A stretch of DNA of 64,000 nucleotides from Burkholderiales bacterium. GTDB lineage: Bacteria > Pseudomonadota > Gammaproteobacteria > Burkholderiales > Methylophilaceae. Of this stretch, positions 1 through 64,000 are shown one piece after another. Where the stretch lies: assembly GCA_030831475.1 (NCBI GenBank), contig JAURKY010000001.1:1-64000 (forward strand), given 5' to 3'. Every line of letters begins with the position of its first letter. Within the stretch, counting starts at the first letter, position 1. Both the position numbers and the translations under genes were made by a program. The notes under the pieces were generated by a model, which saw only the letters and a list, made by a program, of their open reading frames with translations, was not told the DNA's origin and did no database searches.

Positions 1-252
1 GAAAAAGCTCATGAGTTTTATGACATAGCAAAGAATTACATTAATGAAAATTTAGAGCTCGTCATTCTGGGAGTGCTTGTAACATCGATTGTTGTTGTGA
101 TTTTGTCTATTATCTACATTCTTGTGACACCCAACTCCCCTACAAAAAAAGCTAAAGTTCAGAAACCCAAGAATTTAAAAAAAGATATTAAGATTAAGTA
201 CACCCAAGAATTTTTAAAGGGTGTCAAAGGTATTGATCTTGATTTGAAATAA
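1..252 (+). CDS. C-terminal fragment of a single-TM protein of unknown function (5' end outside window)
   Basis: Frame 1 open from base 1 to TAA at 250-252; ...EKAHEFYDIAKNYINENLELVILGVLVTSIVVVILSIIYILVTP... contains one hydrophobic segment. Confidence 0.6.
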   Translation, partial: EKAHEFYDIAKNYINENLELVILGVLVTSIVVVILSIIYILVTPNSPTKKAKVQKPKNLKKDIKIKYTQEFLKGVKGIDLDLK

Positions 253-268
253 TTCAAACAAGATGAGT

Positions 269-287
269 CAATCTATTAAATAGATTG
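269..287. repeat. 19-nt perfect palindrome CAATCTATT-A-AATAGATTG
   Basis: 9-bp perfect arms around one central base, in the intergenic region; no T-tract follows. Confidence 0.6.
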
Positions 288-391
288 TGTTAGCACAAAG
301 CAGTACGTTAGCAATAGCGCCAATGAAATAAAAGTGTTTATTAAATAAGTCATGAAAAGGATTTTAGCGATAAACAAAAAGTAATGTGTTA

Positions 392-420
392 TTGCGAATC
401 ATTATCATTTTCATTACAAA
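392..420 (+). promoter_or_regulatory. Putative sigma70 promoter TTGCGA-N17-TACAAA with Fur-box-like sequence (394-412) in the spacer
   Basis: GCGAATCATTATCATTTTC; its reverse complement matches about 15/19 of GATAATGATAATCATTATC. Confidence 0.55.
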
Positions 421-617
421 TAAAAGAAGTGGCCCAACTAACGCGGGGCCCTACGGTAATAGAATGACAGGAGGAATAAAAAAACTATTACTAAGCTTTG
501 ACGCTGATTAGGTTAAAAGGTAAGGATGTTTAATGGATTTATTTCACACAAAATAAGTTCAAGCCTGACCTTTTTCTTTTTAACAAGTCACATTCATCAC
601 AGGGGGGTTATAACACA

Positions 618-1211
618 TTGGAATTTGATGATATTTTTAGCGGATTACAATCCAATAGTGAGTCATCAAAAAATGCTGCTGCAAATGCATTATTTAACCA
701 GATCATGACACCTGGCATCAGACATCTGATGAGAAAATGGAGATTTCCTGAACAAGACGCCGAAGAAGTCATGATGATATCAATGGAAAAAATGTTTTTA
801 AAAATTAACAGTGTCAAAGATAGTAAAGCGTTTAAATCTTGGTGTTGGACAGTGATTGAAAATTCTGCACATGATTTTTATAAAGCTCGAAAAAGAAAAG
901 CTGAGACACCTTTGTACATGAGTGTAGATGATGACGGAGAAGAGGCAGTCATTGAATTAAATCATGAGTCTAATATGAATACAGAACTGGTAGATGTATC
1001 CAAATGCCTTGAACAAGCCTGGGCAAATTTTGAGAATGATTTTCCTGAAAGGGCCTACGTTATCGAGCAGCAGGTCGAAGGCTATTCCATTGAAGAGATT
1101 GCCATTAAAATTGAAAGATCTGATGCAGCGACCAAGGAATTTATATCGCAATCGAAAAAAGTCAAAGATAAGTATTTAAAAAAATGTAAAGAGGAGAGCG
1201 ATGATGACTAA
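618..1211 (+). CDS. ECF-type RNA polymerase sigma factor-like protein
   Basis: TTG start with SD AGGGGGG at 601-607; region-2-like (RHLMRKWRFPEQDAEEVMMISMEKMF...FKSWCWTVIENSAHDFYKARKRKAE) and region-4-like (ERAYVIEQQVEGYSIEEIAIKIERSDAATKEFISQSKK) segments. Confidence 0.7.
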   Translation: MEFDDIFSGLQSNSESSKNAAANALFNQIMTPGIRHLMRKWRFPEQDAEEVMMISMEKMFLKINSVKDSKAFKSWCWTVIENSAHDFYKARKRKAETPLYMSVDDDGEEAVIELNHESNMNTELVDVSKCLEQAWANFENDFPERAYVIEQQVEGYSIEEIAIKIERSDAATKEFISQSKKVKDKYLKKCKEESDDD

Positions 1212-1812
1212 TAAAAAACAAGCCCTCTTTGAAAGACTTGAAAACATTACCATTCAAAATTGGATCGATCGTGAAAATCAGGTCATTGAAAAAAACTCAG
1301 AAAGACGTCGTCATAAATTTAAATCGAGAATGCATAAACATGGATTGTTTTTAGATGAAAAACAGCCTTCACCCGTTAAAAAGTTCATTACTTGGCTAAC
1401 GGCAGGCCTCTTGGTTACAGGGCCGATTGTATACGCCACCGTCAGTGTTAGCTATTTTGATCAGCTCGAGCCTATTGCTTGTCATCAACCCACACAAGCG
1501 AGTAATGATCTAGGGGCACCGGAGAGTTTTGCAGGATTTAAACAATTTATTGCCAAATTTTCCACGCACTATGAATCAAAACAAGATGAAGTGATTAGTC
1601 AGATGGATCGCACCGATTGTAATGTGGTTTATTTAGCAGAGCGATATAATCCTAATGCGCTTTTTAATATGGGTCTGATGTATCAAGAAGGTCTTGAGGT
1701 GGTTCAAGACTATCAAAAAGCTTATGAATATTACAAACGCGCTTCAGCGCTTGGCAATACCAAGGCCACCTTCAATATGAATTATCTTATCGAAGAAAAT
1801 TTAGCACCCTAA
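1201..1812 (+). CDS. Single-TM protein with C-terminal Sel1-like repeat; putative anti-sigma/sensor partner
   Basis: Overlaps the sigma gene by 11 nt; basic N-terminus, TM segment FITWLTAGLLVTGPIVYATVSV, then a Sel1 unit (NPNALFNMGLMYQEGLEVVQDYQKAYEYYKRASALGNTKA). Confidence 0.65.
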   Translation: MMTNKKQALFERLENITIQNWIDRENQVIEKNSERRRHKFKSRMHKHGLFLDEKQPSPVKKFITWLTAGLLVTGPIVYATVSVSYFDQLEPIACHQPTQASNDLGAPESFAGFKQFIAKFSTHYESKQDEVISQMDRTDCNVVYLAERYNPNALFNMGLMYQEGLEVVQDYQKAYEYYKRASALGNTKATFNMNYLIEENLAP

Positions 1813-1872
1813 TCGCCTGACCTATTTTTTTATATTTCGTCTTTGAAATTAATATGATTTTAAGGATGAAAT

Positions 1873-3123
1873 ATGAAACTCAAAAAAATAACATTATGGC
1901 TTAGCCCCATTTTTCTGTTTTCCAACTTAGCTGTTGCAAAAGATAATTGTGATAAAGAAACTTTTTGGTCTACTTGGTATAACCAGGGAGGTTTTAAAGG
2001 TTTCGGTATAGCACCTTCGCAGGAAAAAATTGTAAAAGCTCAGTATGAATTAGCAGAACATTACTATAAGGGTAATGTAGTCACCAAAGATTATTCAAAA
2101 GCACTCGATTTGTTTCAAAGAGCTGCTGAGGGCGGTTTAACCCAAGCACATTTTAGGCTGGGTTTAATTAATCACTATGGCAAAGGTAAATCAAAAGATT
2201 TAAAAGAAGCCTTTAATCATTATCAAATGGCGGCCAAACAAAATGATCCTGAGGCGCAATTTAATTTAGGCCTCATGTACCGATATGGATTAGGTATTCA
2301 AAGAAATATGACTCAAGCATTTAGCTGGTTTGAGAAATCCGCAAACGATCAGCTAAGTCTGAATCATAAACAATGTGAAATTAAAAAGGCTGGTGTTTTG
2401 GAAGCGCAATTTAACTTAGCACAAATGTATCACTATGGTATGGGCGTGACTAAAAATACGACGCTTGCGGCAGTTTGGTATGACAAGGCAGCTGAGCAAG
2501 GTATGAAAGAAGCCCAGTTTAATTTAGCAAAATTAATTTTAGCCGGTGATGGTATTGAGTATGACTTTGAGAGAGCGATGGATAATTATGAAGCTGCAGC
2601 CAGTCAAGGTTTAGTAGAGGCGCAATTTAACTTAGCACAAATGTATCACTACGGACCTAGCCGATTTCAAAATCATTTAAAAGCCCACCATTGGTATTCG
2701 CTTGCTGCAGATCAGGGTTTTGCTGAGGCCAAATTTAATTTGGGCTTGATGGCACAATATGGCCGGGGTACTTCGCGTAATTATGTCTCGGCAAAAAAAT
2801 ATTATGAGGAAGTCATGCATGAAGATATTCCTGAGGCCTATGTTAATTTAGGATTTATTTATCATTATGGTCTCGGCACTTATGTAGATGATCAATTAGC
2901 TAATGACTTTTTTATCAAAGCTGCAAAACATCGAATACCTCAAGCGGAATATCATCTTGGCATCATTTACCGAGATGGCCGTGGTGTAGCTAAAAACTTA
3001 GCTAAAGCAGACCAGTGGTTTCAAAAAGCAAGACAGCAAGGGGTATGGGAAGCAGATGAAGTTTTAAAAACACTTGCGTATAAGGAGCCTGATGATGTTT
3101 ATGCTTATCAGGTAGATGACTAA
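1873..3123 (+). CDS. Secreted Sel1-repeat (TPR-like) protein
   Basis: Signal peptide MKLKKITLWLSPIFLFSNLAVAK; many units of the type AQFNLGLMYRYGLGIQRNMTQAFSWFEKSA. Confidence 0.85.
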   Translation: MKLKKITLWLSPIFLFSNLAVAKDNCDKETFWSTWYNQGGFKGFGIAPSQEKIVKAQYELAEHYYKGNVVTKDYSKALDLFQRAAEGGLTQAHFRLGLINHYGKGKSKDLKEAFNHYQMAAKQNDPEAQFNLGLMYRYGLGIQRNMTQAFSWFEKSANDQLSLNHKQCEIKKAGVLEAQFNLAQMYHYGMGVTKNTTLAAVWYDKAAEQGMKEAQFNLAKLILAGDGIEYDFERAMDNYEAAASQGLVEAQFNLAQMYHYGPSRFQNHLKAHHWYSLAADQGFAEAKFNLGLMAQYGRGTSRNYVSAKKYYEEVMHEDIPEAYVNLGFIYHYGLGTYVDDQLANDFFIKAAKHRIPQAEYHLGIIYRDGRGVAKNLAKADQWFQKARQQGVWEADEVLKTLAYKEPDDVYAYQVDD

Positions 3124-3251
3124 TGTTTAAGCGATCCCATTTTATTAAAGTGATCGTTTTATTTTTTGCTTTAATTATGTTGACTTATATCATTGAGAGT
3201 TCTTTGGATAAAAGAATTCATAATGTTGCTGTCGAATTTAATTACGCATAA
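3123..3251 (+). CDS. Small 42-aa single-TM protein
   Basis: TAATG overlap with the previous stop; MFKRSHFIKVIVLFFALIMLTYIIESSLDKRIHNVAVEFNYA; absent from the ORF track (<60 aa). Confidence 0.5.
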   Translation: MFKRSHFIKVIVLFFALIMLTYIIESSLDKRIHNVAVEFNYA

Positions 3252-3272
3252 AAATTAAGTATTCTTTCATTT

Positions 3273-3304
3273 AAAAAGCATTACTTTTTGTAATGCTTTT
3301 TTTA
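3273..3304 (+). terminator. Rho-independent terminator of the sigma/Sel1 operon
   Basis: AAAAAGCATTAC-TTTTT-GTAATGCTTTTT, 12-bp perfect stem plus T-tract. Confidence 0.8.
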
Positions 3305-3324
3305 TTTTCAATTTAGAATAAGGT

Positions 3325-4005
3325 ATGGTGAATAAAATTAAATCATCCTCATCTGAAACCTTCATCGTCAAAACTCAAATAGACCATGAGTTTTCGGAGG
3401 CTATCAAAAAATTAGAAGCTTGTGTTCCGGCAGTTACTCTGTTTGGTAGCGCTAGAATTGTTCCATCTGATCCAGTCTATCAGTTAGCACAATTAATCGC
3501 TCATCGTTTTTCTGAGGCTGGTTTTTCAGTATTTTCAGGTGGAGGCCCAGGCATTATGGAGGCATCCAACAAGGGCGCTTATGAGGGTAAGTCAACCAGT
3601 GTCGGTTTAAATATTAAATTACCCAAAGAGCAGGCACCAAATGATTTTCAAGACATTGAGATGCACTTTAATTATTTTTTTACCCGAAAGATCATGTTTA
3701 TTAAATTTGCATCCGCCTTCGTTGTCTTTCCTGGAGGCTTTGGAACTTTAGATGAATTGTTGCAAGTACTTACTTTAATGCAGACAAAAAAAATCGATCT
3801 TGTGCCCATCATCTTAGTGGGCAGTGAATTTTGGCAAGGATTTCAAGACTGGATTAAGCGTACTTTGCTTGAAAAAAAGATGATTAATGATGATGACTTT
3901 GGTTTAATCAAAGTCATGGATGATCCTGATGCTATCGTTGATTATGTGAAGGCCTATTACGAATGCGATGGTAATGAATTTTGCATGAGTCAAAAGTTAC
4001 CTTAG
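3325..4005 (+). CDS. LOG family protein (TIGR00730 type)
   Basis: FSGGGPGIMEASNKGA and FPGGFGTLDEL motifs. Confidence 0.85.
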   Translation: MVNKIKSSSSETFIVKTQIDHEFSEAIKKLEACVPAVTLFGSARIVPSDPVYQLAQLIAHRFSEAGFSVFSGGGPGIMEASNKGAYEGKSTSVGLNIKLPKEQAPNDFQDIEMHFNYFFTRKIMFIKFASAFVVFPGGFGTLDELLQVLTLMQTKKIDLVPIILVGSEFWQGFQDWIKRTLLEKKMINDDDFGLIKVMDDPDAIVDYVKAYYECDGNEFCMSQKLP

Positions 4006-4011
4006 AGATAC

Positions 4012-4881
4012 ATGGCTTACTCGATTGAGATTATTGACGCTTTAAATCTTCTTAACAACTTAGCAAGAAAATCTAATGCACACAAAGGACACAATGGCTC
4101 CATTGCTTGCCTTGGAGGTAGTTCTGGTATGGCGGGGGCTATTTTATTAAGTGCTAAATCAGCACTTTTATCCGGAGCTGGTGTTGTCCATGTATGGATG
4201 ATGGATGCAAATTCATACCATGTGGACCCTCAATCACCTGAAATTATGATTCACCCATGTGAGGGTAAGATTATTCAACAAATCAAAGCAATCAATCCTG
4301 CATGTTTAGTTGTGGGCCCTGGCATGCAGTCCGATGCGATCAATATTCCTTTGTTAGAGGAAATATTTAATTTAGATATTCCTTTGGTGATTGATGCCGG
4401 TGCGCTAAATTTAATTTCACAAAATGATGATTTATTGAATCAAATTTTAAATCGCCAAACATTTACTGTGATCACCCCACATCCCGGTGAGGCAGCACGG
4501 CTTTTAAAAACAACTGCAGATGAGGTGCAAAAAAATCGTGAAAAAAATTGTTTAAAATTAAATGAAAAAATTCTTTGCACAGTCGTTTTAAAAGGCGAAC
4601 ATACCTTGATTACAAATGATCAAAATACGGTTTATCAGTGTAATGATGGCAATGCAGGTATGGCATCAGCGGGTATGGGTGATGTTTTAGCAGGTCTTAT
4701 GGGTTCCATGATAGCTCAGGGTAAACATTATAAAATAGATGCATTTAACGCATGTCTTCTTGCAGTGCAACTTCATGCCAAGGCAGCAGATCAATTAGTT
4801 GACGAGGGTTTTGGGCCGATTGGCTTGACGGCAAGTGAATTAGTTAATCAAATTAGAAAATTGATTAACGATTTTACTTAA
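4012..4881 (+). CDS. nnrD: ADP-dependent NAD(P)H-hydrate dehydratase
   Basis: HKGHNGSIACLGGSSGMAGAILLSAKSAL, VITPHPGEAARLL, GNAGMASAGMGDVLAG motifs; no N-terminal epimerase domain. Confidence 0.85.
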   Translation: MAYSIEIIDALNLLNNLARKSNAHKGHNGSIACLGGSSGMAGAILLSAKSALLSGAGVVHVWMMDANSYHVDPQSPEIMIHPCEGKIIQQIKAINPACLVVGPGMQSDAINIPLLEEIFNLDIPLVIDAGALNLISQNDDLLNQILNRQTFTVITPHPGEAARLLKTTADEVQKNREKNCLKLNEKILCTVVLKGEHTLITNDQNTVYQCNDGNAGMASAGMGDVLAGLMGSMIAQGKHYKIDAFNACLLAVQLHAKAADQLVDEGFGPIGLTASELVNQIRKLINDFT

Positions 4882-5737
4882 ACTTTCCTTTGGCCCTGTC
4901 TTTTCCTCTTTCTGATCCTTCAAAGAATTCAGGTTGATCGATAAATTTTAAATAATCCTCAAAGAAATTAACTTCTTTGGTGTCATATTTATCCTTTATA
5001 TCTTCTAGCGGAATATCGTTTGATACGATCACATCATCTCCAGGCTGCCAATTCGCTGGAGTAGATACATTATGTTTTTCTGATAGTTGTAACGCATCCA
5101 CAATACGCAATATTTCATCAAAATTTCGTCCAATATTTTTTGGGTAAACCAGTATGGTTTTAATTTTTTTGTCATTATCAATGACAAATACAGATCGAAT
5201 GGTTTCTTTCAGGGGATTACCCAATGAATTGGCATTTGGATACGCAAGCGGGTGATACATATCGTATTGGGCGGCAATCTCAAGTGACTCATCGGCAATG
5301 ATGGGATAATTGACATCCGTTTCTTGATCAGATTGGATGAGATTATTAATGAGATTATCTTTTTTAATTAATTCATTTTTAAACCGATTAATGTGAGGAA
5401 TCCATTCCATATGATCCTCTAATGAGTCTCCACTCAACCCAATTAACTTGACACCGCGCTTTTTAAATTCAGGTTGTAATAGTGCAGCAGTGGCTAATTC
5501 AGTGGTACAGACCGGCGTAAAGTCTCCCGGGTGTGAGAAAAGAATCACCCATTGTTTGTCAGACCATTCGTAAAAATCAATATCACCTTGTGAAGTAGAG
5601 GCTTTAAAGTTAGGTGCTTTATCACCAATTTGCAGGGCATTCACTGAATAGTTAAGGGTGACAAGGAGACTAAAAAATAGCCACTTTAAGACTTTTATAA
5701 ATGTATGATGAGTATTCATTACTTTAGTATAGAACAT
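4874..5737 (-). CDS. Peroxiredoxin, 1-Cys (Prx6-like), with predicted N-terminal signal sequence
   Basis: SHPGDFTPVCTTEL active site; hydrophobic N-terminus MNTHHTFIKVLKWLFFSLLVTLNYSVNA (start probably 5719). Confidence 0.85.
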   Translation of the reverse strand: MFYTKVMNTHHTFIKVLKWLFFSLLVTLNYSVNALQIGDKAPNFKASTSQGDIDFYEWSDKQWVILFSHPGDFTPVCTTELATAALLQPEFKKRGVKLIGLSGDSLEDHMEWIPHINRFKNELIKKDNLINNLIQSDQETDVNYPIIADESLEIAAQYDMYHPLAYPNANSLGNPLKETIRSVFVIDNDKKIKTILVYPKNIGRNFDEILRIVDALQLSEKHNVSTPANWQPGDDVIVSNDIPLEDIKDKYDTKEVNFFEDYLKFIDQPEFFEGSERGKDRAKGKFK

Positions 5738-5757
5738 AGCGTCGAGCTTATTGAAAT

Positions 5758-6339
5758 TTAATCAAGATCTTTGATTAAAGATTGCTGAATCTCAGGCGTT
5801 AGAGTGACTTCTGTTTTAAAAAGCGGATGATCTATTCCAAAAGTAATAGGAAGACCCACCTTGGCTTGAGCACACATGCTTTTGCTTAATTCAAATCGCA
5901 TAAAATGAACTGAGGCGGTTTTATCTTCATTTTCACGACTTAAATCTTCATTAGAGATAGCAAATACTTTTTCACTATCTTCAACTTTAACCCAAACACT
6001 TTTTTCAACGCCGATGAGTTTTGCTAAAGCTTTTTTTCTTTCTTCAACATCGCCGTACTCAATCATAAACGTTGCTTTCCAGTTTGAGCCATCAGGAATT
6101 AATGGGTTGTAGACATCGAGTTCTTCTTGAATACCCTCAGCCTCAAATATTTTTTCAATACGTAACATTTCTTGAACTTGGTATTGCATGGTTAAACTAT
6201 CTTCAAAGTAAAGAGCTGCATGAGGATTGAGTGCTAAGCGCCTATTTTTTTTATGCTCCATAACTTTTTTTCTAAAGTCATCTCTAATCTCAGCATATTT
6301 TTCTAAGCTAAATAAATCTTTTTTTTCTAAATGTGCCAT
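5758..6339 (-). CDS. DUF3501 family protein
   Basis: R.....K..RR..LNPHAALYFED-type sequence; adjacent to Fe-S oxidoreductase and rubrerythrin as in other proteobacteria. Confidence 0.65.
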   Translation of the reverse strand: MAHLEKKDLFSLEKYAEIRDDFRKKVMEHKKNRRLALNPHAALYFEDSLTMQYQVQEMLRIEKIFEAEGIQEELDVYNPLIPDGSNWKATFMIEYGDVEERKKALAKLIGVEKSVWVKVEDSEKVFAISNEDLSRENEDKTASVHFMRFELSKSMCAQAKVGLPITFGIDHPLFKTEVTLTPEIQQSLIKDLD

Positions 6340-6341
6340 TG

Positions 6342-7673
6342 CTAAATTCCGTAAGCCTTTCTTAAAAGTGTAATGGGGTGTTCGGGTTCAGTGCCATCGT
6401 TGCGAACATGACCGATGTGATGACCTGCCATTGCACAATCACTCCCGTAGTGATCAGCTTCGTTTTGATTAATTTTATTAACAATTGGTTTCACAATTTT
6501 TACAGAAAAATCATGACACTCTTTTTTAACCGCATAGGTACCATCATGCCCAGAACATCTTTCAATAATTTGGACTTCGGTATCAGGAATCATCGCTAGC
6601 GTATCTTTAGTTTTAGGACCAATATTTTGTACCCTTTGGTGACATGCCGCATGGTAAGACACTTTACCTAAGCCTTGTTTAAAATCTTTTACAAATTTAT
6701 CTTCTTTATTACGAAGCATAAGATACTCGAAGGGATCATAAAAAGCATTTTTAACTTTAATAACATCCGCTTCATCAGGAAACATCAGAGGCAATTCTTG
6801 CTTGAACATGAGCACACAAGATGGAATGAGCGACGTTAAATCCCATCCCTCATCAACCAGTTTTGCCAAAATAGGGATATTGGTATTTTTAGCTTCTTCA
6901 ACCGCCTTTAAATTGCCTAATTCAAGTTTTGGTATGGAGCAACATACTTCCTTGTCGGTTAACTTAACTAAAATATTGTTATGCTCAAATACTTTGAAAA
7001 AATCCTCACCTGGCCCAGGCTCATTACGGTTCATGAAGCAGGTGGCAAAAAGGGCAACCTTACCTTTGGTTTTACCAACAGCCTCAGGTGTGATTTCAGA
7101 CGAGTGATTCTTTAAACGCTTTCGAAGAGTATTGCTCTCAAATTTGGGTAACCATGCCTTGGAATGAATACCAGCGACTTTTTCTAGAGCTTTGCGAGCT
7201 AGACCTACTTTATTTACAGCATTCACAGTCTGAGCCACAATGGGTATGCCAGCAAATTTGCCTACTGTATCCGTGCTGGTAAGCACCTTATCTCGAAGCT
7301 TGGTCTCACCTTTTTGATAATAAATAGCTTTGGCCCTTAACATCAAATGAGGAAAATCAACGTTCCATTCATGGGGAGGAACATAGGGGCATTTTGTCAT
7401 ATAACATAAATCGCAAAGGTAGCACTGATCAACCACTTTTTTATAATCAGATTTAGCCACACCATCCACTTCCATGGTTTCTGATTCGTCAACAAGATCA
7501 AATAACGTTGGAAATGATTGACACAAGCTCACGCATCTTCGACAACCATGACATATGTCGTAAACACGCTCTAATTCTTTATTAAGAGAATCCTCATTAT
7601 AAAAATCGGGGTTACGCCAATCGATAGGATGACGCGTAGGTGCTTGTAAATTACCTTCTTTGGGAGTATCCAT
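6342..7673 (-). CDS. Heterodisulfide-reductase/GlpC-like Fe-S oxidoreductase
   Basis: 4Fe-4S motifs CHGCRRCVSLC, CYLCDLCYMTKCP; CCG-type C-terminal motifs (CSGHDGTY, AACHQRV). Confidence 0.8.
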   Translation of the reverse strand: MDTPKEGNLQAPTRHPIDWRNPDFYNEDSLNKELERVYDICHGCRRCVSLCQSFPTLFDLVDESETMEVDGVAKSDYKKVVDQCYLCDLCYMTKCPYVPPHEWNVDFPHLMLRAKAIYYQKGETKLRDKVLTSTDTVGKFAGIPIVAQTVNAVNKVGLARKALEKVAGIHSKAWLPKFESNTLRKRLKNHSSEITPEAVGKTKGKVALFATCFMNRNEPGPGEDFFKVFEHNNILVKLTDKEVCCSIPKLELGNLKAVEEAKNTNIPILAKLVDEGWDLTSLIPSCVLMFKQELPLMFPDEADVIKVKNAFYDPFEYLMLRNKEDKFVKDFKQGLGKVSYHAACHQRVQNIGPKTKDTLAMIPDTEVQIIERCSGHDGTYAVKKECHDFSVKIVKPIVNKINQNEADHYGSDCAMAGHHIGHVRNDGTEPEHPITLLRKAYGI

Positions 7674-7677
7674 ATTT

Positions 7678-7704
7678 AAAAAAAACCGGGGCTTGGCCCC
7701 GGCT
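7678..7704 (-). terminator. Intrinsic terminator/attenuator between rubrerythrin and Fe-S oxidoreductase genes
   Basis: On - strand CCGGGGC-CAA-GCCCCGG followed by TTTTTTTT. Confidence 0.8.
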
Positions 7705-7708
7705 TAAA

Positions 7709-8125
7709 TTATACGAGTTCGTTTAACGCTCTTTCGTAACGGTTAGCATGAGAACGTTCTGCTTTAGCAAGTGTTTCAAACCAGTCAGCAACTTCGTCAA
7801 AACCTTCTTCACGAGCAGTTTTTGCCATACCAGGATACATATCAGTGTACTCATGAGTCTCCCCTGCCACGGCAGCTTTTAAATTATCCTCAGTACTACC
7901 GATGGGAAGACCTGTTGCTGGATCACCACACTCTTCTAAAAATTCAAGGTGACCATGCGCATGACCTGTCTCGCCTTCAGCAGTTGATCTGAATAATGCA
8001 GCTACATCATTGTAGCCTTCAACATCTGCTTTAGCAGCAAAGTATAGATAACGACGATTTGCTTGTGATTCACCTGCAAAAGCGTCCTTTAAGTTTTGTT
8101 CTGTTTTACTTCCTTTTAAAGACAT
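7709..8125 (-). CDS. Rubrerythrin family protein
   Basis: [38 protein letters not shown]...[19 protein letters not shown]; start moved to 8125 with SD GAAGGA. Confidence 0.9.
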
Positions 8126-8173
8126 AATTCGATCCTTCTCTATAGATAAATAAAAATTGATTAATACCAAACT

Positions 8174-8202
8174 ATTCTATGTGCACATATTTATATGTGC
8201 AA
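8174..8202 (-). promoter_or_regulatory. Putative sigma70 promoter TTGCAC-N17-TAGAAT with palindromic operator TGCACATAT-TT-ATATGTGCA (8182-8201)
   Basis: 9-bp perfect arms lying between candidate -35 and -10 elements upstream of rubrerythrin. Confidence 0.5.
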
Positions 8203-8250
8203 TTGATTGTTGTTAATTTAGTTAATTTTAATGAATTTTATTAACGGTTA

Positions 8251-9006
8251 TTATCTTGGTTTTCGCGGGCTTTTTTTAGCTAAACAATCCCAAATCCAAT
8301 TGGGTAAAAGGTGCATGATTCTACCAATGATGGCCATTTGCCAGGGGATAATGGCATATGTTTTTTTCTGTCTAATGGCAGCTATTATTTTTTTTGCAGC
8401 ACTCTTAGCCTCAATAATAAAGGGCATAGAGTATGGATTCACATCGGTCATGGGGGTGACAATGTATCCTGGGGCGATGGTGATGACATCCAGACCATAA
8501 GAACTTAATTCAACGCGCAAACCCTCTAAATAATTGGTCAATGCAGATTTGGAAGCACTGTAAGCTGATGCACCTGGCAATCCGCGAATACCGGCAACAC
8601 TTGAGATACCCACAAGGCAACCTGCCCCATTTTGTTTCATGGAGGCAATGAAAGGCTGAAATGTATTTAATACACCCAATAAATTTGTATCGATGATCGA
8701 TTTAAAAGCCTCAAAATCTTCAACTTCTTCAGATAAAGTCCCATGACTAATACCTGCATTGGCAATAATAATATCGGGAGGACCAAATTTTTTGAGGAAT
8801 TGTTTTGCCATAGCAAAACAAGATTGACGATCAGTGACGTCGATAGCAAAAATTTCACTAACACCTTTTAATTGTTTTTGAGTTTTAATAAGGTTTGCCT
8901 TGCTTCTTGAAATCAGACCCAGCGTTGCACCTTGTTTATCATATTCGATAGCCAGTGCCCGACCAATACCCGAACTAGCCCCAGTGATAATGATCTTTAA
9001 AGACAA
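8251..9006 (-). CDS. Short-chain dehydrogenase/reductase
   Basis: TGASSGIG, NAG and YSASKSAL motifs. Confidence 0.9.
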   Translation of the reverse strand: MSLKIIITGASSGIGRALAIEYDKQGATLGLISRSKANLIKTQKQLKGVSEIFAIDVTDRQSCFAMAKQFLKKFGPPDIIIANAGISHGTLSEEVEDFEAFKSIIDTNLLGVLNTFQPFIASMKQNGAGCLVGISSVAGIRGLPGASAYSASKSALTNYLEGLRVELSSYGLDVITIAPGYIVTPMTDVNPYSMPFIIEAKSAAKKIIAAIRQKKTYAIIPWQMAIIGRIMHLLPNWIWDCLAKKSPRKPR

Positions 9007-9639
9007 TTATTGTTTTGCTTTATCTTTTCGAACGTTATCAACAATGTAGTTAAGAAGCTCAATCGCATTTTTTTCTCCGCCCGCCATGGTGGTTGAGGTG
9101 AGGTATTTACCATCAATCACGAGTGAAGGCACACCTGTTGCCCCAGCCGACTTAAAAAGCTTGGAGGCATTGGATAATTTTGAATTCATTGAAAAGCTAT
9201 TAAAGGCATCTTTGACTTCACCTACATCTTTTTTGCCATGAACAGCAATCCAATTGATGGCACTGAGTTCGCTGTAGGGATCGACGACCTTTTCTTTATG
9301 GACAGCATCAAATAGTTTTTCATGGAGTTTATGATCCAGTCCTAAGGTTTCTAGTGCGAAGTAAGCCTTAGCCATAGGCATCCAGTCTTTTCTCGGGATT
9401 ACCGGGACTCGTTTGAACACAACATCTTTTGGTAATTTATCAGCCCACTTATCGATGTAGGGATCAAAATTAAAGCAGTGGATACAGCCGTACCAAAACA
9501 TTTCAACCACTTCAATTTTACCTGGCGAATCTGTGGCAATGACTTCTTTGGTTTGCTTAAAATTTTCACCTGGCCTAGGTTCAACAGCCCAAAGGGCTGT
9601 GCTGATTAAAATAAGAAATGTTGTAATTAATTTTTTCAT
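9007..9639 (-). CDS. dsbA: Thiol:disulfide interchange protein DsbA
   Basis: Signal peptide, FWYGCIHCFNFDPYI (CxxC), cis-Pro VPSLVIDGKY. Confidence 0.85.
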   Translation of the reverse strand: MKKLITTFLILISTALWAVEPRPGENFKQTKEVIATDSPGKIEVVEMFWYGCIHCFNFDPYIDKWADKLPKDVVFKRVPVIPRKDWMPMAKAYFALETLGLDHKLHEKLFDAVHKEKVVDPYSELSAINWIAVHGKKDVGEVKDAFNSFSMNSKLSNASKLFKSAGATGVPSLVIDGKYLTSTTMAGGEKNAIELLNYIVDNVRKDKAKQ

Positions 9640-9656
9640 AAGTTACCTTTTATTTT

Positions 9657-10211
9657 CTAGTTATTTTTAGGCCTTGTAAGCTTAATTAAGTTCGCTTTGA
9701 AACCTTCTTTAATAAGTTTTTCTCTCATCTCTTTTGCGGTTTCATAATCATCATAGGGACCCACGCTGACACGATGAAAGGTATTTTCACTAATTTTTGC
9801 TGACATGATGACGGATTCAAAACCCATGAGCGCTAATTTGGCTTTTAAATTATCCGCCGGTTCTTGTTTTGAGAATGCGCCTACTTGCACATAATAATCA
9901 ATGATTCTATTTTCTTGAGGCTCTTCAATTGACTCATTAGCATAATTGGATGGGTCTTTTGGTAAGGTGTCATAAAAATCAAAAGAATTATCCTCGTCAA
10001 TATTAATCACATCATCTTCACCAATCGCTGAGTTGACCTCAATGCATGAACCAATAGTCTCTTTAGAGATAAAGGGGCTTTTACCATTAGTAACAAAGAG
10101 TGTGACAGCAATCGATACTAGAATACCGAGCAATATGCCTACAAAAAGCCCATTGGTAAAGGGGGTACCTTCTGCTTTTTTTTCTTTGATTGTTCTATAA
10201 TCTTCACTCAT
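9657..10211 (-). CDS. SPOR domain protein (FtsN-like)
   Basis: N-terminal TM; C-terminal YYVQVGAFSKQEPADNLKAKLALMGFES...HRVSVGPYDDYETAKEM. Confidence 0.8.
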   Translation of the reverse strand: MSEDYRTIKEKKAEGTPFTNGLFVGILLGILVSIAVTLFVTNGKSPFISKETIGSCIEVNSAIGEDDVINIDEDNSFDFYDTLPKDPSNYANESIEEPQENRIIDYYVQVGAFSKQEPADNLKAKLALMGFESVIMSAKISENTFHRVSVGPYDDYETAKEMREKLIKEGFKANLIKLTRPKNN

Positions 10212-10221
10212 TTAATGTCCT

Positions 10222-11880
10222 TTACATTTTATTTGGGGCTGATATTCCTAGTAGGCGCAGACCATTTTTGATGACTTGTTGAGTTGCATAAATTAAGCTT
10301 AATCGACCTAATTTGGTCTGTTTCTCATCAACTAAAAATTTACTGTCATTATAATAGCTATGAAACTCAGCCGCACAATCCTTTAAATAATTGGCAATTT
10401 GATGGGGTGCTAATTCCATGCATGCTAAATAAACCAAGTCTGGAAACTCACTGAGTTTTTTAATTAGGCTTTTTTCCGCTTCTGTTTGATATTGATAGCC
10501 ATGATCTTGATTGAGCTTTGTTAATTGCTCACCCGACTGATTTAAGACAGCTTCAATCCGTGCATGTGCATATTGGATGTAATAGACAGGATTATCATTG
10601 CTTTGTGCTTTTGCCAGATCAACATCGAATACCAGTTGCGAGTCAGGTCTGCGGGCTACTAAAAAATAGCGAGTCGCATCGCAACCGACCTCGTCAATAA
10701 GATCATTCAAGGTTACATAGCTGCCAGCGCGTTTCGATATTTTGACCTCTTCACCATTTTTCATCACCGTAATCATTTGATGCAAAACATACTCAGGCCA
10801 ACCCTTTGGAATATTTTTTTGTAAACCTTGTAAACCAGCCCTGACACGATTAATGGTGCTGTGATGATCAGCGCCTTGTTCATTAATTACCCTTTTAAAA
10901 CCTCGCTCCCACTTATTTAAATGATAGGCCACATCAGGTATAAAATAAGTGTACGCCCCATCACTTTTTTTCATGACTCGATCTTTATCGTCACCAAATT
11001 TGGTAGTTTTTAGCCAGAGCGCATCATCTTTTGTGTAGGTTAATTGGTTATTAATTAGCGTGTCGACCACTTGATCAATAGCACCAGACTCATAAAAAGA
11101 GGATTCTAGAGTGTAGGTATCAAATTTAACATTAAAGGCTGCTAAATCCTTATCTTGTTCATTTCTCAAGGTGGCGACACTGAATTTTTTGATTAGCTCC
11201 TCATCATTAATATCGCCATTAGATTGGATGGTTATGCCCTCGCAAACCACTTTTTGTTTGTTGAGGTAAAGGTCTGCAATTTCTTTGATGTAGTCACCAC
11301 GGTAACCATCTTCAGGAAAAGTTGAGTCTGATGGGTCAATATGATTACATCGCGCCATGACAGATTTTGTTAAGTTATCAATTTGCGCACCAGCATCGTT
11401 GTAATAAAATTCTCGTGTGACTTGCCATCCAGAAAATTCAAAAAGCCTTGCTAGGCAATCACCAATGGCAGCACCTCTGCCGTGCCCAACATGTAATGGC
11501 CCGGTTGGATTCGCCGAGACAAATTCGATTTGAATTTTTTCATTTTGACCCGACGTATTTGATCCATAGCGTTCTTGATGTTTAAGGATATTCTGAATGA
11601 TGGAGGTGAGTGCTTTATTGTTCAAATAAAAATTAATAAAACCTGCACCGGCTATTTCTATTTTTTCAAAAACCTCAGACTCATCAAGATGGTCAATGAT
11701 GAGTTGAGCAATTTCTCGAGGAGGTTTTTTGAGTGATTTCGCTAAAGTCAGAGCAATGTTTGTTGAAAAGTCACCGTGGGCTAGAAGTTTAGGGCGTTCA
11801 ATTAGCATTTGACTTGAGTCAAAGTCATCTGTTAACGAATTAACAGATTTGGTCAGTAAATCGATTAGCTTTTCTTTCAC
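10222..11880 (-). CDS. argS: Arginyl-tRNA synthetase
   Basis: FVSANPTGPLHVGHGRGAAIGD signature; C-terminal DALR-like region. Confidence 0.95.
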   Translation of the reverse strand: MKEKLIDLLTKSVNSLTDDFDSSQMLIERPKLLAHGDFSTNIALTLAKSLKKPPREIAQLIIDHLDESEVFEKIEIAGAGFINFYLNNKALTSIIQNILKHQERYGSNTSGQNEKIQIEFVSANPTGPLHVGHGRGAAIGDCLARLFEFSGWQVTREFYYNDAGAQIDNLTKSVMARCNHIDPSDSTFPEDGYRGDYIKEIADLYLNKQKVVCEGITIQSNGDINDEELIKKFSVATLRNEQDKDLAAFNVKFDTYTLESSFYESGAIDQVVDTLINNQLTYTKDDALWLKTTKFGDDKDRVMKKSDGAYTYFIPDVAYHLNKWERGFKRVINEQGADHHSTINRVRAGLQGLQKNIPKGWPEYVLHQMITVMKNGEEVKISKRAGSYVTLNDLIDEVGCDATRYFLVARRPDSQLVFDVDLAKAQSNDNPVYYIQYAHARIEAVLNQSGEQLTKLNQDHGYQYQTEAEKSLIKKLSEFPDLVYLACMELAPHQIANYLKDCAAEFHSYYNDSKFLVDEKQTKLGRLSLIYATQQVIKNGLRLLGISAPNKM

Positions 11881-11950
11881 TCGAGTTAGAATATAAAAAA
11901 AACGATATTTTAACCTATCCTTTGCTATCTTATTGAGGAATCCTTTAAAT

Positions 11951-14140
11951 ATGAAATCTGGACAACAGATTGTCAGGGTTGCACTGAATGTTCCTGTTAA
12001 TGATTTATTTGATTATTTATCGAATGATACGAGCATTCAAAGAGGTCAATATGTCAAGGTTCCGTTCGGCAATAGGCACTTAGTTGGGATTGTGTTTGAA
12101 ATTTCGAACTCAACCAACATTGATCCTAAGAAACTCAAATATATAGCCAGTGTTGAGCCAGAAATTATATTTGATGCTGGTATGCTCAAGTTACTTTCAT
12201 TTGTGGCCGAGTATTATCATCATCCTATTGGTCAAACCATCATGTCGGTTGTACCTTCAAGGATAAAAAAAGGTAAAGGTCATAGCATTAATCATGAATT
12301 GGTTTTTAATGCCACAAGCAAATTAACGCAAGATATTATTGATCAATTTCCCAGGCGCCAAATACGCCTCAAACGACTAGCCAAAGCATTATTAGAAGCA
12401 CCTATTCGTCAAAAAAATTTAAGCTCACTGGTATCGAATGGCATGCAACTTATTTATGATTTAGAACAAGCAGATTTATGCCAAAGGTCTGAGTGGCAAG
12501 ATACACCTCAATCCCCCCATCATTTTAATAAACCTAAATTAAATGATGCACAATCAAAAGCCATAAAAAGTATTTTAGATAAAACAGGTTTTTTGACATG
12601 GCTTTTACATGGGGTCACCGGCAGTGGTAAGACGGAGGTCTATTTAAATTTAATCGAGAAGGTTATTGCGAATCACAAACAAGTTTTGGTTTTGGTTCCT
12701 GAAATTAATTTGACGCCTCAATTAGAGGCACGTTTTCTAGCACGTTTTAGTCATGAAAAGATTGTTATATTACATAGCTATCTAACGGAATTAGAGCGAT
12801 TACGTCATTGGCAAGAAGCTAGACAAGGCCAAGCAAAAATTATTATTGGTACGCGATTAGCTGTGTTCACCCCCATCAAAAGTTTAGGCATGATTATTAT
12901 TGATGAGGAGCATGATGCATCATTTAAACAGCAAGATGGTTTGAAATATCACGCTCGTGACGTTGCGTTGGTACGTGCCCAACATTTAAAAATTCCAGTT
13001 GTTTTAGGGTCTGCGACACCCTCTATCGAATCTTGGCGACACGCCACTCAAGAACAAAATAAGTACCAATATTTATCATTGCCGAAGCGCGCCGTAGACA
13101 AGGCTGTGATGCCAACCATCAAATTAATCCCTTCAAATAGCTCAAAGACCGAAGGTTTATCACAGCCTTTGATTGATGCTATTGAACATAATCTAGCTCA
13201 AAGGCAACAGACATTAATTTATATTAATCGTCGGGGATATGCGCCGGTGTTGGTTTGTTCAAATTGTGGTTGGTATCCAAGCTGTCAACGGTGTTCTGCA
13301 AAACTTGTTTTTCACCAAGCATCCAAACAACTCAAATGCCATCATTGTGATCATAGCCAAAAGATTATCGATCAATGCTCACAATGCGGCAACGATGATT
13401 TAATTCCCTTGGGAAAAGGCACACAAAAAATTGAAGAATGGATTCAAAAACAATTTCCTAAATCGAGAATGTTGAGGGTCGATCGAGACACCATTCGCTC
13501 AAAAAAAGCCATCCATGCGCTCTATACTCAAGTCAGTGCAGGGGAAATTGATATTTTAATTGGCACCCAAATGCTATCTAAAGGTCACGACTTTCCACGT
13601 TTGAGCTTGGTCATTATTTTGGATATCGACGGCGCTCTATACAGCACACATTTCCGTGCTACCGAACGCACCTTTGCTCAACTAACACAGGTTGCAGGTC
13701 GGGCAGGTCGGGCGGATAAGCCTGGACAAGTTATGATTCAAACCGATTTCCCAGGTCATCCCATTTTTCAATTTTTAAAACAAAATAATTTTAAAGGTTT
13801 TGCAGATAACCTCCTTTTGGAGAGGCAACAAATGCAGCTCGTGCCTTATTCACATTTGGCTCTGTTAAACGTTGAGGCAAAACAAATGCATCAGGTGAAT
13901 TTATTTTTAGACGATCTCATGGCATCACTGAACCAGCATCCATTTAAAGGCGATGTGTTTGGTCCCGTGCAACCTCAATTAAAACGACTCAAAGGTTATG
14001 AGCGCATGCAATTATTTTTTCATGCCTCAACAAGAAAAGATTTACATCAATGTTTGGAGTTTTGTTTAAATAGGATTCGAAACTCTCTTTATGTGAATAG
14101 GGTAAAATGGTCTCTTGACGTTGATCCGATAGATTTTTAA
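11951..14140 (+). CDS. priA: Primosomal protein N' (replication restart helicase)
   Basis: GVTGSGKTEVY Walker A, DEEHD box, zinc-binding CxxC motifs. Confidence 0.93.
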   Translation: MKSGQQIVRVALNVPVNDLFDYLSNDTSIQRGQYVKVPFGNRHLVGIVFEISNSTNIDPKKLKYIASVEPEIIFDAGMLKLLSFVAEYYHHPIGQTIMSVVPSRIKKGKGHSINHELVFNATSKLTQDIIDQFPRRQIRLKRLAKALLEAPIRQKNLSSLVSNGMQLIYDLEQADLCQRSEWQDTPQSPHHFNKPKLNDAQSKAIKSILDKTGFLTWLLHGVTGSGKTEVYLNLIEKVIANHKQVLVLVPEINLTPQLEARFLARFSHEKIVILHSYLTELERLRHWQEARQGQAKIIIGTRLAVFTPIKSLGMIIIDEEHDASFKQQDGLKYHARDVALVRAQHLKIPVVLGSATPSIESWRHATQEQNKYQYLSLPKRAVDKAVMPTIKLIPSNSSKTEGLSQPLIDAIEHNLAQRQQTLIYINRRGYAPVLVCSNCGWYPSCQRCSAKLVFHQASKQLKCHHCDHSQKIIDQCSQCGNDDLIPLGKGTQKIEEWIQKQFPKSRMLRVDRDTIRSKKAIHALYTQVSAGEIDILIGTQMLSKGHDFPRLSLVIILDIDGALYSTHFRATERTFAQLTQVAGRAGRADKPGQVMIQTDFPGHPIFQFLKQNNFKGFADNLLLERQQMQLVPYSHLALLNVEAKQMHQVNLFLDDLMASLNQHPFKGDVFGPVQPQLKRLKGYERMQLFFHASTRKDLHQCLEFCLNRIRNSLYVNRVKWSLDVDPIDF

Positions 14141-14149
14141 TAAATAAAA

Positions 14150-14223
14150 GCGGGTGTAGTTTAATGGCAGAACGTGAGCTTCCCAAGCTCAATACGTGGG
14201 TTCGATTCCCATCATCCGCTCCA
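14150..14223 (+). tRNA. tRNA-Gly(CCC), CCA encoded
   Basis: GCGGGTG acceptor stem, anticodon stem-loop TGAGC-TTCCCAA-GCTCA, T-arm GTGGGTTCGATTCCCAT, CATCCGCTCCA end. Confidence 0.93.
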
Positions 14224-14232
14224 TAGATAAAG

Positions 14233-15072
14233 ATGAATCATTCCATACCAAAAGTGATGACTTTTTCAGCAACTGATCCCACCGGGGGTGCAGGCATGCA
14301 GGCTGATATTTTAACGCTCTCAAGTCTAGGTTGTCATCCTGTGTCGGTGACAACCGGTATCACAGTTCAAGACACGATTGGTGTGGATAGCATGATGGCG
14401 TTAGGTGCTGATTGGATTGTTGATCAGGCACGATCTATTTTGGAGGACATGCAAGTCTCAGCTTTTAAGTGTGGCTTATTAGGAAGTGCTGAAAATATGG
14501 CTGCTGTTGCGGAAATTGTGTCAGATTACCCAGAAATTCCATTAATCATCGATCCTGTTTTAGCCTCAGGCCGCGGTGATGATTTAGTGGATGCTGCCAT
14601 GATCCAGGCGATGATTGAATTACTGTTCCCCCATGCGTATTTAATAACTCCAAATAGTTATGAAGCGAGGCGTTTGGTTATTCACGATGATGAAGAATTT
14701 ATTGATCTTACTTTACATGAATGTGCAGCCAGACTTCGATTGATGGGTTGTAAAAATGTGCTTATCACCGGCACACATGAGCAAACAGATTCCGTGATTA
14801 ATACCCTCTACAGCGCTTCTGGAAAACAACTTCCTTATCATTGGGAGAGGCTACCTGGTACCTTTCATGGTTCAGGCTGCACGCTAGCCTCTTCTATTAC
14901 CGCATTTTTAGCCAGAGGCATTAAGCTCGAGCAAGCTGTTGAGGAAGGACAAAATTTCACGTGGCAGACTTTAAAGCACTCTATTAAACCGGGCATGGGG
15001 CAATTTATTCCAAACCGTTTTTTTTGGATGAACGAGGAAGACGAGAATGAAGATGGACAAACACACCATTAA
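14233..15072 (+). CDS. thiD: Hydroxymethylpyrimidine/phosphomethylpyrimidine kinase
   Basis: DPTGGAGMQADILTLSSLGCHPVSVTTGITVQDT; GTFHGSGCTLASSI. Confidence 0.9.
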   Translation: MNHSIPKVMTFSATDPTGGAGMQADILTLSSLGCHPVSVTTGITVQDTIGVDSMMALGADWIVDQARSILEDMQVSAFKCGLLGSAENMAAVAEIVSDYPEIPLIIDPVLASGRGDDLVDAAMIQAMIELLFPHAYLITPNSYEARRLVIHDDEEFIDLTLHECAARLRLMGCKNVLITGTHEQTDSVINTLYSASGKQLPYHWERLPGTFHGSGCTLASSITAFLARGIKLEQAVEEGQNFTWQTLKHSIKPGMGQFIPNRFFWMNEEDENEDGQTHH

Positions 15073-15682
15073 AGGTGTTTATGCCATTACCCCTGATGAA
15101 CCTGATGATCAAGTTTTACTCCGCATGGTTCGAGATGCCCTTGATGGAGGCATTCAAATACTTCAATACAGAAATAAACAACTCGATTTTGATTCAAAAT
15201 TAAGGCAAGCCAGCAAAATTAAACAGCTTTGTGATGTTAAACATATACCCTTTCTGATTAATGATGATATTGAAATTTGTCGTATTTTAGATGCATTTGG
15301 AGTACATTTAGGAGCAAATGACGACAATTTAACGACAGCTAGAAAAATTTTAGGCCCTGCAAAGTGCATTGGCGTCTCATGCTACAACCAAATTGAGCGT
15401 GTCAGGATGGTATTAGACCAAGGCGCTGATTACATTGCCTTAGGTGCTTTTTTTCCAACATCCACCAAACCCAACGCTCCTAGAATGACCAATGAGATTT
15501 TGCAAGAGGTAAAAAAAATATGTCCGCTGCCAATTGTTGCTATCGGTGGCATATCTAAAGCTAATGCGGCTGACTTAATCAAATCAGGGGTAGATGCGAT
15601 CGCGGTTATTCAATCTATTTTTTCGTCTGATGATATCATTCAGGCTGTAGATGATTTAAACCAACTATTTAAGAACCATTGA
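15047..15682 (+). CDS. thiE: Thiamine-phosphate synthase
   Basis: [40 protein letters not shown]. Confidence 0.9.
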
Positions 15683-16959
15683 TGGATAGAAATAAAGACT
15701 TATTTGAAAAATCACTTCGTACCATTCCTGGCGGGGTGAATTCACCCGTTCGTGCCTTTGGCTCAGTGGGAGGCACACCTATTTTTTTTAAAAAAGCTCG
15801 AGGCAGCCGTTTGTGGGATGAGAATGATAAAGAATATATCGACTATATAAATTCATGGGGCCCTATGATTTTAGGCCATGCTCACCCACAAGTGATTCAA
15901 GCTGTTCAATCGGTTGCCGAAGATAGTTTATCCTTTGGCGCACCCACCGCACGTGAATTAGAGATGGCAGAAACCATCGTTAATTTAGTGCCCAGCATTG
16001 AGCAAGTGCGTTTGGTCAGCAGTGGTACCGAAGCCACCATGAGCGCTATTCGTGTGGCACGAGGCTTTACAGGTCGAGATACCATTGTGAAATTTGAGGG
16101 CTGTTATCATGGCCATGCAGACGCCCTTCTTGTTAAAGCCGGTTCAGGAGCGCTGACATTTGGCCAACCCAGCTCTGCAGGCGTGCCAGAAGATTTTGCT
16201 AAACATACGTTAACCTTACCTTATAACGACACTGACGCCTTAGTAGAGCTATTTAAAAAAATGGGTACGCACATTGCCTGTGTGATCATCGAGCCTGTGG
16301 TGGGCAATATGAATTTGATTATTCCTCACGAGGAATTCTTAAAAACACTCAGATCGCTTTGCAGTGAGCATGGAAGTATTCTTATTTTTGATGAGGTGAT
16401 GACAGGGTTTAGGGTGTCTTTAGGGGGCGCTCAAGAATTATTTGGTATCTTGCCTGATATGACTACCCTCGGTAAAGTCATCGGCGGCGGACTTCCTGTA
16501 GGAGCTTTTGGAGGACGCAAAGATATCATGCAAAAGCTTGCGCCGATTGGCCCCGTTTATCAAGCAGGTACTTTATCAGGTAATCCAGTGGCCCTAGCTG
16601 CTGGGCTTGCGACATTAAGATTGATCCAAAAAGAAAATTTCTATGAGGATTTAGCGAAGATGACTCATGCGTTAGTTAAAGGTTTAGAGGATGCATCTAA
16701 AGCTTTCAACCATGCCTTTAGTGCACGCAATGTTGGCGGTATGTTTGGACTTTATTTTAGTGACAAAGCCCCTGATAGCTTTGATGAGGTGATGGCCTCA
16801 GACCGAGAAAAATTTAAGCAATTTTTTCATCATATGCTTGATGAAGGTATCTATTTTGGACCATCGGCTTTTGAGGCAGGATTTGTATCTGCGGCGCATA
16901 CGCAAGAAGATATTCAAACGACATTGAATGCAGCTCAAAAGGCCTTTAAAAAACTTTAA
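15682..16959 (+). CDS. hemL: Glutamate-1-semialdehyde 2,1-aminomutase
   Basis: [51 protein letters not shown]. Confidence 0.95.
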
Positions 16960-17048
16960 AATCTTCGCTTGATTTGCCCCGAAATCATTGAATAAATCAA
17001 TAAAAAGTCTTATTATTCAAGGTTCCGTTTAAATTTATAAAGTAACAA

Positions 17049-20000
17049 ATGACATTAGAAAGAAAACCCAATAAGCAAGGTCTTTACGACCCTAAAAATG
17101 AACATGATTCATGCGGTGTTGGTTTTGTTGCCAACATTCACGGCAAGAAAAGTCACCAAATTGTTAAACAAGGTTTAGAAATTTTAACCAACTTAACTCA
17201 CCGTGGTGCTACGGGGTATGATCCAAAATTGGGTGATGGCGCAGGCCTATTAATGCAGATGCCTCATGCATTTATGCAGAGTGAGGCTAAAAAACTCAAC
17301 ATCGATTTACCTGCCGAAGGTCATTATGCTGTGGGTATGTTATTTCTACCTCAAGCGACAAAAGCAAGACAAGCATGTGAATCTATCATCACGAAAATTA
17401 TTCAAGAAGAAGCACAAATTGAATTAGGTTGGCGCGATGTTCCTGTAGATAATACTGACATTGCTCAAGCCGCCAAAGATGTTGAGCCTGTGATTCGTCA
17501 GGTTATCATTGGCAGAAATGACGATCTTGAAACTCAAAATGCTTTTGAGAGAAAATTATTTGTCATTCGCAAGCGTATTGAAAACACCATTGCCGCTCTT
17601 GAGTTAGACGATCCAGCTAAATTTTATGTCAGTTCAATGTCATCTAGAACCATTGTTTATAAAGGCATGTTGCTCGCTTGTGAGGTAGGGATCTATTTCA
17701 AAGATTTGGTGGATGAGTCGATGGTCTCTGCATTAGCACTGGTTCATCAACGCTTCTCTACTAATACGTTCCCTGCTTGGGATCTTGCCCACCCTTATCG
17801 TATGATTGCTCACAATGGCGAAATTAACACGGTTCGGGGCAACATCAATTGGGTGAATGCTCGCCATGAAAAAATGAAATCATTATTAATGGGTGATGAT
17901 ATTGAAAAATTATGGCCTCTCATTGATGAGACGCAATCTGACTCAGCCAGTTTTGATAATTGTTTAGAGTTACTGGTGGCAGGCGGTTACAGTTTGCCGC
18001 ACGCGATGATGATGCTCATCCCTGAAGCATGGGCTGGTAATCCTTTGATGAATGAGGAACGTAAAGCCTTCTATGAATACCATGCAGCCTTGATGGAGCC
18101 ATGGGATGGCCCCGCGGCAGTGGCTTTTACTGATGGCCAAATGATTGGTGCTACGTTAGATCGAAATGGTTTAAGACCTGCAAGGTATCTCATGACTGAT
18201 GATGGTGTGGTCATGATGGCATCAGAAATGGGCGTTTTAAAATTCCCAGAAGAAAAAATTGTTAAAAAATGGCGCCTTGAACCTGGCAAAATGCTTTTGC
18301 TTGACCTTCAAGAGGGTCGAGTCATTGACGATGAAGAAATTAAAAAACTTTTATCCAGCCAGAAACCTTATGCAAAATGGATTAAACAATCACGCTACTT
18401 TTTAGGCGATTTAAAAGCCGTCGAGGGTGAATTAAAACTGAATGAATCGCTGTTAGATACGCAACAGAACTTTGGTTTTACTCAAGAAGATATCAATTTT
18501 ATTCTAAAACCTATGATCGAGGATGGCCAAGAGGCTGCAGGCTCAATGGGTAATGATGCAGCGCTTCCAGTATTATCGAACCGCCCTAAATTAATTTACA
18601 ATTATTTTAAACAACTGTTTGCTCAGGTTACCAACCCACCGATTGATCCAATTCGAGAAGAAATCGTCATGTCGCTGGTAACTTTTATTGGGCCCCGCCC
18701 CAACCTCTTAGGTATTGATGAAGTCAATCCACCAATGCGTTTAGAGGCGAGCCAACCTGTTTTGAGCGTAGAAGAATTAGAGCAACTTAAGCAAATTGAT
18801 AAACTCACTAATGATCAATTTAAGTCGATTGTCATTGATACAACCTTCACTGTAACCCATGATGAAAAACCTGGGACCAGGATGCAAAAGGCCTTAGATT
18901 ATTTGTGTGAGCAAGCGAATAAAGCGGTTAAAGATGGTTACAACATAATTATCCTATCTGACAGAAATGCTAGTAAAGATCGTCAGGCGATCCCTGCACT
19001 GCTAGCATGTTCTGCGACTCATCAATTCCTTGTTAAAGCGGGTAATCGAACCAATACAGGCTTAGTGGTGGATACAGGTTCTGCGAGAGAAGTCCATCAC
19101 TTTGCCCTACTTGCAGGCTATGGGGCTGAGGCTGTATGTCCGTGGCTTACTTTTGAAACCATTAAATCAATCTCAACTGATTTTATGGGTGCGCAAGAAA
19201 AGTTCGTTAAAGCAATCAGTAAGGGCCTATACAAGGTTATGTCTAAGATGGGCATTTCTACTTACCAGTCTTATTGCGGCGCACAAATTTTTGAAGCTGT
19301 AGGCTTAAATCATGCTTTTGTAGAAAAATACTTCACTGGTACGGCAACTAATATCGAAGGTATTGGTATTGATGAAGTTGCCGAGGAAATTAATAGGATG
19401 CATCAATCCGCATTTGGTGATGATCCTGTTTTACTTAATGCACTTGATGCGGGTGGTGAGTATGCATTTAGGATTCGCGGTGAAGAGCACATGTGGAATC
19501 CTGAGTCGATTGCTAAGTTGCAACATGCCAGTCGCGCAAATCACTATCAAACTTATAAAGAATATGCAGAGCTGATTAACAACCAAGCTCATCGGCATAA
19601 AACGTTACGTGGATTATTTTCTTTCAAAAAAACCAATGCCATTCCTCTCGATCAGGTTGAACCTGCTTCAGAGATTGTGAAACGTTTCGCAACAGGTGCA
19701 ATGTCATTAGGCTCTATCTCAACAGAAGCACATACAACTTTAGCCATTGCCATGAATCGTATTGGCGGTAAGTCAAACACAGGTGAAGGTGGTGAGGATA
19801 CCAAACGTTTTATTCCTATTACCAAAGATACCTCTATCGCTGATCATTTAGGACAGGACATTATTGAATCTAATTTTGATTTAAAAGCAGGCGATTCCAT
19901 GCGATCAAAAATTAAGCAAGTAGCTTCAGGTCGTTTTGGTGTGACTGCTGCTTACCTATGCGCGGCAGATCAAATTCAAATCAAAATGGCACAAGGTGCT

Positions 20001-21671
20001 AAGCCTGGTGAGGGAGGCCAACTACCCGGCCATAAAGTTAGCCCTTACATAGCTAAATTGAGGTTTTCAGTGCCAGGAGTAGGATTAATTTCACCTCCAC
20101 CTCATCACGATATTTATTCAATTGAGGATTTAGCACAGCTTATACATGATTTAAAAAATGCGAACCCAAATGCGGATATTTCAGTGAAGCTGGTTTCTGA
20201 AACAGGTGTCGGTACTGTAGCAGCCGGCGTGGCTAAAGCAAAATCAGATCATATTGTCATTGCAGGACATGATGGAGGAACTGGTGCCTCACCTATTTCA
20301 TCGATTAAGCACGCAGGCACACCTTGGGAGATTGGTCTGGCTGAGACACAACAAACATTGGTGCTCAATCGACTTCGAGGCCGCGTAGTTCTGCAAGTTG
20401 ATGGACAAATGAAAACAGGCCGCGATGTGGTGATTGGCGCCATGTTAGGTGCTGATGAATTTGGTTTTGCTACGGCACCTTTAGTGGTTGAAGGTTGTAT
20501 CATGATGCGTAAGTGCCACTTAAATACTTGCCCTGTGGGCGTGGCTACCCAGGATCCCGAATTAAGAAAACGATTTAAAGGCCAGCCTGATCATGTGGTT
20601 AACTTCTTTTTCTTTATTGCTGAAGAGGCCAGAGAATTAATGGCATCGTTAGGTATTGCTAAATTTGATGATCTGATTGGTCGATCTGATCTTTTAGATA
20701 TGCAAAAGGGTATTGATCACTGGAAGATTCATGGACTTAATTTTAGCCGTATCTTCTTCCAGCCTGATGTGCCAAAAGAGGTTGCGCGTTTCCATGCTGA
20801 AACTCAAGATCATGGACTTGATAAAGCACTTGATCATGAGCTGATTAATAAAGCGATCAAAGCGATCGAGACAAGACAATCCATTGAGTTTGATATACCT
20901 ATCACAAACACCAATCGAACGGTGGGCACATTAATTTCACATGAAGTTGCTAAACGCTATGGCAATGAAGGATTAGCTGAGGATTCGATTAAAGTTAATT
21001 TAGCAGGCACAGCCGGTCAAAGTTTTGGTGCCTTTTTAGCTCGTGGCATTACCTTTAATCTTCATGGCGAAGGTAATGATTACGTCGGTAAAGGACTCTC
21101 AGGGGGTAAGATCATTATTCGACCGCCTAAACATTTCAAGGGCATTGATGGTCAAAATATCATTGTGGGTAATACCGTGATGTATGGTGCGACTGCAGGT
21201 GAAACTTATTTTAGAGGTGTCGGTGGTGAACGATTCTGTGTCAGAAATTCTGGTGCACATGCGGTTATCGAGGGTGTTGGCAATCATGGTTGTGAGTACA
21301 TGACCGGAGGCACGGTTGTGGTTTTAGGTTCGACTGGACAGAATTTTGCCGCAGGTATGTCAGGTGGCGTGGCTTATATTTATGATCCAGAATCTAAATT
21401 TAAACATTACTGCAATATGTCGATGGTTGATCTTGAAAAGTTAGAAAAAGAAAATGTCCAACCTAAAGGCCCTAGACACTTAGATATGGCCGATGAGGTG
21501 ATTCTTAAAAATTTAGTAGAAAATCATGAGCGTTATACACAAAGCCCTATTGCAAAATCGATCCTAGAGGATTGGGAAAATCAATTGAATTATTTTGTGA
21601 AAGTCATGCCTCATGAGTACCGCCGAGCATTAAATGAAATGCATCAGGTAAAAACGAAGGAGGCTGCATAA
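17049..21671 (+). CDS. gltB: Glutamate synthase large subunit
   Basis: N-terminal CGVGFVA amidotransferase; FMN/3Fe-4S region [14 protein letters not shown]-terminal GXGXG repeats. Confidence 0.97.
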
Positions 21672-23099
21672 GTGGGAAAAGTTACGGGATTTATGGAATA
21701 TGAAAGATTAAGTGAAGGTAATATTCCGCCTGCTGAAAGATTAAAAAACTATAAGGAATTTGTATTGCACCTCAGTGATGAAGAAGCAAAGATTCAAGGT
21801 GCACGCTGTATGGATTGTGGCATCCCTTTTTGCAATAACGGTTGCCCAGTGAATAACATTATTCCTGATTGGAATGATCTTGTTTATCAACAAAATTGGC
21901 GCGCTGCGATTGACGTTCTTCATTCAACCAATAACTTCCCAGAATTTACAGGTCGGATTTGTCCTGCGCCTTGTGAGGCAGCTTGCACATTAAATATTAA
22001 TTCTGATGCTGTCGGCATTAAATCCATTGAACATGCCATCATCGATAAGGCTTGGGAAAATAATTGGGTCGTACCCCAACCCCCAAAAAATAAAACCGGT
22101 AAGAAAATTGCTGTGGTAGGGTCAGGCCCTGCAGGCATGGCAGCAGCTCAGCAACTTGCCCGCGTAGGTCATGATGTGGTGGTGCTAGAAAAAAATAATC
22201 GTATTGGTGGCCTTCTTCGTTATGGAATCCCTGATTTTAAAATGGAGAAAAGTCATATTGACCGTCGTATGGAGCAAATGGAAGCTGAGGGTGTTGAATT
22301 CAGAGTAAATCAAAACGTCGGTGAAAATGTTGACCCTGATCAATTAGTTAAAGATTTTGATGCAGTTATCCTAGCCGGCGGTGCTGAATGGCCGCGTGAT
22401 CTTCCAGTGCCTGGAAGAGAATTAGAGGGCGTGCATTATGCGATGGATTTTCTTCCACAACAAAATAAAGTTGTCGCTGGAGATCAAGTCGAAGATCAAA
22501 TCATGGCGACAGGTAAACACGTTGTTGTGATTGGCGGTGGCGATACAGGTTCAGATTGTGTAGGTACCTCAAACCGTCATGGTGCAGAATCTGTCACGCA
22601 GTTTGAGCTGATGCCACAACCGCCTGAATCGGAAAATAAGTCTATGGTTTGGCCTTACTGGCCATTGAAACTTCGAACCTCAAGCTCTCATGAGGAAGGC
22701 TGTGATCGTGACTGGTCAGTAGCTACTAAATCTTTTGTGGGTGAGAATGGAAAGGTCAAAGAACTTGTCGCCTCAAAGGTTGAGTGGAAAAACGGCAAAA
22801 TGGAAGAAGTACCTAACTCAGAATTTAAAATTAAAGCCGATTTAGTATTACTGGCGATGGGTTTCCTAGGACCGCAACAAAATTTACTTGATAAGTTTGG
22901 AGTAGATAAAGATCAACGTGGTAACGCGGCAGCTTCAACAGAGGGTGATAAGTCATATTACACTTCAAAGGCTAAAGTATTTGCTGCGGGTGATATGCGT
23001 CGAGGACAATCATTGGTGGTTTGGGCAATTCGTGAAGGTCGTCAATGTGCAAGATCAGTTGATGAATTTCTCATGGGGTCTAGCACGCTGCCACGCTAA
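21672..23099 (+). CDS. gltD: Glutamate synthase small subunit
   Basis: [48 protein letters not shown] start abutting the gltB stop. Confidence 0.96.
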
Positions 23100-23140
23100 C
23101 TTGTTCTAGATCTATCTTTAGATTTGATAAGTTATCAATC

Positions 23141-24199
23141 ATGTTAAAAAACGATACGATATTAAAGACTCTCAGAGGTGAAAAAACTCCCTATACCCCT
23201 GTCTGGATTATGCGCCAAGCGGGTAGATACCTGCCCGAGTATCGCGAGACTAGAAAAAATGCAGGAAGCTTTTTAGACCTTTGTAAAAATAAAGATTTTG
23301 CTACCGAAGTCACTCTCCAACCTTTGGATCGCTACCCCTTGCTGGATGCTGCGATTCTCTTTTCCGATATTTTAACAATTCCAGATGCCATGGGTTTGGG
23401 TCTTTATTTTGCTGATGGCGAGGGACCTAAGTTTGAACGCCCTTTAACAAATGAAAAAGAGGTTCATAAATTAGATGTACCAGACGTGGAACAAGATTTG
23501 GCCTATGTTTTTGATGCGGTTAAAAGTATCAAGCAAGCATTAAATGAACGAGTGCCCCTCTTGGGTTTTGCTGGAAGCCCATGGACATTAGCCACTTATA
23601 TGATTGAAGGGCAAGGTGGGACAGATTTTTTAAATATAAAAAAGATGCTGTATGCGAGACCTGATTTATTGCATCACATTCTCAAAATTACAGCAGAGTC
23701 GGTAAGTCAGTATTTATCTTTTCAAATTAAAGCGGGTGCAGATGCTGTGATGATTTTTGACTCATGGGGCGGCGCTTTAGCTGACAATGAGTACGAACCT
23801 TTTTCATTAAATTACATGAAGGTCATCATTAATAATTTAAATATTATGGGTCATGAAAGTACCCCTAAAATTTTATTTACTAAAGGTGGCGGTCAGTGGT
23901 TAGATAAGCAGTTACAAAGTGGCGCCGATGCTCTTGGACTTGATTGGCAAACAAACATTAAGCAGGCCAAAGCGATCGTCAAAGATCAGGTTACCCTGCA
24001 AGGCAATATGGATCCCTCTATATTGTTGTCGGATACCAAAGCAATTGAAAAGAATGTGAAGTCAATTATTGATGATTATGGTCATGGCGAACGACACATA
24101 TTTAACCTCGGTCATGGTATTACTCAATTTACCCCTCCTGACAATGTCACTTGTATGTTAGAGACATTAAGATCTCATAGCCCCCAATATCATCTGTAA
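23141..24199 (+). CDS. hemE: Uroporphyrinogen decarboxylase
   Basis: [35 protein letters not shown]. Confidence 0.96.
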
Positions 24200-24201
24200 A
24201 T

Positions 24202-24234
24202 TTGTCATAAATCTATAACAATTAAGTCATAACA
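24202..24234 (+). promoter_or_regulatory. Putative PHO box (three 11-bp PhoB-like units)
   Basis: TTGTCATAAAT|CTATAACAATT|AAGTCATAACA; first unit 10/11 to CTGTCATAAAT. Confidence 0.55.
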
Positions 24235-24244
24235 TTCGTTTGTT

Positions 24245-24805
24245 ATGGATAAATTTTTAAAAGATTCTTTTAAATATTTAAATAGGGTTGATTATTCAGC
24301 CTGTTGTTATTTGAATCATTTAAGTCGCATTACTTTTATCAGACTTTTTTTCAAAGCCACTAGTCGATTAGGGGATGGTGTCTTTTGGTATTGTTTGATG
24401 ATTTTCATTATTGGTATCAATGGATATCAAGGCATCAAACCCGTTTTAATGATGTTAATTTTTAGTGGAATGGGTACGATCATTTATAAAATTTTAAAAA
24501 ATAAAATATCCAGGCCCCGGCCATATCAAGTTCATCAAGCCATCGTTAATCGTGGAAAAATTCTAGATCATTTTAGCTTTCCCTCGGGCCATACATTGCA
24601 TGCCGTCATTTTTTCAATGATTGCAATGTACTATTATCCTGAGCTAACTTTCTTGGTTTTACCTTTTACATTGCTTGTTGCCATGTCAAGAGTGATTTTA
24701 GGTATTCATTATCCAACGGATGTAATCGTCTCGCTTTTAATTGGGTTATTCATAGCGGACATTGCAGTTTCAGCAGACAATATTTTTTCCTTAGGTTTTA
24801 ATTAA
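24245..24805 (+). CDS. PAP2 superfamily phosphatase (lipid phosphatase-like)
   Basis: KNKISRPRPYQ, FPSGHTLHAV, SRVILGIHYPTDV acid phosphatase motifs; multiple TM segments. Confidence 0.85.
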   Translation: MDKFLKDSFKYLNRVDYSACCYLNHLSRITFIRLFFKATSRLGDGVFWYCLMIFIIGINGYQGIKPVLMMLIFSGMGTIIYKILKNKISRPRPYQVHQAIVNRGKILDHFSFPSGHTLHAVIFSMIAMYYYPELTFLVLPFTLLVAMSRVILGIHYPTDVIVSLLIGLFIADIAVSADNIFSLGFN

Positions 24806-25996
24806 TTGAAAATTTTATTTATTTCGGATGTTTACTATCCGCGTATCAATGGTGTTTCAACATCAATAAAAAGTTTTAAAGAAAATCTTGAGCAATTAGG
24901 TCATGAAGTGCGTTTAATTGCCCCTGAATATAACAATCATCTTTGTTCAGAAAAATGGATAAAAAGAGTGCCATCATTTCAGGTTCCTTATGATCCGGAA
25001 GATCGCCTCATGAATTATTTTGAATTAAAAAAATTGAAAAAATGGGTTGAATCGGAGAAATTTGATCTTATTCATATTCATACTCCATTCATGGCTCACT
25101 ACTTTGGTCTTAATTTAAGAAAGACCTTATCTATTCCATGCATTGAAACTTACCATACTTTTTTTGAAGACTATTTACACCATTACATTCCATGGCTACC
25201 TGAAAAATTTGGTAGACGTTTTGCTAGATGGATATCAAGAAGGCAGTGTAATTCTGTGGATGGAGTGGTTGTACCATCTAAACCCATGCTTGATGTATTA
25301 ACTCAATATGGTATTGATAAAACCATGTCTGTGATTCCTACCGGTATCGATGAGCATTTTCTTACTAAACGAAATTCTGATGTCTTTAAATTAAATTATC
25401 AATTACAAATGAATAAAAAAATTCTTCTTTATGTTGGAAGAGTTGCAAAGGAAAAAAATATAGAATTTTTATTACATGTGGTTAAAAATTTATCAAAGGA
25501 ATATAAAGATATTTTACTTTTAATCACTGGCGAAGGACCTGCTGACAAAGATCTGAATTTAAAAATAAAAGAGTTTGGGATCCATGAATTTGTTAAAAGA
25601 CTACCGTATCTTGATCAAAGAAATGAACTCCCACAATGTTATTCGGCTGCTGATGTATTTGTGTTTTCATCTAAAAGTGAAACACAGGGTATTGTTCCAT
25701 TGGAGGCAATGGCACAAGGTACCCCGGTGGTTGCAATTGCTGAAATGGGGATAAAATCTGTCATAAGTAATAATAACGGGGCATTAGCTTCAAAAGATTC
25801 TGTAAAAGATTTTTCAGAAAAAGTTGAAAAATTATTAGTAAATAAAAAGTTTTATGAAGAGCAATCAAATAAAGCAATTGATTATGTTAAAAATAATTGG
25901 ACTGCAATTAAACAAGCAGAAAAAGTTATGATGTTTTACTCTGAAATTATTAATAACTTTAAGAAAGATGAATTATTCTTATTAAGTAAAACTTAA
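24806..25996 (+). CDS. GT4-family glycosyltransferase resembling diacylglycerol glucosyltransferases
   Basis: FISDVYYPRINGVSTSI; IETYHTFFEDYLHHYIP; EX7E motif ETQGIVPLE; TTG start directly after the PAP2 stop. Confidence 0.8.
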   Translation: MKILFISDVYYPRINGVSTSIKSFKENLEQLGHEVRLIAPEYNNHLCSEKWIKRVPSFQVPYDPEDRLMNYFELKKLKKWVESEKFDLIHIHTPFMAHYFGLNLRKTLSIPCIETYHTFFEDYLHHYIPWLPEKFGRRFARWISRRQCNSVDGVVVPSKPMLDVLTQYGIDKTMSVIPTGIDEHFLTKRNSDVFKLNYQLQMNKKILLYVGRVAKEKNIEFLLHVVKNLSKEYKDILLLITGEGPADKDLNLKIKEFGIHEFVKRLPYLDQRNELPQCYSAADVFVFSSKSETQGIVPLEAMAQGTPVVAIAEMGIKSVISNNNGALASKDSVKDFSEKVEKLLVNKKFYEEQSNKAIDYVKNNWTAIKQAEKVMMFYSEIINNFKKDELFLLSKT

Positions 25997-26700
25997 ATTG
26001 ATTTAGAAATAAGTTGAAAACAATTATCTGATAATTTTTTCCGATCAAGATTAGCTTCAATCATATCCAAAATGTTTAATCTAACCTCTAACCTGTTATG
26101 TTTGATTATTAAAAAAAATGACTCAAGCAAATTGATGTCATCATAATAACTAGCAATAGTTGTTTTTTTATTGTTATGAAAATATGAAATTGAGATAGGA
26201 ATAATATTTTTCTTACTATCGATTGCAGCTTGAAATAAATTACTTTTAAAAGGTAAGAGAGAATTCCCATCCGTTGCCTTTCCTTCAGGAAAAAAACACA
26301 CCGAATTCATTTTTAATTGCTTGATGACTTTGTCATTTATTTTTTTTAAATTTGTTTTTGAAGACCTATTCACAAAAATTGTATCTGCACAAAAGGTAAG
26401 AAGATTAATAAATGGCCATTTTTTTATTTCATCAGTAGCGATAAAACTGACATGAGATTGTGAATTGATGACTACAATATCAAGCCATGAAACATGATTG
26501 GCGGCAATGAGAAAATTTTGCTGTGAAGTTAAGGTTTTTAAATTTTTATTTACACTCACCTTGATTTTGAGAATTGATAAGATTATTTTTGACCAAATTG
26601 AAATAATATTTTGTTTTAAATGACGATTAAGCAGGAAAAGAAAAGGGCTTATGAAAAGCCCTAGAATTAATGTAATTAGAATAAGAATAAATTTGATCAT
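25993..26700 (-). CDS. 1-acyl-sn-glycerol-3-phosphate acyltransferase-like (PlsC family)
   Basis: NHVSWLD (HX4D) and FPEGKATDG motifs. Confidence 0.8.
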   Translation of the reverse strand: MIKFILILITLILGLFISPFLFLLNRHLKQNIISIWSKIILSILKIKVSVNKNLKTLTSQQNFLIAANHVSWLDIVVINSQSHVSFIATDEIKKWPFINLLTFCADTIFVNRSSKTNLKKINDKVIKQLKMNSVCFFPEGKATDGNSLLPFKSNLFQAAIDSKKNIIPISISYFHNNKKTTIASYYDDINLLESFFLIIKHNRLEVRLNILDMIEANLDRKKLSDNCFQLISKSI

Positions 26701-26709
26701 GGGATAAAT

Positions 26710-28287
26710 TTAATGATGGCTTCCCTCTTCAATACCAATGCCTGTTTGAGCTCTAAAATATTGGCTATCAAATTTCTTATGTTCATCCTTGGCAGTTTTT
26801 GATTTATCAGTCACCGAGAAAAACCAAATTAAAATAAAAGTCACCGCCATGGAGAAGAGGGCAGGATATTTGTAGGGAAATATGGCCTCTGAATTCTTTA
26901 GGATGTCGACCCAAACAACAGGACCTAGAATAACTAAAAGAACAGCAAGCATAAGACCAGCCCCACCACCAATCACAGCACCTCTTGTGGTTAATTTTTT
27001 CCAATAAATAGAAAGTAAAAGTATGGGGAAGTTGGTACTTGCAGCAATTGCAAAGGCGAGCCCAACCATGAAGGCTACATTTTGTTTTTCAAAAATAATA
27101 CCAAGAAAAATCGCAATGATCCCTAGTGCAACGGTAGCGACTTTTGAAATCATCATTTCTTTTTTTTCATTGACCGATTTTGAAAAAACGTTTGCATAAA
27201 GATCATGCGAAATGGCTGAAGCACCTGCAAGTGTTAATCCAGACACCACGGCAAGAATGGTGGCAAAGGCTACCGCTGAAATAAAGCCTAATAATAAATC
27301 TCCGCCAACTGCATGCGCTAAATGAATGGCTGCCATATTATTATTACCAACGAGGGTACCGTCAGCATTGAGATATTCTGGATTGGAAGAGACAAGAATG
27401 ATGGCACCAAAACCAATGATAAAAGTGAGTAAATAAAAGTAACCAATAAAACCTGTTGCGTAAACAACCGACTTTCTTGCTTCAACGGCATCTTTGACTG
27501 TAAAAAAACGCATGAGGATATGCGGGAGACCTGCCGTACCAAACATCAATGCTAGACCTAAAGAGATAGCCGAGACCGGATCTGATATTAGCCCACCTGG
27601 CGCTAAAATAGCATTTCCATTGTCATGAAAATTGACGGCAGCACTAAAAAAACTATCAAAGTTAAAGTTAAAGTTAATTAAAACCAAAAAGGCAATTAAC
27701 GATGCGCCAGATAGCAATAAGATGGCTTTAATGATTTGTACCCAGGTGGTGGCTAACATGCCACCAAGGGTGACGTATAGAATCATAAGACCACCAACAA
27801 TAATGACAGCCACGTAATAAGGGAGTCCAAATAAAATTTCAATTAATTTTCCGGCACCCACCATTTGTGCAATGAGATAAAGAATGACCGTAAATAGGGA
27901 ACCGAGTGCAGCTAATGTTCTTATAGGCGTTTGCTGAAGTCTAAACGATGCAACATCGGCAAAGGTATACTTTCCGAGATTTCTTAAGGGCTCCGCAATC
28001 AATAATAAAATGATGGGCCACCCTACCAGAAAACCAATTGAATAAATTAACCCATCAAAACCAGAGAGGTAAACTAGTCCAGAGATACCTAAAAAAGAAG
28101 CCGCTGACATAAAGTCACCCGAGATGGCTAAACCATTTTGCAGTCCTGTAATGTTTCCACCTGCGGTATAAAAACCCTTAGCAGTTTTAGTTTGGTTCGC
28201 AGCCCAATAGGTAATAAATAAGGTAATCAATACAAAAATTGAGAACATTAAAATGGCAATGAAATTGAGGTCTTGGCTTTCTTGCAT
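26710..28287 (-). CDS. actP: Sodium:solute symporter, ActP-type cation/acetate symporter
   Basis: [32 protein letters not shown]; 13-14 TM segments. Confidence 0.8.
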
Positions 28288-28289
28288 AG

Positions 28290-28577
28290 TTATTTCTTAT
28301 AGGATGTTTGTATTTGTTTAATAAGTGGCTCTAATTTTTTATTAGCCTGGTATACATAAATAAGCGTGACAATAAAAATAAGTAAGATTAATAAAAATCC
28401 TAAAATAATTCCTATAGAGAAATTAGTTTCAAGAAAAGGCTGACCGAAGAGATCAGGCTTAAATGCAATTACAGAAATAAAACTAAAATAAGCAAAGACT
28501 GTGATGATTAGAAGACGAGTTGTGATTTCTTGTCTAACGCGCTTGAGTTCGTTAAAAATTTTGTTATCAATTATCAT
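28290..28577 (-). CDS. DUF485-like small membrane protein (YjcH-like), partner of ActP
   Basis: Two TM segments; position immediately upstream of actP. Confidence 0.65.
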
Positions 28578-28592
28578 ACATCTTGAATCGCT

Positions 28593-30329
28593 TTAATCAA
28601 TACTGTAAACATTAACATAGTCACCTTGTTTAAATCCAAAGATTTTATTGCCTCCTGCAACCACAGCAATGTATTGTTTACCATCAATCATAAAGGTGAT
28701 GGGCGGAGCATTTACCCCAGCATCAATTTTAGTCGTCCATAATAGCTCACCTGTTTTTGCATTAAAGGCGTTAAAGCTACCATTACCCTCGCCGTTAAAT
28801 ATTAAATCGCCAGCAGTTGAGAGTGTGCCACCAATGAGAGGTTCTTCAGTATGATGCTGCCATTGAATTTTGCCTGTCTCCAAATTTATTGCTGACAAGA
28901 GCCCCCATTTTTCATCGTCGGTAGGTTCCGATTTTACGTACCTTTGAGTTTTGTATCCATCATTGTGTTCCATGAGTGTATATTTAATAGGCGCATGAAT
29001 ACCAGAGATAAAGGCTAAATGTTCATCAATGTTGATACTGACTGGAGACCAATTAGATCCGCCCAAGATACCGGGATAAATAATAGTTCCAGCCTCAGTG
29101 GCTTCGGCAAACATATTTTGTTGTGGCACAAAAGCTTCTGATTTTAGAATTAATTCACCGGTATCGCGGTGGTGAATATAAAACCAACCAGTTTTACTTG
29201 CCTGACCTACAACAGGAATAATTTTATTGTTGTGCACCGTGTGAAATAAAACAGGAGGGCTGGCAACATCATAACCCCATAGGTCGTGCGGGACTTGTTG
29301 GAAATACCATTTGAGTTTTCCGGTATTAGCATCGAGTGCCACAAGTGAAACCGTGTATAAATTATCTCCAGGACGGCTTTCACCGTTCATTTGCGGAGAC
29401 GGATTACCGGTCCCAAAAAAGAGGGTATGAGTATCGCTATCAATAGCAGGTGTCGTCCAAGCAGATCCTCCACCGTATTGGGCCGCGTCAGGATAGTTAT
29501 TAAGATTTTCTTTTTCATAAAGAAGGTCTCGATTTAAGAGCTCACCATCTTTGGTATAGTTGCTCATTTCACCTTCCCAGCCCTGATCTGGAATGGTGTT
29601 AAATTGCCATATTTTTTTACCTGAATAAATATCATAGGCAGCCAAAAAACCAGGCCGACCAAATCGACCGGCTACACCGACGACGGCACCTAAGGGTGCA
29701 TTTTTATCATCATCAATATGTAATCCATAACCTACACCGGTTATGCCTACGATGACTTTATTTTCATAAACAATTGGCGCCATGTTAATGCCTACACCGG
29801 TGCCACCGCTCATGGTTTTATCACGATTAGGGTCGTCGATCGCTAAATTATCAATGTTTTCTGTTAGTACGTTATTTTCAACTACGTTGATATCCCAAAT
29901 AATTTTTCCTGTTTTAGCATCGAGAGAAATAAGTCTTGCATCAACGGTACCCATAAAAATTTGATCACCATGTATGGCTACACCCCGATTAGCAGGGCCA
30001 CAGCATAATTTCCAATCCCGATTTCGATCATGCTCATAGCGCCATAGCTCCTTACCCGTTTTGGCATTAATCGCAATTAAATGATTAAACGGCATTGAGA
30101 TGTACATGATGCCATCTTTTACGATGGGGGTGGCTTGAAAGGTTCCACGAATACCTGTGCGATATTGCCACGCTAATTTAAGTTGATCCACATTGGTACT
30201 ATTAATTTGATCAAGCCTTGAGAATCTTTGATTAGTTAGGTCATTACCATAGGATGACCAGTCTACATTTTGTTGTTGGCACCCTATGAAAAGAAATGCG
30301 GAAAAGAAAAAAATAAAAAATAACTTCAT
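28593..30329 (-). CDS. PQQ-dependent dehydrogenase-like lipoprotein
   Basis: Lipobox FLFIGC; WSSYGNDLTNQRFSRLDQINSTNVDQLKLAWQY; vicinal cysteines KLCCGPANRG; tryptophan-docking-like repeats. Confidence 0.8.
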   Translation of the reverse strand: MKLFFIFFFSAFLFIGCQQQNVDWSSYGNDLTNQRFSRLDQINSTNVDQLKLAWQYRTGIRGTFQATPIVKDGIMYISMPFNHLIAINAKTGKELWRYEHDRNRDWKLCCGPANRGVAIHGDQIFMGTVDARLISLDAKTGKIIWDINVVENNVLTENIDNLAIDDPNRDKTMSGGTGVGINMAPIVYENKVIVGITGVGYGLHIDDDKNAPLGAVVGVAGRFGRPGFLAAYDIYSGKKIWQFNTIPDQGWEGEMSNYTKDGELLNRDLLYEKENLNNYPDAAQYGGGSAWTTPAIDSDTHTLFFGTGNPSPQMNGESRPGDNLYTVSLVALDANTGKLKWYFQQVPHDLWGYDVASPPVLFHTVHNNKIIPVVGQASKTGWFYIHHRDTGELILKSEAFVPQQNMFAEATEAGTIIYPGILGGSNWSPVSINIDEHLAFISGIHAPIKYTLMEHNDGYKTQRYVKSEPTDDEKWGLLSAINLETGKIQWQHHTEEPLIGGTLSTAGDLIFNGEGNGSFNAFNAKTGELLWTTKIDAGVNAPPITFMIDGKQYIAVVAGGNKIFGFKQGDYVNVYSID

Positions 30330-31160
30330 TTAATTAAAGGTTGATATCGGCACATTAAGAGATTTCATTTTATCAGCTATTAGATTGATTTCTGCCTCAG
30401 TGAGTCTTTCAATTTTAAGATTTATTTTTTGTTCAGAGGGTCTTGCCATACTGTATAAATGAATAGCTTGAAGCTTTTTTTCATGAGGTTTAATCAGATC
30501 AATGTATTTTTGAATCTCATCATCCGAGGGTAACTCACCATTCATTTTGATAAGGCAGGTTTGTATGAGTGTGGGTGAGATTTGAATCGCAGATTCTAAA
30601 TTTTTTTTAATTTGATTTTGAGTTAGATTAATTTGATTGATGATTTTTATTTTTTCTAAATCCCCACTATCAATCTTGAACCAAATCTCTTTTTTCCCAA
30701 GAATTTTCTTCCAAGCAGTTTGAACATAATTTTCAGACAGGTGGGTTCCGTTGGTGATGAGCCGAATAATAATTTTTTCATTTAGATGATTTAATTCAAG
30801 TTGATTGAGAACACGATCAATCACATCACCAAATTCAGGGCATGCTGACGGTTCACCATTGCCTGAGAAGGCAATATCACGAAGCATGGTACCTGGCTCT
30901 GTGTGCTTGGCTAAAAAGTCACCCTCTAAAATTTCTTTAAGCCAAAAATTAAGATCATTCTCGAGTAGATCAACATCAATCGGCTCTGGTTTGCCGCGTG
31001 TAAGATTGGGCACCTCACAGTAAACGCACTGCCAGTTACAAGCATTATTGGTATTTAAATTGATACCTAATGAAAGTCCTTTGGCTCTGCGAGACACAAC
31101 TGGGTAGACATATTTTTTTTCAAAAATGTCCCTGCGATGATCGGTAATTGAAAGTTTCAT
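30330..31160 (-). CDS. Radical SAM protein
   Basis: CNWQCVYCEVPN = CxxxCxxC cluster motif; FSGNGEPSACPEF. Confidence 0.85.
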   Translation of the reverse strand: MKLSITDHRRDIFEKKYVYPVVSRRAKGLSLGINLNTNNACNWQCVYCEVPNLTRGKPEPIDVDLLENDLNFWLKEILEGDFLAKHTEPGTMLRDIAFSGNGEPSACPEFGDVIDRVLNQLELNHLNEKIIIRLITNGTHLSENYVQTAWKKILGKKEIWFKIDSGDLEKIKIINQINLTQNQIKKNLESAIQISPTLIQTCLIKMNGELPSDDEIQKYIDLIKPHEKKLQAIHLYSMARPSEQKINLKIERLTEAEINLIADKMKSLNVPISTFN

Positions 31161-31207
31161 AATAGTCTAGCTACGATGATACTTTGAAATGAGTGACAAT
31201 TATATAT

Positions 31208-31846
31208 TTAGGTATTTTTATTAAACCACATGCGCCTTAACGTTCCATCCTTATCAATAATTGCATGCTTGAGAGCACCTAAAATATGGAAGATCAGAAT
31301 GAGTAGAAGCAGTTGACCAAAAATTTCATGGAATTCATAGAACAGTTCTCGCATGACTTCATTATCAATACCTGGAATGATTTTGATACCAAACCATTTG
31401 ATACCGTATTTACTTCCAATTGACATGATGATGCCAGTAAGAGGAATTAAAAACATCAGCAAATACAATCCATGATGCGCAGCCGTTGCGAGTCGTTTTT
31501 CCCATGGCTTCATAGTGGTTAATAGTTCCGGTGGTTTATGGGTAAAGCGCCAGAAAATTCTAAAAAGTACTAAGACGAAGATGGTGACCCCCAATGATTT
31601 ATGAAAATTAAAATAAAAAGACCGTGGCGATTCCTCTTTAGCAACTTCCCATGTATAAATACCCAAATTAAAAAGATCAAAACTGGTTTGTTTTGGTGCT
31701 TCTTTTGGAATATCTGTCATAAAAATGCCTAGAGCAAGCATAAAGATAATCACAATACCAATCAGCCAATGCAGAAGCACCGCAGTATTGTTATAACGTT
31801 TAGAATTATTTAAAAATGAGAAATTTTTCTTTACTTGTGCCATCAT
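31208..31846 (-). CDS. Cytochrome b561
   Basis: Four TM segments with conserved His (LLHWLIGI, NFHKSLG, AAHHGLY, FHILGALKH). Confidence 0.85.
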   Translation of the reverse strand: MMAQVKKNFSFLNNSKRYNNTAVLLHWLIGIVIIFMLALGIFMTDIPKEAPKQTSFDLFNLGIYTWEVAKEESPRSFYFNFHKSLGVTIFVLVLFRIFWRFTHKPPELLTTMKPWEKRLATAAHHGLYLLMFLIPLTGIIMSIGSKYGIKWFGIKIIPGIDNEVMRELFYEFHEIFGQLLLLILIFHILGALKHAIIDKDGTLRRMWFNKNT

Positions 31847-31900
31847 GTTCCTTCATTGAGTTTCGTTTTAAGTTTAATGCCTTAGGGATGAAATGAAAAG

Positions 31901-32818
31901 ATGAAAAAAATTATTTTTCTAATAACCTTGCTTTTTGCATGCATGAATCATTTGTATGCAAGCTTGAATATGGTTGAGATCAAGTCTAATGTTTTCATTC
32001 ATCAAGGGCAGCATTTTGATGTGGATAAAGGCTACCAAGGTGATATATGCAATATCGGATTTATTATTGGTAATAAATCTATTGCCGTCATAGATACTGG
32101 GGGAAGTCTTAAAGTTGGCAGTGAACTCTTAAAAGAGATTAGGAAGCGATCAAGTTTACCGATTAGCCATGTAATTAATACACACGTTCATCTGGATCAC
32201 ATTTACGGTAATGCTGTGTTTAAATCAGAACAATCTGAATTTGTTGGCCATAAAAATTTAGCTAAAGCGATGTTAATTAGGAAAGCTTTTTATGAGCGTT
32301 TAAATTTAGAGCTTTTAAAAGTCCCTTTTAAGGATTCAGTCCAAGTACCTCCTAGTATTGAAATTAACGAAGGTGAGATTTTAAAGATAGATCTTGGTGA
32401 TCGACTTTTATCGATTGAGGCCTACCCAGAGGCTCATACAGATTCTGATGTAACAGTGTTCGATGAAAAAACCAAGACCTTATGGACAGGTGATTTATTG
32501 TTTGTTGAGCGAGCACCTGTGATTGATGGCAATATTCATGGCTTTATAGAAGTGGTCAAGAATTTATCTCATCGATCGTTAGATCTTGCAGTGCCTGGTC
32601 ACGGAACCCCGCCTGAGGATCACCAAAAAGCCTTTAAAAAAATGCAACATTATTTAGTTAGCCTTCGTGATGCGATAAGGCAGGCTATTGATGATGGTAT
32701 TGATTTAGATGAGGCAACCCAAACATTGTTGAAAGACCAAGCCAATGAGTGGGAATTATTTAATATCCAAAACCCAAGAAATATAAATCGCGTTTATCCC
32801 TCTATGGAGTGGGAATAA
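31901..32818 (+). CDS. Periplasmic MBL-fold metallohydrolase, similar to quinoprotein relay system zinc metallohydrolases
   Basis: Signal peptide; NTHVHLDHIYGN (HxHxDH), WTGDLLF, PGHG motifs. Confidence 0.75.
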   Translation: MKKIIFLITLLFACMNHLYASLNMVEIKSNVFIHQGQHFDVDKGYQGDICNIGFIIGNKSIAVIDTGGSLKVGSELLKEIRKRSSLPISHVINTHVHLDHIYGNAVFKSEQSEFVGHKNLAKAMLIRKAFYERLNLELLKVPFKDSVQVPPSIEINEGEILKIDLGDRLLSIEAYPEAHTDSDVTVFDEKTKTLWTGDLLFVERAPVIDGNIHGFIEVVKNLSHRSLDLAVPGHGTPPEDHQKAFKKMQHYLVSLRDAIRQAIDDGIDLDEATQTLLKDQANEWELFNIQNPRNINRVYPSMEWE

Positions 32819-32820
32819 CT

Positions 32821-33330
32821 TTATTTTTTTCTTTTAGCACATAAGCTGTCTAAGCTATAGGGCATTTCTGGATGAATGGCCATATATAAGAACCCACCAA
32901 ACAATGAGAGATACTGTAAACCCTTTAAAATTAGATCTTGGTATACAGAAGGTGAGACTTCGGCTGGAAGATTACCCATGAATAAAAAGTAGGTGATGGC
33001 CCAAATCAGCGAATAGATCGCAAAGATGTAAGAAGATAATTTGATTTTAAAACCTGCAATTAAAAAGGCACCAAAAATAATTTGGATGAGAATACTTAAC
33101 GGAGCAAAAATACCAGGCAGACCTTTTGACATGAGGCTGACTTGATATGCTTCGTAACCTTGAGGTGTGCTCACAATGAAATCTAAAATGAAGAGCATAC
33201 TGATAAAATATAAACTACTCAAAAATACCCTTGCAATTAAACCCATGTATTGACTCATAATCATTCCTTTAAATTTATTAAACCGAATAATGCCTTGTTC
33301 TTGGGTTGTCTGCAACCCATAAAGTTTCAT
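32821..33330 (-). CDS. DoxX family membrane protein
   Basis: Small 4-TM protein; likely start MSQYMGLIARVFLSSLYFISM at 33258. Confidence 0.7.
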   Translation of the reverse strand: MKLYGLQTTQEQGIIRFNKFKGMIMSQYMGLIARVFLSSLYFISMLFILDFIVSTPQGYEAYQVSLMSKGLPGIFAPLSILIQIIFGAFLIAGFKIKLSSYIFAIYSLIWAITYFLFMGNLPAEVSPSVYQDLILKGLQYLSLFGGFLYMAIHPEMPYSLDSLCAKRKK

Positions 33331-33337
33331 TTTAAAA

Positions 33338-34390
33338 CTACTTTAGTTTGTAACATTGTTTGATTAAAACTTTAATAGGACTGGGTAAGGCTGCGCCTTC
33401 AATTTCTTCTAAGGGCATCCAGATGGTATTTTTAATTTGATTCATATCATTTTTAATCTGAACATTAAGATGTGTGAAATGCATACGAAGCTTGTAATGA
33501 GAAAACGTCGCCGTTTTAGTGCCTTGTGTAATGATCTGACTTTGATGAATATAAAGATTCTTTTTAACCCATACCCGAGGGTCTGTGCTATCAACTTCAG
33601 GAAGTGACCATAAGCCCTGCCACACTTTTTTTTCTGTTCTTTTAGTAAGAAGGATTGTTTTGGCATTTTCAATGAGAAGAATATTAGTATCCATAATTGG
33701 CAAATCTTTTTTTGGCTTTGAGGCTGGGATAAGGTGCGTTAGTTTTTTGTTAAATGCCAGACATTGTTTAATCAGAGGGCATTGAGGACACTCAGGATTA
33801 TTTTTTTTACAAATCGTTGCACCTAAATCCATCAGGGCTTGTGTATAAATTCTGATACTTTTGTCAGGTAAGAGTTCTTGAGCAATGCCCCATAGTTTTT
33901 TTTCAACAAGCGTTAAACCTGACCAACCTTCAATACCATAAAGACGACTAAATACGCGTTTAACATTGCCATCTAAGATGGGATATTTTTTGTTAAAGCT
34001 AAAGGCCAAGATGGCGCCTGCTGTTGATCGACCAATGCCGGGTAACTTTATGAGATCCTCATATCTATTTGGAAATTGACCTTTAAAGCTATCCCGAATC
34101 ATGACGGCCGTATCATGCAAATTTCTTGCTCGTCGGTAATACCCTAAACCACTCCATGATTGCATCACCTCATCGATATCAGCATTTGCGAGGCTTAAAA
34201 TGGTAGGAAATTTTTTTAAAAAATTTTGATAGTACTCAATCACTGTGGCCACTTGGGTTTGCTGTAACATAATTTCTGAGACCCAAATATGATAGGGATC
34301 AAAGTTTTTTTGCCATGGTAAATTTTTTCGACCATGTTTTGTGTGCCATTGAATTAAGACCTTAGCAATCATGTCCAATGGGCTAACCAT
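33338..34390 (-). CDS. mutY: A/G-specific adenine glycosylase
   Basis: LPWQKNFDPYHIWVSEIMLQQTQVATVI; LPGIGRSTAGAIL; Fe-S loop CX6CX2CX5C. Confidence 0.93.
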   Translation of the reverse strand: MVSPLDMIAKVLIQWHTKHGRKNLPWQKNFDPYHIWVSEIMLQQTQVATVIEYYQNFLKKFPTILSLANADIDEVMQSWSGLGYYRRARNLHDTAVMIRDSFKGQFPNRYEDLIKLPGIGRSTAGAILAFSFNKKYPILDGNVKRVFSRLYGIEGWSGLTLVEKKLWGIAQELLPDKSIRIYTQALMDLGATICKKNNPECPQCPLIKQCLAFNKKLTHLIPASKPKKDLPIMDTNILLIENAKTILLTKRTEKKVWQGLWSLPEVDSTDPRVWVKKNLYIHQSQIITQGTKTATFSHYKLRMHFTHLNVQIKNDMNQIKNTIWMPLEEIEGAALPSPIKVLIKQCYKLK

Positions 34391-35058
34391 TCAGGTAGAT
34401 AATTGATACCCTCACTTCCTAAAAGATAGATCCCTAAAAAAAATAAGGCGAAGTAAAACACACTAAAGATAAGCCAAAAAAATGAGATTAAGATAAATAG
34501 GCCATCTTGCTCAAATTGGGCAAGTGCGCCAAATAAAATAGCCAGACCTGGAAAAAAATTATTTAAGGGCAGTACTCCAAAAGGAATCGCCATTAAAAGA
34601 CCTCCCGCAATTAAGATGAAGCCTTCACACTTTAAACCTAGGCCACTGGAGACTAAATTTTTCAATCTTGGCCGAGTAATTTTTTTTGAAACTTTAATAA
34701 TAAACATACAAACTTGGGTTATTTTTTGCCAGTGATGTTGTTGAAGTGAGATATTTAAAATTTTTTTGGGTAAGACAGGAATTTTTTGTTGTTTTAAAAG
34801 TTGTAAGCCTAGTGCGGCAAAAGTCATTCCCCCAATCACGCTGATGGGGCCGACAGGAATGGGCTGCATAAAGGGCAAAACTAAAAGAAGAGCGATGAGC
34901 GAGAAGCCAAAATGATTTAGTTTTTTTAAAACAGCACCAATGGTGCTTGCTTTGGTTGATTCACTGATGGACTTGAGGATCAAAATAAGCTGATCATAAG
35001 ATGACATAATTAATAAAAGTAATAGAGTGTGATGAGTCCTACCAGGATGCGATACCAC
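34369..35058 (-). CDS. Exopolysaccharide synthesis ExoD family protein
   Basis: GFSLIALLLVLPFMQPIPVGPISVIGG typical of ExoD family. Confidence 0.75.
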   Translation of the reverse strand: MVSHPGRTHHTLLLLLIMSSYDQLILILKSISESTKASTIGAVLKKLNHFGFSLIALLLVLPFMQPIPVGPISVIGGMTFAALGLQLLKQQKIPVLPKKILNISLQQHHWQKITQVCMFIIKVSKKITRPRLKNLVSSGLGLKCEGFILIAGGLLMAIPFGVLPLNNFFPGLAILFGALAQFEQDGLFILISFFWLIFSVFYFALFFLGIYLLGSEGINYLPEWLAHWT

Positions 35059-35810
35059 CCAAAGATCACAAAATTATGACGTGAAATAAAACTAATAAAA
35101 ATTTTAATAACAATCAGAGCACTGATAAAAGAAGTGATAAAGCCGATTGCAAAAACAGGTATATCACTACTATTTAGTAGATCTATATTTTTAAATAAAT
35201 CAAAAAAAGAGGCGGCGACTATGATGGGTATGGCAAGAAAAAAAGAAAATTCTGCTGCCGTTTTGCGATCAAGTCCCACCATAAGTCCACCCATGATTGT
35301 TGAGGCCGCCCTTGAAACACCAGGAATAAGAGAAAAACATTGAGCTAAGCCAATCATGAATGCTTGAGGTTTTGATATTTGATCGACATCGATGGGTTTT
35401 CTCTCAGGTAATTTTTTTTCAATGAAGATTAGAATCACCCCACCAATGATGAGTGCATAGGCCACTGTAATTGGGTTGAATAAATAAAACTTAATGTATT
35501 CATGAAATAAAAGCCCCAAAAGTGCGGCGGGAAAGAATGCAATAAAAATAAGCAGGGTAAAATTTTGCGCTATGGATGAATTTGGAAGACCAATAAATGT
35601 ATCTGTTATTTTTTTTCGGTATTCAATGAGTACGGCTAAGATGGCACCGAGCTGAATAAAGATTTCAAATACTTGGCTGCTGTTTGTTCCAAAATCTAGA
35701 ACATCAGCGGCAATAATTAAATGACCTGTAGAGCTTACAGGTAAAAATTCTGTCGCACCCTCGATAATGCCTAAAATGAATGCTGCCCATAAAAGATAAA
35801 GATCCATCAA
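35010..35810 (-). CDS. uppP: Undecaprenyl-diphosphatase
   Basis: GIIEGATEFLPVSSTGHLI; PGVSRAASTI. Confidence 0.93.
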   Translation of the reverse strand: MMDLYLLWAAFILGIIEGATEFLPVSSTGHLIIAADVLDFGTNSSQVFEIFIQLGAILAVLIEYRKKITDTFIGLPNSSIAQNFTLLIFIAFFPAALLGLLFHEYIKFYLFNPITVAYALIIGGVILIFIEKKLPERKPIDVDQISKPQAFMIGLAQCFSLIPGVSRAASTIMGGLMVGLDRKTAAEFSFFLAIPIIVAASFFDLFKNIDLLNSSDIPVFAIGFITSFISALIVIKIFISFISRHNFVIFGWYRILVGLITLYYFY

Positions 35811-35818
35811 TGGCCCTG

Positions 35819-37726
<1,908 letters not shown>

Positions 37727-37747
37727 TCAACGCAGGAGCAAAAATTT

Positions 37748-37828
37748 TGCTTTCCTACGATGGTATTATCCACATCAGGTTCAAAGGGTTTTTCTCACTA
37801 TTTATTAAATTTTAATAGACCCCTAGCA
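37748..37828 (-). ncRNA. TPP riboswitch (THI element) upstream of thiC
   Basis: On - strand: CTAGGGGTC...AGTGAGAAAAACCCTTTGAACCTGATGTGGATAATACCATCGTAGGAAAGC, matching the TPP aptamer core. Confidence 0.92.
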
Positions 37829-37960
37829 TTAGTTTAAAGTTACTTTATATTGCTTGAATAAGCAAGGCTTGAACTCTTAATTTTGAATTTTTGATCAGTG
37901 AAATAATCCAATTTGGACTTGGATTTTCGCTATAATTAAACTCTTTTAAAAAAAACCACT

Positions 37961-38611
37961 ATGTTAGAAAAACTTCGTTTTAATATGATTGAGCAGCAGG
38001 TGAGAACCTGGGATGTTTTGGATGAAAATGTTTTGGATTTATTAAAAACATCTAAAAGAGAGGATTATGTCCCGAAGCAATTTCATAAGCTGGCGTTCGC
38101 TGATATTGAGATTCCCCTGAGCCATGGTGAAAAAATGCTTTCGCCAAAAATTGAGGGACGAATATTACAGTCTTTAGAGATTAAGACGCATGACCATATT
38201 TACCATGTTGGAACGGGGTCAGGTTACTTTGATTTGCTACTCGCTTCACTAGCAAAAGAGGTTCTTACCGTGGATATTCATCTTGATTTTATTGAGGCGG
38301 CTAAAGCGCTTCATCGATCGCAGAAATTATCAAATATTCATTACATTCACGGTAACGGGTTTATTTTGTCATCTGAATTAAAATCGTTTGATGTGATTGT
38401 TTTCACGGGATCGTGTAAATTTGAGCCTCTAGGTTTTCGGGAAAGATTAAATTTAAATGGTCGAATGTTCTATATTGAAAATCATGGTTCAATTATGAAA
38501 GCTAAATTAATAAAGCGAATCAGCGAGGATCAATTTAGCATGAACGAATTATTTGATTGTGCTATCCCTCCTTTATCTTATGAGCGCAAAGAGCCTGATT
38601 TTGCTTTTTAG
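37961..38611 (+). CDS. Protein-L-isoaspartate O-methyltransferase-like
   Basis: HVGTGSGYFDLLLASLAKEVLTVDI motif. Confidence 0.85.
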   Translation: MLEKLRFNMIEQQVRTWDVLDENVLDLLKTSKREDYVPKQFHKLAFADIEIPLSHGEKMLSPKIEGRILQSLEIKTHDHIYHVGTGSGYFDLLLASLAKEVLTVDIHLDFIEAAKALHRSQKLSNIHYIHGNGFILSSELKSFDVIVFTGSCKFEPLGFRERLNLNGRMFYIENHGSIMKAKLIKRISEDQFSMNELFDCAIPPLSYERKEPDFAF

Positions 38612-39971
38612 ATTATCTTTTTTTTGTTTATTAGGGTTATACCTTTTGAATCCGATGAATCTTTATGCAAAGGATTCTGATTTGGTTGAGATTTATCAGA
38701 GGGCTCTCACTTATGATGCTCGTCTATCGGCATCACGCTATCAAAATGATGCGACCAAAGAACTTATTAATCAGGGCCGTTCCTTATTTTTACCTTCCAT
38801 TACTGCGACAGGGGGTTACGATGAAAATGATAATGAACGAAAGATTTTAACAAACATCGATAATCAGCTGCTCTCTGGAACCAAAGCAGATTTCCATAGC
38901 TATGATTATAGTATAACCATTAGACAACCTCTCTTTGATTACAGCGCTTTTCAACAATATAAGCAAATTATTTCTCAAACGAATTTGTCTGATAAACAAT
39001 TATTGCAATCACAACAAGATTTAATTTATCGAGTGGTTTTAATTTATTTTGAAACATTAATGGCTAGGGATGAAATTGAATTATTACAATCTCAAAAAAA
39101 GGCAGTGAATGAACAGCTGCTTGAATCTCAAGCACGATTTGAATCTGGCTTAATATCGATCACGGATGTGAATGAAGCAAAAACGAAGGCTTCTTTAATC
39201 GAAGCACAATTAATTTCCGCTGTGCAAAAACTTGAAGTTAAGCGTCAGCAAATTAAAGTTTTAACGGGCGAAGAACCCGGAAAATTAAAAGGCTTGCAAG
39301 CGGCCATGAATTTCGTGGCAATTGATTCGGATATGAATCGCTGGGTCAGTTTAGGTTTGGAAAATAATCTTGAACTCGGTATCGCACAAGATCAAATTAA
39401 AGTCGCCGACTATGAAATCAGTATTCGTGAATCGGATCATTTGCCAACCATTGACGCCATTGCGAGCAGAACAAGAAATTGGGACAAAGGTGGCTACCCT
39501 TATGGCGATACAGAAAACAAAGGTATACGAAGTTATTCAGATGTTTTGGGCGTTGAAATTAATATTCCAATATTTTCAGGAGGCTACACAAGCTCAAGGG
39601 TGCGTGAGGCTAAACTTTTAAAGTTTAAAACTGAAGAGGACGCAGAATACATAAAAAGAGAGGTTGAGTTAAAAGTCAAACAAAACTTTTTAAGCTTGCA
39701 AGCCAATTATGCTGAAATTGAGGCTTATCATCAGGCCTTAAAATCAGCTGAATTGTCGCTTGAATCGACTCAGCTGGCTTTTCAAGAAGGACTGAGAAAC
39801 GGTGTTGAAGTTTTGGTTGCACAGCAAGTTCTCTTTAATGCTAAAAGAGATTTATTAAAATCACGTTATAATTATTTGATATATTTAATCAGCCTTAAGC
39901 AATCTGTAGGAATTTTGACTGCAAGTGATCTTGAGGAAATCAATCAATATTTGGTGGTGAATGAAATATGA
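38580..39971 (+). CDS. tolC: TolC family outer membrane protein
   Basis: Signal sequence; YQRALTYDARLSASRYQND; paired helical repeats; pcm-tolC-waaA context. Confidence 0.85.
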   Translation: MSAKSLILLFRLSFFCLLGLYLLNPMNLYAKDSDLVEIYQRALTYDARLSASRYQNDATKELINQGRSLFLPSITATGGYDENDNERKILTNIDNQLLSGTKADFHSYDYSITIRQPLFDYSAFQQYKQIISQTNLSDKQLLQSQQDLIYRVVLIYFETLMARDEIELLQSQKKAVNEQLLESQARFESGLISITDVNEAKTKASLIEAQLISAVQKLEVKRQQIKVLTGEEPGKLKGLQAAMNFVAIDSDMNRWVSLGLENNLELGIAQDQIKVADYEISIRESDHLPTIDAIASRTRNWDKGGYPYGDTENKGIRSYSDVLGVEINIPIFSGGYTSSRVREAKLLKFKTEEDAEYIKREVELKVKQNFLSLQANYAEIEAYHQALKSAELSLESTQLAFQEGLRNGVEVLVAQQVLFNAKRDLLKSRYNYLIYLISLKQSVGILTASDLEEINQYLVVNEI

Positions 39972-40522
39972 TGGCAGATTTCGAAAAGAGTCAACTCGTA
40001 ATAATTGATATCCAAGAAAAATTGGCTGCAGCGATGCCAAAAGAAGTGATCAATAAATTAGTCAAGCGTTGTGAGTTATTGGTGACGACTGCGTCAGAAT
40101 TTGGCGTACCTTTTATTTGTTCTGAACAATATCCAAAAGGCCTTGGGCCTACATTATCCTCCATGCAATCTTTTTTAAGTGATGCAAAATTTGTGGAGAA
40201 GGTGGTTTTTAACTGCGTTGATGAGCCAGTATTCGAACGTTGCTTGGTGAAATCTAGACCCCAAATCTTTATCATGGGTATGGAAGCACACATCTGTGTT
40301 TTGCAGACAGCTTTATCATTATTAGATAAAGGTAAAGATGTGTTTATCGTCGAAGATGCCATTGTTTCTCGAAATATTTTGAATAAACAAAATGCGATCA
40401 ATCGACTTCGTCAAGCAGGTTGCATCATTACAACCACTGAATCAGTTGTGTTTGAATGGATTAAATCTGCTGACAATGAGGTGTTTAAAAAAGTGGCAGG
40501 ATTAATCAAAGATATTGATTAA
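39968..40522 (+). CDS. Isochorismatase family hydrolase
   Basis: LVIIDIQEKL; GMEAHICVLQTALSLLDKG. Confidence 0.88.
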   Translation: MMADFEKSQLVIIDIQEKLAAAMPKEVINKLVKRCELLVTTASEFGVPFICSEQYPKGLGPTLSSMQSFLSDAKFVEKVVFNCVDEPVFERCLVKSRPQIFIMGMEAHICVLQTALSLLDKGKDVFIVEDAIVSRNILNKQNAINRLRQAGCIITTTESVVFEWIKSADNEVFKKVAGLIKDID

Positions 40523-40529
40523 TTTTTTT
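40501..40529 (+). terminator. Rho-independent terminator overlapping the stop codon of the isochorismatase gene
   Basis: ATTAATCAA-AGATA-TTGATTAAT-TTTTTT; 9-bp perfect stem. Confidence 0.6.
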
Positions 40530-41756
40530 GGCGATTTTAACGCTTGCACCAGAATTATTTTTAATAAACGCCTTAATTTTTTTTGATTCTTGCTGACTAT
40601 TTTTTTGGTTTACCTGTCTTAATACTTCGTCTTTAATTTCAGCTAATTTTTTGAACCTGATAAAAATACCTTTATTCGTTCCATCATCAATAATGTGTTT
40701 AAAATTGTAATCCGAAGGCCCTATAGCAATCCTTTTTTCAAGCTTTAATGCCTCAATTGGATTTTGTGATCCGAAATCTTGAATGCTTCCTCCCATAATG
40801 ATGAAGTCAGCCATAGCGTAGTAATTAAACATCTCCCCCATAGAGTCTCCCAGGATAATTTGCGGAACCTTGTTGATATTTTGTGTGGTTGTTCTTTTAA
40901 CATAGTCAAAATTTGAAGTTTGAATAAGCTTTTCAACCTCTCTAAATCGTTGTGGATGCCTTGGTACGATGATAAGTGTAATTTTTGGGTTATTTATTTC
41001 TTTATAAAGTTTAAGCAGCTCTAATTCCTCACCTTGTCGAGTACTCCCAGCCACAATGACAAATTGTTTATTAATGTTAAGTTTTCTAAGGAGCAAACGT
41101 CTGGTGTTTTGAATACCCTTGGGCAAGGGAAAGTCAAATTTTAGGTTACCTTGGGTATAAATTTTTTTTGAATAAATTTGCGCAAAATGATTTTTATCTT
41201 GATCTGATTGAGCGTAGATACTTTGAAATCCTTCAAATACTCTAACAAAAAAGTGTTTTGCCATAAGGTATTTTTTAAGGGATCTTTGCGATAGACGCCC
41301 ATTAATTAAAAATAAAGGTATTTTATAGTTTTGTGCTTGATATATTAGGTTGGGCCAAATTTCAGTTTCAACAATTAAACCAAGATTCGGTTTGAAATGA
41401 TTTAAAAAGCTTTGAACAAAAGGTTTTAAGTCATAGGGTAAGTAGGCCCGATGAATTCTGGTTGAATCATTTATCTTGACCTCCCTCCCTGTCAGGGTCC
41501 CATGAGTAATTAATATCTCTACCGAATTATTTAGTTTTAAAATACTATCAACCAGGGACTTGATTGCATTTGATTCACCAACCGATACCGCATGAATCCA
41601 AACTATGGGGTTTTTATAGCGCTTTTTTTTATAAATACCGAAACGCTCTAACACATAGTTGAGGTAATTTTGATTGAATAAACTACGATAAATTAGTTTA
41701 GCCAATGCAAAAGGGATTAAAATTAGAACAAGGACCTGATAAAAAAATAAATACAT
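40506..41756 (-). CDS. waaA: 3-deoxy-D-manno-octulosonic acid transferase
   Basis: WIHAVSVGESNAI; PNLIYQAQNYKIPLFLINGRLS; GGSIQDFGSQNPIEAL. Confidence 0.93.
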   Translation of the reverse strand: MYLFFYQVLVLILIPFALAKLIYRSLFNQNYLNYVLERFGIYKKKRYKNPIVWIHAVSVGESNAIKSLVDSILKLNNSVEILITHGTLTGREVKINDSTRIHRAYLPYDLKPFVQSFLNHFKPNLGLIVETEIWPNLIYQAQNYKIPLFLINGRLSQRSLKKYLMAKHFFVRVFEGFQSIYAQSDQDKNHFAQIYSKKIYTQGNLKFDFPLPKGIQNTRRLLLRKLNINKQFVIVAGSTRQGEELELLKLYKEINNPKITLIIVPRHPQRFREVEKLIQTSNFDYVKRTTTQNINKVPQIILGDSMGEMFNYYAMADFIIMGGSIQDFGSQNPIEALKLEKRIAIGPSDYNFKHIIDDGTNKGIFIRFKKLAEIKDEVLRQVNQKNSQQESKKIKAFIKNNSGASVKIAKKINQYL

Positions 41757-41910
41757 AGGTGAATTTTCTCATAATTCACAATTTAAAATTATTTTTTTCT
41801 TGCGAACATATTGTTTTTATTCAACTTTTTTTTAGCAATTAAAAAATAAGTTTTTTTTTATAAAAAAGCTATTGACCAACCACAACCAGATGATAAAATT
41901 TTTCCATTAA

Positions 41911-41926
41911 TCACAATATGTTGTGG
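41911..41926 (+). promoter_or_regulatory. Putative NrdR box upstream of nrdJ
   Basis: TCACAATATGTTGTGG, 13/16 to ACACWATATATWGTGT; degenerate half-site CCACAA about 31 bp upstream (41880). Confidence 0.5.
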
Positions 41927-41989
41927 TTTTCTCAAAACTGGTTTAAGGAGTCAATTTTCTTCGTAATACCAATAACTTAGGGGATTTTA

Positions 41990-44152
41990 ATGCTCAAGGC
42001 TGTTTCTTCAGAATCAAAATCATCTGTTGATGATGAGAACGATATACCCATCCAGTCGGTCTCGATGGACATATGGGATAAAAAGTATCGTTTAAAAACA
42101 AAAAAAGGTGAGTTTGTCGATGAAGATATTCAAGATACCTATGACCGCGTAGCAAAAGCCCTTGCTGAAGTTGAAGATCCTAAAATACGTGATGAGTGGC
42201 ATGAAAAGTTTTTATGGGCATTAAAACATGGCGCGATACCTGCGGGACGCATTACATCGAATGCTGGAGCGCTTGAACATAAACCGGCGACTAGCACCAT
42301 TAACTGTACTGTTTCAGGTGTGATTGAAGATAGTATGTCGGGTATCTTGGATAAGGTCCATGAGGCTGGCCTGACACTTAAAGCTGGCTGTGGTATTGGC
42401 TATGAATACTCTACGCTTAGACCCAGGGGTGCTTTTGTAGCAGGTGCAGGAGCTTACACGAGCGGACCTTTATCTTTTATGGATATTTATGACCGCATGT
42501 GTTTTACAGTATCAAGTGCGGGTGGTCGACGAGGCGCTCAAATGGCTACATTTGATATTGCCCACCCAGACATTGCTGACTTTATTAAAGCTAAACGCGA
42601 AGATGGCCGTCTAAGACAATTTAATCTTTCTTGTTTGATTACCAAAGAATTTATGGAGGCAGTTAAAGCTGGGGCAGATTGGAAACTTGCATTCCCTGTG
42701 ACTGCTAAGGAAGCTAAGGAAGAAAAATTAGATCTTGATAATGAGGACCAAGTTGTTTGGAGAGATTGGCCAAGTCCTGAAAAATATTTAGTCGAGAAAA
42801 AAGGTCCACGTGCTGGTAAAGTAGCTTGTAAGGTGTATAAGCCCATGAAGGCCCAAAGACTTTGGGATATTATTATGTCATCCACCTATGATTATGCGGA
42901 ACCTGGTTTTATTCTTATTGATCGGGTTAATGAAATGAATAACAACTGGTTTTGTGAAAATATTCGCGCAACGAATCCATGCGGCGAACAACCTTTACCG
43001 CCCTATGGGGCCTGTCTTCTAGGTTCAATTAATTTAACCAAGTTTGTTAAGTCACCATTTACGGATGAAGCGTATTTTGATTGGGATGAGTATAGACAAG
43101 TGATTAGTATTTTTACTCGTATGCTTGATAATGTCGTTGAAATTAATGGACTACCCTTAGAAAAACAGCGCGATGAAATTGCTAGAAAACGTCGACACGG
43201 CATGGGTTATTTAGGTTTAGGTTCAACCATGGCGATGATGAAAATGGTATATGGGGATGAGGCTTCCATTAAATTTACCGAAGAAATTACTAAAGCTCTT
43301 GCCGAAGAGGGTTGGAAGACAGGTATTGATTTAGCTAAAGAAAAAGGCCCCGCTCCTATTATGAATGAGCTTTTTGAGATTACCCCTGAGCTTATGGCGA
43401 TGCGACCTGAAATGAAGGATGATGGTATCAAGATTGGTGATAAAGTGCCGGGTAAAGTTTTGTTGGGACAATACAGCCGCTACATGCAGCAATTTCCTCG
43501 TGATTTGAGGGATGAAATTGCAGATCATGGTGTGAGATTCAGTCATCACAGTTCAATTGCGCCGACAGGAACCATCTCGCTTTCACTAGCGAACAATGCA
43601 AGTAATGGTATCGAACCCTCTTTTGCTCATCACTACAATCGTAATGTGATTCGTGAAGGTAAAAAGACAAAAGAAAAAGTAGACGTCTTTTCCTATGAGT
43701 TACTTGCTTATCGTCACTTAATCAATGAGAAGGCAATGCCATTTTCTGATCAAGAGGAAGAAAAGTTACCTGATTACTTTATTGATTCATCGACCATTAA
43801 AGCGAAGGCTCACGTGGATATTCAAGCGGCTGCGCAAAAATGGATTGATAGCTCTATTTCAAAGACCATTAATGTTCCTACAGATTATGATTTTAATGAT
43901 TTTAAGAGTATCTACTTGTACGCTTACGAAAAAGGATTAAAAGGTTGCACCACGTTTAGATTTAATCCAGAAGCGTTCCAAGGTGTATTGGTGACAGAGA
44001 AAGATTTAGAAAATACAACTTACAAATTCACGCTGGATGATGGTGCCGTGATTGAAGTTAAGGGTAACGAAGAAATTGAATATGATGGTGAGACACATAC
44101 AGCGGCGAATTTGTATGATGCGCTTAAAGAGGGATATTACGGTAAATTTTAG
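41990..44152 (+). CDS. nrdJ: Adenosylcobalamin-dependent (class II) ribonucleotide reductase, large part (NrdJa)
   Basis: ATNPCGEQPLPPYGACLLGSINL; SIAPTGTISL; PAGRITSNAGA. Confidence 0.9.
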   Translation: MLKAVSSESKSSVDDENDIPIQSVSMDIWDKKYRLKTKKGEFVDEDIQDTYDRVAKALAEVEDPKIRDEWHEKFLWALKHGAIPAGRITSNAGALEHKPATSTINCTVSGVIEDSMSGILDKVHEAGLTLKAGCGIGYEYSTLRPRGAFVAGAGAYTSGPLSFMDIYDRMCFTVSSAGGRRGAQMATFDIAHPDIADFIKAKREDGRLRQFNLSCLITKEFMEAVKAGADWKLAFPVTAKEAKEEKLDLDNEDQVVWRDWPSPEKYLVEKKGPRAGKVACKVYKPMKAQRLWDIIMSSTYDYAEPGFILIDRVNEMNNNWFCENIRATNPCGEQPLPPYGACLLGSINLTKFVKSPFTDEAYFDWDEYRQVISIFTRMLDNVVEINGLPLEKQRDEIARKRRHGMGYLGLGSTMAMMKMVYGDEASIKFTEEITKALAEEGWKTGIDLAKEKGPAPIMNELFEITPELMAMRPEMKDDGIKIGDKVPGKVLLGQYSRYMQQFPRDLRDEIADHGVRFSHHSSIAPTGTISLSLANNASNGIEPSFAHHYNRNVIREGKKTKEKVDVFSYELLAYRHLINEKAMPFSDQEEEKLPDYFIDSSTIKAKAHVDIQAAAQKWIDSSISKTINVPTDYDFNDFKSIYLYAYEKGLKGCTTFRFNPEAFQGVLVTEKDLENTTYKFTLDDGAVIEVKGNEEIEYDGETHTAANLYDALKEGYYGKF

Positions 44153-44160
44153 GATAAAAC

Positions 44161-44829
44161 ATGGCTATTAAAATTGAGAAAAAAATTGTTGGGTATAGTT
44201 TAGCTGAGCCAAAAAAAGCAAATGAAAAGCCAGAAACTAATATTGTACAGTTAGGCGAGCCTTTAGATCGTCCTGAAAAAATTACTGGAACAACGTATAA
44301 AGTTAAGACACCGGTCACTGACCATGCTTTTTATATCACCATTAATGATGTGATCATGAACGAGGGTACTGACCAAGAACATCGCCGACCTTTTGAGATT
44401 TTTGTTAATTCAAAAAACATGGAACATTTCCAATGGATTGTTGCTTTAACACGTGTGATGTCAGCTGTTTTTAGAAAAGGTGGTGATGTCACCTTCTTAG
44501 TTGAGGAGCTTGAATCGGTGTTTGATCCTAACGGAGGTTACTATAAGAAAGGCGGTAAATATATTCCAAGTTTGGTTGCTGAACTGGGCCATGTTGTTGA
44601 AACACATTTAGAGAATATCGGCATGCTGAAATCCAGCGAACCTGATGAGTATCAAAAAAAACTGATCGATGAAAAGAAGGAAGAATACTTAAAACAAAAT
44701 TCAGGCAATCTTGATGAGAGTGGTTTTCCTAAAGACGCTCAGTTATGTGCTAAATGCCAGACAAAAGCATCGATCTTAATGGATGGTTGTTTGACTTGCC
44801 TCAACTGCGGCGAGAGTAAATGCGGTTAG
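44161..44829 (+). CDS. nrdJb: Class II RNR auxiliary/C-terminal subunit (NrdJb, TSCPD + C-terminal zinc ribbon)
   Basis: FYITINDV...RPFEIFVNSKNMEHFQWIVALTRVMSAVFRKGG; C-terminal CAKCQTKASILMDGCLTCLNCGESKCG. Confidence 0.85.
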   Translation: MAIKIEKKIVGYSLAEPKKANEKPETNIVQLGEPLDRPEKITGTTYKVKTPVTDHAFYITINDVIMNEGTDQEHRRPFEIFVNSKNMEHFQWIVALTRVMSAVFRKGGDVTFLVEELESVFDPNGGYYKKGGKYIPSLVAELGHVVETHLENIGMLKSSEPDEYQKKLIDEKKEEYLKQNSGNLDESGFPKDAQLCAKCQTKASILMDGCLTCLNCGESKCG

Positions 44830-44887
44830 TTTGAATGAACTTAAGGGGTAGATTGAAATCTATATTCCTTTGTAAATTCTGTTAGCC

Positions 44888-45877
44888 ATGTTTAAAAAAT
44901 TATTATTTTTCTTAGTATTAACCTCTACAAATTTTCTTTTTGCTCAACCATCCAATGAGCTTTTATTTTCACTTAATCAATCAGTTCTTAAAGTTCATGT
45001 AGCTACCAAAGAAGGTCACCATGGTGTTGGTTCAGGTGTGGTTATTCAAAAGGATTATGTGGTCACCAATTGTCATGTGATTGCCAATGCTCAAGGTGTG
45101 CATGTGACAAAGTTTGGGTACAGCTATTCTCCTGATGCGCTTATCGCTGACTGGAAAAATGATCTTTGTATATTGAAGTTTAAATTTTTAGAATTACCTG
45201 CTGTTAAGTTAGGCAGCTCTGATCATCTAGAATATGAAATGGAGGTCTTTGGAAAAAGTTATGGTGGTAATACTGTTAAGCCTCACACATCTTATGGAAA
45301 GATCAAGGGCATACACCCATTTTTAGGTAATAACATCATCCAGTCCTCAGCCTGGTTTTCGCTAGGAGCAAGTGGCGGCGGGCTATTTAATTCAGAGGGC
45401 GAGTTAATTGGAGTTACAACCTTTAAAGCAGCTGGAAGATTTGCTTACTTTTATAGCGTTCCAGTTGAGGTTATTAAAACCATGTTAAGTAGCGGAGAGG
45501 AAATTTCTGTAACAACCCAACGAGAACTGCCTTTCTGGGATGCACCTGAGGAAGAATTACCATACTTTATGAGGGTTGTTCGTTTAGAAAGAAATAAGGA
45601 TTGGGAAAACCTTAAAAAAGTAGCACTTGATTGGGAAGGTAAAGAGCCCGAGGCATTCGAGGCAAAAAATTATTATGGCATTGCCTTATTTCACCTTGGG
45701 GAAATTGAGTTAGCAGAAAAACAATTTAAACAAGTCATTCAATTGAATGAAAAACATTCACAAAGCATTTACTACCTTTATAAAATAGCCAAAATAAATA
45801 ACCAGTCGGATGTCGCTGAGTCATATAAAACCGCATTAAATAATTTAGATGACTCAATCCTTGCTAATGAAAAATAA
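44888..45877 (+). CDS. Secreted trypsin-like serine protease with C-terminal TPR
   Basis: Signal peptide; triad motifs TNCHVIA, WKNDLCIL, GASGGGLF; TPR-like AKNYYGIALFHLGEIELAEKQFKQVIQLNEKH. Confidence 0.8.
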   Translation: MFKKLLFFLVLTSTNFLFAQPSNELLFSLNQSVLKVHVATKEGHHGVGSGVVIQKDYVVTNCHVIANAQGVHVTKFGYSYSPDALIADWKNDLCILKFKFLELPAVKLGSSDHLEYEMEVFGKSYGGNTVKPHTSYGKIKGIHPFLGNNIIQSSAWFSLGASGGGLFNSEGELIGVTTFKAAGRFAYFYSVPVEVIKTMLSSGEEISVTTQRELPFWDAPEEELPYFMRVVRLERNKDWENLKKVALDWEGKEPEAFEAKNYYGIALFHLGEIELAEKQFKQVIQLNEKHSQSIYYLYKIAKINNQSDVAESYKTALNNLDDSILANEK

Positions 45878-46232
45878 ATTAATTCTATTTCTTAGCTCAA
45901 TTTTCTTAGTATCATGCGCCGGCATTGTTTTTGAGCCAGAAAAGGTAGAGGATTTTTTTTCATGGGGCGATACTGAACAAGATCAAATACCTGATGATGC
46001 CATCATGTATGAGTGCAAAGCTAAAAATCGTTTTTTCATCAAATACTTGGATGATAAGAAAACCATCTGGATTGTTTTTCCAGAAAGAGAATTTAAGCTA
46101 TATCAAGATGAGGCCAATCCTGCTATTTATACAAACTCGCTAACAACGCTTGAGCTCTCAAATGAGAATACCTTTGTCAAAGATCAAAAAGGTATTGTTT
46201 ATGAAAATTGTTTTGTTAAATTAAACGATTAA
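45867..46232 (+). CDS. Hypothetical lipoprotein
   Basis: MKNKLILFLSSIFLVSCAG lipobox; overlaps end of the protease gene. Confidence 0.65.
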   Translation: MKNKLILFLSSIFLVSCAGIVFEPEKVEDFFSWGDTEQDQIPDDAIMYECKAKNRFFIKYLDDKKTIWIVFPEREFKLYQDEANPAIYTNSLTTLELSNENTFVKDQKGIVYENCFVKLND

Positions 46233-46287
46233 GTCTTGCCAACCTAAAACCGATGATGTAACTTTTAATTAAATCTTAATCATTGAG

Positions 46288-46494
46288 GTGGTTATGGATA
46301 ATAAGTATGGTTTGGGTAGCTCTAAGGTTGCAGTTGAACTGCACAAAAAAGACCAGCAATTAAAATGTCGCTCCTGTGATGGTGAACACTTGCACTATTG
46401 TCCAACCATGCAGGATCATCAATGTGAAGATTGTGGTGAGTGGCAAAACGATATTCCTTCGAATTATTCCACCGGCCGTAGCGCAGATTATTAA
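46288..46494 (+). CDS. Small zinc-ribbon-like protein
   Basis: CRSCDGEHLHYCPTMQDHQCEDCGEW, CxxC pairs; SD-like GAGG upstream. Confidence 0.6.
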   Translation: MVMDNKYGLGSSKVAVELHKKDQQLKCRSCDGEHLHYCPTMQDHQCEDCGEWQNDIPSNYSTGRSADY

Positions 46495-46513
46495 TCTTTT
46501 TTTTGAGGTATAA

Positions 46514-47251
46514 ATGTTAATTCAATCAGAATTTGTTGATATAGGTACTCCTACGGGTGATATGAGAACCTATGTTCATAGGCCTTTAGAAGCCAGCCAA
46601 TATCCAACCATCTTGTTTTACTCAGAGATTTTTCAACAAACAGGCCCTATTGAGAGGGCAGCCAAAATTATGGCAAGTCATGGATATGTTGTTTTAGTCC
46701 CTGAAGTTTTTCATGAGCTCAATCCTATTGGTACGGTTTTAAATTATGACGATGCCGGACGAGAAAAAGGTAATGCAGATAAAGCTGCGAAAGATGTTGA
46801 GGGTTATGATTCGGATAATCAAGCCATGATTGATTGGGTAAAAAAACAATCTTGGTCGAATGGTCATATTGGTGCCATGGGGTTTTGTATTGGTGGCCAC
46901 CTTGCCTTCAGGGCTGCATTAAATCCTGAGGTGAAAGCAACAGCATGTTTTTATGCAACCGATCTTCATACCAATACGATCCCAAATAAACCAGGTCAAC
47001 ACAGCATGGAAAGGCTTGATGATATTAAAGGAGAGCTATTAATGATTTGGGGTAAGCAGGACACACATATCCCAACCAGCAATCGTGTTGAAATACATAA
47101 TCAACTATTAAAAACAGATATTGTTTTTAGTTGGCACGAGTTTAATGCCCAACATGCTTTTATGAGAGATGAGGGAGAACGATACGATCCAGAGCTAGCC
47201 GCTTTGTGCTATCAGATCACGCTTAGAATGTTTTCAAGGACGCTTTATTAA
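46514..47251 (+). CDS. Dienelactone hydrolase family protein
   Basis: GAMGFCIGGHLAFRAAL Cys nucleophile elbow; C-terminal NAQHAFM. Confidence 0.9.
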   Translation: MLIQSEFVDIGTPTGDMRTYVHRPLEASQYPTILFYSEIFQQTGPIERAAKIMASHGYVVLVPEVFHELNPIGTVLNYDDAGREKGNADKAAKDVEGYDSDNQAMIDWVKKQSWSNGHIGAMGFCIGGHLAFRAALNPEVKATACFYATDLHTNTIPNKPGQHSMERLDDIKGELLMIWGKQDTHIPTSNRVEIHNQLLKTDIVFSWHEFNAQHAFMRDEGERYDPELAALCYQITLRMFSRTLY

Positions 47252-47407
47252 TTAAACACAATCAGAGAAAGCTTCAAGTGAACGAAAAAAATCGCTACGT
47301 TTATTAGTTTTCTGGGATTCTTGATTGTTGTTTGATGGCTGATCGATATTTTTCTTATCAAGATCAGGACGATTATTTGCGTCTTTTAAATTTTTAACTT
47401 TCATCAT
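47252..47407 (-). CDS. Small 51-aa hydrophilic ORF, function unknown
   Basis: MMKVKNLKDANNRPDLDKKNIDQPSNNNQESQKTNKRSDFFRSLEAFSDCV; SD AAGGA upstream; fills an otherwise empty gap. Confidence 0.4.
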   Translation of the reverse strand: MMKVKNLKDANNRPDLDKKNIDQPSNNNQESQKTNKRSDFFRSLEAFSDCV

Positions 47408-47544
47408 TTTTTCCTTTTGGGAAATGTTGTTCGGGATTGTGTCCCTTAAAATTGAATAGATATCAAAATGTCATAAAAATTCAATTTTTAAATAATAAAG
47501 TAAATAGGTTATATTTATTTAATATTTATATTTGTTATTCTAAT

Positions 47545-47748
47545 ATGAAAATAATAATTAATGGAATCGAAAAAGAGTTTGATGGCAATTCATTAACGGC
47601 TAATGAATTAGTCAATCACTTACAATTAGAGGGTAAACGGTTTGCCATTGAACGCAATGGAGAAATTTTACCTAAAGGATTGTTTGCTGAACTCACCATT
47701 AATGAGGGCGATCGTTTAGAAATAGTAGGAGCTGTGGGCGGTGGATAA
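47545..47748 (+). CDS. thiS: Sulfur carrier protein ThiS
   Basis: [44 protein letters not shown]...[14 protein letters not shown]-terminal GG. Confidence 0.92.
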
Positions 47749-48541
47749 ACATGAATTTAATTCCAATGAGTGGGTCATTGCTGGACGACCGTTCCAGTCT
47801 AGACTGCTTGTGGGTACCGGAAAGTATAGAGATTTCAAAGAGACACGTTTAGCAATTGAGAAAAGTGGTGCGCAAATCGTCACCGTAGCGATCCGACGAA
47901 CGAATATCGGTCAAGATGCTAATGAGCCATCGTTACTAGATTTTTTACCCCCTGATCAGTTTACCTATTTACCCAATACAGCAGGTTGCTATACTGCGGA
48001 TGATGCTATCAGGACCTTAAGGTTAGCCCGTGAACTTTTAGATGGTCATAATTTAGTCAAGCTAGAAGTCTTAGGTGATCAAAAAACACTCTACCCTAAC
48101 GTTGTTGAAACGCTTGAGGCTGCAAAGATTCTTATCAAAGATGGATTTGATGTGATGGTTTATACCTCGGATGATCCGATCATTGCCAAACAATTAGAGG
48201 ACATCGGTTGTTGCGCTATCATGCCATTAGCATCTCTCATTGGTTCGGGTATGGGTATTTTAAATCCTTGGAATTTAGAAATTATTATCGATACGGTTAA
48301 AGTCCCGGTCATTGTTGATGCCGGTGTGGGTACTGCATCAGATGCTGCTATTGCTATGGAGTTAGGTTGTGATGGCGTATTGATGAATACCGCCATTGCT
48401 ACTGCAAAAGATCCAATACTTATGGCTTCTGCAATGAAAAAATCCATTGAGGCAGGCAGGGAGGCTTTTCTAGCTGGTCGAATGGATAAAAAATTATACT
48501 CAGCCTCACCAAGTTCACCCATGTCAGGATTGATAAAATAA
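47741..48541 (+). CDS. thiG: Thiazole synthase
   Basis: [43 protein letters not shown]. Confidence 0.95.
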
Positions 48542-48544
48542 AAA

Positions 48545-48919
48545 GTGCATACACCTGAAATAGAAATTCAAATCGAAACAAACTATATTCAGGAAAGATC
48601 GATTATTGAAAAAAATCGATATTTTTTTACTTATACCGTTCATATAAAAAATATAAGTCAGCAAACCGTCCAATTGATTAGTCGTCATTGGATTTTTGAG
48701 AATGCTCATGGGGAAACGTTTGAAGTTAAAGGGTCAGGCGTGGTGGGTGAAAAACCGGTGATTAAGTCTGGAGAAATTTATTCTTACACGAGCGCTACAG
48801 AGATTAATACTCCGAGCGGTCTTATGTATGGCTCCTATCAGATGATTGACGAAAAAGCCCAAGGGTTTGATGCAAAAATTCCTATCTTCAAATTAATTAT
48901 GCCAAGAGTGCTCCACTAA
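48545..48919 (+). CDS. apaG: ApaG protein
   Basis: YTVHIKNISQQTVQLISRHWIFENAHG; GTG start. Confidence 0.92.
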   Translation: MHTPEIEIQIETNYIQERSIIEKNRYFFTYTVHIKNISQQTVQLISRHWIFENAHGETFEVKGSGVVGEKPVIKSGEIYSYTSATEINTPSGLMYGSYQMIDEKAQGFDAKIPIFKLIMPRVLH

Positions 48920-50139
48920 TGAGATTAATTTTCATCTTAGCCGTTTTGATATTGCTTAATAGTTGTAGCCAACTAGGTCAAGACGTTGCAGATTGTGATT
49001 GTGAGGAACAAATATTAAAGGCTACAAAAGAGGAGTCGCTTAAATGTGAGGCTTATCCTGAAAAAGCACTTGAAGCAGAAATTAAACCTTATAGCCTTCT
49101 TGTAAAAACCTCTTGGACAGAAATTGATGCACTTTTAGCCGAGGATCATTTGAATCTATCTTGGCCTGCCTGGCTTCGAAGTTGTGATGCATTAAAAAAT
49201 AAAGAGTCATGGCAAGATGTTTGTCATAAAGCCAACCAACTTATTTCTCCTTCAGATGATGAAATTAAATCCTTTTTTTATAGCCACTTTGATTTATACC
49301 AAGCTAAAAAAGATGATGAGTCGTTAGAGGGCCTGGTCACTGGTTACTATCAGCCAATACTAAAAGGAAGCCGAAAAAAATCAAAGCAATACGCAACCCC
49401 GCTCTATTCACCACCCAATGATTTAATCACGGTTGATTTAAGTGAGGTTTATCCAGACTTAAAGTACATGCGATTAAGGGGAAAGGTTGAGGGCAATAAA
49501 TTGGTTCCCTATCCAACGAGAGAGGAGCTTGCGCATAAACAAGATCAAATTCTGGGCAATGAATTACTTTGGGTCAAAGATCCAGTTGAAGCTTTTTTTC
49601 TAGAGATTCAAGGATCTGGTGTTATTGAGTTAGATTCGGGTGAGAGAATTCAGGTGGGTTATGCGAATCAAAACGGACACCCATATCGCTCGATGGGACG
49701 TGCATTAATTAATGAGGGCGAGTTATCGAGGCACCGCGTCTCTATGCAAAGTATTAAAACTTGGGCAAAAAAGAATCCAAAAAAACTACAAAAATTTTTA
49801 AATGCTAATCCGAGCGTAGTTTTTTTTCGTGAGCTAGAAAAAGGTTTACCAGGCCCACTAGGGGCAATGGGTGTTCCAGTCACGGCTGAACGTTCAGTGG
49901 CCGTTGATCGTAAATTTATTCCATTAGGAGCCCCAGTTTTTTTATCGACTACATGGCCTAATTCCTCAAAACCACTCAATCAGCTCATGATGGCGCAGGA
50001 TACAGGGGGTGCGATTGGCGGAGGTGTACGTATTGATTTCTATTGGGGTCAAGGAGACCGAGCGGGTAAATTAGCAGGCTCAATGAAGCAAGAGGGTAAG
50101 GTCTGGGTGTTGCTTCCGAAAGGATTTAAATTTCCATAA
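48919..50139 (+). CDS. mltA: Membrane-bound lytic murein transglycosylase A
   Basis: GLVTGYYQPILKGS; FFLEIQGSGVIEL; AQDTGGAIGGGVRIDFYWGQGDRAG. Confidence 0.93.
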   Translation: MRLIFILAVLILLNSCSQLGQDVADCDCEEQILKATKEESLKCEAYPEKALEAEIKPYSLLVKTSWTEIDALLAEDHLNLSWPAWLRSCDALKNKESWQDVCHKANQLISPSDDEIKSFFYSHFDLYQAKKDDESLEGLVTGYYQPILKGSRKKSKQYATPLYSPPNDLITVDLSEVYPDLKYMRLRGKVEGNKLVPYPTREELAHKQDQILGNELLWVKDPVEAFFLEIQGSGVIELDSGERIQVGYANQNGHPYRSMGRALINEGELSRHRVSMQSIKTWAKKNPKKLQKFLNANPSVVFFRELEKGLPGPLGAMGVPVTAERSVAVDRKFIPLGAPVFLSTTWPNSSKPLNQLMMAQDTGGAIGGGVRIDFYWGQGDRAGKLAGSMKQEGKVWVLLPKGFKFP

Positions 50140-50141
50140 AA

Positions 50142-50162
50142 AAAGGGAGACTAGCCCCCTTT
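50142..50162. terminator. Bidirectional hairpin terminator between mltA and pqqA
   Basis: AAAGGGAG-ACTAG-CCCCCTTT; T-tract on the - strand side. Confidence 0.65.
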
Positions 50163-50186
50163 GTAAAAATGTTTTGTAAAAAACAA

Positions 50187-50258
50187 TTACTTGTTCATTA
50201 CGTACATTGTTACTTCAAAACCGAAACGCATTTCAGTTGCAGCAGGTGTTGTCCACAT
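50187..50258 (-). CDS. pqqA: PQQ precursor peptide PqqA (23 aa)
   Basis: ATG TGG ACA ACA ... = MWTTPAATEMRFGFEVTMYVMNK*, conserved Glu15-x3-Tyr19; SD AAAGGAG; absent from ORF track. Confidence 0.9.
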   Translation of the reverse strand: MWTTPAATEMRFGFEVTMYVMNK

Positions 50259-50397
50259 AATGTAATCTCCTTTCTTAAATTTTGATTCTGAAGAAAGCAA
50301 GCTTTCTAACAGTTTATACACTATATAAAATTTTTTCTTAAAGATCATTATTTCTTAATGAAAATAATCTAATGAAAATCATGATCATAAAAAAGAG

Positions 50398-50421
50398 AAA
50401 GGGTGCCAAATGGCACCCTTT
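50398..50421 (-). terminator. Rho-independent terminator of amtB
   Basis: AAAGGGTGCC-AAAT-GGCACCCTTT, 10-bp perfect stem; T-rich on the - strand. Confidence 0.8.
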
Positions 50422-50453
50422 CGATCACTCAGTTACTACAACAGGAGGAAGTA

Positions 50454-51854
50454 TTATGAGTGATAAGCGGTCTCACCATGTGAAGTTGTATCAAGACCTG
50501 TTCTCTCATCTTCTTCACTAACTCGAAGACCCATAACCATATCAATGATCTTGAAGAGAACATAACTGATTACACCACACCAAATCACGGTGAAGATGAC
50601 TGATTTTGCTTGAACCCATAGTTGGCTCATCATGGTGATACCCTCGTCGTAACCTACGCCACCAAATTCAGCTGACATGAGAACAGCAAGGCCTACAGCA
50701 CCAACGATACCTGCCACACCATGAATACCGAAAACATCTAAAGAGTCATCGTATCCAAGTGCTTTTTTAAGACTTGTACAAGCCCAGTAAGCTACAACTG
50801 ATGCCACAAGACCAAGGACAATTGCTCCGAGTGGACCTACGACAGCACAAGCAGGTGTAATGGCTACTAGACCTGAGATTGCACCTGAAGCACCACCTAG
50901 CATGGATGGTTTACCTTTAGCAATCCATTCGATAAGCACCCAACCTAAGACAGCAGCAGCTGTAGCAACTTGAGTGTTAATCATGACTAGACCAGCAACG
51001 CCGTCAGCAGCTAATTCACTACCCACGTTGAAACCAAACCAACCAGCCCATAGAAGAGATGCACCCACCATGGTTAAAGGAAGACTGTGAGGAGCCATGG
51101 CTTCTTTACCATAACCAATACGTTTTCCGATGACGATGGCACCTACAAGAGCAGCAATACCAGCGTTGATGTGAACGACCGTTCCACCAGCGAAGTCGAC
51201 TGCACCCCAGCTTGAGATTAAACCACCACCCCAAACCATATGGCAGATTGGAGCATAAACAAGTAATGCCCAGCCTGTTAAAAATACTAAAAGGGATGAG
51301 AATTTAATACGCTCAGCGAAAGCACCTACAATCAGTGCGGGTGTGAGAGCAAAGAAAGTGAGCTGGAATGTCACAAATACAAACTCAGGAATCGTACCGC
51401 TTATTCCCTCGCTCGTCATACCTTTGAGGAATGCTAGACTAAAATCACCGACATATGCATTACCTTCTGAGAAAGCCAAACTGTAACCGACAACCACCCA
51501 AAGGACAGACATGAGTGAGACAGTGACAAAGACCTGCATTAAAACGGAGAGCATGTTTTTAGATCTAACTAGACCTCCGTAAAAAAGAGCAAGACCTGGA
51601 ATGGCCATCACTAAAACTAAAATGGTGGCTACAATCATCCAGGCAGTATCACCTGCGGATAAAGTGGGCGCCTCTTCAGCAGCCGCTGGTTCTTGAACCG
51701 GCATCTCAGCATGATCGCCATGCATCTCGGCAACGATGTTTGTTTGCCATAAGGCATCATTCGCAGTATTCACTTCAGTTGCCATACCTGTGAATGAAAA
51801 GAGTAGTAGACTCATCATGCCTACCAGACCAAATTTCGAAATCCATTTTTTCAT
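50454..51854 (-). CDS. amtB: Ammonium transporter
   Basis: Signal peptide; LALFYGGLVRSKNMLSVLMQ; GGTVVHINAGIAALVGA; HGVAGIVGA. Start set to MKKWISKFGL. Confidence 0.95.
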   Translation of the reverse strand: MKKWISKFGLVGMMSLLLFSFTGMATEVNTANDALWQTNIVAEMHGDHAEMPVQEPAAAEEAPTLSAGDTAWMIVATILVLVMAIPGLALFYGGLVRSKNMLSVLMQVFVTVSLMSVLWVVVGYSLAFSEGNAYVGDFSLAFLKGMTSEGISGTIPEFVFVTFQLTFFALTPALIVGAFAERIKFSSLLVFLTGWALLVYAPICHMVWGGGLISSWGAVDFAGGTVVHINAGIAALVGAIVIGKRIGYGKEAMAPHSLPLTMVGASLLWAGWFGFNVGSELAADGVAGLVMINTQVATAAAVLGWVLIEWIAKGKPSMLGGASGAISGLVAITPACAVVGPLGAIVLGLVASVVAYWACTSLKKALGYDDSLDVFGIHGVAGIVGAVGLAVLMSAEFGGVGYDEGITMMSQLWVQAKSVIFTVIWCGVISYVLFKIIDMVMGLRVSEEDERTGLDTTSHGETAYHS

Positions 51855-51864
51855 GATTGTCTCC

Positions 51865-52221
<357 letters not shown>

Positions 52222-53007
52222 TTAAAATGATGCGCTTAAATAAGCTCCACCGACGGCATCGCCAACTTTTACCGTACCGAATGTCCAGCTTGAATCTGTC
52301 ATATCAGTATCTGTATAGAAAGCACCAACTGAATATGTATCATTTAATGCATAATCAAGGTTTACCTTCCAATCTGTGTAATCAAGATCTGTTCCAGCTC
52401 CTGAGCCAAATGTTTGATGTCCTACATGTCCTGATAAAGTAGCTTGTCCAAAAGGAATATCCACAGTTAGATCTGAATATGTTTCACCGTCCATATCAGC
52501 AAAACCCCAAGCCTCATCTGAAACAACCATATAGTTAGTTAAAGATACAGAGAAAAGATCATGAGAATAACTCAAACCCAAATAGACCTCTGTTGCATCA
52601 GCATCAGCAATATTTGCTCTTTGGTCGCCTGGATACCAGAATTGAAGAACACCAATATCATATCCAAAACCTGTATCGCCAAAACTGCCAGCAAAACCTC
52701 CGTATACGTCAATCTCAATGCTGTTTTCGACCATGGCGCTAGAAGAACCAACCGTAGTCCATTCAACGTTGGATGCCCAAGTTCCAATGTAGAAACCACT
52801 GGAGTGCTCAACATCAAAACCACCTTGTAAAGCAGGGTTGTTCTGTGTTTGTGTATAACCCCTAAAGATATAATCACTGTAAAGACCAACATTACTGCTT
52901 ACACTGAAACCTGATTCTTCTGCCGGAGCAGCTTCCTCTGCATAAATCGCCGTCAAAGGTACCATCAAGGCACCGATCACTGCGGCTTTTAAAGTGTTAA
53001 TTTTCAT
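52222..53007 (-). CDS. TorF family putative porin
   Basis: Signal peptide; FSVSSNVGLYSDYIFRGYTQTQNNPALQGGFDVEHSSGFYIGTWASNV; aromatic beta-barrel C-terminus YLSASF. Confidence 0.85.
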   Translation of the reverse strand: MKINTLKAAVIGALMVPLTAIYAEEAAPAEESGFSVSSNVGLYSDYIFRGYTQTQNNPALQGGFDVEHSSGFYIGTWASNVEWTTVGSSSAMVENSIEIDVYGGFAGSFGDTGFGYDIGVLQFWYPGDQRANIADADATEVYLGLSYSHDLFSVSLTNYMVVSDEAWGFADMDGETYSDLTVDIPFGQATLSGHVGHQTFGSGAGTDLDYTDWKVNLDYALNDTYSVGAFYTDTDMTDSSWTFGTVKVGDAVGGAYLSASF

Positions 53008-53052
53008 TTTTACTTCCTTCCTTTAAAAAATTAAATACAACAAATAATTACA

Positions 53053-53068
53053 AGCAATTTGCGTGCCA
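53053..53068 (-). promoter_or_regulatory. Sigma-54 (-24/-12) promoter upstream of porin-glnK-amtB
   Basis: On - strand TGGCACG-CAAA-TTGCT, matches consensus TGGCACG-N4-TTGCW. Confidence 0.85.
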
Positions 53069-53158
53069 AAAAATTATTGGGGAATAACTATTTTTTCCGC
53101 ATGCTCAGATAAAACATCAAAAAAGCTGTTAAAATCAATGTTTTACGAATCACATACT

Positions 53159-53395
53159 ATGATAAAAAAAGAAAGATTAGAAGAAATTTCTGACAAAATT
53201 CGTGAATTAATTAAAAATTCACCAATTGAGGACATGGAAGAGAACATAAATGCACTATTAAAGAGCATGTTCACCAAAATGGACCTGATTACCCGCGAAG
53301 AATTTGATGTTCAAACTGAAGTTCTCAAGAAAACTCGTTTGAAACTTGAAATGTTAGAAAAGAAACTCGACCAACTTGAAACTAAGAAGAAATAA
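53159..53395 (+). CDS. ubiK: Ubiquinone biosynthesis accessory factor UbiK (BMFP family)
   Basis: MIKKERLEEISDKIRELIKNSPIEDMEENINALLKSMFTKMDLITREEFDVQTEVLKKTRLKLEMLEKKL. Confidence 0.85.
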   Translation: MIKKERLEEISDKIRELIKNSPIEDMEENINALLKSMFTKMDLITREEFDVQTEVLKKTRLKLEMLEKKLDQLETKKK

Positions 53396-53439
53396 TAAAC
53401 TCTACTTATTAAGCCGTTTTCGTTAAAATCCCTATATCA

Positions 53440-56400
53440 ATGAATGCAAACCATTATTTTGAAGTTGAAAAAAAACTCCGCCATATTATGTCTAAGCGCA
53501 TTATGGTGATGGACGGTGCCATGGGCACGATGATCCAGCAGTATAAGTTGGATGAAGAGGCTTACAGGGGAGGCACACAAGGTGAATTCAAATCATTTCA
53601 AGCACCAGAAGGTGAGCGAGAACTTTTTTTAAAAGGAAACAACGAGTTATTAAGCTTATCGCAACCTCAAATCATCCAAACCATTCATGAGCAATATCTT
53701 GAGGCAGGTGCAGATATTATTGAAACCAATACCTTTGGAGCCAATAGCATTGCTCAAGATGATTATTTTATGCCCCACCTTGTGGGCCGCATGAACCAAG
53801 AAGCGGTCAGGCTTGCAAAAGAGGCTGCAAAAAAATACAGCACGGATGATAAACCCCGATTTGTGGCAGGTGCCATTGGCCCTACGCCTAAAACAGCCTC
53901 TATTTCTCCTGACGTCAATGATCCAGGTGCAAGAAATATCAGCTTTGATGATTTGGTCAAAAGTTATGCTGAGCAAGTTACTATTTTTATTGAGTCAGGT
54001 GTTGACCTATTACTTGTTGAAACAGTTTTTGATACGCTCAATTGTAAGGCTGCGCTTTTTGCTATTGAAAATATTTTTAATCAATTAAACATAAGAATTC
54101 CACTGATGGTCTCGGGCACGATCACGGATGCATCAGGTCGAATTTTGTCTGGCCAAACCGTTTCAGCTTTTTGGAATTCGATTCGACATGCCAAACCATT
54201 AACAGTAGGACTTAATTGTGCATTAGGTGCTGCTCTTATGCGACCCTACGCTGATGAACTGTCTCAGTTAGCCGATACCCATATATGTATTTATCCTAAC
54301 GCGGGCCTCCCCAATCCAATGTCGGAGACCGGGTTTGACGAAAAACCTAATGACACATCAAGCCTCTTAAAAGAATTTGCACAAAGCGGTTTTGTAAATA
54401 TTGCCGGAGGTTGTTGTGGCACCACACCTGAACATATTCGAGCTATAGCTCAAGAGATTGAAGGAATTAAACCTAGAGAAATTCCCTCACATGATCGATA
54501 TATGCGCTTATCAGGGCTTGAGGCTTTGGGCATCAAAGAGAATAGTTTGTTTGTCAATGTAGGTGAGCGAACCAATGTCACAGGATCAAAAGCCTTTGCA
54601 AGGTTAATCTTGAATGAGCAATACGAAGAGGCCGTTGCTGTTGCAAGGCAGCAGGTTGAGAATGGCGCAGAAATCATTGATGTCAATATGGATGAGGGTA
54701 TGCTCGATGCTGAAAAAGCCATGACCCATTTCTTAAATTTAATTGCATCCGAGCCTGACATCGCTCGTATTCCCATCATGGTGGACTCCTCCAAGTGGTC
54801 AGTGATTGAGGCTGGACTTAAATGCGTCCAAGGCAAAGCTATTGTAAATTCAGTGTCACTCAAAGAGGGTGAAGAAGTATTTCTTCATCAAGCCCAACTT
54901 TGCAGACAATATGGTGCAGCCATTATTGTGATGGCTTTTGATGAGACAGGACAGGCAGATACCTATGAGCGCAAGATTGAAATATGTGCAAGGGCCTACA
55001 ATTTACTTACTAAAACTTTAGATTTTCCGCCCGAGGACATTATTTTTGACCCCAATATATTTGCCATTGCTACCGGTATTGAGGAACACAATAATTATGC
55101 AGTTGATTTTATTAATGCCACCCGGTGGATTAAAGAAAACCTGCCCTATGCCAAAGTCTCAGGGGGTGTTTCAAATGTCAGTTTTAGCTTTAGGGGTAAT
55201 GAGCCAGCGCGTGAGGCGATACATACCGTCTTTTTATACCATGCAATTAGAGCAGGCTTATCGATGGGTATTGTTAATGCAGGCATGATCGGGGTCTATG
55301 ATGATTTGGATCCCAAGGTTCGTGAAATTGTCGAGGATGTTGTATTAAATAGAAAACCTAATGCCACTGAAAAATTAATCGAGATTGCAGGAAGCCTGAA
55401 GGGTGAGAAAAAAGAGGGTGAGAAAAATAATTGGCGAGGTGATGAAAAAAATAAAGTCAGTGTTGAAAAAAGAATTGAATTTTCTTTAGTTCATGGCATT
55501 ACAGATTACATCGTAGAAGATACCGAAGAGGCTCGACAGGCCATTATGGCTAGTGAAGATGGACGGCCTATCCAGGTGATCGAGGGACCCTTAATGGATG
55601 GTATGAATGTCGTAGGCGATCTATTTGCTCAGGGCAAAATGTTTTTACCTCAAGTGGTGAAATCCGCCCGGGTTATGAAACAAGCCGTAGCTCACTTAGT
55701 CCCCTTCATTGAAAAAGAAAAAGAGGACGAAGAAAAACGAACAGGAATTAAAGCTAAGCCCAAAGGCAAGATGCTGATCGCGACCGTTAAGGGCGATGTG
55801 CATGATATTGGAAAAAATATCGTCTCAGTGGTGCTTCAATGTAATAACTTTGAGGTGGTTAATATGGGGGTTATGGTGCCCTGTGCCGAGATTCTTGCCA
55901 AAGCGAAGGAGGAAAACGTTGATATTATCGGCCTCTCTGGCCTAATTACGCCTTCACTCGAAGAGATGGCTTATGTGGCATCTGAGATGCAAAGGGATCC
56001 TTTTTTTAGTGCAGTGAAAATGCCTCTCTTAATTGGCGGAGCGACAACTTCAAGAGCCCATACCGCGGTCAAGATTGCTCCAAAATATGACGGACCAGTC
56101 GTTTATGTGCCCGATGCGTCTCGTTCAGTTTCTGTTATGCAATCGCTTATGACGCCGGAGCAAAGAAAAAAATACATTGCTGATCTTGATCAAGATTATG
56201 AAAAAATTCGTCTTCAGCATAGTAAGAAAAAGGGTGCAACATATTTAACCTTAGCTGAGGCAAGGAACAACAAACTTCATTTGGATTTTAATCCTGTTAA
56301 GCCTAAGTTCATTGGCCGTAGGGTTTTTAAAAATATAGATCTTGCTATTTTAGTGCCTTACATAGATTGGACTCCCTTTTTTCAAACATGGGATCTCGCA

Positions 56401-57216
56401 GGAAGCTACCCTAAAATTTTAGAGGATCAGGTTGTTGGAAAAAGTGCTAAACAGGTATTTGGCGAGGCACTAAAAATGCTGGATAAATTAGTTAAAGAGA
56501 AGAAAATCAGAGCTAACGGCGTTGTTGGTTTTTTTCCTGCCAATTCAACTAATGACGATGATATAGAGGTTTACGAAGATGACACAAGATCGAAAACATT
56601 ATTTACCTATTATGGTTTAAGGCAACAGACCCTAAAGCCAACCATCAATGGCGAGCAAAAGCCAAATTTATGCCTTGCCGATTATATTGCGCCTAAGGAG
56701 AGTGATGCTAATGATTACATCGGCATGTTCGCTGTGACTGCAGGTGAGGGTGGTGAATACTATGAGTCATTGTTTGAAAAAAATCATGATGATTATGGAT
56801 CAATCATGTTTAAGGCCCTGACTGACCGACTTGCTGAGGCTTTTGCAGAGTATATGCATGAACGTGTGAGGACAGATTTATGGGGTTATGCATCCAATGA
56901 AAAACTTAATAAAGATGAATTAATTAAAGAAGTCTATGAAGGAATTAGGCCTGCGCCTGGTTATCCTGCTTGCCCTGGCCATAGCATTAAGAAGGAAATT
57001 TTTAAGGCTTTAAATACTCATGAAATTGGTATGTCTTTAACAGATAATTTTGCAATGAATCCGGCCTCATCAGTGAGCGGTTTTTATTTTGCTCATCCGA
57101 AAGCTAAATATTTTAGTGTCGATAAAATTGATGATGATCAGTTAAAAGATCTTGCCATTAGAAGTTCAGAATCTATTGAATTATTAAGAGCACAACTTGC
57201 ACCTAATATAAAATAA
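53440..57216 (+). CDS. metH: Cobalamin-dependent methionine synthase
   Basis: [46 protein letters not shown] (B12 binding DxHxxG); C-terminal activation domain [13 protein letters not shown]. Confidence 0.97.
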
Positions 57217-57218
57217 TT

Positions 57219-58559
57219 ATGCATATTCATATTTTAGGTATTTGTGGTACGTTTATGGGCGGCATTGCAGCCATTGCAAAATCAAACGGCCATCGTGTCA
57301 CAGGCTGTGATCATAATGTTTACCCACCGATGTCAACGCAGTTAGAAAATCAAGGCATAGAAATTATCGAGGGTTTTGATCCTGATCAGATTAATTTAAA
57401 TCCTGATATTTTTATCATAGGTAATGTTGTCTCACGCGGTAACCCTCTAATGGAATTGATACTTGATAAAAATTTACCCTACCAATCTGGGCCTCAATGG
57501 CTTTATGAGAATATATTAAAAGATAAATGGGTTTTAGCTATCGCAGGCACGCATGGTAAAACTACCACCACATCCATGCTGTCTTGGATTTTAGATTACT
57601 GTAACTATGACCCTGGATTTTTGATTGGAGGTGTAGCTAATAACTTTAATCTGTCAGCAAGATCAAGCACATCAGATTTTTTTGTTATTGAAGCAGATGA
57701 ATACGACACAGCTTTTTTTGATAAGCGGTCAAAATTTATTCATTATCACCCAAGAACATTAATTTTAAATAATCTTGAGTTTGATCATGCAGATATTTTT
57801 CCATCCATACAGGAGATTGAAAATCAATTTCATCATTTAGTAAGAACAGTTCCATCGATGGGAAAAATTTTGATTAATAAGGAGAGCAATCATTTGTCAA
57901 ACGTAATATCTAGAGGCATATGGTCAGAGCAAGAATTTTTTGGTGATCAGGATGGATGGTTTTATGAAAAAAAAATAAATGAGATTTCGGTTTTTAAGAA
58001 TAAGAAGTTTTTGGGGAATCTTAAAGTAGAATTTTTTGGTCATCATAATTTTATGAATGCCCTAGCTGCAATAGCCGCAGCTGAACACGTAGGCATTAAA
58101 CCAAAAGATGCAATTGAGGCACTCTCAAGATTCAAAGGTGTAAAAAAACGCATGGAAAAATTAATTGAAATTAATGGGGTTAAAATTTTTGATGATTTTG
58201 CACATCATCCCACCGCTATTGAGGCCACCATTAATGCAGTCAAAGACACCATCTCAAAAGGCAGAGTAATTATTGCTTTTGAGCCAAGATCGAATACGAT
58301 GAAGCTAGGATCCATGAAAGATCAACTATCCAATTCTTTTAAAAATGCGGATCACATTTTTTGCTATGCCAGCAGGGAATTAAATTGGGATGCAAAAAAA
58401 GTTTTTAAACATAATCCTACAACATCTGTATACAATGACATTGATACTATGCTGATTGAATTAAAAAAAGCATTAAGAAAGGATGATTATTTAATCTTTA
58501 TGAGTAATGGTGGTTTTTTAGGAGCACAAAAAAAATTAATTGATTCTCTACAGTCATAA
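57219..58559 (+). CDS. mpl: UDP-N-acetylmuramate:L-alanyl-gamma-D-glutamyl-meso-diaminopimelate ligase
   Basis: MHIHILGICGTFMGGIAAIAKSNGH; AIAGTHGKTTTTSM; FDDFAHHPTAI. Confidence 0.93.
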   Translation: MHIHILGICGTFMGGIAAIAKSNGHRVTGCDHNVYPPMSTQLENQGIEIIEGFDPDQINLNPDIFIIGNVVSRGNPLMELILDKNLPYQSGPQWLYENILKDKWVLAIAGTHGKTTTTSMLSWILDYCNYDPGFLIGGVANNFNLSARSSTSDFFVIEADEYDTAFFDKRSKFIHYHPRTLILNNLEFDHADIFPSIQEIENQFHHLVRTVPSMGKILINKESNHLSNVISRGIWSEQEFFGDQDGWFYEKKINEISVFKNKKFLGNLKVEFFGHHNFMNALAAIAAAEHVGIKPKDAIEALSRFKGVKKRMEKLIEINGVKIFDDFAHHPTAIEATINAVKDTISKGRVIIAFEPRSNTMKLGSMKDQLSNSFKNADHIFCYASRELNWDAKKVFKHNPTTSVYNDIDTMLIELKKALRKDDYLIFMSNGGFLGAQKKLIDSLQS

Positions 58560-58566
58560 CATATCC

Positions 58567-59412
58567 ATGAAACATTCATCCAATCAAAATTTCTTTTTGA
58601 TTGCACTAGCGCTCTCAATCCTTCTCCATTTATTTTTTTTAAATAATTTAAAGTTTAATTTATTATCAGACGATCTTTTTGAGCAAAAATCTGATTTACA
58701 GATGACTATAATGAATATTTTATCTGACAATAAAAGCAAAGATATTGTCGAAGATATTAAAGAAGAGGAATTTATCCCCGATCCTGTTCCTATCAAAGAA
58801 CTTATTAGCAAAAAAGTTGAAAAAGTTATTGAGCCTAAAGTGATTCCGAAGGTTGTTGAAAAAAAAATAGAGGAAGATTTTAAAATTCAAGAACAAAATG
58901 TTTCTCAAGCTAATAATGATAAAGAAGCAACGACTGAAACCGATATTTCAGAAAAAATAAGTAAAGATGAGCCAAAAAAAATTAACCTTGATACTAGTCA
59001 ACTTCTCTCACAAATAAATTCACTTGATTTAAGTTCTAAAAAAGATAATCCAAGCGGCGTTAGAGTCAGACAGATTTCATCTAGAACAAAAGATTATGAA
59101 TACCGATCTTATTTTGAGGCATGGCGACAAAAGGTTGAGCGTATTGGAGCGCTGAATTATCCAAAAGAGGCGAAATTGGGAAATTTTGGTTCATTAAGAC
59201 TGACTGTTTCGATAAATCAAGATGGAGACATTAATGACATTGTTGTTGAAAAAAGCTCTGGCTCGAAAGCATTGGATGAAGCTGCTATAAGAATCGTTAG
59301 ACTTGGTGAGCCCTATGCATCTTTTTCAGATCGAATGCGACATGAGGTTGATATTCTTAATATCACAAGAACTTGGAAGTTTACTGAGTCAAATCAATTA
59401 TTATCGAATTAG
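58567..59412 (+). CDS. TonB family energy transducer
   Basis: N-terminal TM, Lys/Glu/Pro-rich middle, C-terminal GSLRLTVSINQDGDINDIVVEKSSGSKALDEAAIRIV. Confidence 0.8.
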   Translation: MKHSSNQNFFLIALALSILLHLFFLNNLKFNLLSDDLFEQKSDLQMTIMNILSDNKSKDIVEDIKEEEFIPDPVPIKELISKKVEKVIEPKVIPKVVEKKIEEDFKIQEQNVSQANNDKEATTETDISEKISKDEPKKINLDTSQLLSQINSLDLSSKKDNPSGVRVRQISSRTKDYEYRSYFEAWRQKVERIGALNYPKEAKLGNFGSLRLTVSINQDGDINDIVVEKSSGSKALDEAAIRIVRLGEPYASFSDRMRHEVDILNITRTWKFTESNQLLSN

Positions 59413-59721
59413 ATGAATTATTACGAACATCATATTTTCTTTTGTTTAAATATCCGAGAGGATGGAGAGCAATGTTGCACTCAAATGGGTTCTGAAAAAT
59501 TATTTAATTATATGAAAACTAAAATCAAATTTTTAGATATACGCGGCAAAGGGATGGTTAGGGTTAATCGAGGCGGCTGCTTTGATCGTTGTAGCGAGGG
59601 CCCACTATTAGTTATTTATCCTCAAGGAATTTGGTATCGATTCATTGATGAAAAAGATATTGATGAAATTATCGAAAGCCATATTCTTGAAGGCAAACCC
59701 GTTGAGAGACTTTTAGTCTAG
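59413..59721 (+). CDS. (2Fe-2S) thioredoxin-like ferredoxin
   Basis: HIFFCLNIREDGEQCC...RVNRGGCFDRCSEGPLLVIYPQGIWY. Confidence 0.88.
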   Translation: MNYYEHHIFFCLNIREDGEQCCTQMGSEKLFNYMKTKIKFLDIRGKGMVRVNRGGCFDRCSEGPLLVIYPQGIWYRFIDEKDIDEIIESHILEGKPVERLLV

Positions 59722-60123
59722 GTATGACTTACATTTATTTATAAAGCTTTCTTCTTCATTTGTATTAAATTCTTTTAAAGGCGCTCTTAATGCCTCACCC
59801 CAAATTGAATTTGGAAAATGACTGTCGTTCCTATATCTTGGGATAATATGCCAATGAAGATGTGGGGTCATGTTACCAAGAGATGCAATATTTATTTTAT
59901 CTGGATTTAATAGATCTCTAAGTACCTTTTCAGTTTGAACAATTTTTTTTATTAAATCGATTTGAGTTTGATCCTCCAAGTCTGAGAGCTCTTTGATATG
60001 TTCAATGGTTTCAAGCCGACAATAACCTGGAAATTTTTGATCATTAATCAGTACCAGCCTAAATAAATTATTTTCCCAAATAATGGGGTAATTTATTTTT
60101 TTACATAAAGGGCAATTGGCCAA
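59713..60123 (-). CDS. HIT family hydrolase
   Basis: HLHWHIIPRY; CPLCKK N-terminus. Confidence 0.88.
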   Translation of the reverse strand: MANCPLCKKINYPIIWENNLFRLVLINDQKFPGYCRLETIEHIKELSDLEDQTQIDLIKKIVQTEKVLRDLLNPDKINIASLGNMTPHLHWHIIPRYRNDSHFPNSIWGEALRAPLKEFNTNEEESFINKCKSYLD

Positions 60124-60125
60124 GG

Positions 60126-61223
60126 CTAATTAACTTGTAGCATTCGATCCAGAGAAAGTCGTGCTAGATCAGCTTCTTTTTTGGGAACTTCAATAATATT
60201 AACGGGTTTATCGTTAAGGATATTTTCAAGCGTCCAGGCAAGGTGCTGCGGATCAATTCTAGCCATGGTTGAACACTCACAAACAATGTGAGACATAAAT
60301 TTTACTAATTTGCCCTCAGCTTTCATTTCATCAGCTAGTCGATTCACGAGATTAAGCTCAGTACCAACCAGCCATTGTGTATTAGGTTTAGCTTCCTTAA
60401 TTGTGTTTAGGATATATTCAGTTGACCCAACAAAATCTGAGTTTTCACATACCTCGAAGGGCGATTCAGGATGAGAAATAACCTTACCATCGGGGTATTT
60501 ATCTCTAAAAATTTTTATATGTTCAGGCCTAAACATTTGATGGACTGCACAGTGGCCCTTCCAAAGAAGAACTTTGGCTTTGCTAATCGTTTTTTCATCA
60601 AGACCACCTAAGGGCAAATCTGGGTCCCAAATAGGCATTTCATCAAGAGAGATACCTGCCTGGTAACCTGTCCATCGACCTAAATGTTGATCGGGAAAAA
60701 AAAGAACCTTTTCTTTTTGCTGAAGGGCCCAATTTAATATTTTAGGCGCATTGGTTGATGTACAGACGATACCCCCATGTTCACCACAAAACGCTTTGAG
60801 ATCTGCTGCCGAATTAATATAGGTAATGGGTGTAATGGTTTGATTGAAATCAAGAACTTTAGATAATTCTCGATAGGTTCTTTCAACCTTAGCTAAATTA
60901 GCCATATCTGCCATAGAACATCCTGCGGATAAATCCGGTAAAACCGTAATTTGGTCTGGACGCGATAAGATATTAGCTACTTCGGCCATAAAATGGACGC
61001 CAAGAAAAACGATGTATTTAGCTTCGAGCTGATCGACGTATTTAGCTAATTTTAGTGAGTCTCCGGTGAGATCTGCATGCCGATAGACTGTTTCATTTTG
61101 ATAATGATGACCTAAAATAATTATTTTATTACCCAAAGCTTTTTTGGCTCTAAGGATTCGTTCTTGGCATTCCTCGTTTTTGAGGTCTTCAAAAGCATCA
61201 AACTTAATGGCTACGGTATTCAT
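60126..61223 (-). CDS. nadA: Quinolinate synthase
   Basis: ILGHHYQNETVYRHADLTGDSLKLAKY; VCTSTNAPKIL; VGTELNLVNRL. Confidence 0.95.
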   Translation of the reverse strand: MNTVAIKFDAFEDLKNEECQERILRAKKALGNKIIILGHHYQNETVYRHADLTGDSLKLAKYVDQLEAKYIVFLGVHFMAEVANILSRPDQITVLPDLSAGCSMADMANLAKVERTYRELSKVLDFNQTITPITYINSAADLKAFCGEHGGIVCTSTNAPKILNWALQQKEKVLFFPDQHLGRWTGYQAGISLDEMPIWDPDLPLGGLDEKTISKAKVLLWKGHCAVHQMFRPEHIKIFRDKYPDGKVISHPESPFEVCENSDFVGSTEYILNTIKEAKPNTQWLVGTELNLVNRLADEMKAEGKLVKFMSHIVCECSTMARIDPQHLAWTLENILNDKPVNIIEVPKKEADLARLSLDRMLQVN

Positions 61224-61232
61224 AAAAGTATT

Positions 61233-61691
61233 TTAACAACCTATGTTTCGAAATATACAGAACTTTTCTATTGCAAGACGATTTGTCCAAGAAAAAACTA
61301 TTTTTTTTGCCTTGCTAGCTTCAGCCCAAACATGGTCTGTATGTTCTCTGGGCTCTAATTTTATATTGATATCACTTGGTACTTCAAGTCCAAAGATGTG
61401 TTCAGTATTATGCGTGATACCTGGAGCATAGCGATCCCTCCAATGACTGTATATTTCATATTCATTATTCATTTTCCAATCTTGTATATGAAAAATTTTT
61501 GTATTAATGCCTGTCTCCTCCTCAACTTCTCTTTTAGCAGCCTCATAGGGCGATTCATTTTCCTCAATACTACCTGTGACAGATTGCCAAAAATTTTCCC
61601 TATCTTTTCTTTTTAATAACAGACATTCATTTTTTTCATTGAAAATCACAACAAGAATTGAAATCGGTATTTTGTATTTTTTTACGTTCAA
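61233..61691 (-). CDS. nudB: Dihydroneopterin triphosphate diphosphatase (Nudix)
   Basis: Nudix box GSIEENESPYEAAKREVEEETGI; FWQSVTGS. Confidence 0.88.
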   Translation of the reverse strand: MNVKKYKIPISILVVIFNEKNECLLLKRKDRENFWQSVTGSIEENESPYEAAKREVEEETGINTKIFHIQDWKMNNEYEIYSHWRDRYAPGITHNTEHIFGLEVPSDINIKLEPREHTDHVWAEASKAKKIVFSWTNRLAIEKFCIFRNIGC

Positions 61692-62632
61692 AATTCTGGA
61701 AGTTTAAAAATGACATTTTCCCGAATGCCTTTGAGTTCATTTATTTGAGCTGGATAAGTTTTAGAAATTTTTGTAATAATTTGGTCTATTAGAATTTCTG
61801 GTGCAGAAGCACCTGCAGAAATACCGATATTTTTTTTATCCCTTAATAATTCAAAATCGATTTCATCAGGGTTATCGATCAGAAATGAATCAACATTATT
61901 TTGCTTAGCTATTTCAACTAAACGATTTGAGTTGGAACTATTTTTTGAGCCAACAATGATAATGAGATCATGATCTTGAATCATAAGTTTTATCGCATCT
62001 TGACGATTTTGCGTTGCATAGCAAATATCTGATCCATTGGGACCTTTAATATGAGGAAATTTTCTTTTTAGAGCATCTATAATTTCTTGAGTATCATCTA
62101 CTGATAAGGTTGTCTGACTGACATAGCTAATCTTTTCATCTTTATTAATATTTAATTGATCTATATCTTTTACAGTTTCAATGAGGTGAATACTGGCTTT
62201 GGGTGAGTTCTTTTCAATTTGGCCCATAGTTCCCTCAACCTCGGGATGACCTTGATGTCCAATCATAATGATGTGATAGTTCTCATCGTACATTTTGTTA
62301 ACCTCATTATGTACTTTTGTAACCAATGGACATGTGGCATCAATGGGAATTAAATTAAATTTTTTAGATTTCTCTCTAATTTTTTTAGATACACCATGCG
62401 CGCTATAAATGACATGGCTGCCTTCAGGAATTTCTTCAATCTCTTCTACAAAGATCGCACCCTTTTTTTTCAAATCATCAATCACATATTTGTTATGAAC
62501 TACTTCATGCCTCACGTAAATAGGGGCACCAAATTTTTCTAGAGCTTTTTCAACAATCATGATTGCTCGATCAACGCCAGCACAAAAACCCCTAGGGTTA
62601 GCTAGATTGATATTTATTATATTAGTTTTCAT
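61688..62632 (-). CDS. ispH: 4-hydroxy-3-methylbut-2-enyl diphosphate reductase
   Basis: NPRGFCAGVDRAI; VIYSAHGVSKKIREK; DATCPLVTKVH. Confidence 0.96.
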   Translation of the reverse strand: MKTNIININLANPRGFCAGVDRAIMIVEKALEKFGAPIYVRHEVVHNKYVIDDLKKKGAIFVEEIEEIPEGSHVIYSAHGVSKKIREKSKKFNLIPIDATCPLVTKVHNEVNKMYDENYHIIMIGHQGHPEVEGTMGQIEKNSPKASIHLIETVKDIDQLNINKDEKISYVSQTTLSVDDTQEIIDALKRKFPHIKGPNGSDICYATQNRQDAIKLMIQDHDLIIIVGSKNSSNSNRLVEIAKQNNVDSFLIDNPDEIDFELLRDKKNIGISAGASAPEILIDQIITKISKTYPAQINELKGIRENVIFKLPEF

Positions 62633-62636
62633 GAAA

Positions 62637-63896
62637 TTATTTTTGTGGGATCAACTTTTCATTGGCGATCAGTTGATCAAATGTTTCACGTGACTTGATT
62701 TCGTAAAAGTGTTCATCATCTACAATAACCTCACACGCTCTGGGACGTGAATTATAGTTTGAGCTCATACTCATGCCATAGGCTCCAGCATCAAGAACAG
62801 CTAGCATATCTCCTGTTTGAATAGATAATTTTCTATGTTTACCTAAGAAATCCCCTGTCTCACAAACGGGACCTACCACATCATAAGTGTCTTCATTTAT
62901 ATTATTATTTGGCGATAAATTAATAATTTCGTGATAGGCATCATAAAGAGAGGGTCGCATAAGATCATTCATCGCGGCATCCACAATAGCAAAATTTTTA
63001 GTTTCACCACTCTTGAGATATTCAATTTTAGTAACTAGGATACCTGCTTTTCCAACGATGACCCTTCCAGGTTCAAAGATAATTTGAATTTGGCGATTAC
63101 CTAAAACTGCCTTAATAGCTTTTGCGTAATCACTAAAACTAGGTGGATTATCATCCATATAATCAATCCCAATACCACCGCCAATATCAATGTGCTCTAA
63201 TTCAATACCTAATGAGTTTAATTGGTCATAGATATGAATGAGTTTTTTTAACGAATCAGTAAAAGGGGCTATTTCTATGATTTGCGAGCCAATATGGCAA
63301 TCAATTCCCTTTATTTGAATATGTGATAATTCTTTTGCTTGCCTGTATAACTCAATGGCTTCATTTTCAGCAACTCCAAATTTATTATCTTTCAATCCAG
63401 TGGATATATAAGGGTGCGTTTTAGCATCTACATTTGGATTTACTCTAATAGATATAGGTGCTTTTTTATCTAATTTTTGAGCAATGGATTGAATTTTTAA
63501 TAGCTCTTGTTGTGATTCAATATTAAAACTTAAAATCCCTTTCTCAATAGCAAGCTGAATTTCATCATGGGACTTTCCAATCCCAGAAAAAACTACTTTT
63601 TTTGGATCGCCCTTAGCCGCAATCACCCTTTTTAGTTCGCCCCCTGAGACGATATCGAAACCCAGACCTTGTTCAGCCATAAGATTTAAGATAGCGATAT
63701 TAGAATTGGCTTTTACTGCAAAACAGATTAGGGAATTTAATCCATCGAGAGATGAAGAAAAGTCTGAGATTTGGCTTAGGATCTGTTTTTTTGAATAAAT
63801 GTATAAAGGTGTTTTATATTTTGCAACGACATCTAGAAGCTTGGTATTCTCGATGTAAAAATCATCACTTTTTTTATGAATAATTGATGAGCTCAT
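62637..63896 (-). CDS. lysA: Diaminopimelate decarboxylase
   Basis: CFAVKANSNIAILNLMAEQGLGFDIVSGGEL; IDIGGGIGIDY; GPVCETGDFLGKHR. Confidence 0.96.
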   Translation of the reverse strand: MSSSIIHKKSDDFYIENTKLLDVVAKYKTPLYIYSKKQILSQISDFSSSLDGLNSLICFAVKANSNIAILNLMAEQGLGFDIVSGGELKRVIAAKGDPKKVVFSGIGKSHDEIQLAIEKGILSFNIESQQELLKIQSIAQKLDKKAPISIRVNPNVDAKTHPYISTGLKDNKFGVAENEAIELYRQAKELSHIQIKGIDCHIGSQIIEIAPFTDSLKKLIHIYDQLNSLGIELEHIDIGGGIGIDYMDDNPPSFSDYAKAIKAVLGNRQIQIIFEPGRVIVGKAGILVTKIEYLKSGETKNFAIVDAAMNDLMRPSLYDAYHEIINLSPNNNINEDTYDVVGPVCETGDFLGKHRKLSIQTGDMLAVLDAGAYGMSMSSNYNSRPRACEVIVDDEHFYEIKSRETFDQLIANEKLIPQK

Positions 63897-63902
63897 TTTA
63901 TA

Positions 63903-64000
63903 TTAAGCAACCTTATTTTCTTGAGGAGTAAAATTATCTTCAAGCTTGCTGTCTTGAGGATATTTTTCCTCAGGTATGTATAAGGGTCCTTTGGTGCCAC
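63903..64000 (-). CDS. lptM: LptM-like small lipoprotein, C-terminal part (5' end outside window)
   Basis: ...GTKGPLYIPEEKYPQDSKLEDNFTPQENKVA*, KGPLY(L/I)P motif and typical position upstream of lysA. Confidence 0.7.
   Translation of the reverse strand, partial: GTKGPLYIPEEKYPQDSKLEDNFTPQENKVA

Follow-up and report, generated by a model that had tools for sequence, protein, structure and literature searches.

A two-gene operon in the 64-kb stretch of DNA analysed here (the window) is probably controlled by PhoB and devoted to glycolipid synthesis in a streamlined methylotroph of the family Methylophilaceae, pairing a glycosyltransferase (GT) that would glycosylate diacylglycerol (DAG) with a PAP2-superfamily phosphatase that would yield it. 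The assembly carrying the window (G000) is 707 kb and 59% complete, and the named relatives with the operon are likewise Methylophilaceae: Methylophilales MAGs, strain KB13, Candidatus Methylopumilus and Methylotenera. Invisible from the window sequence alone, and the more interesting result, is an alternation beside this operon across the family between plcP and a putative phospholipase C gene of the unrelated PF00882 type.

Operon layout and predicted Pho regulation

The PAP2 gene (24245..24805, forward strand; 186 aa) ends in a TAA stop at 24805 that is directly abutted by the TTG start, at 24806, of a GT4 glycosyltransferase gene (24806..25996, forward strand; 396 aa; PF13439 and PF00534), a predicted glycosyl-diacylglycerol synthase. 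The original prediction described this layout correctly in coordinates and letters, and the TYHTFFEDY and IPTG motifs to which it pointed are both present in the glycosyltransferase translation. Upstream, the locus is bordered by hemE (23141..24199, forward strand), and the order gltB-gltD-hemE-PAP2-GT is common to the window and three relatives of the genus. Downstream, a gene for a lysophospholipid/OlsA-like acyltransferase (LPLAT; 25993..26700, reverse strand; PF01553 at 79 bits, NF052553 at 120 bits against a cut-off of 300) is convergent with the glycosyltransferase gene and overlaps it by 4 bp, and a sodium:solute symporter gene (26710..28287, reverse strand) forms the other border. Beyond it, at 28593-30329 on the reverse strand, lies a PQQ-dependent methanol/ethanol-type dehydrogenase gene with a lipoprotein-like N terminus (TIGR03075, 414 bits, under the 480-bit cut-off), which is kept as a neighbour in the relatives G009 and G025.

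A Pho box occupies the 45-bp gap that separates the hemE stop (24199) from the PAP2 ATG (24245). The original prediction read three PhoB-like units here, TTGTCATAAAT CTATAACAATT AAGTCATAACA, at 24202-24234. With a native weight matrix, built from 23 half-sites in the phoB promoters of eight genus genomes and trained with the PAP2 site excluded, this three-unit site scores 17.4 bits and ranks first among 127,936 positions on both strands of the window, the runner-up reaching 4.2. A second matrix, of E. coli half-sites, places it first within the window with three units and eighth with two.

It stands as the best three-unit match in the window, but alignment of the orthologous promoters led us to revise it to a two-unit box and a -10 element. 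No third repeat appears in these promoters, and the stretch in its place is spacer plus TANNNT. The two-unit box (24202..24219, forward strand) consists of two 7-bp half-sites at 11-bp spacing, TTGTCAT and CTATAAC around AAAT, and ranks second of 127,958 positions with the native matrix. The window promoter reads TTGTCATAAATCTATAAC, the spacer aattaagtca and then TAACAT, the predicted -10 element (24230..24235, forward strand), 10 bp past the 18-bp box. The same arrangement, an 18-bp box, exactly 10 bp and TANNNT, is found in eight of nine genus PAP2 promoters, against none or one of nine at other offsets from 4 to 16; for the ninth, L040, the simple score chose another site, and by eye TTGTCATAAATGTTTAAC, 10 bp and TATATT are present. 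The proposed third unit AAGTCATAACA (24224..24234, forward strand), which overlaps the spacer and the -10 element and raises the three-unit score, is thus probably not a PhoB repeat.

An orthologous box is present in all nine genus PAP2 promoters, each of which scores above the 95th percentile for 112 other upstream regions (p = 7e-7, kinship ignored). The box might be thought to sit too near the ATG; we set this concern aside because most genus orthologues keep a nearly equal distance, 18-21 bp from the end of the 22-bp unit, so that the short distance is a shared trait. Transcription would be expected to start at or within a few bases of the PAP2 ATG, giving a near-leaderless mRNA, and no Shine-Dalgarno sequence was seen before this ATG.

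PhoB itself is encoded in the window's genome (G000:C5:69737-70414; 314.9 bits against a cut-off of 296.2), and its gene has a three-unit box of its own. Control of the PAP2-GT pair by PhoB, as originally predicted, is well supported by the top-ranking Pho box, the fixed spacing to the -10 element and the presence of PhoB in the genome. Within the genus, boxes are also enriched at plcP (p = 1e-6), agt (p = 1e-6), ppx (p = 7e-8) and ppk2 (p = 2e-4), kinship ignored; upstream of the glycosyltransferase itself they are not (p = 0.12, kinship again ignored), in keeping with its second place in the operon. Of 80 named loci, 34 have the highest-scoring two-unit box of the entire locus at the 5' end of a module gene, where 3.9 would be expected. 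In one subclade (G001, G003, G006, G011 and G016; L142-L146) no Pho box is visible in the 120 bp upstream of phoB, yet these genomes carry boxes at PAP2, plcP and agt.

Candidate activities of the two enzymes

Clusters around the pair in relatives contain genes for a PlcP-like metallophosphoesterase, an Agt-type glycosyltransferase, OlsB-like and OlsA-like acyltransferases, Ppx, Ppk1, PPK2, DgkA and UDP-glucose dehydrogenase (ugd). In Methylotenera mobilis 13 the pair adjoins a putative pstB, called by sequence likeness, for which Pfam gives only ABC transporter. With plcP, agt, olsB, dgkA, ppk/ppx, pstB and ugd as neighbours in relatives and a glycosyltransferase resembling glycolipid synthases, the originally predicted role in lipid remodelling is well supported by comparative evidence. 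OlsB-like and OlsA-like genes in the same Pho-regulated cluster recall the OlsBA ornithine-lipid genes, but beside the window operon only the OlsA-like acyltransferase is left.

The best NCBIfam model for the glycosyltransferase is NF049988, alpha-monoglucosyl-DAG synthase, which aligns over the full length at 173.5 bits and also matches 13 of 13 members of the enzyme's clade. As this score lies far below the equivalog cut-off of 400, we read the relation as likeness and not membership, and DAG and glucose as candidate acceptor and sugar; the family's organism and regulation are also different. The second match is N-acetylglucosaminyl-phosphatidylglycerol synthase, at 139 bits. An AlphaFold2 model of the enzyme has a mean pLDDT of 87. 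GT4 enzymes form a large family that serves many acceptors, and many capsule and LPS models match weakly, which might suggest that the enzyme makes a polysaccharide or LPS component behind an accidental Pho box. We consider this very improbable, since none of these models reaches 80 bits, compared with 173.5 for the glucosyl-DAG synthase, and since the locus has conserved boxes and lies among lipid and phosphate genes.

Lipid remodelling by PlcP and Agt has been described in Phaeobacter MED193, SAR11 HTCC7211, P. aeruginosa and Methylosinus (PMC4796936, PMC8231724, PMC8528852, PMC9239053). The window operon is similar in that a GT4 gene controlled by a PhoB box adjoins lipid-phosphate enzymes, and its relatives also have plcP and an Agt-type gene with Pho boxes. 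It differs in that the operon partner is PAP2, and in the enzyme itself, whose motif, length and position in the tree led us to reject the proposed Agt-type identity. In characterised Agt-type enzymes, which are about 334 residues long, the motif reads FPSxTDTFG (PMC8231724); the window enzyme has 396 residues and FSSKSETQG in its place, and the two types form separate clades with 100/100 support. A second glycosyltransferase of the relatives (c2) does have the Agt features, both the length of about 334 residues and FPSxTDTFG, and its gene adjoins the window-type gene in PlcP-positive relatives. Window-type glycosyltransferase, PlcP and Agt co-occur in the same 6 of 14 genus genomes that are at least 90% complete. 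The closest named plasmid homologue of the window glycosyltransferase, from Thiodictyon, is divergent to a gene annotated as UDP-2,3-diacylglucosamine diphosphatase, and this annotation also occurs beside the P. aeruginosa plasmid matches of the Agt-type protein.

The phosphatase belongs to the PAP2 superfamily by score (PF01569, 82.4 bits against a cut-off of 27.2) and by all three phosphatase motifs, K..RPRP, PSGH and SR..G.HYPTD, which are intact and whose columns are invariant in 11 relatives. Its substrate is most likely phosphatidic acid, giving DAG; we prefer this reading because of the operon pairing with the glycosyltransferase and the DgkA gene in many clusters. The best solved-structure match, LpxE (E 5.7e-9), and the NCBIfam matches to SepP, PgpB, BcrC-type and LpxE models, all far under their cut-offs, would also suit an enzyme that acts on undecaprenyl diphosphate, phosphatidylglycerophosphate or, in LpxE-like scavenging, lipid A phosphate, sharing with the glycosyltransferase only its control by PhoB. 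An LpxE-like role is possible, but we regard this group of substrates as unlikely. Recycling of undecaprenyl diphosphate is made less likely by the BacA/UppP undecaprenyl-diphosphate phosphatase that the window already encodes (35010-35810, reverse strand; PF02673, 273 bits), and PAP2 is the operon partner of the glycosyltransferase in the genus loci and tracks it across the family.

We propose a model where, under phosphate starvation, PhoB would bind at 24202-24219 and transcription would begin almost at the PAP2 start codon. PAP2 would dephosphorylate a lipid phosphate, most likely phosphatidic acid, to DAG and phosphate, opposing DAG kinase, and the glycosyltransferase would put a sugar on DAG to form a phosphorus-free glycolipid. 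Both activities, the identity of the sugar, the direction of flux and the induction by starvation are predictions in this model; operon layout, Pho box, spacing of the promoter, gene context and the alternation of phospholipase genes are observed. Most relatives would draw the bulk of their DAG on a phospholipase C encoded nearby, cytosolic PlcP in some and the predicted exported zinc enzyme (PF00882) in others.

Alternation of PlcP and PF00882 across the family

We tallied profile matches per genome in 150 Methylophilaceae genomes, and found the glycosyltransferase in 125, PAP2 in 120, PF00882 (over the 26.8-bit cut-off) in 100 and PlcP in 25. Among the 125 genomes with the glycosyltransferase, 22 have PlcP only, 97 PF00882 only, 2 both and 4 neither, so that 121 have at least one phospholipase C gene; the alternation of PlcP and PF00882 within this set has a Fisher p of 2e-18, phylogeny ignored. 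Counted by genus, PlcP occurs in at least 7, PF00882 in at least 19 and both in at least 3, and replacement must on these counts have happened more than once. Both genes keep close to the glycosyltransferase when on the same contig: PlcP is at most 7 kb away in all 21 cases, and PF00882 at most 5 kb away in 93 of 98. A few relatives, G036 and G175 among them, have an unlinked PF00882 gene. Outside the genus, three of four PF00882 promoters examined have boxes above the 95th percentile (p = 1e-4, kinship ignored), and no genus genome has a PF00882 match among the matches listed. In L062-L092 and other Methylophilaceae loci the PF00882 gene lies between PAP2 and the glycosyltransferase, divergent from the latter (for example L067:8968-9840).

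The gene that trades places with plcP is PF00882, not PAP2. The original prediction had PAP2 supplying DAG instead of PlcP, and as a family rule this fails: PAP2 occurs with and without PlcP, and 118 of the 125 genomes with the glycosyltransferase also have PAP2, regardless of which phospholipase C gene they carry. Its absence from the other 7 indicates that PAP2 is not strictly required.

We consider the PF00882 protein a putative exported zinc phospholipase C. In 21 sequences H34, D71, H83, H110, D114, H120, H137 and E141 are invariant and W29 is nearly so, with a signal-like N-terminal stretch ahead of this tryptophan. The His, Asp and Glu residues match the ligand spacing of B. cereus PC-PLC, HxxxD...H...HxxxE, and we have assigned metal-ligand roles on this basis. 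A fold search with a model of the protein gave no PDB match at E < 0.001, and B. cereus PC-PLC stood at rank 49 (TM 0.34/0.39, E 1.5); as this search brought no confirming match, we infer phospholipase C activity from the Pfam family.

Published surveys map the lipid-remodelling pathway by plcP (PMC4796936, PMC9239053), so that a genome without plcP is likely to be taken for one without lipid remodelling. Such surveys would miss most Methylophilaceae, which are abundant freshwater and coastal methylotrophs, if the same glycolipid synthase is fed by the PF00882 enzyme or by PAP2. Our open-access literature search, mostly of titles and abstracts, found nothing on PF00882 or PAP2 in lipid remodelling in this family. 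The swap also offers a testable comparison of cytosolic with exported phospholipid breakdown. It is tempting to speculate that Methylophilaceae have three interchangeable DAG sources for one PhoB-controlled glycolipid synthase, namely cytosolic PlcP, the unrelated exported PF00882 zinc phospholipase C or, in a few streamlined lineages including that of the window, the co-transcribed PAP2 alone, but we hold this full scheme to be rather unlikely.

Source of diacylglycerol in the window's lineage

Absence of plcP from the genome had been proposed as a check on the original prediction. In the 59%-complete assembly, the PlcP profile search gave no match, only LpxH-like and ApaH-like genes, and the Agt and PF00882 searches gave none either; plcP, agt and PF00882 were not found within the 64-kb window. 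This places the window's genome among the 4 of 125 with neither phospholipase, and the locus itself is intact without either. Since no phospholipase C was found, DAG would come from PAP2 or from an unsequenced gene.

G025 (85% complete) and G162 (98% complete) likewise have PAP2 and the glycosyltransferase and neither phospholipase, and in G162 the two genes adjoin. Together, the three genomes make a phospholipase C-free, PAP2-fed variant possible, though the window's genome is incomplete. In G009 the gene order is GT-ppk1-ppx-LPLAT-plcP-olsB-symporter, whereas in the window it is GT-LPLAT-symporter, the LPLAT and symporter genes lying only 9 bp apart. From this comparison, a block around the retained acyltransferase looks to have been deleted in the window's lineage. 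The G025 locus has the same shape, without the acyltransferase. In the glycosyltransferase tree the window's genome pairs with G020 and G025 with G009, and both G020 and G009 are PlcP-positive; the losses in G000 and G025 therefore look independent.

That PAP2 alone replaces PlcP as the starvation-specific DAG source in this organism, with no phospholipase C used, would fit the lack of PlcP, Agt and PF00882 matches, the intact locus with its symporter where G009 has further genes, the constant proximity of PlcP to the glycosyltransferase, and the apparently separate losses. We nonetheless regard it as doubtful: 41% of the genome is unseen, PAP2 family-wide goes with PlcP or PF00882 rather than replacing them, and a PAP2 acting on phosphatidic acid would divert new synthesis and would not recycle existing phospholipids. 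It is quite possible, if somewhat short of an even chance, that the module is an ordinary one whose phospholipase C gene, PlcP or PF00882, has moved off the operon into the unsequenced part. The low completeness of the assembly and the unlinked PF00882 genes of a few relatives speak for this, but PlcP never lies away from the neighbourhood in the same-contig cases, and PF00882 is missing from the listed matches of the genus. A supply from PAP2 does have a precedent in kind, since a phosphatidate-phosphatase route to DAG has been proposed for cyanobacteria without PlcP, as relayed in PMC4796936 (citing Nakamura 2007). As that account has it, glycolipid DAG would there too come from phosphatidic acid where PlcP is absent, but the proposal concerns photosynthetic membranes, whereas here a shared operon and Pho box link the phosphatase gene to that of the glycosyltransferase.

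Two further loci deserve mention. In G027 (G027:C33, L027; 88% complete) an Agt-type glycosyltransferase gene and PAP2 are adjacent, without window-type glycosyltransferase or PlcP, forming another partial module. The plcP of G009 (L032:6293-7046) matches the profile in two pieces, interrupted by an in-frame stop or a frameshift that reflects either decay or an assembly error.
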